45,963 bases of DNA from an uncultured Chloroflexota bacterium. Lineage in GTDB: Bacteria; Chloroflexota; Anaerolineae; Anaerolineales; Anaerolineaceae. The notes under the pieces were generated by a model that was given only the letters and a program-made list of their open reading frames with translations, did not search any database and was not told the origin of the DNA. The translations under genes were made by a program, and so were the position numbers. The stretch is taken from contig CACYHU010000042.1 of the NCBI GenBank assembly GCA_902774215.1, positions 1 to 45,963 on the forward strand, given 5' to 3'. This document shows, piece after piece, positions 1 through 45,963 of the stretch (within the stretch, counting starts at the first letter, position 1; every line of letters starts with the position of its first letter).

Positions 1-1130
1 ATCCAGTTATAAAGTGTCAGGTTATCGGGTCCGTATCCGGCACCGGTACGGATCTGGAAGGTTTCCATTACGAGGATGAACATCGGAACAAACATGGCAA
101 AAATCAGGAATATGCCTAAAAAGACCATAATCGGATAACGGGCAGAGCCCAGTTTCATCATTGTACTGTGCCCGCCTTTACCGCCAATCGTCTCATAAGA
201 TTTACGGGTACCAATAAAAGCCTGATTTGCCCAGATTGTACCGGAAGCCATGATGATCAGGAGGATCGCCATACAATAGCCTACCGTAGCGGAGCCCGTA
301 TTGATGAAGTCATGCATCTTGGTTGCGAGTGTGTAGTAACTTATACGCAACCCCAGGTTTGCCGCAACGCCATAAGTCCCGATAGACTTGCTCAAAGTCA
401 TGATCGCAGATGAGAGAACAGCGGGCATTACTAACGGGAGTGTGATGGAACGAAGAATATACACTTTACTTGCGCCTTGAATTTCCCCCATTTCCTCCAG
501 CTCACTGTTGATGGATCTGAGTGATCCTGAAACCATGATATATGTAAATGCGTAATAATGCAGCACCATACAGAGAATGATCGCTATAGGACCATAAGCA
601 AGCCAGTCCGGAATGTCCAGTCCAAGACCCTGCAGAAAACCGGGAGAGCCGCCCCGATTGTTACGGAATACCGCCAGCCATGCCATTGATTTGCACCATG
701 AAGGGATCATATACGGGATCATAATGCCAAGTGTCAGCCAGCGTTTGCCAGGCAGGTCACTGCGAACCATCAGCCAGGCTAATCCGGCACCCAGAGGTAC
801 AGCAAGAATCGTAACAAAGAAAGCAATCGTCAGGGAGTGCAGCAGAGGGGTAAAGAAATTTGCTTTGGCAAGCTTTCCCGTCAGCAGATACTTCCAATAA
901 TAAAGGGTAAAATCACCAACCTGTGCATCAGGTGTTGTTTTTTGGACGCGGCGCAGCTCCCCGGCTGCAAGAATAAACGTGGTACGCAGCATACGAATCA
1001 ACGGAATCGCGATGAGGAAAATCAACAGGACCAGTGAAATAAACACGATCATGTTAAATGGATTCGTAATTATATCCAGAAATTGATTCTTAAGCTTTTT
1101 CCACGAGAAAGGCTTTTTATTATCTGACAT
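1..1130 (-). CDS. ABC transporter permease, Fbp/Afu (ferric or sugar-phosphate) type, partial
   Basis: An open frame runs from an ATG at 1130 off the left edge, so only the first 376 residues are seen. A GAGGTGAG ribosome site sits just upstream of the ATG. The protein is strongly hydrophobic with several membrane segments. It carries an EAA-type coupling loop (EMGEIQGASKVYILRSITLP) that contacts the ATPase. After it comes a cytoplasmic linker ending 'YETIGGKGG' and then the start of a second membrane half, which is the layout of the long two-domain permeases of the FbpB/AfuB family. Family members move ferric ion, thiamine, polyamines or hexose phosphates; the substrate cannot be read from sequence. 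It is the first gene after its own promoter and shares an operator with the HAD/phosphomutase operon, so I infer a phosphorylated organic substrate is at least possible. The binding protein and ATPase would lie outside the window. Confidence 0.85.
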   Translation of the reverse strand, partial: MSDNKKPFSWKKLKNQFLDIITNPFNMIVFISLVLLIFLIAIPLIRMLRTTFILAAGELRRVQKTTPDAQVGDFTLYYWKYLLTGKLAKANFFTPLLHSLTIAFFVTILAVPLGAGLAWLMVRSDLPGKRWLTLGIMIPYMIPSWCKSMAWLAVFRNNRGGSPGFLQGLGLDIPDWLAYGPIAIILCMVLHYYAFTYIMVSGSLRSINSELEEMGEIQGASKVYILRSITLPLVMPAVLSSAIMTLSKSIGTYGVAANLGLRISYYTLATKMHDFINTGSATVGYCMAILLIIMASGTIWANQAFIGTRKSYETIGGKGGHSTMMKLGSARYPIMVFLGIFLIFAMFVPMFILVMETFQIRTGAGYGPDNLTLYNW

Positions 1131-1165
1131 TACTCACCTCTCAATTCAGGTGTATATTGACATTC

Positions 1166-1179
1166 CGAAAACGTTTTCG
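1166..1179. promoter_or_regulatory. LacI-family-type operator palindrome
   Basis: Perfect 14-bp palindrome CGAAAACGTTTTCG lying 36 bp before the permease start and 13 bp past its -10 box. An identical copy (17 bp identical including the flanking TTC) sits at 5129-5142 in the same relation to another promoter. The central ACGT and A/T-rich arms are typical of LacI/GalR-family operators. The regulator itself is not in the window. Confidence 0.8.
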
Positions 1180-1192
1180 TAATTATTATATT

Positions 1193-1221
1193 ATTTTATT
1201 TATTTCCGGTATGTTTGTCAA
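1193..1221 (-). promoter_or_regulatory. Sigma-70-type promoter of the permease unit
   Basis: On the minus strand TTGACA (1221-1216) and TAAAAT (1198-1193) are separated by exactly 17 bp. The start of transcription would fall just before the operator at 1166-1179, so repressor binding there should block initiation or early elongation. Confidence 0.75.
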
Positions 1222-1269
1222 TCCCGTTAACCTGTAAGATTTATGAATTATGGCTTTTGTAATACGAAA

Positions 1270-1308
1270 AATATGATTTTTTATATGTTTCTATTTACAA
1301 ATCATATT
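1270..1308 (-). terminator. Weak AT-rich hairpin at the 3' end of the phosphomutase gene
   Basis: AATATGATTT (1270-1279) and AAATCATATT (1299-1308) are perfect 10-bp inverted repeats straddling the stop codon; on the minus strand they are followed by a short U-run. The stem has only two GC pairs, so termination would be inefficient and some read-through into the permease unit is possible. Confidence 0.35.
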
Positions 1309-2829
1309 ATCATAAGCCATATTCACTTTTGAATAATTACCGTCTCGATCCAGCGCAATTCCGCGTCCGACGCCATCCGCAACCTGCAGATTCAAACCGC
1401 GTGATTCAATCATATCATCTAATTCTTCAAGCAATGCAGGTGCTGACCCCGGCTCCGTGCTCCGTCCGTCAAAAATCACGTGAAGATATACTTTCGGCAG
1501 GTCCTTTGCTATTTCAGCAACCGCAAGCGGATAATAAATCGATCCATGTGAAGACTTTTTGGAAAGCAATCCGATCAAATGCAGCGGACACCCTTTTTCT
1601 TTAGCTCTTTCTACAGCATTTATAAGCACAGGATTTTTCCTAAAGGAACCATCTAAAATTGCGGTATCCAGACGGATATCGTCCTGCGGAACTACACGTC
1701 CCGCCCCGATGTTGCTGTGTCCGGCTTCAGAATTACCGGGTTTGCCATCACCCAATCCCACATAACTGCCGGAAGCGTGCAAAGATGAATGTGACTCATT
1801 TTCAAGCAGACTATCCCAGTAAGGTGTTTCACCGAGAAAAATCGCATCATTATCAGTCTTGTCACCTAATCCCCAGCCGTCACAGATGATCAGCAGCATT
1901 TTGCGGCCTTTTCCGAAATCATGTCCGCTGTAAAGAACCTCGCCATCCATCACTGCCGGCTGTTTTATTCCCATTACACTCAGGACAGTCGGTGCAATAT
2001 CTTTAAGTGACCCATCCTTCAGAATGATTGGATCATTCCTTAAAGGGTCGATCATGATGAATGCCACGAGATTGGATGTATGTGCTACATGCGGTTTTCC
2101 TTTTTCCGTATGCAGCATTTCGATGTTGCCATGATCAGCTGTAACCGCAATAACATATCCGGCTTTCCGTGCAGCTGTAATGACTTGTTCCAAAGCTTTG
2201 CTTACATGACCTGCGGCTTCAATCTTTGCAGCATCATTTGAAGTATGACCGATCACATCTCCGTTGGCAAAATTGGTAACGATGAAATCATATTTACCCA
2301 GTGCACTCACTACTTTTTCAGCAACTTCAGGAAGTGACAGTTCCGGTTTTGTATCAAACGGTACTCCCTTCAATGATGGAACACAGGTATCCACCTCTCC
2401 GGGAAAAGGCTGGTTTTCTCCGCCGTTCAGAAAAAAAGTAACATGCGCGAATTTTTCCGATTCAGAACAGTGAAACTGTGTTTTACCGGCTTTGCTCAGT
2501 ATTTCAGCAAGTGGCATCTTCACATGAGACGGACCGAAAGCAACCGGTAAATTTTTAAATTTCTCATGATAAAGTGTCAAAATTGTAAAATCAAGATCTT
2601 TCAGAAGTCTCCGATCTGTTTTATCAAAAGACGGATCAGTAAACATTTCTGTCAGTTCTATCTCCCGTTCTCCCCGGCGGCAGCAAAAAACCACACTATC
2701 ACCATCCTGAATATATCCGGTGCCAAGCGTAATTGGGTTCAGAGAGTAATCGATTTCACCCTTTGCATAGGATTCGCGGACAAGTTCTGCGAGTTCATGC
2801 CCTCCATGTGTAACCTTTTTTGCAATCAT
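1291..2829 (-). CDS. Circularly permuted cofactor-independent phosphoglycerate mutase homologue
   Basis: A 512-residue member of the GpmI/alkaline-phosphatase superfamily with rearranged order. Residues about 7-300 match the second part of ordinary GpmI: Arg52/Arg55, Lys126 in ESEKFAHVTFF, metal ligands Asp191/His195 (NGDVIGH), Asp232/His233 (TADHGN), His250 (AHTSN), then the usual C-terminal 'P.VMDGEVL'. Residues about 311-510 match the usual N-terminal part: Asp317 in IICDGWG, nucleophile Ser367 in GNSEAGH, His428, Asp454 in FDGRS, Arg489 and DRD. The new termini fall between the normal 'AYD.M' and 'GG...Y..G' segments, and about 15 residues bridge the old ends. The catalytic motifs I looked for are all kept, so a metal-dependent phosphomutase or phosphatase is likely; whether the substrate is phosphoglycerate is open. 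The ATG overlaps the upstream stop (TAATG), so it is translationally coupled to the HAD genes. Family assignment is firm; exact substrate is not. Confidence 0.9.
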   Translation of the reverse strand: MIAKKVTHGGHELAELVRESYAKGEIDYSLNPITLGTGYIQDGDSVVFCCRRGEREIELTEMFTDPSFDKTDRRLLKDLDFTILTLYHEKFKNLPVAFGPSHVKMPLAEILSKAGKTQFHCSESEKFAHVTFFLNGGENQPFPGEVDTCVPSLKGVPFDTKPELSLPEVAEKVVSALGKYDFIVTNFANGDVIGHTSNDAAKIEAAGHVSKALEQVITAARKAGYVIAVTADHGNIEMLHTEKGKPHVAHTSNLVAFIMIDPLRNDPIILKDGSLKDIAPTVLSVMGIKQPAVMDGEVLYSGHDFGKGRKMLLIICDGWGLGDKTDNDAIFLGETPYWDSLLENESHSSLHASGSYVGLGDGKPGNSEAGHSNIGAGRVVPQDDIRLDTAILDGSFRKNPVLINAVERAKEKGCPLHLIGLLSKKSSHGSIYYPLAVAEIAKDLPKVYLHVIFDGRSTEPGSAPALLEELDDMIESRGLNLQVADGVGRGIALDRDGNYSKVNMAYDNMICK

Positions 2830-3614
2830 TAGTTTTCACCTCCCGGCCATGCCTTCTCCGGCGGTATCATAGCCTGTAAATTTACTTTCCCCGGTTCCGG
2901 AAACAGATCCAGCAGCTGCGGAAACTTAAAAATTACACAATCTGGGCGGTTTTCTGAAGTAAGACTGTATTTCTTTGCTCCCCATTTAGCGGCAATGGTT
3001 ATTCCCATATTTACAGCCTTCGCCCCAATAATATCGCGATCCAGATTATCTCCAAGAAATGCACTGTTTTCTGCCGGAATTCCGACTTCATTTATCGCAT
3101 AATAATAAATTGCAGGTCCCGGTTTCCGTACATAACAAATGGAAGACTGCTGAACAGTTTTGAAATACGGACGCAGACCATCCTCATCCAGCCACTCATC
3201 AACTTCTTTTGTCCCGACCAAATCCGAAATAATTCCTACAGAAAATCCACGGCGGTTCAGTTCTTTAACTGTATCAGCACCGCCATCGACCACAACACGG
3301 CGACCTTTTGTTTTCCGATATTGATACGTCAGCTCACCTGCGTATTTTTTTATTCTCTCCGGATCATAGTCATAAGCAAGCCATCTGCTCCACAAAACCT
3401 GCTCCGGTGCTTCACAGAAATATTTCAGCGCCCATTCACGGTAAATATCATATCTTGGCGAAATCACTTCATCATATAATATTTCAGGATCCATATCTGT
3501 ATCACACATCTGTGCTATTTTACGCTTCGCTTCGAGAATATAATCCTTTTCCTTCAGAACAACCCGGAAAGTATCTCCCAAATCAATATAAATTGCTCGA
3601 ATATCAGTATTCAA
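2829..3614 (-). CDS. HAD-family hydrolase, third tandem paralogue
   Basis: A 261-residue haloacid-dehalogenase-fold protein. Motif I is Asp11 in 'YIDLGDT', motif II the Ser of 'VGIISD', motif III the Lys of 'VRKPGP', motif IV 'LGDNLDRD'. The Asp two residues after the nucleophile, the general acid of most HAD phosphatases, is Gly here as in both neighbours. The start is TTG at 3614, chosen because AAGGAGG lies 5-6 nt upstream inside the previous gene and the N-terminus then aligns with its two paralogues; there is no gap to the upstream stop. The stop overlaps the phosphomutase ATG by one base. Shared unusual segments with the paralogues (a W..WL..DY stretch and KGRR near residue 100) mark a local gene triplication. 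A phosphatase acting on a small phosphorylated metabolite is the likeliest role; the substrate is unknown. Confidence 0.85.
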   Translation of the reverse strand: MNTDIRAIYIDLGDTFRVVLKEKDYILEAKRKIAQMCDTDMDPEILYDEVISPRYDIYREWALKYFCEAPEQVLWSRWLAYDYDPERIKKYAGELTYQYRKTKGRRVVVDGGADTVKELNRRGFSVGIISDLVGTKEVDEWLDEDGLRPYFKTVQQSSICYVRKPGPAIYYYAINEVGIPAENSAFLGDNLDRDIIGAKAVNMGITIAAKWGAKKYSLTSENRPDCVIFKFPQLLDLFPEPGKVNLQAMIPPEKAWPGGEN

Positions 3615-4349
3615 TCAGGCCTCCTTCGGTGGAAACAGAGCAAGAAGCTCATAGAAATCATTTACGACTGCATCCGGAGGATTTTCTCCGTTTGGATCAA
3701 CAGGATGCTTTTTTTCAGGAGAATTGTAAATAACATTATAAGCAATTCCCGCTTCACGGGCACCTTCTATATCGCGTTCTTGGTTATCAGCAACCGAAGC
3801 AATCTCTTCACAGGGAATTCCAAGGTCACGGCTGCAGACCCGGTATATTTCAGAATCCGGTTTTCTCAGACCGCATTCCGGTGAAAGGATCACTGAGGAA
3901 AAAAGATCACTCAGACCGTCTTCCTCAAGCCAATCATATACTTCTGTCTCACCTATCAGGTTGCTGATGATGCCAAGTTTATATTCCCTACGGTAAAGTT
4001 CGCGCAGAACTTCCTCACCATGATCAACTAAAAAACGGCGGCCTTTTGATTGACGGTATTCATAAGATAACTTATGTCTGTTTTTCATGATCAGGTCTCT
4101 CGGATAATCAAAAAGCAGCCACCTGCACCATAGCTCTTCATCATCTGATTCCCTATTCTCTCTGAGAGCCCATTCACGATATTTTTCATAACGTTCTTCA
4201 ACCATCTGATAAAAATCTTCAAAAGGCAGTTCTGTACCGGCCAGGTTTGCCATATTGATTCGACCTTTTTCCATCCATTTTTCATCTTTTATTGCTATAC
4301 GCAAAGTACCGCCAAGGTCAAAAACAATTGCTTTGATATTTTTATTCAT
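3615..4349 (-). CDS. HAD-family hydrolase, second tandem paralogue
   Basis: A 244-residue HAD-fold protein. It has Asp11 in 'VFDLGGT' (again without the second Asp), Ser in 'LGIISN', Lys in 'LRKPDSEIY' and a motif IV that reads 'VADNQERD' instead of the usual GDN. The helical cap lies between motifs I and II, roughly residues 18-110, and shares with the next gene the ELW..WLL.DY and SKGRR segments. It starts ATG with AAGGG about 8 nt upstream and lies 5 nt after the previous HAD gene and immediately before the next, so all are co-transcribed. It is closer in sequence to the third copy than to the first. Its role is unknown; a phosphatase on a sugar or acid phosphate supplied by this operon is an inference. 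Confidence 0.85.
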   Translation of the reverse strand: MNKNIKAIVFDLGGTLRIAIKDEKWMEKGRINMANLAGTELPFEDFYQMVEERYEKYREWALRENRESDDEELWCRWLLFDYPRDLIMKNRHKLSYEYRQSKGRRFLVDHGEEVLRELYRREYKLGIISNLIGETEVYDWLEEDGLSDLFSSVILSPECGLRKPDSEIYRVCSRDLGIPCEEIASVADNQERDIEGAREAGIAYNVIYNSPEKKHPVDPNGENPPDAVVNDFYELLALFPPKEA

Positions 4350-4354
4350 GTTTA

Positions 4355-5092
4355 TTACCCTTTTCTGTCAGGGAATATATCCAGCAGTTCATGGAGTGAG
4401 GTAATTACATGATCCGGAATAAATTCTCTGCCTGTTGCCTTTTCCCTGTTCAGTGTATCAGGTTCATCGATTCGGATCATCATCCCAAAACCTGCTGCCT
4501 GAGTTCCTTCAACATCACGAACCGGATTATCCCCGACATATGCACAATTTTCAGGTTTTGTACCGATACACCTGCACGCAAGATAATAGATTTCCGGATC
4601 CGGTTTGCGCAGTCGTACTTTTGACGAGAGAATTGTTGTTTTGAAAAAACGAGCGACATGATCTTCCACCATCCAATCCGGAATTTCAGTTTCGGTGATT
4701 GTGTTGGCAATGATCCCCATGGTATAACCTTTACGGTCAAGTCCTTCCAATGTCTCACGCACATCAGGGCGGGCAACACGGCGGCCGTCATGATCGCGCC
4801 ACAGACGCGTCAGCCGGCTGGCATGGGAAGCAATCAATTCCGGATCGTAATCCGGAAGCAAATACTGCATCCATAGTTCCATCTCAGAGCAATCGAGGAG
4901 AGACGTTTTAGCATATTTTCGATAAGCTTGCCAGCGTGTTTCAAGTTTTTCAAAAAATGCATCGTGTGTTTCCTTCGTTTTTGTCAAACGCATCAATTCA
5001 GTCTCTGCCGCATCAATAAAAGCTTTATCAGGCAAAACAACACGCAGGGTATTTCCTACATCAAAAAATATTGTTTGTATATCTTTATCCAT
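4355..5092 (-). CDS. HAD-family hydrolase, first tandem paralogue
   Basis: A 245-residue HAD-fold protein and first gene of the operon. Motif I is Asp11 in 'FFDVGNT', motif III Lys in 'LRKPDPEIY', motif IV 'VGDNPVRD'. The motif II Ser/Thr of its paralogues is Ala ('MGIIANT'), and the +2 Asp of motif I is Gly, so its chemistry may differ from a standard phosphatase. A GGAGG site lies just upstream of the ATG, and a strong promoter with a LacI-type operator precedes it at 5129-5184. The three paralogues may have split substrates or functions after duplication. Without a known close relative the substrate remains open. Confidence 0.85.
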   Translation of the reverse strand: MDKDIQTIFFDVGNTLRVVLPDKAFIDAAETELMRLTKTKETHDAFFEKLETRWQAYRKYAKTSLLDCSEMELWMQYLLPDYDPELIASHASRLTRLWRDHDGRRVARPDVRETLEGLDRKGYTMGIIANTITETEIPDWMVEDHVARFFKTTILSSKVRLRKPDPEIYYLACRCIGTKPENCAYVGDNPVRDVEGTQAAGFGMMIRIDEPDTLNREKATGREFIPDHVITSLHELLDIFPDRKG

Positions 5093-5128
5093 AATGCCCT
5101 CCTCGATGAGATCATTTTTTATTATTTC

Positions 5129-5142
5129 CGAAAACGTTTTCG
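5129..5142. promoter_or_regulatory. LacI-family-type operator palindrome, second copy
   Basis: The same perfect CGAAAACGTTTTCG palindrome as at 1166-1179, 13 bp past the -10 box of the HAD operon promoter and 36 bp before the first start codon. Operator-to--10 and operator-to-ATG spacings equal those of the permease unit, which points to one repressor controlling both. Confidence 0.8.
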
Positions 5143-5155
5143 AAAGTATGTATTT

Positions 5156-5184
5156 ATTCTAAATCTGTTTTTCCCGATTGTCAA
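5156..5184 (-). promoter_or_regulatory. Sigma-70-type promoter of the HAD/phosphomutase operon
   Basis: Minus-strand TTGACA (5184-5179), a 17-bp spacer and TAGAAT (5161-5156). Near-consensus, hence likely strong when the operator just downstream is free. Confidence 0.8.
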
Positions 5185-5249
5185 TAGATTTTCATTGACT
5201 ATTTTTACGAATTATTCAGCTTATTGAGACTTACGGAAAAGCTTCGATA

Positions 5250-5277
5250 TTCAATATTATCTAAAATGTGTTATGAT
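5250..5277 (+). promoter_or_regulatory. Possible promoter of glgA
   Basis: TTCAAT (5250-5255) and TATGAT (5272-5277) with a 16-bp spacer, about 50 bp before the glgA start. The -35 match is modest. It lies divergent to the HAD operon promoter, about 65 bp away from it. Confidence 0.4.
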
Positions 5278-5326
5278 AATAAAAATTCAAAAATATCCTC
5301 AGTTTAGCTGAAGGGGAGGTATCAAT

Positions 5327-7081
5327 ATGAAAATTTTATTTGTAACCAGCGAATGTGCTCCGTTCAGTAAATCCGGAGGATTGGCAGATGTTGCTTTTTC
5401 TCTTCCCCCCGCTTTACAAAAAGCAGGTAATGAAGTTGCCATCATTACACCGTTTTATCAATGTGTACGGGAAAAATTCGGTCAGGAAATTACCAGAGTC
5501 TGCGAAAGAACAATACAGCATGGACAATGGTCTTATCCCATTGAACTCTACCGCGGGTATCGGGATGGTGTAACCGTATGGTTCGTTGACTATGCACCTT
5601 TCTTTGACAGGCCGAAATTGTATGGTTACAAAGACGATAAAATGCGGTTTGCCATGTTCAGCAGGGCTGTTCTCGAAGTATTGGGAGATCTTGATTTCCG
5701 GCCTGAAATTCTTCACTGCAACGATTGGGAAACTGCTTTGACAGTCATTTATCTGAAAAATGACCAATCATGGCGCAAGGATCTTCAGGGAATTAAAACT
5801 GTCTATACGATCCATAATATTGCTTATCAAGGCCAGTTTGGTGAAAAAGACCTCACGACAACTTTTGCGCTGCCGGAAGGTTGGTACCAGGGCGGTTTGG
5901 GATATGAATATGAAGGCCGGCATGATGTAAACCTGATGAAAGGTGCCATGCTTATGGCAGATGCTGTTTCGACTGTATCCCCTAATTACGCAAGAGAGCT
6001 TCACAGTTCCAAATATGCAATGGGACTTGAAGGTGTGGCCGACATGGTCGATTATAAGCTATACGGCATACTCAACGGGATCGATATGGACCATTATGAT
6101 CCGGCAAAAGATCCGCGTATTCCCCAAAATTTTGATATCAGACATATGAAGGGAAAGCACATCTGTAAAGCAAGTATCCAAAAGAAATTCGGTCTGGATG
6201 TCATGCCTGAGTATCCGCTGCTGGCTTCTGTTGCGCGTCTTAATGAACAGAAGGGTATCGAATTGATAAAAGAAGCTCTCCCCGGTATTATGAATATGGG
6301 TGTTCAGCTGATCGTTTTCGGCCAGGGAGAACAGCAGTATATCGATTTCTTCCAAAAAGCCAGAAAAAAATGGCCGGGGCACGGTTTATCTCAAATGATG
6401 GCAATGCGTTACGGGACGGTGCCGATCGTTCATGAAACCGGAGGACTAAAAGATTCTGTCCGGCCATACAGCTCTTTTGACGGTCTTGGTGACGGTTTTT
6501 CCTTTATCACTTATCATTCAAAAGCCCTCTATCTTGCAATTCAGGCCGCGGTCAAGATCTACTTTGGGGATAATAAAACTTTTAAAATACTTCAGAAACG
6601 CTGCATGAAAAAAGATTTCTCATGGACTAAAAGCGCTGAGCAATATAATCAGATGTACAGCGAAATCTATGTAGGCGGAAGCGGAGAACCAATTCCATTC
6701 AGTGAAGCCTTCGATAAGCTGAAAACAGCTTTCTCAGAATTGGATAAACAAAGCCGGGAAAAACATCATCTCAAACTCGATAAAAATTATTCCCGTGTTA
6801 TTCAATTTGAAATTACAGGGCCCGGAGAAGGTGTTTTTTATATGAAATTTACTCCGAAAAAGACTGTAATTGTTCCGGAAAAACATCCCAATCCGGATGC
6901 CACATTTGCGTCAAGTTTTGATCATTTCCTGGGTATGGCAAAGGGAGAACTCTCTGCGGACAGGCTTTTCATCACCGGACAGATGAAAGTATCGGGAAAT
7001 ATCGCGAAAGGTGCCGAACTCCGTCATTTTTTGAACCCGGTCAAAAAACGCTCCTCTTCCCGGAAGAAAAAGGAGCAATAA
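5327..7081 (+). CDS. glgA: Glycogen synthase (GT5) with C-terminal SCP2 domain; internal in-frame gap
   Basis: A 584-residue protein. Residues 1-455 are a GT5 glycogen synthase, which transfers glucose from ADP-glucose to glycogen. The N-terminal lobe has the nucleotide-sugar loop SKSGGLADV (Lys15), and 'HNIAYQG' and 'LNGIDMDHYDP' are present. The C-terminal lobe jumps from KKWPG (residue 351) straight to HGLSQMMAMRYGT, so about 31 residues found in GlgA proteins are missing, including the conserved Glu of the EPCGL active-site motif. The reading frame is kept. Residues about 461-570 form an SCP2-like domain (FYMKFTPKK, FDHFLGMAKGELSADRLFITG) followed by a basic tail; this domain is not part of ordinary GlgA. 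A strong AAGGGGAGG site precedes the ATG. As written the enzyme is probably inactive; an assembly or sequencing deletion is the alternative. Confidence 0.9.
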   Translation: MKILFVTSECAPFSKSGGLADVAFSLPPALQKAGNEVAIITPFYQCVREKFGQEITRVCERTIQHGQWSYPIELYRGYRDGVTVWFVDYAPFFDRPKLYGYKDDKMRFAMFSRAVLEVLGDLDFRPEILHCNDWETALTVIYLKNDQSWRKDLQGIKTVYTIHNIAYQGQFGEKDLTTTFALPEGWYQGGLGYEYEGRHDVNLMKGAMLMADAVSTVSPNYARELHSSKYAMGLEGVADMVDYKLYGILNGIDMDHYDPAKDPRIPQNFDIRHMKGKHICKASIQKKFGLDVMPEYPLLASVARLNEQKGIELIKEALPGIMNMGVQLIVFGQGEQQYIDFFQKARKKWPGHGLSQMMAMRYGTVPIVHETGGLKDSVRPYSSFDGLGDGFSFITYHSKALYLAIQAAVKIYFGDNKTFKILQKRCMKKDFSWTKSAEQYNQMYSEIYVGGSGEPIPFSEAFDKLKTAFSELDKQSREKHHLKLDKNYSRVIQFEITGPGEGVFYMKFTPKKTVIVPEKHPNPDATFASSFDHFLGMAKGELSADRLFITGQMKVSGNIAKGAELRHFLNPVKKRSSSRKKKEQ

Positions 7082-7129
7082 TCAATTTATAATTATTTTA
7101 TCTGACATACAACATAATTTTGTACGGAC

Positions 7130-7182
7130 AGAAAATCAGCCGCATTATACCGATACAGGGAAATATCGACGGCTGATTTTCT
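7130..7182 (+). terminator. Inverted repeat downstream of glgA
   Basis: AGAAAATCAGCCG (7130-7142) and CGGCTGATTTTCT (7170-7182) form a perfect 13-bp stem with a 27-nt loop, 50 bp after the glgA stop and between two convergent genes. There is no clean T-run after the stem, so termination is likely but not textbook. The rest of 7183-7269 shows nothing else. Confidence 0.5.
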
Positions 7183-7269
7183 ACTATAAAAGCTAACTTT
7201 GCATTCCGGAGGACATGCTTCGCAATGCGCGGGATCAGTCGAAAATTTCTCTGCTGATTTTTAGTCACC

Positions 7270-8196
7270 TCATAATATATATTTTTCCGGACGGGGAGTT
7301 TTCGAATACATATCATCCAAGAAAGAAGCTTCGAGTAAATCATAAGAATAGGCACTTGCGCACCCACAGGCCACAGCAAAACGGAGACACTCTTCTCTAT
7401 CTCCGCCGGAAGTATCTTTCGCAATAAAACCGGCGACCATGGAATCCCCCGCTCCTGTCGAATCTATCAGTTTCCCTTCAGGTACCTTACAGGTATAAAC
7501 GCAATTGTCATCTGCAGCGAGTAAAGCTCCGTCTCTGCCCAGTGAAACCAATACGTTTTCAGCGCCTTTTTCCCGCAAATTTAAGGCTGCTGAGGCAATT
7601 TGTGACATGGAATCAAATTTTATCTCAAAAATATCTTCAAGTTCAGCCTTATTGGGTTTGATCAGATACGGATGTTTATTTAGTACTGATAGCAGATTTT
7701 TACCGGAAGTATCCACAACAGCACGTATATTTTTACCGGAAACAGCATCAAGAAGTACAGAGTAAATATCGGCAGGGAGGTTCTTCGGCGGATTTCCTGA
7801 AAGGATCAGAACGTCGCCGGATACAAGATTTTCCGCCTGTTTTTCCAACTGATTCAATTCATTATCTGAAATGAAAGGCCCATTTGCGTTGATTTCGGAT
7901 TCTGTATTGGATTTGATTTTTACATTGATCCTTGAGCATCCGTTTTTAATTTGAATAAAATCATGCCGGATCTCTTCTTTATTCAGCAGCCGGATCAATT
8001 CATCGCCGACAAATCCCGCTGTAAAACCAAGACAAATATTTTGATATCCAAGTCTGGTGAGGACAACAGACACATTGATCCCTTTGCCTCCGGCTCTGAA
8101 TGTTGTACGGTTCGTACGGTTCAAACCGCCTTCTTTGAAATTATCCAGCCATATAAGATAATCAAGTGCAGGAGATAATGTCACTGTATAGATCAT
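7270..8196 (-). CDS. fruK: 1-phosphofructokinase / tagatose-6-phosphate kinase-like PfkB kinase
   Basis: A 308-residue PfkB-family sugar-phosphate kinase, counted from the ATG at 8196, where the protein begins MIYTVTLSPALDY as FruK/LacC proteins do; AAAGGA lies upstream. The longer in-frame extension to 8334 is hydrophobic and crosses the upstream terminator, so it was rejected. Substrate-side motif FRAGGKGINVS (around residue 37) and the C-terminal anion-hole/catalytic motif DSTGAGDSMVAGF are intact. FruK phosphorylates fructose 1-phosphate to the 1,6-bisphosphate; LacC does the same for tagatose 6-phosphate. No PTS gene is adjacent, so the choice between them is by resemblance only. It is convergent with glgA. 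Confidence 0.85.
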   Translation of the reverse strand: MIYTVTLSPALDYLIWLDNFKEGGLNRTNRTTFRAGGKGINVSVVLTRLGYQNICLGFTAGFVGDELIRLLNKEEIRHDFIQIKNGCSRINVKIKSNTESEINANGPFISDNELNQLEKQAENLVSGDVLILSGNPPKNLPADIYSVLLDAVSGKNIRAVVDTSGKNLLSVLNKHPYLIKPNKAELEDIFEIKFDSMSQIASAALNLREKGAENVLVSLGRDGALLAADDNCVYTCKVPEGKLIDSTGAGDSMVAGFIAKDTSGGDREECLRFAVACGCASAYSYDLLEASFLDDMYSKTPRPEKYIL

Positions 8197-8297
8197 GAGT
8201 CTTAAAATCCTTTCTTCGGATATGTGACACGGGTTTATATAAAACAATAATACAGGTATCAGCAGAAATAATATCACTGACAGATTTTCAATATCGA

Positions 8298-8338
8298 TAA
8301 AAAATAAGGCGTGAGATTTTGAACCTGTTCTCACGCCT
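8298..8338 (-). terminator. Rho-independent terminator after the glycerophosphodiesterase gene
   Basis: On the minus strand AGGCGTGAGA and TCTCACGCCT form a perfect 10-bp GC-rich stem with a 12-nt loop, followed by TATTTTTTA. It separates the oxidoreductase/glycerophosphodiesterase unit from the PfkB kinase gene. Confidence 0.9.
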
Positions 8339-8349
8339 CAGATATTTTT

Positions 8350-9060
8350 TCAGGATTTGATCAAATCCGGATAATTTCCAATAGCTACATCTATCCCAAG
8401 AGATTCAAGATTTTTGAAATCCTCGAGAGTGTTAACAGTCCAGGTATTTATTTCCAAACCATACTGTTTAATTTCTTTCGTTATTTCAGGCGTCAGGTTG
8501 CGGAAAGCAGGATGATAACAGGGAATATCTAAATCATGAACATACTTTCCGGCGTTAATAAGCCAGCAGTCAGTCAGGAGCCCGCACTTCAGATCCGGAG
8601 CCAGTTCACGCATTCGCAGAATCGAGTAATGATTAAAACTGGAAATAATCACTTTGTCCGAAACATTGTGCTTACGTACACAGTTTAATACGGCTTCCTC
8701 AATTCCCTCATATTCAAAAATCCCGGTTTTCAGCTCAATATTGGTAACCGCATCTTTGTCTGACATATAATCCAATACTTCACACAGTGTCGGTATCTGA
8801 TTTACACCATACTGTCCTGCAAACTTATATGATGCATCCAAAGATTTCAGCTCTTCAAGCGTATGATTCTTTACCAACCCTTTTCCGGTTGTGGTCCGGT
8901 CAAGTGTTTCATCATGAATGATCACCAGACGGCCATCCTTGCTGAACTGTACGTCCAATTCGATACCATCCGCACCGGCCTCTATTGCTTTTTGAAAAGC
9001 AAGCATTGTATTTTCCGGATAATTTCCGCTGCAGCCACGATGTCCAAAATATCTTGTCAT
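8350..9060 (-). CDS. Glycerophosphodiester phosphodiesterase
   Basis: A 236-residue, short cytoplasmic GDPD of the UgpQ type, which hydrolyses glycerophosphodiesters from phospholipid headgroups to glycerol 3-phosphate and an alcohol. The TIM-barrel signature is clear: HRG in 'FGHRGCSGNYPENTMLAF', 'GIELDVQFSKDG' with metal-binding Glu/Asp, 'IIHDETLDRTT', then 'NIELK', and near the end 'NTWTVN'. No signal peptide is seen. An AGGAG site lies about 13 nt before the ATG, a slightly long spacing. The gene follows the broken oxidoreductase gene by 34 bp and has its own strong terminator, so the two probably form one unit. Confidence 0.92.
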   Translation of the reverse strand: MTRYFGHRGCSGNYPENTMLAFQKAIEAGADGIELDVQFSKDGRLVIIHDETLDRTTTGKGLVKNHTLEELKSLDASYKFAGQYGVNQIPTLCEVLDYMSDKDAVTNIELKTGIFEYEGIEEAVLNCVRKHNVSDKVIISSFNHYSILRMRELAPDLKCGLLTDCWLINAGKYVHDLDIPCYHPAFRNLTPEITKEIKQYGLEINTWTVNTLEDFKNLESLGIDVAIGNYPDLIKS

Positions 9061-9094
9061 TTTTTATTATCATCTCCTGTTTTAGAAAATATTT

Positions 9095-10072
9095 TTAGTA
9101 CCCAATAGCTTTCAGAATCCTCTCCAACACCTTTAGATTTCCCGTGGTAAATTCCCGGGAAACATGCGGAGTTTCACCGTTCAGAATACATCTTCCGAAT
9201 TGTTCAACCTCAAGCCGATAATTATGAGGAGTAAAAACAGTTTTTTCCTCACATTTTTCATTGCGGATAATGGTATAGGTCAAATAGCCGCAGCCATTGA
9301 ATTCTGCCGTTGAGCGTATTGATCCCTCAGAACCTTCAATGCGCAGCTGATCGATCCTGCGTTTTGCATTTGTTTCCAGAACCATCCCGCAATTCATGAA
9401 AGCCTTGAAACTGTTCTTATATTTGAATATTGCACTTGTAAGAACATCAACTCCTTCCGTGGAAAAAGCAGAGACAGCATTAACCTCATCCGGCTCCAGA
9501 CCTGTCATCCAACCGATCATGCTTGTATTATAGCAGCCAAGATCATAGGTGCATCCTCCCAAGGTTTCTTTACGCATCCGAATGTTTGAAAGGTCATAAT
9601 CGGAAGTGATAAATTGAGATTCCAGATACCTCAGCTCACCTATTGCTCCGCTTTCTATCTCATTTTTAATTGCTGCTATGAACGGGGAATGAAGATATGC
9701 AAAAGCTTCCATCAGTAAAACATGATTTTTATCAGCTGTTCTAAATAGTTCTTCGGCTTCAGAAGCAGTCGGAGTTATTGGCTTTTCGCATAATACATGT
9801 TTCCCGTTTTGAAGCGCCTTTTTTACCCACTCAAAATGCAATGAATTCGGCAGAGGGATATAAACTGCTTCTACAGTCGGGTCTGAAATCAATTGATCAT
9901 AACTTCCATAGGCTTTATCAAAACCAAATTTCTCCTGAAATTAAAGTGCCTTATCAATATTTTTACCTGCAATTGCATATAATGAACAATTTTCCGCCTC
10001 AATCATTCCCCGAATTGTCTGATCTTTAGCAATTCCGGCAGTTCCCAATACACCCCATTTGACTTTCTCCAT
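9095..10072 (-). pseudogene. Gfo/Idh/MocA-family oxidoreductase broken by a nonsense codon
   Basis: From an ATG at 10072 (GAGGAG site 7 nt upstream) the frame reads a typical Rossmann start (MEKVKWGVLGTAGIAKDQ) to residue 43, then meets TAA at 9943-9941, then continues in the same frame with a perfectly good family sequence to 9095. Restored length is 325 residues, normal for the family. The downstream part carries the catalytic-lysine motif CEKP and the 'YDLGCYNTSM' region. One base change, for example GAA to TAA, would explain it. Internal initiation at about 9892 would give a 265-residue product without the nucleotide-binding loop. NAD(P)-dependent oxidation of a sugar or polyol would be the ancestral role. 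Sequencing error is the other explanation. Confidence 0.85.
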
Positions 10073-10309
10073 CACCATGCTCCTCATAAATAATCTTTCG
10101 ACTTAATTTTCTGTTCATATTATATCAGACATCAACCCGCTTATATGTTTCTTATTTCCCGAAAAAATATAAGAAATATGAGTAATCTTCAGTGAAAAAG
10201 TTTGAATGCGTTTAAATTACATTTTTTTGGATCTAAAACCGGATAACAAGAGCATAATTATAGATTAAGTATTATAATATGTAAGAATTTTGTAAAATAT
10301 AATGCTGTT

Positions 10310-10341
10310 TAAAGACATATTATATTAATATATTGTCTTTA
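10310..10341. promoter_or_regulatory. Inverted repeat in the gap before the GGDEF gene
   Basis: TAAAGACA (10310-10317) and TGTCTTTA (10334-10341) are perfect 8-bp arms around a 16-bp all-A/T centre. It lies about 115 bp before the GTG start. It could be an operator or merely an AT-rich hairpin. The remaining gap 10073-10454 is AT-rich, with no gene, terminator or riboswitch that I can recognise. Confidence 0.35.
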
Positions 10342-10454
10342 CTTATTGAATAGTCATTATAAATTTTGATTTCTGTGTAGATCTGTTTCTTTATGTGTTC
10401 GGTATATATTGAGAGAACAATATGTATTATGGAACAAAGAAAGGGGATGGATTT

Positions 10455-11825
10455 GTGAAAGAAAAATCCAAGATCCGGGGTATACCGGCAAATACAATTG
10501 TTCTTCCTCTCGAAATTGCTCTTTCAATTCTGCTGATTCTTATAATTATTCTTGTTATTGAATTAAACCGGTCCAACAACAAGCTGGCAGATCTTTTGGA
10601 ACAGTCCGGAATTTATCAGCTGGAAGTATGGAATTTACAGGCAGGCGTCAATACATTATCTGAAACAATAACCAACTATATACAAAAACCCGTTTTTGAT
10701 GATGGCTCCTCAAATATCGGTCCTCTTATTGCATACGTGCAAGAACTTGACAGAGACCGCCGAGGCCCGCAGATTGCAGACCGATTCAGAAATTTAAATG
10801 TCGGCAGTGATGCACAGAGTTTACTCGACAATGCTGCAGAGATATCGGTGGCCATGATGGAAATACAATCACATGCGATAACACTCATGCGGTCTGTCTA
10901 TCCGCTACCGCCTGTTCCTGAACTCTCAGCACTCCCGGATTCTCCTCTGACCGACGAGGAATTGTCTTTACCGGAAGAGGGACGCGCCGGGCTTGCAAGA
11001 AGATTAATTCTTGACCAGGATTATGTTCAGATGAAATATTTTGTTGCCGAAGATATCAGTACCTGCAACAATATATTTGCACAGGAATTTTCACGTTTGA
11101 CGCTGGAAACAAAACAGCATGTCAAAATACTGCGTACAGTGCTTTGGTGTGTCATTTTCAGTATCGTCATCATATTATTTTTTATATTTATAGTGATACT
11201 CTTCTGGCTGGTTAAGCCTTTGAGAGACCATAGCAGAGAAATTTCATCCGATAAGGATATGAAGCAAACAAGCCGAATTCTTGAGATGCAGGTTTTGGTC
11301 AATGCTTACAACGCACTTCTAAACCGTCGCAACAAACTTGAATCAATACTGCGTTCTGCTGCGGAAACCGATACACTTACAGGTTTGCCTAATCGATACA
11401 GTATGAAGCGTTATGAATTAGAAGCTGATGAAGAAAGCGGTTCGATGGCTGTCATTGTATTTGATATTAATTTCCTGAAACAGGTCAACGATACACAGGG
11501 ACATTTAGCCGGAGATCAGTTGATACGCACTACCGGAGAATGCATTCGTGAAAGTTTTGACAATGGGAACAACAATTGTTATCGCCTCGGAGGAGACGAA
11601 TTTGCTGCGGTATTGAGAGATTGCAGTGAAGAAAATGTCAAAGCACGAATTGAACACTTCAGGCTTGCCCTGAAGAGAGAAAACATAAGCGTTTCTGTTG
11701 GTTATGCTTTTACAGAGAATATCGATAAAAGAAGCTTCAAAGAATTATTTGATGAAGCTGACAGACGTATGTACGAAAATAAGAAACAGATACATGAATT
11801 AGAGTTTGATAACAGTACAGATTAG
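10455..11825 (+). CDS. Membrane-anchored diguanylate cyclase (GGDEF)
   Basis: The GTG at 10455 is preferred because AAGGGG lies 8 nt upstream; an ATG 33 bp earlier has only a poor site. The 456-residue protein has one membrane helix near the N-terminus (about residues 15-37), an extracytoplasmic segment of about 190 residues, a second helix near 225-250, a short linker coil and a C-terminal GGDEF domain. The active-site loop is canonical (YRLGGDEFAAVL), with DTLTGLPNR at the domain start and FDINFLKQVND for metal/GTP binding. It should make c-di-GMP from two GTP in response to an outside or membrane cue sensed by the unidentified extracytoplasmic domain. It is followed 38 bp later by an EAL protein, so synthesis and breakdown of c-di-GMP are encoded together. 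Confidence 0.9.
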   Translation: MKEKSKIRGIPANTIVLPLEIALSILLILIIILVIELNRSNNKLADLLEQSGIYQLEVWNLQAGVNTLSETITNYIQKPVFDDGSSNIGPLIAYVQELDRDRRGPQIADRFRNLNVGSDAQSLLDNAAEISVAMMEIQSHAITLMRSVYPLPPVPELSALPDSPLTDEELSLPEEGRAGLARRLILDQDYVQMKYFVAEDISTCNNIFAQEFSRLTLETKQHVKILRTVLWCVIFSIVIILFFIFIVILFWLVKPLRDHSREISSDKDMKQTSRILEMQVLVNAYNALLNRRNKLESILRSAAETDTLTGLPNRYSMKRYELEADEESGSMAVIVFDINFLKQVNDTQGHLAGDQLIRTTGECIRESFDNGNNNCYRLGGDEFAAVLRDCSEENVKARIEHFRLALKRENISVSVGYAFTENIDKRSFKELFDEADRRMYENKKQIHELEFDNSTD

Positions 11826-11863
11826 CTTTTTATTTCGAAATTTTGAATAAACAGGGTAATTGA

Positions 11864-13759
11864 ATGAAACAACATATTTTATTCTCGACCTATTCTCCGG
11901 CAGCAGATGTTGTTGTCATGGCAATTTGTCTTGTGATGGCTGTCCTTATCAATTTTTCATATGTCAGCCGGACCAGAAGTTTCAAGCTTTTTCTGGAAAT
12001 GGTAGGACTGGTATATTTAGCATCAGCGGCGGACATATCTTTTTACACCTTTGCTGCAATGCCGGAACATCAAAATCTTGCAAACTGGCTGAGATGCGTC
12101 TATCATGCAATGCTGCTGTTGATTTTTGTTTATTATATTGCATATATGTGTGAGGTTACTCAATATAAGAAGCGTAAGAAGTTCCTCCTTTTCGCAAATT
12201 TACTTTTTGCCATAACTATGTTGGCTGATATCTTTGTTACTTCTCAGGGGTCTACCTTTATCGTTAAAGAAAACGGCATCAGCTTTATCAGGCACGGCAT
12301 ATTTATGTATGCTTATTTGGGCTATACAATCATTTGCCTCATTCTTATGGTATCTGTACGGAGACTGCTGTTTCGCCGCATTATGCTGGGCTTTTATGGC
12401 ACAATTGCCATTTCGTTTCTGGTCCTTATCTTTCAGGGGCTAAGCAGGCAGACATCATTTACAGTTGCGTCCCTTTTATTCCCTGTTATTGCAATGATGT
12501 ATGTACTTCATTCAAATCCTTATGATGCCTTACTTGGAACAAACGATGATAAAGCCATGAAGGATTTTGTTCAATACTGCAGCAGAAAAAAGTATAACTT
12601 CATTTTTATGAGTCTTTACATGAAAGATTTTGACGGAGAAGGTAAAGAAATTCCACATACGATCCAGGCCCAGATCAGACAATTCTCTTACAAGCTTGTG
12701 AGAAAAGCCGTTCTTTTCAAAGCAGGAAAAGGCCATGTCATTCTGATGTTCCTTACAAAACATTATCCGGACTATGAAGAGAAGATTGATGATATTATTG
12801 AAGCATTTTATCCGCTCTATGACAATTTCAAATATGATTACAAAATTGTTATCGGCAAATCCATAGATGAGATAAGCAGAAACAACGAATATGTCAGTTA
12901 TATTCGTAATGTTCACAGGACGATGCCTGAATGTTCTATCCACAGAGTCGGCTTAGATGATGTAACCGAGTTTAAACGGAATGAATATATAACGAGAGAA
13001 CTCGCTGATATCTGCCGGCAGGGTAAACTCGATGATCCTCGTGTACTTGTCTATTGTCAGCCGGTTTTGAATGTCAGAACCGGGACTTATGATACAGCCG
13101 AATCTCTGATGCGCCTGGATTTGGAAGAAACAGGTATTGTCTATCCGAACCAATTCATAAATCTGGCAGAAGAACATGGTTATATTCATATGCTGACAAG
13201 GATCATCCTTTATAAGACGTGCAAAGCGATAAGTGAATTTACTGATTCAGGATATGAAATCAAACGCATTTCCGTAAATGTATCCGTGACCGAACTTAAG
13301 GATGATAATTTCTGCAGTGATATAATTGAAATAATCCGCAGCAGCAATATTTCTGACAATAAAATAGCCATAGAGCTGACTGAATCTCAAAATGAAGGTG
13401 ATTTTATGCTGATGAAGCAAAAAATCAGTGAGCTGAAAGACCAGGGAATAAAGATTTACCTCGATGACTTTGGCACCGGATATTCAAGCATGGAGAGAAT
13501 CATGTCTCTTCCCTTCGATATCATAAAATTTGACAGGTCTCTGGTAATTGCTTCAGGTGAAGAAGACCGCTCTAAAAAAATGGTTGCGAATCTCGCGAAT
13601 ATGTTTTCTGATATGGATTATTATGTGCTGTATGAGGGTATTGAGAAGGATGAGGATGAATTGATGTGCAGAAACATGTCAGCATCTTATCTGCAGGGCT
13701 TTAAATATTCAAAACCTGTTCCTATAATTGAATTAAAGGATTTTCTTGTCAGAAATTGA
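11864..13759 (+). CDS. Seven-helix membrane EAL phosphodiesterase with degenerate GGDEF
   Basis: A 631-residue protein. About residues 1-220 hold roughly seven membrane helices. Residues 225-375 have the length and pattern of a GGDEF domain, but the signature is lost (AGKGHVILMF in its place), so it may be only regulatory. Residues about 385-631 are an EAL domain with the catalytic set intact: AESLMRL for ExLxR, 'VNVSV' Asn, 'IELTES' Glu, LDDFGTGYSS, Lys/Asp in IKFDRSL, YEGIE and GFKYSKP. It should hydrolyse c-di-GMP to pGpG. It follows the diguanylate cyclase gene in the same direction and was probably co-transcribed with it. Confidence 0.88.
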   Translation: MKQHILFSTYSPAADVVVMAICLVMAVLINFSYVSRTRSFKLFLEMVGLVYLASAADISFYTFAAMPEHQNLANWLRCVYHAMLLLIFVYYIAYMCEVTQYKKRKKFLLFANLLFAITMLADIFVTSQGSTFIVKENGISFIRHGIFMYAYLGYTIICLILMVSVRRLLFRRIMLGFYGTIAISFLVLIFQGLSRQTSFTVASLLFPVIAMMYVLHSNPYDALLGTNDDKAMKDFVQYCSRKKYNFIFMSLYMKDFDGEGKEIPHTIQAQIRQFSYKLVRKAVLFKAGKGHVILMFLTKHYPDYEEKIDDIIEAFYPLYDNFKYDYKIVIGKSIDEISRNNEYVSYIRNVHRTMPECSIHRVGLDDVTEFKRNEYITRELADICRQGKLDDPRVLVYCQPVLNVRTGTYDTAESLMRLDLEETGIVYPNQFINLAEEHGYIHMLTRIILYKTCKAISEFTDSGYEIKRISVNVSVTELKDDNFCSDIIEIIRSSNISDNKIAIELTESQNEGDFMLMKQKISELKDQGIKIYLDDFGTGYSSMERIMSLPFDIIKFDRSLVIASGEEDRSKKMVANLANMFSDMDYYVLYEGIEKDEDELMCRNMSASYLQGFKYSKPVPIIELKDFLVRN

Positions 13760-14173
13760 CAGATCAATCTGGAACTTCGCGTTTCAAACGGATGACTTCA
13801 TATCAAGAATTCCTTCACGAAGGTAAAATTCTGTGATCATGAGCTGTCAGCCTGACAAGATTGTATACATTATCCTCAATAACGGCGCTGATCAAACATG
13901 GCCCGCCATTTTCTCATATCATTAATCCTCTCCAAGGATATAAAGCAGCCTTATTTCCCTGACGTAAACAGCCGTCCCTCCCTGCCAGGGTATGTAAACC
14001 CTCAATAAAAATAAAATCAACTCAATTCCGGTTTCTGTTTGCAGGCTCTTTTGTTTAGACGGGATGCTTCCTTCTAAATTGTTGCTGATGCCCGCTGGCT
14101 TGCAGGCTACTGCAATTTACTTCATCTACACGCAGAATACTTTAATCAGTCAGAATCGTGCAAAGCCCGGAAA
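13760..14173. other. Gene-free gap with short hairpins, possibly a decayed gene
   Basis: About 410 bp without a credible open frame. Just after the EAL stop there is a short hairpin (AGAATTCCTT at 13806-13815 against the GAAGG and AATTCT segments at 13819-13832). The minus strand between about 13880 and 13800 reads as a plausible peptide (AVIEDNVYNLVRLTAHDH) interrupted by stops, which hints at gene decay, but I recognise no family. No RNA gene is apparent. Confidence 0.3.
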
Positions 14174-14207
14174 TTAAAAAAGTAAGCGGCAGACTTCATG
14201 TCTGCCG
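14174..14207 (-). terminator. Rho-independent terminator of the DedA gene
   Basis: On the minus strand CGGCAGAC, loop ATGAA and GTCTGCCG form an 8-bp GC-rich stem, followed by GCTTACTTTTTTA. It lies 22 bp after the dedA-like stop. Confidence 0.85.
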
Positions 14208-14228
14208 TTAACTTGTAGGATCCATTTA

Positions 14229-14897
14229 TTACTGTTTTTCCGACTGCTCATTCTTCTTTTTCGATATTCGCCGCGCGTAAAATATAATCACAGCGATAAC
14301 ACAAACTGCTACTACAAGGTATTTAAATCGATCTATCCATTCAATAATTATTGTGTAATTATCACCAAGCAACCGTCCTGCAAAACCCAGGAAGATATTC
14401 CATAATGCTGTTCCCATAATTGTGAATAATGAAAATTTTGCCCAATGCATCTTCGAAAGGCCTGCGGGTACTGAAATCAGTGTCCGAATAATCGGCACCA
14501 TTCTTCCAAAGAAAACACACCATTCGCCATATCTATTGAACCAATCTAATGCGCGATCTAAATCATCTTCGGTAATCATGATGATTTTCCCGAATTTTTG
14601 GAGCAATTTACGTACACGGTCTTCACTGATCAGATAACCGATCCAATACCATATCCATGCACCCAGGAAAGACCCGAGCGTAGCCCATAGAATTACACTT
14701 ACGATATTAAATTTTGGAGCAACATTTGGATCAGATGAAACTGTCAGCGTCCCGGCAAGGGGTAATACTATTTCAGATGGAATAGGGGGAAAAACATTTT
14801 CAAGAAACATCACCAAGGCTAAACCCGGATATCCTAATATCTGCATTGCATTTTGACAAAATTCGTAAATTGCATTTATAACGCCAGTAAATGTCAT
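14229..14897 (-). CDS. DedA-family membrane protein
   Basis: A 222-residue polytopic protein of the DedA/SNARE-associated family, now linked in other bacteria to lipid-carrier (undecaprenyl phosphate) or phospholipid flipping and to envelope homeostasis. Family hallmarks are visible: 'FLENVFPPIPSE' near residue 32 with its re-entrant loop acids, and the GR..P..R signature (FFGRMVPIIRTLISVPAG) near residue 130. Four to five hydrophobic segments and a lysine-rich C-terminal tail are present. It is monocistronic between its own terminator and the histidine kinase gene upstream, transcribed the same way with a 61-bp gap. The exact substrate cannot be assigned. Confidence 0.88.
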   Translation of the reverse strand: MTFTGVINAIYEFCQNAMQILGYPGLALVMFLENVFPPIPSEIVLPLAGTLTVSSDPNVAPKFNIVSVILWATLGSFLGAWIWYWIGYLISEDRVRKLLQKFGKIIMITEDDLDRALDWFNRYGEWCVFFGRMVPIIRTLISVPAGLSKMHWAKFSLFTIMGTALWNIFLGFAGRLLGDNYTIIIEWIDRFKYLVVAVCVIAVIIFYARRISKKKNEQSEKQ

Positions 14898-14958
14898 TTT
14901 ATTATTTCCTTATCATATAATTTTTTTACCATTTTATCACAGAGAGTTATGGAATCAG

Positions 14959-16560
14959 TTATGAAATATTAATGACCTGACTTTTTTCTTCGTCGCTGCT
15001 TTCCAAAGGCAAACTGAAAGTAAAGATTGCGCCGGTCCTGTCTGTGCGGTTCTCGACGTAAATTTTACCTCCATGAGCTTCAATAATTGCTTTACATAAG
15101 AAAAGTCCCAATCCCGTACCTTTTACATTATTAGAGGTTTTTTGTGAGCGGTAGAAACGATCAAAAACATGATTCAAATCATATGCTGATAATCCGGGAC
15201 CTTCATCCGATACTGCAATATAAGCAAAACTATCGTCAAAGCTGCCGGTTATTGTTATATCGCTTCCCGGAGCGTATTTTATAGCGTTAGAAATGATGTT
15301 TATCAAAACCTGTCTGATTCTGTCCTCATCAGCGCTGACAAATGGAAAATCATCAGGAAACTCTAAAATAATATCATTATCACCAAGCTGATTCAGCATG
15401 TGCTTTTTAACTCCTGTGCATGTTTCGGAAAGTAATATATCTGTCTTATACAATTTCAGGGTACCTGAGTTCAATCGTGATGCATCAAGCAAATCATTGA
15501 TCATAACAGTCAATCTGTCCGCCTCTTCCTCAATTACCTTCAGGGATTCATGAATAACCTCTTCATCCCAATCCGCCCCTACGATATTTAAAGTGCAAGC
15601 ATAACCTTTTATAATTGCGACAGGAGTTTTTAATTCATGGCTTATTGTTGAAATGAAATTATTTTTTAATTCATCCGCTTCTTTATATTTAGATATATCC
15701 CGTATCAATGCGATGATATTTTGAATTTGCCTGTTGTCTGCAGACATTACAGGCGTATAGGATATATTTACAGGAATCGTTTTATCCTGATTATACAAAA
15801 AAATTTCGCCTGTAATTGTATGTTTTGAATCCGGATTGAGTGGCCAGCCGCCGGCTTCTGCCTCGGACAGAGGTATTCCTTCATCGATTGATTTGAACCG
15901 CAGAATATCTTCAAGATAAAAATTTCTGATATCCAGATTTCCTGTATTCAGCATCTTTTTTAATGCGGAATTTACCAGTATTACTTTATGTGAAATATTC
16001 ATAACGATTATCCCATCCGCCACAGATTTGATAATTGCGTCCAACCTCATCTTTTCTTCAAGGTTTTCAGAATATAACATCGCATTATTAATTGCAATTG
16101 ATGCCTGATCTGTAAATGATTTCAGGATACTTCTCTCATAAGGGGTAAAGCTGACTTTATATCCTCTGAAAATTACTATTGCACCTATCAGCTTCTCTCT
16201 GTTTATTAATGGAATTCCCATACCATCTGCTATATCCGGAAGGTTTAAAGATCGGATCCGTTTTATAAGCATATTAATTGACAGCATATCAGAAGTTACA
16301 GAATATGAAGATGTATTTGTAACGCCGGATAAATAGGTCTCAATATACTTCATTTCAGGTTCTGTAAGGTTCATCTGAGTTCGGATCTGCCATCCGATGG
16401 TCTTATTGAATAAGGCAACAAAACCTGACTCACCGCCAACTAAATCCACTGCCATCTGCAAAACCTGCCATAGCAATGGTTCCAACTCAAGTTCCTGTGT
16501 GAGAATTTGCGTGATTTTTATTAAATAATCTCTTTGTCGAATACGAATATCCTGAAGCAT
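14959..16560 (-). CDS. Soluble GAF-PAS sensor histidine kinase
   Basis: A 533-residue protein without membrane segments. Residues about 15-165 form a GAF domain, 170-290 a PAS domain, about 298-365 the dimerisation/phosphoacceptor domain with His308 in STISHELKTP, and about 410-520 the ATPase domain with the N box (NIISNAIKYAP), DEGPGL and GTGLGL. All parts needed for autophosphorylation are present. GAGG lies 5-6 nt before the ATG. No response regulator is encoded nearby, so it is an orphan in this window. It is divergent from the alcohol dehydrogenase gene. The signal is unknown; cytoplasmic GAF/PAS sensors often bind small ligands, haem or flavin. Confidence 0.9.
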   Translation of the reverse strand: MLQDIRIRQRDYLIKITQILTQELELEPLLWQVLQMAVDLVGGESGFVALFNKTIGWQIRTQMNLTEPEMKYIETYLSGVTNTSSYSVTSDMLSINMLIKRIRSLNLPDIADGMGIPLINREKLIGAIVIFRGYKVSFTPYERSILKSFTDQASIAINNAMLYSENLEEKMRLDAIIKSVADGIIVMNISHKVILVNSALKKMLNTGNLDIRNFYLEDILRFKSIDEGIPLSEAEAGGWPLNPDSKHTITGEIFLYNQDKTIPVNISYTPVMSADNRQIQNIIALIRDISKYKEADELKNNFISTISHELKTPVAIIKGYACTLNIVGADWDEEVIHESLKVIEEEADRLTVMINDLLDASRLNSGTLKLYKTDILLSETCTGVKKHMLNQLGDNDIILEFPDDFPFVSADEDRIRQVLINIISNAIKYAPGSDITITGSFDDSFAYIAVSDEGPGLSAYDLNHVFDRFYRSQKTSNNVKGTGLGLFLCKAIIEAHGGKIYVENRTDRTGAIFTFSLPLESSDEEKSQVINIS

Positions 16561-16637
16561 AATTCCTCATTTAGCAACATTTTTTCTCAAAGGCAATTAT
16601 AATATTAAATGAGACTTATTATAAAACGAAGTAAAAA
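16561..16637. promoter_or_regulatory. Divergent promoter region, histidine kinase / alcohol dehydrogenase
   Basis: A 77-bp AT-rich gap between two divergent starts contains TATAAT on the plus strand (16598-16603), embedded in a sequence that also reads TATAAT-like on the minus strand. No good -35 box or operator palindrome is evident on either side. Confidence 0.4.
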
Positions 16638-17675
16638 ATGAAAATGAAAGCACTGGTTCTTACAGATTATAAAAAAATGGAATATATTGATACCGAAATT
16701 CCTGAAACAGGAGAGAATGATGTTCTGATTCGGGTCAAGTCTTGTGGAATTTGCGGTTCTGATATACATGGATATGATGGCTCCACCGGCAGACGGCGTC
16801 CGCCTGTAATCATGGGGCATGAAGCAAGCGGTATTATTGAAAAAACAGGGAAAAACGTGACAGATTGGTCCGTAGGTGACAGGGTAACTTTTGACTCAAC
16901 AATTTACTGCAACAATTGTGAAAGCTGCCGCCGTGGATATGTAAATTTATGTTCTGATCGTAAGGTGATCGGTGTTTCCTGCGAAGATTATCGCCAAAAT
17001 GGAGCATTTGCTGAGTATATTGCTGTTCCGCAGCATATTTTATACAGATTGCCTGACAATGTTTCATTTGACCAGGCTGCAATGATCGAACCCCTATCTG
17101 TTGCTTTCCACGCGGCAAATATGGCAAACCACCCAATCGGAGCATCTGCAGCTGTGGTCGGAAGCGGAAAAATCGGAATGCTGCTTATCCAGACTTTACG
17201 AATGTACGGTTTTGGAACAATTATCGCAGTGAAAAAAACGGAAACAAATAAAGATTTGATAAAGGAGCTGGGAGCTGATTATTGCTTTTGTACTGAAAGT
17301 GATAATGTAAGTGACAAAATAAACAAAATAACCGATGGACAGGGTGTTGATTTTGTATTTGAAGCTGCCGGTAATGAAAAAACTATAAATCTAAGCATAA
17401 ATATTTGTAAACGAAACGGTAAAATAATTCTTGTTGGCAACTCTGCTCCGATAGTTTCTGTACCACTGCAGCTATTAGTAACAAAACAGTTGAATATAAC
17501 AGGTTCATGTGCTTCAGCAGGAGAATATACCGCATGTCTGGATGCCATAGCGAGAAAGCAAATAAACGTTGACCTTTTGATCGGAAATTGTGCCCCATTA
17601 TCGGATGGACCGTTTTGGTTTGATAAGTTATACAATGATCATGGAAATAATCTGAAAGTTATTTTGAATCCTTAA
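16638..17675 (+). CDS. Zinc-dependent medium-chain alcohol/polyol dehydrogenase
   Basis: A 345-residue MDR-family dehydrogenase. Catalytic zinc ligands are seen in CGICGSDIHG (Cys around 37) and GHEASG (His/Glu), and the structural zinc loop is complete in YCNNCESCRRGYVNLC. The Rossmann motif VVGSGKIGM is in the middle. This is the sorbitol/threonine-dehydrogenase side of the family, so it oxidises a secondary alcohol or polyol with NAD(P); the substrate is not readable. The start at 16638 has no clear Shine-Dalgarno sequence; a second ATG two codons later is equally possible. The RNA methyltransferase gene follows 27 bp downstream and may be co-transcribed. Confidence 0.88.
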   Translation: MKMKALVLTDYKKMEYIDTEIPETGENDVLIRVKSCGICGSDIHGYDGSTGRRRPPVIMGHEASGIIEKTGKNVTDWSVGDRVTFDSTIYCNNCESCRRGYVNLCSDRKVIGVSCEDYRQNGAFAEYIAVPQHILYRLPDNVSFDQAAMIEPLSVAFHAANMANHPIGASAAVVGSGKIGMLLIQTLRMYGFGTIIAVKKTETNKDLIKELGADYCFCTESDNVSDKINKITDGQGVDFVFEAAGNEKTINLSINICKRNGKIILVGNSAPIVSVPLQLLVTKQLNITGSCASAGEYTACLDAIARKQINVDLLIGNCAPLSDGPFWFDKLYNDHGNNLKVILNP

Positions 17676-17702
17676 ATACCTTCCAAATCGGGATTTCAAT
17701 TT

Positions 17703-18350
17703 GTGGATAATATAAATTTGCATAATATACTTCTTTGCCATAATTGCGGCTTCCGCTTTCCTCTCAGTCCAACTGAGAGGAAGATTGAAAAATGTCCCCG
17801 ATGCGGATCTATATTGGAACAAGCTGAAATACCTTATAAATCTTTTTCTGTTCCGACGAAAGAAAATAAATTACCCGAATCAATTTTTATCGCTGTTTTG
17901 GATAATATTAGAAGTGCTTATAATGTCGGTTCAATTTTTCGAACCTCAGACGGGGCAGGAATCAGTAAACTTTTTTTATGCGGTATTACACCTACACCTG
18001 AAAACCAGCGTATAGAAAAGACATCACTTGGGGCAGAGAAAGCCGTTCCATGGGAACATTCATGGAGTGTATTGGAAACCGTACAAAAACTAAAAAATGA
18101 TGGATATTTCATTATTTCTTTAGAAGGAGGTAATACCTCTGTAAATTTATTCAATTCCCTGCATTTGATCAAACAGCAATCTTCGAAAATTGCTCTTGTA
18201 GTTGGAAACGAGATATCAGGTATTGATCCTGAAGTTGTTAAAATCAGTTCTTTATGTGTATATATTCCGATGGAAGGTATAAAAGAGTCATTAAATGTGG
18301 CAACTGCATATGGAATAGCATCCTACATAATTCGATATCAAGGGTTATAA
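17703..18350 (+). CDS. TrmH/SpoU-family RNA methyltransferase with N-terminal zinc ribbon
   Basis: A 215-residue protein. Residues about 12-40 are a zinc ribbon (CHNCG ... CPRCG). The rest is a SPOUT RNA 2'-O-methyltransferase: motif 1 'VLDNIRSAYNVGSIFRTSDG', then 'LVVGNEISGI', then 'IPMEGIKESLNVATAYGIA', the knotted SAM-binding end. Typical substrates are tRNA or rRNA riboses; which one is unknown. The start is a GTG with a poor ribosome site, chosen because no later Met precedes the ribbon. It ends one base before mutS, so the pair is tightly coupled. Confidence 0.85.
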   Translation: MDNINLHNILLCHNCGFRFPLSPTERKIEKCPRCGSILEQAEIPYKSFSVPTKENKLPESIFIAVLDNIRSAYNVGSIFRTSDGAGISKLFLCGITPTPENQRIEKTSLGAEKAVPWEHSWSVLETVQKLKNDGYFIISLEGGNTSVNLFNSLHLIKQQSSKIALVVGNEISGIDPEVVKISSLCVYIPMEGIKESLNVATAYGIASYIIRYQGL

Positions 18351-18351
18351 A

Positions 18352-20922
18352 ATGTGTGAAGAAACCAATACACCGATAAGACAGCAATATTTGGATATAA
18401 AAAAACAATATCCAGATGCGATATTATTTTTCCGTTTAGGTGATTTTTATGAAACATTTGATGAAGATGCTGAAATTGCGTCACGGGAACTGGATTTAGT
18501 TCTTACTTCAAGGAGTGTCGGGAAGAATAAGCGCGTGCCTATGGCAGGCATACCGTATCATGCGGTTGAAAATTACCTTTCCCGGATGATCGATAAAGGA
18601 TATCATGTCGCTATATGCGAACAGATGGGGAACCAGGCAATTAATGGTTTATTTCCCAGAGAAGTCACGAAAATTATTACGCCGGGGACACTGATCGAAC
18701 CCGGATTATTAAAAAAAGATACAAATAATTATCTGATGGCAGCAACTGTTAATTCCAATTTTATTGGAATTTCCTATGTTGACATTTCCACAGGAGAGTT
18801 TTTAACAACAGAACTAAAATCAAACAATCCTTTATCAGATCTTCTGTCAGAAATAACACGGTTGAATCCTGCAGAGATCATAATTTCAGAAAATTCAGAA
18901 TTGGAATTACCCTCTTATCTGCATATAACCCGCGTTCCAAAAACATTTTTTGATCCTGCAAGATCGAGCAATATTCTGCTGGAGCATTTCAAAGTAACTA
19001 CATTAGACGGATTTGGTCTTGTATTGAACTCAGCATCCGTATGCTCTGCAGGCGCAATTATTGCTTATTTGAATAAGAACCAGACAGCAACATTAAAATT
19101 ACTAACAAAAATATCTGTTTACTCTTTGGATGAGTTTATGCTGATTGATTCATCTACACGAAGAAATCTTGAGCTGACAGAAACCTTACGAAACAATGAT
19201 GTTAATGGATCATTACTCGGAGTACTGGATAAAACAGTTACCCCGATGGGAAAACGCTTGATCAGACAATGGGTCAATAAACCATTGATCAACCTGGATT
19301 CAATTAAAATCCGGCAAACAGCAATTCAATGTCTTTATGATAATGGAATGCTGCGGGCAGAACTTTTTTCAATCCTAAAGAAAATATCTGATCTGGAAAG
19401 ATTAATAAATCGAATCAGCTCAAAAAATGCGATCCCAAGGGATCTCGTTTCATTGAGATCTTCCCTGGAAGTAATACCGGAACTTATCAATCTCATTGAT
19501 CCATATATGGATATAGTAAAAGCCGCAGCGGGGAAATTCTATCCGCTTACCGAGGTCTATTCAATTCTCTCCCGCGCAATATCTGATGATCCTCCTGCCA
19601 CAATGGCAAATACAGGGATTATCCGGAGTGGTTATTCAGAAGAGTTGGATAATATCAAAATGCACTCCAGTGAAGCCCGGACCTGGATGGCAAATTTGGA
19701 ATCCAAAGAACGCGAACGTACAGGGATCAAAACCCTAAAAGTAAGTTATAACAAGGTTTTCGGATATTATATTGAAATCTCCAGAGGATCGGCTTCATCC
19801 GCACCTGATAATTATATACGAAAACAAACACTTGTTAATGCTGAACGGTTCATTACACCGGAAATGAAAGAATATGAAACACTGATTCTGAATGCCGATG
19901 ATAACATCCACCAAATCGAATTACGGCTGTTTGATCAAATATGTCATGAGATCAGCCAATATATGGATGAAATTCTGAATACCGGTCATGCTATAGGTAC
20001 TTTAGATGTTCTTTTATCTCTTTCTGATGTTGCCGCTATTAATAACTATGTCTGCCCTATTGTAGATGACAGCAACAAAATCAATATTACAGCGGGACGT
20101 CATCCTGTTGTGGAAAAAAATATGTTACATGGAAGTATTTTTATTCCAAATGATGTACATTTTGAAGATGGTGAAATTGTTCGTGTTATAACGGGTCCAA
20201 ATATGAGCGGAAAATCCACATTCCTGAGACAGACTGCAATTATTTCTCTTATGGCACAAATGGGTTCATTTGTACCGGCTGAAAAAGCTGAATTAGGGTT
20301 GGTGGATCGCATTTTCACGCGGATCGGAGCACAGGATGAAATCCATGCCGGCTTATCTACATTTATGGTAGAGATGGTTGAAACAGCTAATATTCTAAAT
20401 AATGCAACAAATAAAAGTCTTCTTATTCTTGATGAAATAGGCCGCGGTACAAGTACTTATGATGGTGTATCAATTGCCTGGGCTATTGTTGAATACATTC
20501 ATAATGCCCCGAAACTTCGTTCCAGAACTCTCTTCGCAACACATTATCATGAATTGACAAAACTCGCAGAAACACTGCCCGGTGTCAGAAATTATAATGT
20601 CGCGGTTAGTGAGGCCAATGGAGAAGTTGTTTTCCTTCATAAAATAATTGCAGGCGCTGCAGACCGTTCCTATGGTATACATGTTGCACAAATAGCTGGT
20701 TTACCGAAACCGGTCATTAACAGAGCTAATGAAATCTTATCGCTGCTTGAATCCGGTGATAATCAGAACGCTCTTCATGAAACTTCAGTTCCTACGGAGC
20801 AATTGCTCTTATTCCCGGAAACGAACCCGATTGTTGATGCACTACATGCGCTTGATGTTGACAATCTTTCTCCTATAGAGGCAATAAATACCCTTTATTC
20901 CTGGAAACATAAATTCTCCTGA
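18352..20922 (+). CDS. mutS: DNA mismatch repair ATPase MutS
   Basis: A full-length (856-residue) MutS. The mismatch-wedge motif is present near the N-terminus (FFRLGDFYETF, with Phe-x-Glu). The connector, lever and clamp regions follow, then the ATPase with Walker A 'GPNMSGKSTFLRQ', Walker B 'LLILDEIGRGTSTYDG' and 'ATHYHEL'. It recognises base mismatches and small loops after replication and recruits MutL; mutL is not in the window. It begins one base after the methyltransferase stop with no separate ribosome site, so it relies on coupling. A bidirectional terminator follows. Confidence 0.97.
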   Translation: MCEETNTPIRQQYLDIKKQYPDAILFFRLGDFYETFDEDAEIASRELDLVLTSRSVGKNKRVPMAGIPYHAVENYLSRMIDKGYHVAICEQMGNQAINGLFPREVTKIITPGTLIEPGLLKKDTNNYLMAATVNSNFIGISYVDISTGEFLTTELKSNNPLSDLLSEITRLNPAEIIISENSELELPSYLHITRVPKTFFDPARSSNILLEHFKVTTLDGFGLVLNSASVCSAGAIIAYLNKNQTATLKLLTKISVYSLDEFMLIDSSTRRNLELTETLRNNDVNGSLLGVLDKTVTPMGKRLIRQWVNKPLINLDSIKIRQTAIQCLYDNGMLRAELFSILKKISDLERLINRISSKNAIPRDLVSLRSSLEVIPELINLIDPYMDIVKAAAGKFYPLTEVYSILSRAISDDPPATMANTGIIRSGYSEELDNIKMHSSEARTWMANLESKERERTGIKTLKVSYNKVFGYYIEISRGSASSAPDNYIRKQTLVNAERFITPEMKEYETLILNADDNIHQIELRLFDQICHEISQYMDEILNTGHAIGTLDVLLSLSDVAAINNYVCPIVDDSNKINITAGRHPVVEKNMLHGSIFIPNDVHFEDGEIVRVITGPNMSGKSTFLRQTAIISLMAQMGSFVPAEKAELGLVDRIFTRIGAQDEIHAGLSTFMVEMVETANILNNATNKSLLILDEIGRGTSTYDGVSIAWAIVEYIHNAPKLRSRTLFATHYHELTKLAETLPGVRNYNVAVSEANGEVVFLHKIIAGAADRSYGIHVAQIAGLPKPVINRANEILSLLESGDNQNALHETSVPTEQLLLFPETNPIVDALHALDVDNLSPIEAINTLYSWKHKFS

Positions 20923-20931
20923 TGCATCTTC

Positions 20932-20966
20932 AAAAAAGGACCACTAATAGTCAGTGGCCCTTTTTT
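20932..20966. terminator. Bidirectional rho-independent terminator between mutS and cdaR
   Basis: AAAAAAGG-A-CCACT and AGTGG-C-CCTTTTTT form a stem with one A-C mismatch and a 7-nt loop. It has A-runs on one side and T-runs on the other, so it serves both convergent units. Confidence 0.92.
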
Positions 20967-20988
20967 ATATTGTATAATTCCTCAAAAG

Positions 20989-22299
20989 TTAAGGCTCAGT
21001 ATTTATATCATTTTCCGATATAATATTTGAATCTGATCCAACCTCTGTGACAGATGAATCCGTAACAGGTAATTCTGTTATTTGTACTTCTATTGTCGCG
21101 GGTTGGATAGATTGCACTGTAACTGTATCTGTCGCAGATACTTCCACCTTAGGTGCTATCTGGTAGCTGCCTTCCCCAAGATCCTGAAGTTCTATCACCG
21201 CATGAATATCATCAGGTTCGATGTCAGCAAGTGTTACAATTGGACCGACTAAGTAAACATCAATATCCAATGGGGATATAACAGCTTCCAAGCCATCTTC
21301 CAGCCCAATCATCGAAATAGGTATTTGTCCAAAGGATGATGTGCCTTCGATAGCACTGATTTCAATATTTACAGTTACAGTAGAATCACCTACTAATGTA
21401 ATTCCTTCAGGGACATTCAATCCGACTTTGCGATTTGTTGTTGCATTAATTTCATTCAGTAAAATTGTTTCTGTTTCGATAAAACTATTTAAACTGTTCA
21501 GCAATTCCTTATCTGCTGAATATACAGTCACGAATCCCGGATCAACGCTCAAATTATCTACCCGATAACCGGATGAGATTTCCCCTTTTACAGAAAGTTT
21601 TACAGAAAGAATTCTATAACCACCGCGCATTTTTATTTCCTGGGTTACCTTCACTCTTTCAGGTGTAATTGTAACATCACGAACAACTTTTCCATCTTCA
21701 GTATAAGCAACCACAGAAAGTGTTTCTTCAATTGTTTCCGTGTTATTATTTCTTTCAAGATTAACAGCAACCCTGGCTATTGTATCTAATTGTGATACAG
21801 TGCCTGAAATATTTACCTCATTTTGGGATAAAACCGGAGTTTCTGCCCGAAATGCAGTTGGAATATCCCCGGATTCTTCAACAACCAGATCAAACTTTCT
21901 GGTTTCATATTTCTCTATTGTTACAGTAGCTGTATTGGGAGTATAAGAAACTATCTGTATCGGCTTTATTCCAATTTGGATAGTGATCGGAACCTGATGA
22001 ACACCCGGCTCTAATCCGGTTACATCAACAATTGCTTTAGCCTGAATTCTTTCGAGTGAAATACGGCGCCATACAGAATTCGGAGCACGTAAATTAATTG
22101 ATACTGTGTATGGCAGTCCATTCGTAATTATCATGCCTTCTTTAAGACCGACTGTCTCTATTGTGACCGTTTGAGAAAAACGTCCTTCTTCAGTGGGATC
22201 TGTTGTCATCGTTGCGAATATCCATATGAAAAATGCAAGCAAAATGCACATGAGAATTAACGGGATGTCTTTCAGAATATGTAGAATAATCTTTTTCAT
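20989..22299 (-). CDS. cdaR: YbbR-domain regulator of c-di-AMP synthesis (CdaR)
   Basis: A 436-residue protein with one N-terminal membrane helix (about residues 10-30) and an extracytoplasmic part made of about four YbbR-type beta repeats; repeated motifs of the form 'P..V.V.G....' and 'G.....V...P..V' recur about every 85 residues. CdaR binds and modulates the membrane cyclase CdaA. Its ATG overlaps the cdaA stop by four bases (ATGA), the standard arrangement. The C-terminal tail is acidic and low in complexity. glmM, often the third gene of this operon, is absent here. Confidence 0.88.
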   Translation of the reverse strand: MKKIILHILKDIPLILMCILLAFFIWIFATMTTDPTEEGRFSQTVTIETVGLKEGMIITNGLPYTVSINLRAPNSVWRRISLERIQAKAIVDVTGLEPGVHQVPITIQIGIKPIQIVSYTPNTATVTIEKYETRKFDLVVEESGDIPTAFRAETPVLSQNEVNISGTVSQLDTIARVAVNLERNNNTETIEETLSVVAYTEDGKVVRDVTITPERVKVTQEIKMRGGYRILSVKLSVKGEISSGYRVDNLSVDPGFVTVYSADKELLNSLNSFIETETILLNEINATTNRKVGLNVPEGITLVGDSTVTVNIEISAIEGTSSFGQIPISMIGLEDGLEAVISPLDIDVYLVGPIVTLADIEPDDIHAVIELQDLGEGSYQIAPKVEVSATDTVTVQSIQPATIEVQITELPVTDSSVTEVGSDSNIISENDINTEP

Positions 22300-23189
22300 T
22301 TTGTCTTCCGATCTTTATTGTTAATTGAATTTCCCCAGTTTCCAACAATCTGCTTAACAGAATCAAAAAATGATAATTGAGCAGGCTGTGTGAAGGCTTC
22401 TTTTATTATTTCAGAAAGTTTTTCCGGTGTTATATCTCTCTGCATAACGCCATTTCTGCACAAAGATATTGACCCTCTTTCTTCTGATACTACAATCGCC
22501 AGACAATCTGTTTCTTCACTTACTCCAAGCGCGGCTCTGTGCCTCAGACCGACATGACGTTCAGGGTTTTTCTCTAAAGAGTTTTTTGATGACAGTGGCA
22601 TAACACAAGATGCCATATATATTCTTCCATTACGAATAATTACAGCACCATCATGAAGCGGAGTATTAGGATAAAATATTTGTAATAACAATTGAACTGT
22701 TACGGTAGCATCAATAGGAACACCAGCTGTAATTTCTTTATCGAGATCATCAAAATATTCCAAAACGATAAGTGCACCATGGTTTCTTGCTGCTAAACGC
22801 ATACAGGCATCACTGAGTGTATCCGCTACGTCATACATCATCTCTGAATCTTTAGGTGTAGATAAAAATATCTCTTTGAAACTTCTTAAACCGCCGACAC
22901 GATCTATTGATCTTCTGATTTCAGGCGCAAATACTACAGGAATCAATATAAGAAGAACAGGTGTTGCATTAGAAACGACCCAATTAAAGGCTGTCAGATT
23001 TTGGACCAGACTAAGCATTCCAAATATGACAAATGCTATAACAAGTCCACGGATCATATTAAAACCACGTGTCCCCTGAAGCAATTTTACAACAATCAGT
23101 ATCATTAAAGCAACCAATAATATATCAGGGATACTGTTCTTAGTAAATCGCTGTCCTATGAAAGTTAATTCATTTATTATCGCTTCCAA
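22296..23189 (-). CDS. cdaA: Membrane diadenylate cyclase CdaA
   Basis: A 297-residue protein. Three N-terminal membrane helices (about residues 20-90) are followed by a DAC domain with DGAVII (about residue 180) and the RHRAALG motif, both needed to make c-di-AMP from two ATP. c-di-AMP controls potassium and osmolyte transport and cell-wall balance. It lies five bases after coaE and overlaps cdaR, so the three are one unit. The C-terminal tail is lysine-rich, ending 'NKDRKTK'. Confidence 0.93.
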   Translation of the reverse strand: MEAIINELTFIGQRFTKNSIPDILLVALMILIVVKLLQGTRGFNMIRGLVIAFVIFGMLSLVQNLTAFNWVVSNATPVLLILIPVVFAPEIRRSIDRVGGLRSFKEIFLSTPKDSEMMYDVADTLSDACMRLAARNHGALIVLEYFDDLDKEITAGVPIDATVTVQLLLQIFYPNTPLHDGAVIIRNGRIYMASCVMPLSSKNSLEKNPERHVGLRHRAALGVSEETDCLAIVVSEERGSISLCRNGVMQRDITPEKLSEIIKEAFTQPAQLSFFDSVKQIVGNWGNSINNKDRKTK

Positions 23190-23194
23190 GTCTT

Positions 23195-23800
23195 CTAACT
23201 CTCTTCCTGGTAACTATTATAGTATTTTTTTAATATATCTGTCACCTGTTTTCTCATCGTTTCGATTGGTTCGGTTGAATAAATTATTCGATCGGCCTGT
23301 TTTTCGTCCCAATCATGTTCTTCCTGTAATCTGATCCTTGCTAAAGCCTCTTCATATGACATATTTCTATATTTTATCAGTCTCTGTATTTGCTGCTCAG
23401 GCTCAGCATGTACAACCCATAATTCATCGCATAATTCTAAAAGTCCGGAGCTTACTAATTTGATCGCTTCAATAACAAAATTATCCTCTTTATTATTTAT
23501 TATGATTTCTTCAATTTGTTTAACTATTTGAGTATGTGTTATCCCTTCCAAAATTTCCATTTGTTTTTTATCAGAAAACACTATATTTCCAAGTTTTTTT
23601 CTGTCAATACACAATTTGTTATCATAGAAACAAAATATCTCATTTCCAAAAGCTTCAGAAATTTTTTTAATGACTTCCGGGTTTTCAAGGACATCATGAG
23701 CAACTATATCAGCATCAATAATTGTGAAACCATTATGTCCTAAAATTCTGCATACTTCACTTTTTCCGGATGCTATTCCACCTGTAACGCCAATGATCAT
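23195..23800 (-). CDS. coaE: Dephospho-CoA kinase
   Basis: A 201-residue P-loop kinase, the last step of CoA synthesis. Walker A is GGIASGKS near the N-terminus, followed by 'IIDADIVAHDVL' (the substrate-binding Asp region) and a lid with 'RIRLQ'. Length and start match the family. It is followed 5 bp later by cdaA and preceded 15 bp upstream by the TPR gene, so transcription appears continuous from about 25774 to 20989. Confidence 0.94.
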   Translation of the reverse strand: MIIGVTGGIASGKSEVCRILGHNGFTIIDADIVAHDVLENPEVIKKISEAFGNEIFCFYDNKLCIDRKKLGNIVFSDKKQMEILEGITHTQIVKQIEEIIINNKEDNFVIEAIKLVSSGLLELCDELWVVHAEPEQQIQRLIKYRNMSYEEALARIRLQEEHDWDEKQADRIIYSTEPIETMRKQVTDILKKYYNSYQEES

Positions 23801-23815
23801 ATTACTGTCACCCCT

Positions 23816-25162
23816 TTATCGATATCCATAGGAAGAGCATATCGCCTGTCCATCCCTAACAATTGACATAACTGATAGATCATCACCATATACTGCTTCA
23901 ATCTCACGCGCTACTTTCACAGCTTCTTCACAATAATGATTTGCGGGAGTATGCATATATGCTAAAGCTCCTACATATGAAAAATAATAAGGAACGGTGG
24001 AACCGGTTATCGGCATTTTATCAATTTCAATTATTGGGTCACCTTCGTCTAAACATTCTCTAACATTACAGCTTATAAGAGCACCGCAGCCATTAACTAC
24101 GCAGCCTAAGGCTTCAATTGCAGCTTCGTAATTTCTTGCTTTATAATAATTTACGCCTAAACGGCCATATACATCTGCATTATATGGATTTATTTGCAGA
24201 GCTTTCTTAATATTAAGACCGGCTGCGTAAAAGTCACCAGTTTGTGAATAAGTGTTTCCGATTGCAATATAAGGCATTGGATCTTTGACACCTAATTGGT
24301 CATTAATTCGAGCGGCCTTGGCAAACATTTCCAAAGCCGAATCATAATCGGTAATTTGCCGCCAGTTTACTCCGATTCGTATCTGAAGAAAAGTCATATT
24401 GGGTGAATATCCAAGTGCACGATTATAGGCATCGATAGCAGACCTATATTGGCCATAAGATTCAAGTAATATTCCTTGAACCCGGTAAACATCAAACATC
24501 AGGTCCGACTCCGATGATTCATTGGTACCATACTCAAGAGCCTGACTTAACATCTGTTCAGCACGGACATAATTTGATTGCGCAAGAAGAATTTCCGAAT
24601 AAATAGCATAAGCTAATGGATTGCGAGAATTGAAATCAACAGCCCGCCTAATATTACTTTCTGCCAGGGCCTGATTCGTTTCAACATTTGCGGCGCCGCA
24701 TAAATCCGCATCTGCATACCAAATATAAGCAAACGCTAATATGGAATAAATATTTGAATTCTCATTGAATGTGTCTAAAGCTGACTCTAATGTATTTATC
24801 ACGTCTTTCAACGTATTAGATTTTTCAAGATCTGTGGTTTGGGAACCGGTCAGATAAATCAGCGATCTTCCCCGTTTCCAGATATAGTCCGGGTTGTCAG
24901 GTTCAAGAACAGATGCAGCCGCATATGAGTCAGCTGCTTTCTGAAGATTCCCAGCTCTGAAATAAGTATCGGCTTCCATTGCATATGAAACAGCATTTCT
25001 GGTCGGAACAGCTGTTGGAAGCCACGGAGATACAATTGTCTGCGAAATTACAGCTTTGAGTAAAAATAAACTTATCACGCATAGAAATAATAAAAACAGA
25101 ACCGTTAACGGATTTGAACGGTTTTCATGTTTAAATTCAAGATTTTTACCGGTCAACTGCAT
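23816..25162 (-). CDS. Membrane-anchored TPR protein
   Basis: A 448-residue protein. A single membrane helix (about residues 20-40) is followed by a Pro/Thr-containing linker and then about seven to eight tetratricopeptide repeats (for example AVSYAMEADTYFRAGNLQKA and GRLGVNYYKARNYEAAIEAL). The N-in, repeats-out topology suggests a scaffold or assembly factor at the cell surface. The C-terminal 90 residues are not repeats and hold several Cys. It starts three bases after the secreted Cys-rich gene and precedes coaE by 15 bp. The PT-rich start before the repeats is common in Chloroflexota TPR proteins, in my recollection. Function is unknown. Confidence 0.85.
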   Translation of the reverse strand: MQLTGKNLEFKHENRSNPLTVLFLLFLCVISLFLLKAVISQTIVSPWLPTAVPTRNAVSYAMEADTYFRAGNLQKAADSYAAASVLEPDNPDYIWKRGRSLIYLTGSQTTDLEKSNTLKDVINTLESALDTFNENSNIYSILAFAYIWYADADLCGAANVETNQALAESNIRRAVDFNSRNPLAYAIYSEILLAQSNYVRAEQMLSQALEYGTNESSESDLMFDVYRVQGILLESYGQYRSAIDAYNRALGYSPNMTFLQIRIGVNWRQITDYDSALEMFAKAARINDQLGVKDPMPYIAIGNTYSQTGDFYAAGLNIKKALQINPYNADVYGRLGVNYYKARNYEAAIEALGCVVNGCGALISCNVRECLDEGDPIIEIDKMPITGSTVPYYFSYVGALAYMHTPANHYCEEAVKVAREIEAVYGDDLSVMSIVRDGQAICSSYGYR

Positions 25163-25165
25163 ATT

Positions 25166-25774
25166 CTATGGCTTCTCAATACATCCATCATTGTCGGCCC
25201 CGTAATAACAATCCCAACAAGAGCCGGAATGGAATCCTTGATTATCAAAACAATCCGAATAATAGAAACCGATAAGGTTGCCATCATCGTCAAAGACTGA
25301 TGATCCGCCAATAAAACAGGTACCTCCATTAACACGGTATCCGGCTCTGGCGCAATCATCAAATGATAAAAGTGTTTCATTTTTCCGATTTAAATTTTCA
25401 TCATTTGAAAATTTTCTATATATTTCTCCACGTAATGTTGAGCATCGCTCTGCAGTTTGCCGGGCTGATTGAACATCAGGAGTAAACTGATTATACATAT
25501 TCCATAATTCATTGATCATCCCTGTATCATATCCATTCATGAGCAATGAAAGATTATTGATCGTAATTACGATATGGTCTTTTACTGCATAAAATCGGGA
25601 TATATCACCATATTCTGCCATTAGACTGTAATCACTGATGTTTTGACATTCAACCGCTAAAAGATCAAGAACCTGCTGAGTTTTATCCGGCGGAATTGTT
25701 CCTGCAAAAACCGGTCCACAGATGGATCCGAAAAACAGAAAAAATAATAATGCGATTTTTCTAAGTTTTTTCAT
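25166..25774 (-). CDS. Secreted cysteine-rich protein of unknown function
   Basis: The ATG at 25774 is chosen because AGGGA lies 6 nt upstream and the product then starts with a clean signal peptide (MKKLRKIALLFFLFFG ... PVFA, cleavage after residue 24). The mature part is about 178 residues: a helical half with a conserved-looking Cys pair, then a C-terminal 60-residue stretch with about six Cys, many Gly/Asp and Tyr/Trp, and a DDDGNLIG loop that could bind calcium. I do not recognise the family. It is the first gene of the run that continues with the TPR protein, which is also exported, so the two may act together outside the cell. Confidence 0.7.
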   Translation of the reverse strand: MKKLRKIALLFFLFFGSICGPVFAGTIPPDKTQQVLDLLAVECQNISDYSLMAEYGDISRFYAVKDHIVITINNLSLLMNGYDTGMINELWNMYNQFTPDVQSARQTAERCSTLRGEIYRKFSNDENLNRKNETLLSFDDCARAGYRVNGGTCFIGGSSVFDDDGNLIGFYYSDCFDNQGFHSGSCWDCYYGADNDGCIEKP

Positions 25775-25984
25775 GTTTATCCCTGCCATTTTTTTCATTC
25801 TTATACATGATAATAACGCCAAGTCATTACAAAAAGTTTCCTTAAAACTTTTGACTCATTAATTATAATAAAAAAATGTAGAAAATGGCTTATATTCAAA
25901 AAAAAACTGAAATATTTTCCAAACTCTTTATTGAGAAGATTATGAGTGGTAGAATTATTGAATGTAAGGATCATATATGGAATT

Positions 25985-26410
25985 ATGAAAAAAAAGCTTT
26001 TATTGGTTATAGACGGACAGGGAGGGGGGATCGGCCGTCAATTAGCTCAAAGTATCAAGGAGAATTTTCCGGATGTAACAGTACGGGCTATAGGTACAAA
26101 TACGATAGCCACACAAGCGATGATAAAAGCCGGGGCTAACGAGGCTGCAACAGGTGAAAATGCAGTAATCGTTGGATGCCGTGAAGCCGATATTATTATT
26201 GGCCCGTTAGGAATAGTAATTGCGGATTCCCTGTTCGGAGAAATAACTCCATCAATGGCAATAGCTATAGGACAATCAAAAGCTGTTCGCATATTAATCC
26301 CAATGAATCAATGCGATAATCAGGTTGTCGGTGTTGACAATTTCAGCCTTTCCTACCTTGTACGTGATTGTATAAACCTGATTCGAAAACAAATCAATTC
26401 TACTGATTAG
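25985..26410 (+). CDS. DUF3842-family protein
   Basis: A 141-residue protein counted from the ATG at 25985, where it begins MKKKLLLVIDGQGGGIGRQL like its relatives; a GTG 39 bp upstream is possible but adds a non-family leader. The glycine-rich start GQGGGIG looks like a nucleotide- or phosphate-binding turn. It has 'VGCREADIIIGPLGIV' in the middle. No function is known for the family. It sits 20 bp before the ECF ATPase genes and is transcribed with them, which ties it to vitamin or metal uptake only by association. Confidence 0.85.
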   Translation: MKKKLLLVIDGQGGGIGRQLAQSIKENFPDVTVRAIGTNTIATQAMIKAGANEAATGENAVIVGCREADIIIGPLGIVIADSLFGEITPSMAIAIGQSKAVRILIPMNQCDNQVVGVDNFSLSYLVRDCINLIRKQINSTD

Positions 26411-26430
26411 ATAATATATGTGTGATTTAA

Positions 26431-27252
26431 ATGACAGTGATAAGAGCTTCAGATGTATCATTCCAATATCGTGAGAATAAAAAAATAATAGAGAATATAA
26501 ATTTTTCTATTGAGCCCGGAAAAATCACTGCTATATTAGGAAAAAACGGAAGCGGGAAAACAACTATCATCCGTTTGATTTTAGCTCTGCTTCCACTGAA
26601 TGAAGGAAAGATTTATATAAACAATGTCGATTTGCAGAGTAAAGACGGTATTAAATATATCAGAAAACAATGCGGAATCGTATTTCAAAATCCGGATAAT
26701 CAATTTGTGTCGCCAATATTAGAGGATGATATAAAATTCGGACTCTCGAACCACTGTATACCGGAGTCATTACATTCGGATTGCGTCAAGTCTGCTTTGG
26801 AAAAGGTGAACCTGTCGGGTTTCGAAAAAAGAAAGATTTCCACTCTTTCCGGGGGGCAGAAACAAAGAGCCGCTGCTGCCGGCATTTTGGCATTAGACAA
26901 TAATATTTTATTTTTTGATGAAGCCGGATCTATGTTAGATCCAAATGGAAAGATAGAGCTTCGAAAATTAATCGAAAAATTGCGCAATCAGAATAAAACT
27001 ATTGTTCTGGTATCACAAAATATTGATGATGTCATTACAGCTGACAGAATAATTCTAATATCAGGCCATAAAATAATATGTTCGGGATCTGCCCGTGAAG
27101 TTTTGACTGATTACGAAAAACTTATAGATGCCGGAATTCAAATCCCATTTGCAGTACGTGTGTATAAAGATCTCCTGCAAAAGGGTATCAAATTAAAGAA
27201 ATGTCCGCTTACTATTGATGAACTTGCTGAGGAACTATGGAACTTGAATTGA
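26431..27252 (+). CDS. ecfA1: ECF transporter ATPase A1
   Basis: A 273-residue ABC ATPase of the energy-coupling-factor class. Walker A is GKNGSGKTT, the Q-loop 'VFQNPDNQF', the signature LSGGQKQR, and Walker B 'ILFFDEAGSMLDP' with the catalytic Glu. The H-loop reads 'VLVSQNIDD', so the switch His found in related ATPases (THD or SHD) is replaced by Gln. This suggests one degenerate ATP site in the A1-A2 heterodimer. Its 3' end overlaps ecfA2 by 16 bp. ECF modules import vitamins or metal ions with a separate S protein, which is not encoded here. Confidence 0.9.
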   Translation: MTVIRASDVSFQYRENKKIIENINFSIEPGKITAILGKNGSGKTTIIRLILALLPLNEGKIYINNVDLQSKDGIKYIRKQCGIVFQNPDNQFVSPILEDDIKFGLSNHCIPESLHSDCVKSALEKVNLSGFEKRKISTLSGGQKQRAAAAGILALDNNILFFDEAGSMLDPNGKIELRKLIEKLRNQNKTIVLVSQNIDDVITADRIILISGHKIICSGSAREVLTDYEKLIDAGIQIPFAVRVYKDLLQKGIKLKKCPLTIDELAEELWNLN

Positions 27253-28073
27253 GAAATGTCACAGTAAGTTATTCGTCAGCAGAAAAAATATTGGATAATT
27301 TTAATTTAGAAGTAAATAAGGGATTATTTTTCGGCATAACTGGGAAATCCGGCAGTGGTAAAACTACTTTGCTTGAGACAATATGTGGTTTTCATAAACC
27401 GGAAATGGGGCAGGTTTTATTCAACAACCAAAACATATACGAAGGTAAGTTTGATACTGTTTCTTTTCGAAAGAAAGTTCAAATGGTTTTCCAATTCCCT
27501 GAAAATCAATTTTTTGAAACAGATATCCGAAAAGAAATCGAATTTGGTATTAAAAATACCACTTTATCTTCCGAAGATTTAAATAGAAGAGTAACAGAAA
27601 CTTTACAAACTGTAGGGTTAAATGATAATGAAACAGAGGAATTGTCTCCATTTGCTCTCTCAGGCGGCCAAAAACGGAGACTGGCTTTAGCATGTGCTCT
27701 GGTTTTACAGCCTGAGATACTTTTATTAGATGAACCGTTTTCAGGATTAGACAACAGCGGTCAAAACCAAATAATTAAAATATTACAAAATATAAAAACA
27801 AAAGGTACAACAATCCTGATGGTTTCACATGACCCGAATGTTCTGTGTGAAATAGCAGATCGAATAATTGTTATGAACGATGGGAGAATTATCAAAAATG
27901 AAATTCCTCCAATAGTATATTCAGATAAACAATTCTGCAGCCAGCTTGGAATTGGACAACCTGATACAATAACAGCTGCAAATCTTCTCGATGTAAATCT
28001 GAATAATGATTTTACATATGAAAATTTTATTACAAAATTAGCAGAAAAATTGCTTCTAAAGAATAATGATTGA
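27237..28073 (+). CDS. ecfA2: ECF transporter ATPase A2
   Basis: A 278-residue ECF ATPase. Walker A GKSGSGKTT, Q-loop 'VFQFPENQFF' (the EcfA-type PENQ motif), signature LSGGQKRR, Walker B 'ILLLDEPFSGLD' and an intact H-loop 'VSHDPN' are all present. It overlaps both neighbours (16 bp with ecfA1, 8 bp with ecfT), the usual tight ECF arrangement. Together with A1 it powers the T component. It is the canonical half of the pair. Confidence 0.92.
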   Translation: MELELRNVTVSYSSAEKILDNFNLEVNKGLFFGITGKSGSGKTTLLETICGFHKPEMGQVLFNNQNIYEGKFDTVSFRKKVQMVFQFPENQFFETDIRKEIEFGIKNTTLSSEDLNRRVTETLQTVGLNDNETEELSPFALSGGQKRRLALACALVLQPEILLLDEPFSGLDNSGQNQIIKILQNIKTKGTTILMVSHDPNVLCEIADRIIVMNDGRIIKNEIPPIVYSDKQFCSQLGIGQPDTITAANLLDVNLNNDFTYENFITKLAEKLLLKNND

Positions 28074-28761
28074 TCTAACATATCAAACCGGAAATTCAAT
28101 TCTTCATCGCACTAAACCTGTAATTAAGTTTTTAGGGCTGATATTTTGCAGTGTCATTGTTCTTCTCAGTAAGAATTTACTATGCACTCTAATATCTGTT
28201 TCATTAATAACAATTCTTATGGTTTTTGCTAATCTTTCAATAAAGGAAGTCTTTTCCCCACTAAAAAAATTCTTTTTCTTTCTTATAATGATTTTCCTTA
28301 TGAATGTATTATTTACAAATAGTGATGAATGTTTGTACTCATACTATTTTATATGTATATCAGAAAAAGGAATTGAACAAGGTTATAATATTGTTCTTCA
28401 TACTTTAACAATTACAGTACTTTCTTCAGTTTATATTAGAACAACAACGTCAATTGAAATTATGAAAGGGATAGAAAGTGCAATGCAGCCATTACGAGTA
28501 TTTAATATTCCCACAAAAGATATTGCACTTATTATGAGTATTGCCCTTCAGTTTATTCCTGTTTTTTTTAATGACATAGAAAGAATAAAGAAAGCTCAAA
28601 TGGCAAGAGGTGCCAATTTTAATCGTGGCTCTTTTTTGGATCGAATACGTTCAGTTATTCCACTTGTAATTCCAGCTTTTATTTCAGCATTTCACAGAGC
28701 TGATGAATTATCTATAGCTATAGAGGCGAGAGGGTTTCAAAGTGACAAAGAGAACACATGA
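28066..28761 (+). CDS. ecfT: ECF transporter transmembrane component T
   Basis: A 231-residue membrane protein with about five helices. The two coupling motifs that dock into EcfA1 and EcfA2 are visible as 'QMARGANF' (about residue 183) and 'IEARGFQ' near the C-terminus. An S component for substrate choice must come from elsewhere, as in group II ECF systems that share one module among several S proteins. It is the last gene of the overlapping set; no terminator is evident before the next gene 71 bp on. Confidence 0.92.
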   Translation: MIDLTYQTGNSILHRTKPVIKFLGLIFCSVIVLLSKNLLCTLISVSLITILMVFANLSIKEVFSPLKKFFFFLIMIFLMNVLFTNSDECLYSYYFICISEKGIEQGYNIVLHTLTITVLSSVYIRTTTSIEIMKGIESAMQPLRVFNIPTKDIALIMSIALQFIPVFFNDIERIKKAQMARGANFNRGSFLDRIRSVIPLVIPAFISAFHRADELSIAIEARGFQSDKENT

Positions 28762-28832
28762 AAAGAAATCAATAAATATAATATAATTATTTTTAATCTC
28801 TTTGAATAGATCAGAAAGGGTTTTGATTCATC

Positions 28833-29096
28833 ATGGAATTTACTTATAAAACACAAGGTACTTGTTCACAGTTTATAAAATTTGAAATAGATGAAGAAAA
28901 AAGGCTTCATAATGTGCATTTTATAAACGGCTGCGATGGTAATCTGAAGAGCATAGGAAAATTGGTAGAGGGTCAGGACGCTGAAAAAATATCTGAATTA
29001 TTATGCGGCGTAAAATGCGGATTTAAACCAACCTCTTGTGGAGACCAGTTTTCCCAGGCTATTTCTAAAGCATTAGAAACTATGAACCAGGAATAA
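28833..29096 (+). CDS. Small TSCPD-domain protein (TIGR03905-type)
   Basis: An 87-residue protein with a TSCPD-like fold, related to the short domain at the end of class II ribonucleotide reductases. Conserved cysteines are seen in GTCSQ, NGCDGNL, CGVKCG and TSCGDQFSQA, likely a metal-binding set. AAAGGG lies about 12 nt upstream of the ATG. It follows ecfT by 71 bp, in the same direction. Its function is unknown; small members of this type occur widely in Bacillota and relatives. Confidence 0.85.
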   Translation: MEFTYKTQGTCSQFIKFEIDEEKRLHNVHFINGCDGNLKSIGKLVEGQDAEKISELLCGVKCGFKPTSCGDQFSQAISKALETMNQE

Positions 29097-29138
29097 ATTT
29101 GATTATTATATATTTTTATTTCTTTTGATATAGATTAT

Positions 29139-30647
29139 CTAAATATGATTTGAATTCAGCCGGATCTGATAGTTTAAAGATGAACATCTCGTTATGTTCA
29201 TTATGTACAAGTTCCGCATTTTTAGAAATCGGATATGAAAGAAAAGTATTCGCTTCATTTGTTCTAAATCTCTGAAACTTTTTCTGGTAAGTAAATCAAG
29301 ATATATGATTTGGCCCTCTTCTTCTACGAGAGGAATTACAGGGAGTCCATTTAATTTCTCAGTCAACACATTTGCATCTGAAAATGTATATCCAAACTGA
29401 TAATTATCTTTACGAAGATGATCTAAACTGTTTTTATATTTTCCGATATCATCAGTTTCCAGAAAGGGAAGACCGTCATACACTTGTGGAAAGGTATCCG
29501 GATTTTGAAAAAAACAATAATTCAGGATACCATTAGTTATAAAAATCAATATTGCTGCTGAAAAAGCATAAAGGTTCTTTTTTGTATCATTATTATCAGG
29601 TATCAGAGTAAACAAAGGAATACACCAAACCGAGGCGGGTGTGAGATAACGGGCATAATCATAACTTTGGTTATATGGTAAATCAAAAAACAGAAAAGTA
29701 ATTGCATTTAATAATAATGCAACTGGAAGCATGCCACATATTATAGTGTAAACATCTGATTTGTCTGTAATAAGCTTATATACGGAACAAAAAACAGCGT
29801 AAAGCATAACAAAAATACCGGCTGTTGATGCAATTCCCAAAAAGCTTGTTTTGGGTATTCCTGAACGATATCCAAATTGCCGCATAATTGAAAAAATTAT
29901 GATTATTATCTCGGAAAAGCCCTTATATTTTATATTTATACTTGCCCCCTGCTCTAAATGAACAATTTTCAGTATAAAAAACTGAAAGAACAATAATCCG
30001 GAAATACCTCCCAACAGTGCAGGTAAAACTTTATATATTTTTTTTATTTTTCTGCTCTTCAAACATATAATAAGCTGCAAAGCTGTAAGAGGGACTATTG
30101 TTGTAAAGAACTGTCTTATTCCATTTGAACAGGCAATAAAGGAGATAATATACGTCATCAGGAGCCATTTTCTACTACCGTTCAGTGCTTTGAAATAACA
30201 GGCGAAAATAAGAAACATAAAAATAATATAAGGTGCATAAAAACTATAATATAATACAATCCGTCCATAAGCAACGCAATATGGCAGCAAAAGAAGAATT
30301 GCACCAAATAAAATGCAATCTGTTTTCACATGAACACTATGCATCATAAAACAAAATGAAAACAGCAGCATTAATTCAATGATCAGCGTTCCAATTATAC
30401 GAACGATTGTCCAATCAGAAAAAATGAAAAATAATCCTGCAAAAATAATTTGATTGCTGATCCTGAATTCGGTACCATAAGTCCAATCGTCACAAACAGG
30501 ACTTTTCTTCTCGTATAAACAATGGGAAAGAACCATTTCACCAGATGTGTCATTATCCAGTTGAGAATTGGCTAAATGAATAATAACAAGCAAAGATAAA
30601 AAAAGGGTAAGAAAAAGGACCGAAATGAGAAGAGTTCTTTTTTTCAT
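29139..30647 (-). CDS. Polytopic membrane protein with probable 3' frameshift
   Basis: A 502-residue product with about ten to eleven hydrophobic segments and a short extracytoplasmic part at the C-terminal end, resembling GT-C-type or related envelope glycosyltransferase-like membrane proteins; no catalytic motif can be named safely. The last 35 or so residues look out of frame. If one A is added to the run of five at 29279-29283, the frame continues as a well-behaved sequence (for example NAELVHNEHNEMFIFKLS) and ends with TAA at 29118-29116. So the intact gene was probably 29116-30647. The frameshift could be genuine, phase-variable or a read error. No strong ribosome site precedes the ATG. 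Confidence 0.7.
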   Translation of the reverse strand: MKKRTLLISVLFLTLFLSLLVIIHLANSQLDNDTSGEMVLSHCLYEKKSPVCDDWTYGTEFRISNQIIFAGLFFIFSDWTIVRIIGTLIIELMLLFSFCFMMHSVHVKTDCILFGAILLLLPYCVAYGRIVLYYSFYAPYIIFMFLIFACYFKALNGSRKWLLMTYIISFIACSNGIRQFFTTIVPLTALQLIICLKSRKIKKIYKVLPALLGGISGLLFFQFFILKIVHLEQGASINIKYKGFSEIIIIIFSIMRQFGYRSGIPKTSFLGIASTAGIFVMLYAVFCSVYKLITDKSDVYTIICGMLPVALLLNAITFLFFDLPYNQSYDYARYLTPASVWCIPLFTLIPDNNDTKKNLYAFSAAILIFITNGILNYCFFQNPDTFPQVYDGLPFLETDDIGKYKNSLDHLRKDNYQFGYTFSDANVLTEKLNGLPVIPLVEEEGQIIYLDLLTRKSFRDLEQMKRILFFHIRFLKMRNLYIMNITRCSSLNYQIRLNSNHI

Positions 30648-30871
30648 AAAAAAAATTATATCATAAAGGTATAATGTAAACAGATCTTATTCCAACTGTT
30701 CTTCCTAATAAAAAAAAGCAGCATAAATTATGTTCCACCTTGTTGACTTCGCAGCAGAGATAGACAACCTCTGTTCTTTTTCATGAACTTCTTTGAATTA
30801 TCTCCATAATGATTTTTAGCCTGTTTGCAAGCAAACAGGCTGCTTTTATCCTAACATTTCAGAGTTAACAA
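30648..30871. other. Gap with a plus-strand hairpin, possible small transcript
   Basis: This gap lies upstream of the membrane-protein gene. TATAAT at 30670-30675 faces plus, without a clear -35 box. AGCCTGTTTGC-AA-GCAAACAGGCT (30818-30841) is a perfect 11-bp inverted repeat followed by GCTTTT, a plus-oriented terminator in a place where both flanking genes run minus. A 17-codon frame (MFHLVDFAAEIDNLCSFS, from the ATG at 30729) lies between. A small RNA or leader peptide is possible but unproven. Confidence 0.3.
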
Positions 30872-30920
30872 AAAACTGCCGGATATTTGAAATGAAATTA
30901 TCAGGAATTCCGGCAGTTTT
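30868..30920 (-). terminator. Rho-independent terminator of ppdK
   Basis: AAAACTGCCGGA (30872-30883) and TCCGGCAGTTTT (30909-30920) make a perfect 12-bp stem; on the minus strand TTTTTTG follows. It is usable in both directions. Confidence 0.85.
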
Positions 30921-30971
30921 ATTTCAGATACCTATAACCGGCCGATGTAGGTCCGGTTTCTGATTTTTTAG

Positions 30972-31026
30972 TTTACACTTCGGATGTTTTTCCAAGTACA
31001 TTTTTCAAACACCCGAAGTATGTAAA
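30972..31026 (-). repeat. Imperfect inverted repeat just after the ppdK stop
   Basis: TTTACACTTCGGATG (30972-30986) pairs with CACCCGAAGTATGTAAA (31010-31026) with a 2-nt bulge and one mismatch. No U-run follows on the minus strand, so it looks more like a 3' mRNA-stabilising stem upstream of the true terminator. Confidence 0.5.
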
Positions 31027-31038
31027 TTTATTCAAAAA

Positions 31039-33744
<2,706 letters not shown>

Positions 33745-33831
33745 TGAATTGATTACCCTCCTGGCAAAATATTGTTAATTTGATAAGCTGTTCAGACACA
33801 AAGTCTGACGCAATACGTCTATTACAAGTAG

Positions 33832-33861
33832 ATTGTACCATAAAATCATATATCGTGCCAA
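33832..33861 (-). promoter_or_regulatory. Promoter of ppdK
   Basis: Minus-strand TTGGCA (33861-33856), an 18-bp spacer and TACAAT (33837-33832), giving a leader of about 80 nt. Within the leader TCAGAC-ACAAA-GTCTGA (33792-33808) forms a small hairpin that could stabilise the mRNA. Confidence 0.6.
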
Positions 33862-33910
33862 TTAATTGATTGTGATTGAAAATTTTTTTATAATCAGATT
33901 TCTTTTACGT

Positions 33911-34879
33911 TCAGCACTGCGTATTTTTATCTTTTAGACAGTTCATTATTGATTTTACGGCACCGTAAATTCCAGCTTCATTCCCCATTACCGCCAGTTC
34001 TACCCGGGCATTTTCCGAAACGAAAAGAACGAGCCGGTGGAATTCTTCACGAATCGCATTCAACAAAAAATCTCCCGCCTCTGCCATACCGCCGCCAATC
34101 AGGAATAATTCCGGATCAATTACCGACGTGATCATGGCCATGGTTTGTGCAATTTTTTTTACTGCATCATCCACTATTTTTTTGGCCGGTTCATCACCTG
34201 AACGGGCTGCATCGATAATATCTTTTGCGGTGATATGATCATTATCTGATAAAACAGATAATTTTTTTTCGGATCGAAGTTTTTTCTTAAATTGATGTAC
34301 GATTCCTTCCGCGGAAGCATATTGCTGTAAATGACCGTATTTTCCACAAGCGCAGGGTTCGGTTTCATCCGGAACAATAGGAAAATGGCTCAATTCCCCC
34401 GCACCTCCAAACGCACCGTTGATAATCCGGCCGTCGAGAATCACTCCGCCGCCGATTCCCGTGCCAAGCGTAATCATCACAGCACAGCGGCAATCTTCAT
34501 GTCCGCCCATCCACCATTCTCCAAGCGCAGCAGACTTTGCATCATTTACGACGACAATATCCTCAACACCGGTCAATACACGCATTTCTTTCGATACATC
34601 AATATCCTTCCATCCCAGATTTACACAGCGTGTAACGTAATGATTGCCGATTACTGGTCCGGGAACATCGATTCCGATCCCCGCAGCAGAACTCCAATCT
34701 GTATTTTTAGAAGAAAGTAATTTTTCCGCGCTTTCTGCAATATCCGACATTATATATTTACCAAGCGCTTCGGTTCTTGTAGGAATCTCCCGTTTTTCCA
34801 ATAATCTACCATCCAGGTCAAACAAACCGATTTTGACCGTGGTTCCGCCTATATCAATTCCAAATAAAAAATTTTTCAT
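33911..34879 (-). CDS. ROK-family sugar kinase (glucokinase-like)
   Basis: A 322-residue ROK kinase counted from the ATG at 34879, where the family start FGIDIGGTTVKIGLFD follows; an ATG 30 bp upstream has its AAGG directly abutting and is less likely. The catalytic Asp is in VVNDAKSAALGE; the phosphate loop LGTGIGGG and GELSHFPI (zinc His) are present. The zinc motif reads CACGKYGH rather than CxCGxxGC: the third Cys is His and the following Glu is Gln, so metal binding or sugar preference may be altered. It probably phosphorylates glucose, mannose or another hexose. It is divergent from the fructosamine-kinase-like gene across a palindromic promoter. Confidence 0.88.
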   Translation of the reverse strand: MKNFLFGIDIGGTTVKIGLFDLDGRLLEKREIPTRTEALGKYIMSDIAESAEKLLSSKNTDWSSAAGIGIDVPGPVIGNHYVTRCVNLGWKDIDVSKEMRVLTGVEDIVVVNDAKSAALGEWWMGGHEDCRCAVMITLGTGIGGGVILDGRIINGAFGGAGELSHFPIVPDETEPCACGKYGHLQQYASAEGIVHQFKKKLRSEKKLSVLSDNDHITAKDIIDAARSGDEPAKKIVDDAVKKIAQTMAMITSVIDPELFLIGGGMAEAGDFLLNAIREEFHRLVLFVSENARVELAVMGNEAGIYGAVKSIMNCLKDKNTQC

Positions 34880-35089
34880 ATTCTTTTCAGACTGTTTTGA
34901 AGAGTTCATCCTTCAAATATTTCTGTCTTTTATTATTTTTATTTTGAAAAACATATTACTTTTATAATTTTCGACAAATTTGCCGAAATAAAGGGATTCT
35001 AAAGCATATTACCCCGGCATTTATACTCCTAGAAGGTTCAGAACGGACGGCTGCCGATTTGCAGAACAGATCATTGTTTTCTCTAGTGT

Positions 35090-35119
35090 TTATTATAACG
35101 TTAACGGAATAATAATCAA
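35090..35119. promoter_or_regulatory. Palindromic operator over the ROK-kinase promoter
   Basis: TTATTATAACGTT (35090-35102) and AACGGAATAATAA (35103-35115) form a 26-bp palindrome with 11 of 13 pairs matching, centred on GTT/AAC. On the minus strand TTGATT (35119-35114) and TATAAT (35097-35092) with a 16-bp spacer make a promoter that the palindrome overlaps. The sequence differs from the operators at 1166 and 5129, so another regulator is likely. The rest of 34910-35293 shows no gene. Confidence 0.6.
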
Positions 35120-35293
35120 TATTGTATAAAAGCATTCCAATAATGTATTGTGTTACAGTCTTGCATTTGAAAAGCTTTATCAATGATTTATTTTTTGAAG
35201 TTGAAATCAGATAAAATGCATCAGAAGAAGCTTCAAATTATAAATTCCATTTTATAATATAAAAAATTACAGTATTTATCGACAGGAAATATC

Positions 35294-36181
35294 ATGGTTT
35301 TAGCAAAAGGATTAGAAAAAGCCATTGAAAATATTTACGGGAAGAATATCCGCATCGAAAGCCGTAAGCCTGTTTTCGGCGGTGATATCAATCGTGCTTA
35401 TGCACTCAATCTTTCCGATGGATCAACGATTTTCATGAAAGCAAACACACTTCAGAAACGCGGGATTTTTGAAGGCGAAGCTGAAAGTCTTGATTTTATC
35501 CGTCAGACCATTACTGTACGTTCTCCTGAAGTGCTCGCTCTTGGAACCGACAATGATTTTTCCTTTCTTCTTTTAGAATACATCAGGTCCGGTCATGCTG
35601 ACATGAAATCCTCTGAAGAACTGGGAATCGGTCTTGCGCAGATGCATCTGGCTGATACAGCCGGATGCGTAAAAGGCGGAAGGTTTGGGGCTCTTCATGA
35701 CCATCTGCTTGGCTCCGGTATTCAGGACAACACACCAATGGACAGCTGGGTCAGGTTTTTCGCTGAATGCCGTCTTCGTCCGCATTTTGAAAAAGCGGCT
35801 CAATATTTTGACAACGGGACCCGCGGACAAATAGACAAATTTTTGGACAACCTCAGTAATTACCTTACTGAACCGGATCATCCGTCCCTTCTCCACGGAG
35901 ATTTGTGGGCAGGAAATTATATGGTTGACGAAAACGGTCATCCTTGGCTGATCGATCCGGCTGCTTATGTCGGGCATGCCGAGGCGGATCTTGCTTTGAC
36001 AGAACTTTTTGGAGGATTTGACAGGTTTTTTTACGAAGCTTATCAAAGTACAATTAAACTTGATCCCGGTTACCGGGACCGCAGGGATATTTATAATCTG
36101 TATCATCTGGTAAAACATTTGAATCTTTTCGGAACGGGCTACCTGCCTCCGGTAAGATCTATCCTGAGAAAATACAGCTGA
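35294..36181 (+). CDS. Fructosamine-3-kinase-family protein
   Basis: A 295-residue small-molecule kinase of the FN3K family (protein-kinase-like fold). The nucleotide-binding start 'FGGDINRAYAL' is followed by 'FMKAN' (ATP Lys), the catalytic loop LLHGDLWAGN and 'LIDPAAYVGHAEADLAL' with the metal-binding Asp. Family members phosphorylate the sugar on glycated amines so that the adduct falls apart, or phosphorylate free ketoses in some bacteria. AGGA lies 7 nt before the ATG. It is followed 40 bp later by the beta-mannosidase gene in the same direction, so a sugar-related role is likely. The exact substrate is not known. Confidence 0.88.
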   Translation: MVLAKGLEKAIENIYGKNIRIESRKPVFGGDINRAYALNLSDGSTIFMKANTLQKRGIFEGEAESLDFIRQTITVRSPEVLALGTDNDFSFLLLEYIRSGHADMKSSEELGIGLAQMHLADTAGCVKGGRFGALHDHLLGSGIQDNTPMDSWVRFFAECRLRPHFEKAAQYFDNGTRGQIDKFLDNLSNYLTEPDHPSLLHGDLWAGNYMVDENGHPWLIDPAAYVGHAEADLALTELFGGFDRFFYEAYQSTIKLDPGYRDRRDIYNLYHLVKHLNLFGTGYLPPVRSILRKYS

Positions 36182-36221
36182 AAATCACTTCTAAGATCAA
36201 TAATATGCAAAGGAATTAGGT

Positions 36222-38660
36222 ATGCAGACTCTTTCATTAAACGGAACCTGGCAATTAAAATCAGATTGGCTGGATAAAGATTTACGGGCTTCAGTTCCCG
36301 GCAGCGTATACGGAGATCTGCTGAAAGCAGGAAAAATTCCCGATCCGTTTTGGCGGGATAATGAAATGAAAGTCCTGCCGCTGATGGAGCATGATTATCA
36401 ATACAAGCGAAATTTTATTCTTCCCGAAGAAATACTGAGCAAGGATCATATTCTGCTGTGCTGTAATGGATTGGACACACTTGCCTCAATTGAAATCAAC
36501 GGTCAAATTGCCGGAACCGCAGATAATATGCATCGAACATGGTATTTTGATATCAAGCATCTGGTAAAACACGGGAAAAATGAAATCACTGTTACTTTTT
36601 TCTCCCCGACAGAACATATCCGGGAAGCTTTCTCACAGCACCGGGTAGAAGGTACAGAAGATGCTATGGAAGGATTTCCATTTCTGCGCAAAGCCCACTG
36701 CATGTTCGGTTGGGATTGGGGACCGAGGATACCGGATTGCGGTATCTGGCGGGACATCAAAATTATGGCTTATGATTTTGCCCGTATTCGTGACGTTTTG
36801 ATCCGGCAATGTCATGAAGAAGGCATTGTCACACTTTTGGTCACAACGAATATTGATGGTTCACCAATCAATTCAATTACCGCAGATGTAGTCGTCACAG
36901 GTCCCAACGGAAAAATCTACACAAGCACCGGGAGATATTGCGAAATTATAATTGAAGATCCAAAACTCTGGTGGCCTGCAGGTTTTGGAAGTCAGCCGCT
37001 TTATCAGGTTGACGTCACGATCAGTCTTGAGGGAAATGAACTTGACCACTGGAGTGGACGAATCGGGCTCAGAGAATTTACCATATGCCGTGAGAAGGAT
37101 CCAGACGGGAAAGGAGAAAGCTTCTGTCACGAAATCAACGGAGTCAAAATATTTGCCATGGGAGCAGACTACATCCCTGAAGACAACCTGCTTTCACGCC
37201 GCAATCCGAAAAAAACCCGCAGGCTTTTGGAAGACGCGAAGCTTGCAAATATGAACACCATCCGTGTGTGGGGCGGCGGACATTACCCTGACGACTGGTT
37301 CTATGATATTTGTGATGAACTGGGATTGCTGGTCTGGCAGGATTTCATGTTTGCATGTGCTGTCTATGACCTGACAGAATCTTTTGAACAAAACATACGC
37401 TCTGAAGCCGAAGACAATATCCGAAGATTACGGCATCATCCCTCGCTTGCGCTTTGGTGCGGAAACAATGAAATGGAAGATTTTGTGGGGCAGGGAAACT
37501 GGGTCACGGAAAAGAAACAGGCCGCTGACTACATCAAAATGTATGAGTATATTATTCCGCAAATATTAAAAACAGAGGATCCGGATACATTTTACTGGCC
37601 TTCAAGTCCATCAAGCGGCGGCAGTTTCGATGAGCCGAATGCGCCTGACAGAGGGGATGTACATTACTGGGACGTATGGCACGGGCTGAAGCCTTTTACG
37701 GAATACCGGAAATTTCTGTTTCGTTACGTTTCAGAATTCGGCTTTCAGTCTTTTCCATGCATGAAAACCATAGAAAGGTTCACCGAGCTACAGGACAGAA
37801 ATCCATTTTCTTATGTGATGGAAAAGCATCAGCGGAACGCATCAGCCAATGGAAGGATCGCTGAATATCTTTCGCAGACTTATCTTTACCCGAAAACCTT
37901 TGATTCTTTTGTTTATGCGTCACAGCTGCTGCAGGCTCAGGCTATGCAATACGGTGTGGAACACTGGCGCCGAAATCGTGGTTATTGTATGGGCGCGATC
38001 ATTTGGCAGCTAAATGATTGCTGGCCGGCGGTCAGCTGGGCAAGTATCGATTATTACGGCCGGTGGAAAGCACTTCATTATTTTGAAAAACGGTTTTTCG
38101 CTCCGGTTCTTATCTCCTGTCAGGAAGAGGGCATACTCTCTCAGAATACTAACGTAAACGCGGAACACCAGCCAGATAAGATGAGCGCCCGGCTGAATGT
38201 TTCCAACGAAACTCTTGAAACCTTCCGGGGAAAAGCCCACTGGAGTCTGCGTAGCCCTGATGCTGTAATCATTGAGGAAGGAACCTTTGATGTTGTTGTT
38301 CCGCCGTTGTCAGCTGTCTGGCTGAGTAATGAACAGGATTTCTCTAAATACAGCTTCCACGACTGTTATTATGCCTATGTGCTGACTGATGCTGAAGGAA
38401 ATTTAATAGGAAGCGGTAGTGTCCTTTTCTGCGCACCAAAGCATTTCCGGTTTTGCGATCCGTCACTGGAAGCCAGGATAGAGGGAGACGAAATTATTGT
38501 TTCAGCAAAAGCATACGCCCGTTTTGTAGAGGTGCAGTGCGGGCCTGATGTAGTCCTCGAAGATAATTATTTTGACATGAATGCCGGTGAAAGACGGATA
38601 AAAATCCTGCGCGGAAAAGTGAGAAAAGTCAAAGTGCGGAGCGTATTTGATATCAGGTGA
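36222..38660 (+). CDS. Beta-mannosidase, glycoside hydrolase family 2
   Basis: An 812-residue GH2 enzyme without a signal peptide, so it acts on imported oligosaccharides. The N-terminal jelly-roll begins 'LNGTWQL'; 'FGWDWGPRIPDCGIWRDI' is typical of beta-mannosidases. Catalytic acid/base Glu417 is in WCGNNEME and nucleophile Glu505 is in YVSEFGFQS. It removes terminal beta-mannose from mannan or N-glycan core fragments. AAAGGAATTAGG precedes the ATG. The stop codon abuts the stop of the convergent tatD-like gene with no spacer and no terminator. With the FN3K-like and ROK kinases it suggests a small mannoside-use locus. Confidence 0.93.
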   Translation: MQTLSLNGTWQLKSDWLDKDLRASVPGSVYGDLLKAGKIPDPFWRDNEMKVLPLMEHDYQYKRNFILPEEILSKDHILLCCNGLDTLASIEINGQIAGTADNMHRTWYFDIKHLVKHGKNEITVTFFSPTEHIREAFSQHRVEGTEDAMEGFPFLRKAHCMFGWDWGPRIPDCGIWRDIKIMAYDFARIRDVLIRQCHEEGIVTLLVTTNIDGSPINSITADVVVTGPNGKIYTSTGRYCEIIIEDPKLWWPAGFGSQPLYQVDVTISLEGNELDHWSGRIGLREFTICREKDPDGKGESFCHEINGVKIFAMGADYIPEDNLLSRRNPKKTRRLLEDAKLANMNTIRVWGGGHYPDDWFYDICDELGLLVWQDFMFACAVYDLTESFEQNIRSEAEDNIRRLRHHPSLALWCGNNEMEDFVGQGNWVTEKKQAADYIKMYEYIIPQILKTEDPDTFYWPSSPSSGGSFDEPNAPDRGDVHYWDVWHGLKPFTEYRKFLFRYVSEFGFQSFPCMKTIERFTELQDRNPFSYVMEKHQRNASANGRIAEYLSQTYLYPKTFDSFVYASQLLQAQAMQYGVEHWRRNRGYCMGAIIWQLNDCWPAVSWASIDYYGRWKALHYFEKRFFAPVLISCQEEGILSQNTNVNAEHQPDKMSARLNVSNETLETFRGKAHWSLRSPDAVIIEEGTFDVVVPPLSAVWLSNEQDFSKYSFHDCYYAYVLTDAEGNLIGSGSVLFCAPKHFRFCDPSLEARIEGDEIIVSAKAYARFVEVQCGPDVVLEDNYFDMNAGERRIKILRGKVRKVKVRSVFDIR

Positions 38661-39446
38661 TCACTGCATTTTGTGCGCCGGGAACAAGATTCGCTGAGCA
38701 TTTTCCTTTAAAACGGAACGCATATCGCTGCCTTTTATAGAAGAAAGTTCTGCTAATGTTCGGTTTAGGGAAGATTGTATCTCCTCAACAGAAAAGATAA
38801 TATTTTCTCCCGGAGGAAGATCCGTTTCCAAAAGCAGCCTGTCAGAAGGCAGCTGCCGTACATATTCACGGCCACGCCGGGTACTCAGCATCATTTCGTT
38901 TACGGAAAACATACATCCTGATCTGACTGCCCGGTTCATTTCGTCGCTTGATCCTGTAAACCAGTGAAAGATACAGAAGCATTTTTCGAAGCAGCCCGTC
39001 TGTTCAAGGATATCAAGCATCAATGTGCCGGCTTTTACTGAATGGATCGAAAGGACCTTCCTTGCGTACGGATCACTGTATTCCGCGCTTGCTGAACAAA
39101 GAATTTTGAACATCTCGATTTGTAATGGGAGAGATGATACAGACACATGCTTCGGAGAAGCATCCAGTCCTATCTCTCCCACAAAGCGGGTTTCCCGGAT
39201 GAGATTTGCGGCGAGGAAAGCATCATCATTTCCGCAGCGTCCATCAGCAGCCCACCAGGGATGCAGTCCAACACCGAGGCGCACATTACCGAGACCGGAG
39301 AGTTCTTTTTGAGATTTAATATATCCCTGCGGTGTAACAGTGACACCGAATAATCCAAGCCCTGAGACAGCAGCCTCTTTTGAGATTTCCAGAGCGTTGC
39401 GCATAAAATCCAGATGGATATGCATATCCCAGATTTCAGTCATCAT
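38661..39446 (-). CDS. TatD-family metal-dependent hydrolase
   Basis: A 261-residue amidohydrolase-fold protein of the TatD type (DNA 3'-exonuclease/repair in E. coli). Metal ligands are visible in DMHIHLD, GEIGLD, 'SIHS', 'FHWFTG' and the final LLETDLPP. It is somewhat divergent: the HxH start is preceded by 'EIW' and the middle is rich in Ser/Cys. The ATG lies within the end of tcdA (4-bp ATGA overlap), so the two are coupled. Whether it is a nuclease is not certain from sequence alone. Confidence 0.85.
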   Translation of the reverse strand: MMTEIWDMHIHLDFMRNALEISKEAAVSGLGLFGVTVTPQGYIKSQKELSGLGNVRLGVGLHPWWAADGRCGNDDAFLAANLIRETRFVGEIGLDASPKHVSVSSLPLQIEMFKILCSASAEYSDPYARKVLSIHSVKAGTLMLDILEQTGCFEKCFCIFHWFTGSSDEMNRAVRSGCMFSVNEMMLSTRRGREYVRQLPSDRLLLETDLPPGENIIFSVEEIQSSLNRTLAELSSIKGSDMRSVLKENAQRILFPAHKMQ

Positions 39447-40192
39447 GTCAAACCTGTGAGCTTTTGAATCACAAAACCTGCCAGCATCTGGCCCATGATT
39501 GGTGGATAATAACTCATTGTACCAAGAATGGATGCACCTTTCTGAACAAATCCCTTTTCGTCAATTACCTTATTTTTATCTTCCGTTTCACGAGGAAGTT
39601 CATCGGAATATAGAACCATAAGCCCGTGGATCCCGCGTTTCCGGCATTCTTTTCGCATTACACGGGCAATAGGATCCATAAGTGTCTCTTCTACAGGAGA
39701 AAAGCGCAGCCTTGTCGGATCGAGTTTATTGGCACCGCCCATTGCAGAGACTTCGGGAATTTCTTCATTTTGGCACCAGGCAGCAACGGCTAGTTTTTGT
39801 GAGACAGTATCAATAGCATCGACAAGGTAATCAGGCCTTGGTAAAGCACCTAATTGTTCTGATATCCGGTCTTTATCAATGAAAAATTGCTCAGCGCAGA
39901 CATTACAGGAAGGATTGATATCTGCAACCATTTCTTTCATAACAACAGACTTTGGTCTTCCCAGTGTACTGTGGAAAGCCAAAGCCTGCCGATTTATATT
40001 GCTTGGTGTGACAACGTCACGGTCTATAAGAACAAGAGAACCGATGCCTCCGCGTGCCAATGCTTCCGCACAGGACGAGCCTACACCACCCAGACCCAAA
40101 ACCATAACACATGATTTTTGAAGCTTTTCCAGCGCCTCGTCGCCCATTATGAGGCGAAGCCTGTCAGCTGCGGTTTCAAAGTTCTCCTGCAT
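39443..40192 (-). CDS. tcdA: tRNA threonylcarbamoyladenosine dehydratase (TcdA), E1-like
   Basis: A 249-residue ThiF/E1-like enzyme that ATP-dependently cyclises t6A in tRNA to ct6A. The nucleotide-binding motif VLGLGGVGSSCAEALARGGIG, Arg-rich 'NRQ', 'DAIDTVSQK' and 'GGANKLDPTRL' match the TcdA/YgdL subgroup. The C-terminus has two hydrophobic segments (MGQMLAGFVI), a membrane-associated end seen in this subgroup. No Shine-Dalgarno sequence is obvious; it lies 11 bp after pgi and overlaps the tatD-like gene. Confidence 0.88.
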   Translation of the reverse strand: MQENFETAADRLRLIMGDEALEKLQKSCVMVLGLGGVGSSCAEALARGGIGSLVLIDRDVVTPSNINRQALAFHSTLGRPKSVVMKEMVADINPSCNVCAEQFFIDKDRISEQLGALPRPDYLVDAIDTVSQKLAVAAWCQNEEIPEVSAMGGANKLDPTRLRFSPVEETLMDPIARVMRKECRKRGIHGLMVLYSDELPRETEDKNKVIDEKGFVQKGASILGTMSYYPPIMGQMLAGFVIQKLTGLT

Positions 40193-40203
40193 ATTATGTC
40201 AGA

Positions 40204-41784
40204 TCAGATTTCAAGCAGATCGCTGAAAGCACGGAGTGCACCTTCAGTTTCATGAGCAAGAACGCGTTTTGCCAGAACTTTACCAAGCTGCACGCCTTCC
40301 TGGTCAAAGCTGTTCAGATTCCAGACAAATCCCTGGAACATGACTTTATTTTCAAAATGAGCAAGAAGTGCTCCAAGTGCTTCCGGTGTGAGCTGATCAC
40401 CGATAATAATACTTGATGGACGACCGCCTGCAAAGCTCTTATTGGGGTTCTCATCCTGTTTTCCACAGGCAAAAGCCATGATCTGAGCTGCGACATTGGC
40501 ACAAAGCTTCTGCTGGCTTGATGTTCCCTGTATCTGGACATCCATGCCGGTCTGATTCTTTTTGAAACCAACGAACTGCAGAGGCACAATATCGGTACCC
40601 TGATGCAGCAGCTGGTAAAAAGAATGCTGACCGTTGGTCCCGGGTTCTCCGAAAATTACCGGACCGGTGACATAGTTGACCGGTTCACCGAAACGATTAA
40701 CAGATTTGCCGTTGGATTCCATATCCAGTTGTTGAAGATGCGCCGGAAAACGGCTCAGTGCCTGAGAATATGGAAGGACTGCGGTAGCGGGATAACCCAT
40801 TACATTTCGTTCATATACACCGATAAGTGCGTCAAGCATGGATGGATTATTCCGGACATCCGAATTTCTGGCCAAATCATCTTCAGCTGCAGCACCCTGC
40901 AGGAAACGTTCAAAAACTTCCGGACCAAAGGCCAATGAAAGGATAGCGCCGCCGACACAGGAAGTGGATGAATATCGACCGCCGATATAATCATCCATGA
41001 AAAAGGCTGCCAGATAATCTGAACTGTTGGCGAGAGGGGATGTCTCACTGGTTACAGCAACCATATGTTTTGACGGGTCAAGACCCGCATTCACCAGTGC
41101 ATCCTTGACAAAAGATTCATTTGTTAGAGTTTCAAGTGTAGTACCTGATTTTGAGACAAGAACAAATAATGAACGGGAAACATCAATGCCCTTGAGAACA
41201 GATGCTGCATCATCCGGATCCACATTGCTGATGAAACGAGCTTCCATTTTGAAGGTTCCATTGGCTCTTGCCCAGTTTTCAAGTGCAAGGTACATCGCGC
41301 GCGGGCCGAGATCACTGCCGCCGATACCGATTTGCACAGCGGTCGTGAACTTTTCACCTTTTTCATTGGTGATCTCACCGGTATGCACTTTCTTAGCAAA
41401 TTCAGCAGCCTTTTTCTGTTCTCCCGTATAGAAAGCCCGTTTGTCAACACCGTCGGCAATGACCGGATTTCCAAGCTGTCCGCGAGTCAGCTGATGGAGG
41501 ACCAAACGCTTTTCACCGGTGTTGATCACAGCGCCATTATACAGCGCTTCATATTTTTGAGTAAGTTCTGTTTCATCTGCCAGCTTCTGAAGTGCATCCA
41601 GTATCTCATCATCGACCTGTTTTGCGGCATAATGATAGGTAAGACCGGCAGCCATAGGAACGTTGTATTTTTTTACACGCGCCGCTCCGTTTTCCCCTGA
41701 CATGGCATCCTGAAGGTTCACATGCCCTTTAAGTTCGCATAAATTTTTATACGCTGCAGTTGAATCGAGGTTTTTCCAATTCAT
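40204..41784 (-). CDS. pgi: Glucose-6-phosphate isomerase
   Basis: A full-length enzyme (526 residues) that interconverts glucose 6-phosphate and fructose 6-phosphate. Family motifs are clear: GIGGSDLGPRA, 'FVLVSKSGTTLET', 'GGRYSSTSCVG' and the late 'GQHSFYQLLHQG' with catalytic His. AAGGATGG precedes the ATG. It begins a unit that continues into tcdA and the tatD-like gene. It supplies the link between the window's sugar kinases, glycogen synthase and lower glycolysis. Confidence 0.96.
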   Translation of the reverse strand: MNWKNLDSTAAYKNLCELKGHVNLQDAMSGENGAARVKKYNVPMAAGLTYHYAAKQVDDEILDALQKLADETELTQKYEALYNGAVINTGEKRLVLHQLTRGQLGNPVIADGVDKRAFYTGEQKKAAEFAKKVHTGEITNEKGEKFTTAVQIGIGGSDLGPRAMYLALENWARANGTFKMEARFISNVDPDDAASVLKGIDVSRSLFVLVSKSGTTLETLTNESFVKDALVNAGLDPSKHMVAVTSETSPLANSSDYLAAFFMDDYIGGRYSSTSCVGGAILSLAFGPEVFERFLQGAAAEDDLARNSDVRNNPSMLDALIGVYERNVMGYPATAVLPYSQALSRFPAHLQQLDMESNGKSVNRFGEPVNYVTGPVIFGEPGTNGQHSFYQLLHQGTDIVPLQFVGFKKNQTGMDVQIQGTSSQQKLCANVAAQIMAFACGKQDENPNKSFAGGRPSSIIIGDQLTPEALGALLAHFENKVMFQGFVWNLNSFDQEGVQLGKVLAKRVLAHETEGALRAFSDLLEI

Positions 41785-41849
41785 ATCTCAATAACCATCC
41801 TTTTTGTTTAAATTATTGCGGCATGTTTTCCTTCTCACATGTCGATAAA

Positions 41850-41879
41850 ATTATACTTTAAAAACTTCCCTTACTGAAA
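41850..41879 (-). promoter_or_regulatory. Promoter of the pgi unit
   Basis: Minus-strand TTTCAG (41879-41874), an 18-bp spacer and TATAAT (41855-41850), about 65 bp before the ATG. The -10 box is perfect, the -35 modest. No GC-rich terminator for the ABC ATPase gene is evident between 41880 and 41972. Confidence 0.5.
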
Positions 41880-41972
41880 TCATTACGATTAAACAACCTC
41901 ATATTGCATTTGAAATAACATCGAAATCAATGTATATACGAAACAATAATCAGAATTAAAAATAATTTTTCA

Positions 41973-43064
41973 TCATTGCTTTATTGTCATTACAATTTTA
42001 TTTTTGAATTCCTCATTATCTGTTTCAACGTAGGTTATTTCTGAAACGGCGGATTTCAGAACAGTAACAGAAAGATCGTCTGCTTTTTCAGTATGATCAT
42101 AACGATCACCGTTGTAAAAAACGGACATGACTGCTTTTTCGTCATCGGATGAATATTCAACAACTGTATGGATCTTCGGCGATTTGAGAACCGGAAGCAG
42201 CAGATTCTGGATAGTTTCCTCAAATGCCAGTTGAATATGCTGTGTGATTTTGGGATTTACCTGATTCTTGAAACAATAATTTTCAATTTCACTGACCATT
42301 CCGTGAAAATCGTAATTTCTGCTTTCAATAATCAGCTCAAGTACTTTCAGCTTACGGATAAAGCGGCGGGTATTCTCCTTCTGAGGGTCATCAAAAATTT
42401 GCTCAGGCGTTCCGTCTTCATAGATGCCACCTTCATCCATATAAAACACCCGGTTGGAAATAGATCGTGCGAAGTTCATTTCATGTGTCACGATCATCAT
42501 CGTTTTACCGGTCTTCGCCAGGTCACTGATCACCGCCTGTACTTCACCTACCATCGTTGGATCCAGAGCGCTGGTTGGTTCATCCAGTAAAATGATTTCC
42601 GGGTCCATTGCAAGTGTTCTGGCAATAGCTACACGCTGTTTCTGACCGCCTGACAGCTGATCCGGATAATTTAAGCCTCGTTCCCTGAGTCCGACCATTC
42701 TCAGCAGACGCATTCCTTCGTCATAGGCTTCCTGCTTCGACTTACCGAGCAGATCCATGGGCGGGACCATAATGTTTTCAATTACAGTCATGTGTCCGAA
42801 CAAATTGAAAGACTGGAACACCATACCCATTTTCTGCCGGATTTTTCCGAGATCTGTTTTCGGATCAGTCACATCTACATCACCAACCCAGATATGTCCG
42901 GCAGTAGGAGTATCAAGACGATTGATACACCGCAGCAGCGTACTTTTACCAGTACCGGAAGGGCCAATGACAGCGATCACATCCCCATCATGAATCTCAA
43001 CATTCACATCTTCCAAAGGGACTGCATTCGGATACTCTTTTCTTAGATGTTCAATTCTGATCAT
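41973..43064 (-). CDS. Polar amino-acid ABC transporter ATPase with C-terminal GHKL-like domain
   Basis: A 363-residue protein. Residues 1-242 are a GlnQ/HisP-type ATPase: Walker A GPSGTGKST, Q-loop 'VFQSFNLF', signature LSGGQKQR, Walker B 'IILLDEPTSALDP', H-loop 'VTHEM'. Residues about 245-363 are extra for this family and resemble an RsbW/HATPase-like fold: an N-box-like 'FEETIQN' at the end of a long helix, then a beta-rich part with YNGDRYDHTE where the nucleotide Asp motif would be. The true G boxes are degenerate, so it may bind a nucleotide weakly or serve as a protein-interaction module. AAAGGAG precedes the ATG, which lies 14 bp inside the permease gene. It is downstream of the fused binding-protein/permease gene and is its natural ATPase. 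Confidence 0.88.
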   Translation of the reverse strand: MIRIEHLRKEYPNAVPLEDVNVEIHDGDVIAVIGPSGTGKSTLLRCINRLDTPTAGHIWVGDVDVTDPKTDLGKIRQKMGMVFQSFNLFGHMTVIENIMVPPMDLLGKSKQEAYDEGMRLLRMVGLRERGLNYPDQLSGGQKQRVAIARTLAMDPEIILLDEPTSALDPTMVGEVQAVISDLAKTGKTMMIVTHEMNFARSISNRVFYMDEGGIYEDGTPEQIFDDPQKENTRRFIRKLKVLELIIESRNYDFHGMVSEIENYCFKNQVNPKITQHIQLAFEETIQNLLLPVLKSPKIHTVVEYSSDDEKAVMSVFYNGDRYDHTEKADDLSVTVLKSAVSEITYVETDNEEFKNKIVMTIKQ

Positions 43065-45963
43065 TGGTGTTTACTCCTTTCAGGATCGCTTTCCCGGAAC
43101 GGCGTTTCGGGTCGATATTTATTTTGATCCGACTGACGAACATTCCCAGCAACATTTCAAGCACAAAATAAATAACAGTAACCGCTATCAACGGGAAGAA
43201 CGCCTCGTACGTTCTGCTGCGTACAATATCTCCCATCTTTGTCAGGTCCTGAACTGCAATATAACCGACAATAGCCGTACCCTTCAGTAAACTGATGATT
43301 TCACCTTTGTAGGCATCCATCACATGCGGGATGGCTTGAGGCAGAATAATGCGGAAAAAGGTGCGGATGTTTGAATACCCCAATGCATAAGCAGCTTCAT
43401 ACTGCCCGTAATCTACCGCTCCGACGCCCATCTTAAGCAAACCGTAAACAGAGGCTCCAAACGTAAGCGTAAACCCGATCACAGCGACGATAATTCCGGA
43501 AATTGATACGGAACCAAAGATCACATAGAATAGGATCATCAATAAAACCACCCCCGGCATCCCCTGTACCAGCCACATGCATTTTGAGGTGATCCAGTTC
43601 GCGGCCGGGTTCCCGTTGCGGCAAAGCATAAACAGCACAAAGCCGAGAAGTGTTCCAAAGATGATGGAGAGTATAGTTATCAGCAGTGTATTGAGGACTC
43701 CTTCCGCGAAGAGATTCCATCGGTCTTCCCTGATAAAGGTCTTATTAAAGCTTTCTTTGATCCCTGCCCATAATGTTTCCAATTTAGACGGGGCTTTAAT
43801 TACGGATCCTTCATTATCGGCTTCTTCATTTCCGGTTCCTTTGTCCGCTGTTTTTACTACCAGGACTACTCGTCCATGATAATACGAATCAGAGAACAAA
43901 ACACTTTCCGCACGTTCATCGGTCAAAGAAAGACCCGCTGCGCCAATATCGTATTTACCGGTTTGAATTGAGGGTAAAATGGAATCAAAGCTTGTATTGA
44001 TAAACTCCACTCCGTAACCATATTCTTCGCAAAACCGAACGATAATATCATCCTCATATCCGACGATCTCACCGTTATAGATGAAACCAAAGGGTTCATA
44101 CATCGGCTCCGTTGCGACATGAATTATACCGTTCGTAGCAGGAAAAGACCTGTAATCTGCCAACTTCCATTCGCTCGCGTCTCCGTTGATCCATTTGTAT
44201 TCAATTTCTTTCAGTGTTCCATCAGATTTAATCTTCTTCAGGAATTCATTAAACTCTTCACATAATTTTTCACCTTTTTCATTTTTTACAAATGAATAAC
44301 CAAAATCATATGTTCCTATTTCTTCCGGAATATAGGTAAGATCCGAAATTGTCCTCATTTCAAACTGAATAACAGGTTCATCAATCGCATAAGCATCGAT
44401 TTTTCCTGCCAGTAAGGCATTTGCCATATCAGCTTTGTTATTGAAATAAAGCAGTTCGGAGTTTGGCATTTTATTCCGAGCCATATCATCGAAATTCGTC
44501 CCGGTCTGTACACCGATCTGTTTCCCGTCCAGTTCATCGAAAGAGCTGTATTTCCCGGCCGGTAATTGGTCGAATTCATTGGAGATACCGGAATCTGAAT
44601 AGATTGCTTTGTCAGGATTCAGAATGGCCATTACGACACCTCCGGAATAGACCGGTTCTGAGAAATAAACACTTTCCGCTCTCTCTTCTGTAATAGTGAA
44701 AGAAGAACAGCTGAAGTCATATTTTCCTGACTGAATTGAGGCCAAAATCGAACCAAAGCTCATGTTTATGATCTCAAGTTTGTAGCCGTATTTTTCACAG
44801 AAGCCTATGGCCAGATCGATCTCATACCCGATAATCGAATTGTCTCTGAAATATTGAAAAGGCGGGCACTGCGCATCAGTTACCATCGTCAATTTGCCGT
44901 TTGGACCGGGGAGTTCCTCAAGGTTCGGCAGTTTCTTTTTACTCTCATCAGATCCGAACCAGATATCCTGCATCTCATCAATGGTACCGTCTTTTTGGAT
45001 CTGTCCAATGAATTCATTGAATTCATCACTAAGTTTTTTCCCTGCATCATTTTTTGGGAAGACGCAACCATATTCAAAGGGTTCTAAATAGTCAGGAATA
45101 TACGAGAGCTTGTCATTTTCACTCATCATGGTGCGGATGATCGGTTCATCGGCAGGAAAACTTACAATCTTATTTCCTGACAGAGCCGTAACCAGATCGG
45201 CATTCGAATTGTAATAGGATATGATCGAATCAGGAAAATTTAACTCCAACATAGAGTCAAAGCTGGTCCCGGTCTTGACTCCAAGCGGTTTCCCGTTCAA
45301 ATCCTCCAGTGTTAACACTGTATTTTCATCTGACAAATCTTTTGAATCTGTTTCCTGATTCGGTATACTTCTTACAACCAGAACGAATGCTGCAGGGTAA
45401 TAAGAGACAAAATCCACAGCCTCTTCTCTCTCCGGCGTGATAATGATAGACCCAGCACCCAAAAGTGCCTTGCCGGATTGTACGTAAGCAAGGATTGCGG
45501 AAAATTCCATGCCGGTAAACTCAACATGGACGTCGAGTTCCTTTGCAATCAGCAGAATTATTTCAATATCGAACCCTATCAATTCTCCACCCGGTCCAAC
45601 GTAGCTCATCGGTTCGAGTGTGTCACATACTGCTGCCTTTACGGTCCCGTTCAAACCGGGCCAGTCCTGTTTGGGGAGAGTTTTCAGGCTGTCATCGGCT
45701 CCTGTCCATTTTTTCCAGGCAGCCTGTAATGTATTTTCATCGATGGTATCATAAGCAGCCTGCCATTTGTCTCTGTTTGGATCGCCGTTCGCAAAAGCAA
45801 AGCCGAATGCACCATCCTTCAGCTCCTGTGGAAACATCGCAATTTTCGGATCACGGTTTACAGCCAGCTGTGCGATAGCGTTGTTATTTAAACATGCATC
45901 CGTTTTTCCGGATTCAAGCGCCAGAATAATATCGGGCATATTGGAAAAGAATGTAAAACCACC
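43051..45963 (-). CDS. Fused tandem substrate-binding domains plus amino-acid ABC permease, partial
   Basis: The frame is open to the right edge, so the N-terminus is missing; 970 residues are seen. Counting from the Met at 45939: 1-97 is the second half of one SBP family 3 domain; 98-345 and 347-600 are two complete SBP domains (each starts 'V..D...P..Y' and has a 'G.D.G....T.ER...V.FS' region); 603-697 matches only the first lobe of a fourth; and about 735-950 is a HisM/GlnP-type permease with the EAA loop (EAAYALGYSNIRTFFRIILP). Fused SBD-permeases import glutamine, arginine or similar; several domains may bind different amino acids or raise capture. The last half-domain may dock, not bind. 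It is followed by its ATPase. Confidence 0.9.
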   Translation of the reverse strand, partial: GGFTFFSNMPDIILALESGKTDACLNNNAIAQLAVNRDPKIAMFPQELKDGAFGFAFANGDPNRDKWQAAYDTIDENTLQAAWKKWTGADDSLKTLPKQDWPGLNGTVKAAVCDTLEPMSYVGPGGELIGFDIEIILLIAKELDVHVEFTGMEFSAILAYVQSGKALLGAGSIIITPEREEAVDFVSYYPAAFVLVVRSIPNQETDSKDLSDENTVLTLEDLNGKPLGVKTGTSFDSMLELNFPDSIISYYNSNADLVTALSGNKIVSFPADEPIIRTMMSENDKLSYIPDYLEPFEYGCVFPKNDAGKKLSDEFNEFIGQIQKDGTIDEMQDIWFGSDESKKKLPNLEELPGPNGKLTMVTDAQCPPFQYFRDNSIIGYEIDLAIGFCEKYGYKLEIINMSFGSILASIQSGKYDFSCSSFTITEERAESVYFSEPVYSGGVVMAILNPDKAIYSDSGISNEFDQLPAGKYSSFDELDGKQIGVQTGTNFDDMARNKMPNSELLYFNNKADMANALLAGKIDAYAIDEPVIQFEMRTISDLTYIPEEIGTYDFGYSFVKNEKGEKLCEEFNEFLKKIKSDGTLKEIEYKWINGDASEWKLADYRSFPATNGIIHVATEPMYEPFGFIYNGEIVGYEDDIIVRFCEEYGYGVEFINTSFDSILPSIQTGKYDIGAAGLSLTDERAESVLFSDSYYHGRVVLVVKTADKGTGNEEADNEGSVIKAPSKLETLWAGIKESFNKTFIREDRWNLFAEGVLNTLLITILSIIFGTLLGFVLFMLCRNGNPAANWITSKCMWLVQGMPGVVLLMILFYVIFGSVSISGIIVAVIGFTLTFGASVYGLLKMGVGAVDYGQYEAAYALGYSNIRTFFRIILPQAIPHVMDAYKGEIISLLKGTAIVGYIAVQDLTKMGDIVRSRTYEAFFPLIAVTVIYFVLEMLLGMFVSRIKINIDPKRRSGKAILKGVNTNDQN

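Follow-up and report, generated by a model that had tools for sequence, protein, structure and literature searches.

Circular permutations are seldom met in nature within the enzyme families of core metabolism. The closest described system to the gene examined here is the phosphoglycerate mutase GpmI (iPGM; TIGR01307; PF06415 plus PF01676), with which the gene product shares two domains, a two-metal and serine set, and substrate-binding arginine, lysine, and histidine residues. iPGM has been described as a phosphatase domain and a transferase domain with two hinges between them (PMC5382265), and a survey of bacterial phosphoglycerate mutases refers to iPGM paralogues as rare (PMC2964296). The protein encoded in our window (the whole stretch of DNA analyzed, 45,963 nucleotides from an uncultured Chloroflexota bacterium) differs from GpmI in that its sequence blocks are swapped, with new ends within the transferase domain, and in that it carries serine for a conserved aspartate and S-S-H-G for G-V-H-S. 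Its gene is also a paralogue, located beside HAD and transport genes. A further likeness is to an engineered, circularly permuted Escherichia coli alkaline phosphatase, a member of the same superfamily that appears in the reference list of PMC2395249. By its title, that protein is a laboratory construct, and it belongs to another family, whereas the window protein is natural and is part of a conserved clade.

A reading of this DNA made from the sequence alone knew of no described permuted member of the family, and literature searches agreed with it, giving none by title or passage. No description of a permuted iPGM was found in the literature searched, which was covered mostly by title and left subscription papers largely outside its scope, and the circular-permutation papers searched by word held no permuted iPGM case. 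The permuted proteins form a conserved natural enzyme family that has apparently gone undescribed.

Swapped block order of the window gene

The permuted iPGM-family gene (P0001), delineated by frame, profiles, alignment, and BLASTP, occupies positions 1291..2829. It starts with ATG and runs for 512 codons with zero internal stops, bearing out the uninterrupted frame described in the sequence-only reading; the strand, which that reading did not give, is minus. The motif order and residue numbers reported there also agree with the sequence and the alignment. The window protein passes the NCBIfam profile TIGR01307 with 451.5 bits (cut-off, 330.65), split over two stretches. Profile positions 211 to 503 correspond to residues 11 to 299 (1933..2799, minus strand), the canonical C-terminal part, which comprises the second transferase part and most of the phosphatase domain. 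Between the old C and N termini lies a linker, residues 300 to 308 by the TIGR01307 profile and alignment (1906..1932, minus strand), which at about 9 to 10 residues is shorter than the joint of roughly 15 residues claimed earlier. Positions 2 to 125 of Pfam iPGM_N match residues 388 to 510 (1300..1668, minus strand), a first iPGM_N part that is now C-terminal, and iPGM_N positions 124 to 216 match the N-terminal end of the gene (2566-2829). The canonical order (phosphatase part 1, transferase domain, phosphatase part 2) is absent from the window protein, and the blocks are swapped.

Alignment to canonical iPGM by BLASTP gave the same picture. In native order, the window protein matched as two swapped blocks in all six proteins compared, whereas the rotated sequence matched as a single end-to-end block in 6/6, the outcome anticipated for a rotation test against GpmI. 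With L085, for example, the rotated sequence scored 325 bits (E = 2e-109) and the native order 197 + 144 bits. Sequence matches in the PDB were iPGM in 11 of 11 cases, each aligned in two stretches. We conclude that the gene is a natural circular permutant of iPGM, in the alkaline-phosphatase superfamily. The new ends fall in the middle of iPGM_N, within the transferase domain. Combined with the published two-hinge architecture, this break suggests that the nesting is inverted, such that the phosphatase domain would now be continuous and nested inside the transferase domain.

The window stems from a 240-contig draft genome, a circumstance that favors reading the swapped order as an assembly join or as two adjacent gene fragments. 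However, the frame is single and uninterrupted, and at least 37 other full-length loci in separate records, including the complete chromosome CP102272.1 and isolates, share the identical order. Because of these relatives, an assembly artifact or split gene, which we consider vanishingly improbable, was rejected; the sequence-only reading had named adjacent genes or a join as grounds for abandoning its proposal, and its case for a natural permutation is instead strengthened. No remnant of a tandem duplication was detected by Tandem Repeats Finder (periods up to 500). Self-comparison of the window returned one repeat pair only, unrelated to the gene and inside the open reading frame at 43051-45939 (minus strand). 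The 962-residue product of that frame combines three solute-binding stretches of family 3 with a single ABC permease domain and contains an internal 67% repeat.

Spread, origin, and selection of the permuted order

To survey relatives, a genome scan was conducted that confirmed 107, and 80 of these 107 loci were examined by frame and motif order. Thirty-seven were full-length and permuted and 40 were canonical; the remaining three (L034, L041, and L042) end at contig ends and were kept outside the residue counts. L034, though cut, shows the permuted order, and L041 and L042 are too short to judge. The permuted order occurs in Chloroflexota, Oscillospiraceae, Erysipelotrichaceae, and other Firmicutes, with many carriers from animal guts. 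Relative to the window protein, identity was 85 to 86% in Chloroflexi/Flexilinea metagenome-assembled genomes (L004 to L007), 62 to 66% in Oscillibacter, Dysosmobacter, and Oscillospiraceae, 61 to 62% in Erysipelotrichaceae, and 58% in the complete genome of [Clostridium] asparagiforme DSM 15981, which carries two permuted copies. The canonical-order loci (n = 40) were 35 to 43% identical to it per block. One continuous match at E ≤ 1e-40 was present in 2 of 301 Chloroflexota genomes sampled, the window's own genome and G038; a sampled genome of the host's own genus had no continuous match at that threshold. Strong matches to the C-terminal piece were present in 2 of 391 genomes from the class of G018, namely G018 itself and G709; this sample held 14 weaker candidate matches besides. 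The permuted gene was thus found to be rare in two genome samples. Its patchy spread across phyla suggests lateral transfer.

For phylogenetic analysis, sequences were rotated into canonical order, and 41 permuted sequences (the window protein, the 37 relatives, L117 of G038, the second C. asparagiforme copy, and the G709 protein) were compared with 88 canonical ones after two identical canonical rows were dropped. All 41 permuted sequences formed one clade (support = 0.999), which was also recovered from each block separately (0.971 and 0.982). Both blocks therefore share one history and are not a fusion of unrelated pieces. Recovery of one clade from each block indicates that the permuted order probably arose once; independent origins are not favored by the trees. 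The sister group of the permuted clade among canonical proteins received support of only 0.566. In two less saturated pairs, dN was 0.023 with dS of 0.494 and 0.034 with dS of 0.328 (dN/dS of about 0.05 and 0.10); between the window gene and L004 to L007, dN was 0.089 to 0.114 with dS near saturation. The permuted gene is under strong purifying selection.

L117 (G038:C318:3208-4830) is a deep-branching permuted member that has GRRGE where DGRDT is usual. Its neighbors include a SecA-like gene, identified by eye, and a histidine-phosphatase-like gene. Wider sampling around L117, which for its class covered its own genome only, gave no further members.

Active-site residues and predicted structure

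Residue conservation was examined in a rotated alignment of 38 permuted sequences (the window protein and the 37 relatives) and 58 canonical sequences of 61 candidates; the three canonical candidates outside these rows (L084, L097, and L101) all have canonical order with DGRD. The metal ligands D317, S367, D232, H233, D191, H195, and H250 are shared by no fewer than 95% of the permuted sequences and 85% of the canonical ones, and they match those named for Caenorhabditis elegans iPGM (PMC5382265). By alignment, Ser367 of NSEAGH (1729..1731, minus strand) is the predicted phosphorylated nucleophile, a role taken from the equivalent Ser86 (PMC5382265, PMC8113725). The substrate residues H428, R456, R489, R495, R52, R55, and K126 are conserved to the same degree. 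We take these to be H123, R153, R185, R191, R261, R264, and K336, in the numbering and with the roles of the Bacillus stearothermophilus enzyme.

One constant residue, in contrast, is lost. At the position of the aspartate of DGRD, the window protein has Ser457 (1459..1461, minus strand); serine stands there in 38/38 permuted sequences versus aspartate in 58/58 canonical ones, and in the larger set the counts were 40 serine and 1 glycine among 41 permuted sequences versus aspartate in 88/88. The lost residue is presumably D154, although neither its role nor its numbering was found in the literature searched. The loop bearing the catalytic histidine changes from [GNC]-V-H-[SAC] in the 88 canonical sequences to S-S-H-G in 41/41 permuted ones, and canonical N-F-R-x-D-R becomes C-x-R-G-E-R in the 38 permuted sequences. 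The earlier statement that every motif is kept therefore fails at the aspartate following the arginine of DGRD. Replacement of constant pocket residues across the whole clade argues for a changed substrate or reaction.

A structure was predicted with AlphaFold2 from 20 of the 38 permuted sequences. The best of five models had a pLDDT of 89.8 and a pTM of 0.85, and mean pLDDT over the five ranged from 77.1 to 89.8. All 22 Foldseek matches in the PDB at E ≤ 0.001 were iPGM. About half of the model was aligned, as expected when a sequential aligner meets a permutant; the match to 5vpu covered 267 columns with a TM score of 0.48 and an rmsd of 2.1 Å. The closest fits (266 to 267 columns, 2.1 to 2.2 Å) were to 5vpu, 1o98, 1o99, and 1ejj, whose titles name bound 2- or 3-phosphoglycerate. 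Nematode iPGM structures fit the model at 7 to 10 Å over approximately 300 columns, and the 3-PGA-bound Staphylococcus aureus iPGM 4nwj also fit worse, at 4.7 Å.

Gene neighborhood, paralogue status, and candidate reaction

Three minus-strand genes, assigned by profiles to HAD-family hydrolases, precede the permuted gene. The operon opens with the one at 4355..5092, followed by the second at 3615..4349 and the third at 2829..3614; the stop codon of the third (TAA) and the start codon of the permuted gene (ATG) overlap by a single base (TAATG). On its other side lies an ABC importer permease gene (3..1130, minus strand) that is cut by the contig end, recognized from its frame and from gene order in L004 to L007. 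In related loci, where neighboring genes were chosen with codon-model selection, all four of L004 to L007 have the order HAD-HAD-HAD-permuted iPGM-permease-ATPase-binding protein. Across 40 permuted loci, the next upstream gene was a HAD gene in 30 and another gene in 9, with one locus unparsed; ABC-cluster genes were present in 13/40 within the fetched flanks, and the LacI cluster in 25/40.

The HAD arrays upstream of the permuted gene contain one to five genes. In the HAD cluster, motif I reads DxG for DxD, with glycine at the second aspartate in 98 of 106 sequences and 8 unparsed. Judged by N-terminal sequence, the upstream HADs seem to fall into distinct orthologous groups that persist across phyla. 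A solved-structure search with the third HAD of L004 matched only distant HAD structures and so indicates no substrate. The window also carries a glycogen synthase gene, glgA (5327-7081, plus strand), whose product ends in an SCP2 domain. This GlgA seems to be missing a portion of its second catalytic domain, as the best profile stretches end near residue 350; it is a fusion, with a possible in-frame loss.

A divergent LacI-PHP-PfkB unit accompanies the permuted gene in many Oscillospiraceae loci, and many have a split transketolase and an iron-type alcohol dehydrogenase downstream. A solved-structure search with the PHP protein returned an AI-designed barrel only. A Gfo/Idh gene is likewise present downstream in five Oscillospiraceae loci, and the L010 member scores as an inositol dehydrogenase. 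In L012, L010, and other Oscillospiraceae, the LacI, PHP, PfkB, transketolase, alcohol-dehydrogenase, and inositol-dehydrogenase-like genes form a putative catabolic cluster around the permuted gene. The window has a Gfo/Idh-type oxidoreductase frame of its own (9095-9892, minus strand), in which the Rossmann profile matches from position 57 only, so that the N-terminal portion is apparently absent or lies in another frame.

Importer genes together with a metallo-beta-lactamase-fold gene were seen at L026, L027, and L039 (Pfam checked for L026). The second C. asparagiforme copy has a binding protein and a metallo-beta-lactamase fold nearby, with a likely permease and ATPase by eye; the first copy lies beside tricarboxylate-transporter genes, and HAD and ABC clusters are absent. 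The L026 binding protein was nearest to 6hhb and 6fjl, both named as iron-type transport components; 4r72 came further down, followed by the weaker pyridoxal-phosphate binder 6wce. Profiles of phosphonate-type binding proteins matched it as well, at scores under their cut-offs. We take 4r72 to be AfuA. AfuABC has been characterized as an importer of sugar phosphates (PMC4546632), and the L026 protein thus bears a distant likeness to importers of this type; it differs from them in being closer to 6hhb and 6fjl, and the L004 binding protein differs in having no solved-structure match. Given the likeness of the L026 protein to 4r72, 6wce, and phosphonate-type proteins, an organophosphate is a plausible ligand of the importer.

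A site search revealed two copies of a perfect palindrome, CGAAAACGTTTTCG. One precedes the operon of HAD genes and permuted iPGM (5129..5142), where it is a predicted LacI-type operator, and the other precedes the ABC permease gene (1166..1179). These are the only sites in the window at two or fewer mismatches, a result that 2 of 100 shuffles equaled, so that the window sites taken by themselves may be due to chance. The exact palindrome occurs twice in the 4.78-Mb draft genome, both times at this locus; as a control, the backward pattern had zero exact sites in the same 4.78 Mb. The palindrome is exact at both equivalent places in L004 and L005; L006 has it with two mismatches at one place, and L007 has none within two mismatches. 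Of the 25 LacI-bearing loci, 22 have a two-mismatch form between the LacI gene and the first HAD gene. The host genome also encodes a LacI orthologue, which shares 56% identity with the L012 protein (414 bits, versus 195 for the next best match). This orthologue is encoded on another contig (C58), where the only nearby match to parts of the cluster is a distant one to a response regulator. The shared palindrome predicts that the importer and the permuted enzyme would belong to one regulon.

The host genome encodes a canonical GpmI elsewhere, at G000:C79, as well as a match at the very edge of the cut-off for the cofactor-dependent family (82.4 versus 81.7 bits, pieces summed). Because a normal GpmI is present, the permuted gene is an accessory paralogue in its own genome, and a role as the sole glycolytic mutase was rejected there. 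The sequence-only reading had thought it unlikely to be the glycolytic copy, and it is indeed not the cell's only phosphoglycerate mutase. For 27 of the 40 permuted loci, the genome was searched for canonical GpmI: it was above cut-off in 20, gave partial matches in two (G014 and G015), and was not found in five (G009, G017, G023, G025, and G026). Among these five, G023 holds a cofactor-dependent mutase (389 bits), G017 has weak matches only, and G009, G025, and G026 have none. A glycolytic role is possible in the drafts of G009, G017, G025, and G026, since they gave no good match in the two mutase families searched, cofactor-independent and cofactor-dependent. In G038, a cofactor-dependent mutase scored 374 bits and canonical GpmI was not found.

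What reaction, then, might the permuted enzyme catalyze? It could be a second phosphoglycerate mutase isozyme, permuted but performing the same reaction and used on operon induction. Consistent with this, all metal ligands, the nucleophile, and the substrate arginines, lysine, and histidine are kept, and this set would also fit phosphoglycerate, which counts against a new substrate; the window protein and 4/4 relatives scanned pass the TIGR01307 equivalog cut-off; and of the five genomes in which canonical GpmI was not found, four gave no good cofactor-dependent mutase. We nevertheless consider such an isozyme unlikely, as the position that is invariably aspartate in the 58 canonical sequences is never aspartate in the permuted clade, most of the genomes searched (20/27) encode canonical GpmI, and the neighbors are hydrolases, transport genes, and sugar-type enzymes. 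The altered transferase pocket beside an intact metal site, together with the adjoining HAD hydrolases, is also in keeping with a phosphatase, in which the loss of the aspartate would let water hydrolyze the phosphoserine with no hand-back of phosphate. This sub-case of the explanation we prefer is itself rather doubtful: the substrate-holding arginines are kept, and the best superpositions of the AlphaFold2 model are on several iPGM structures with bound substrate, 4nwj excepted (4.7 Å).

On balance, we lean toward the permuted iPGM being a neofunctionalized phosphomutase or phosphatase whose phosphorylated substrate is something other than phosphoglycerate. Against this reading, and its link to import in particular, stand the presence of ABC genes in only 13 of the 40 loci within the fetched flanks, the iron-type names of the nearest matches to the L026 binding protein, and the first C. 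asparagiforme copy with its tricarboxylate-transporter neighbors. In such a scheme, the importer would bring in a compound that either carries a phosphate already or acquires one, and the permuted enzyme would close both domains over it. Phosphate would be moved to Ser367 at the two-metal site (D317, S367, D232, and H233; D191, H195, and H250) and then either given to another hydroxyl of the same molecule, as in a mutase, or released, as in a phosphatase. The substrate may be a related phosphorylated hydroxy acid or sugar acid; it is most likely not 2- or 3-phosphoglycerate, because the aspartate beside the substrate arginine is serine and the catalytic-histidine loop is SSHG. The HAD hydrolases would be part of this pathway, and the LacI-family repressor encoded on C58 would probably control both units via the palindrome. 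The substrate class, mutase versus phosphatase action, substrate import, and the part of the repressor are elements of this scheme that we infer. More tentatively, and at a probability somewhat short of even, a once-only, inside-out permutation may have given rise to a new family of phosphomutases or phosphatases that act on a new substrate, key to an unrecognized pathway of organophosphate uptake and breakdown in Chloroflexota and Firmicutes.

When four permuted relatives were scanned with TIGR01307, all scored 443 to 465 bits, so that with the window protein 5/5 lie above the cut-off. Profile-based annotation would consequently label permuted proteins as glycolytic mutases, and the GpmI label may be wrong in metabolic models of gut bacteria. 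If the proposal is true, a new family has been hidden because annotation profiles call its members GpmI. The permutation accompanies the clade-wide loss of a constant active-site residue, which makes a link between permutation and new function directly askable, and the importer, HAD array, and LacI site would offer a concrete route to the substrate.
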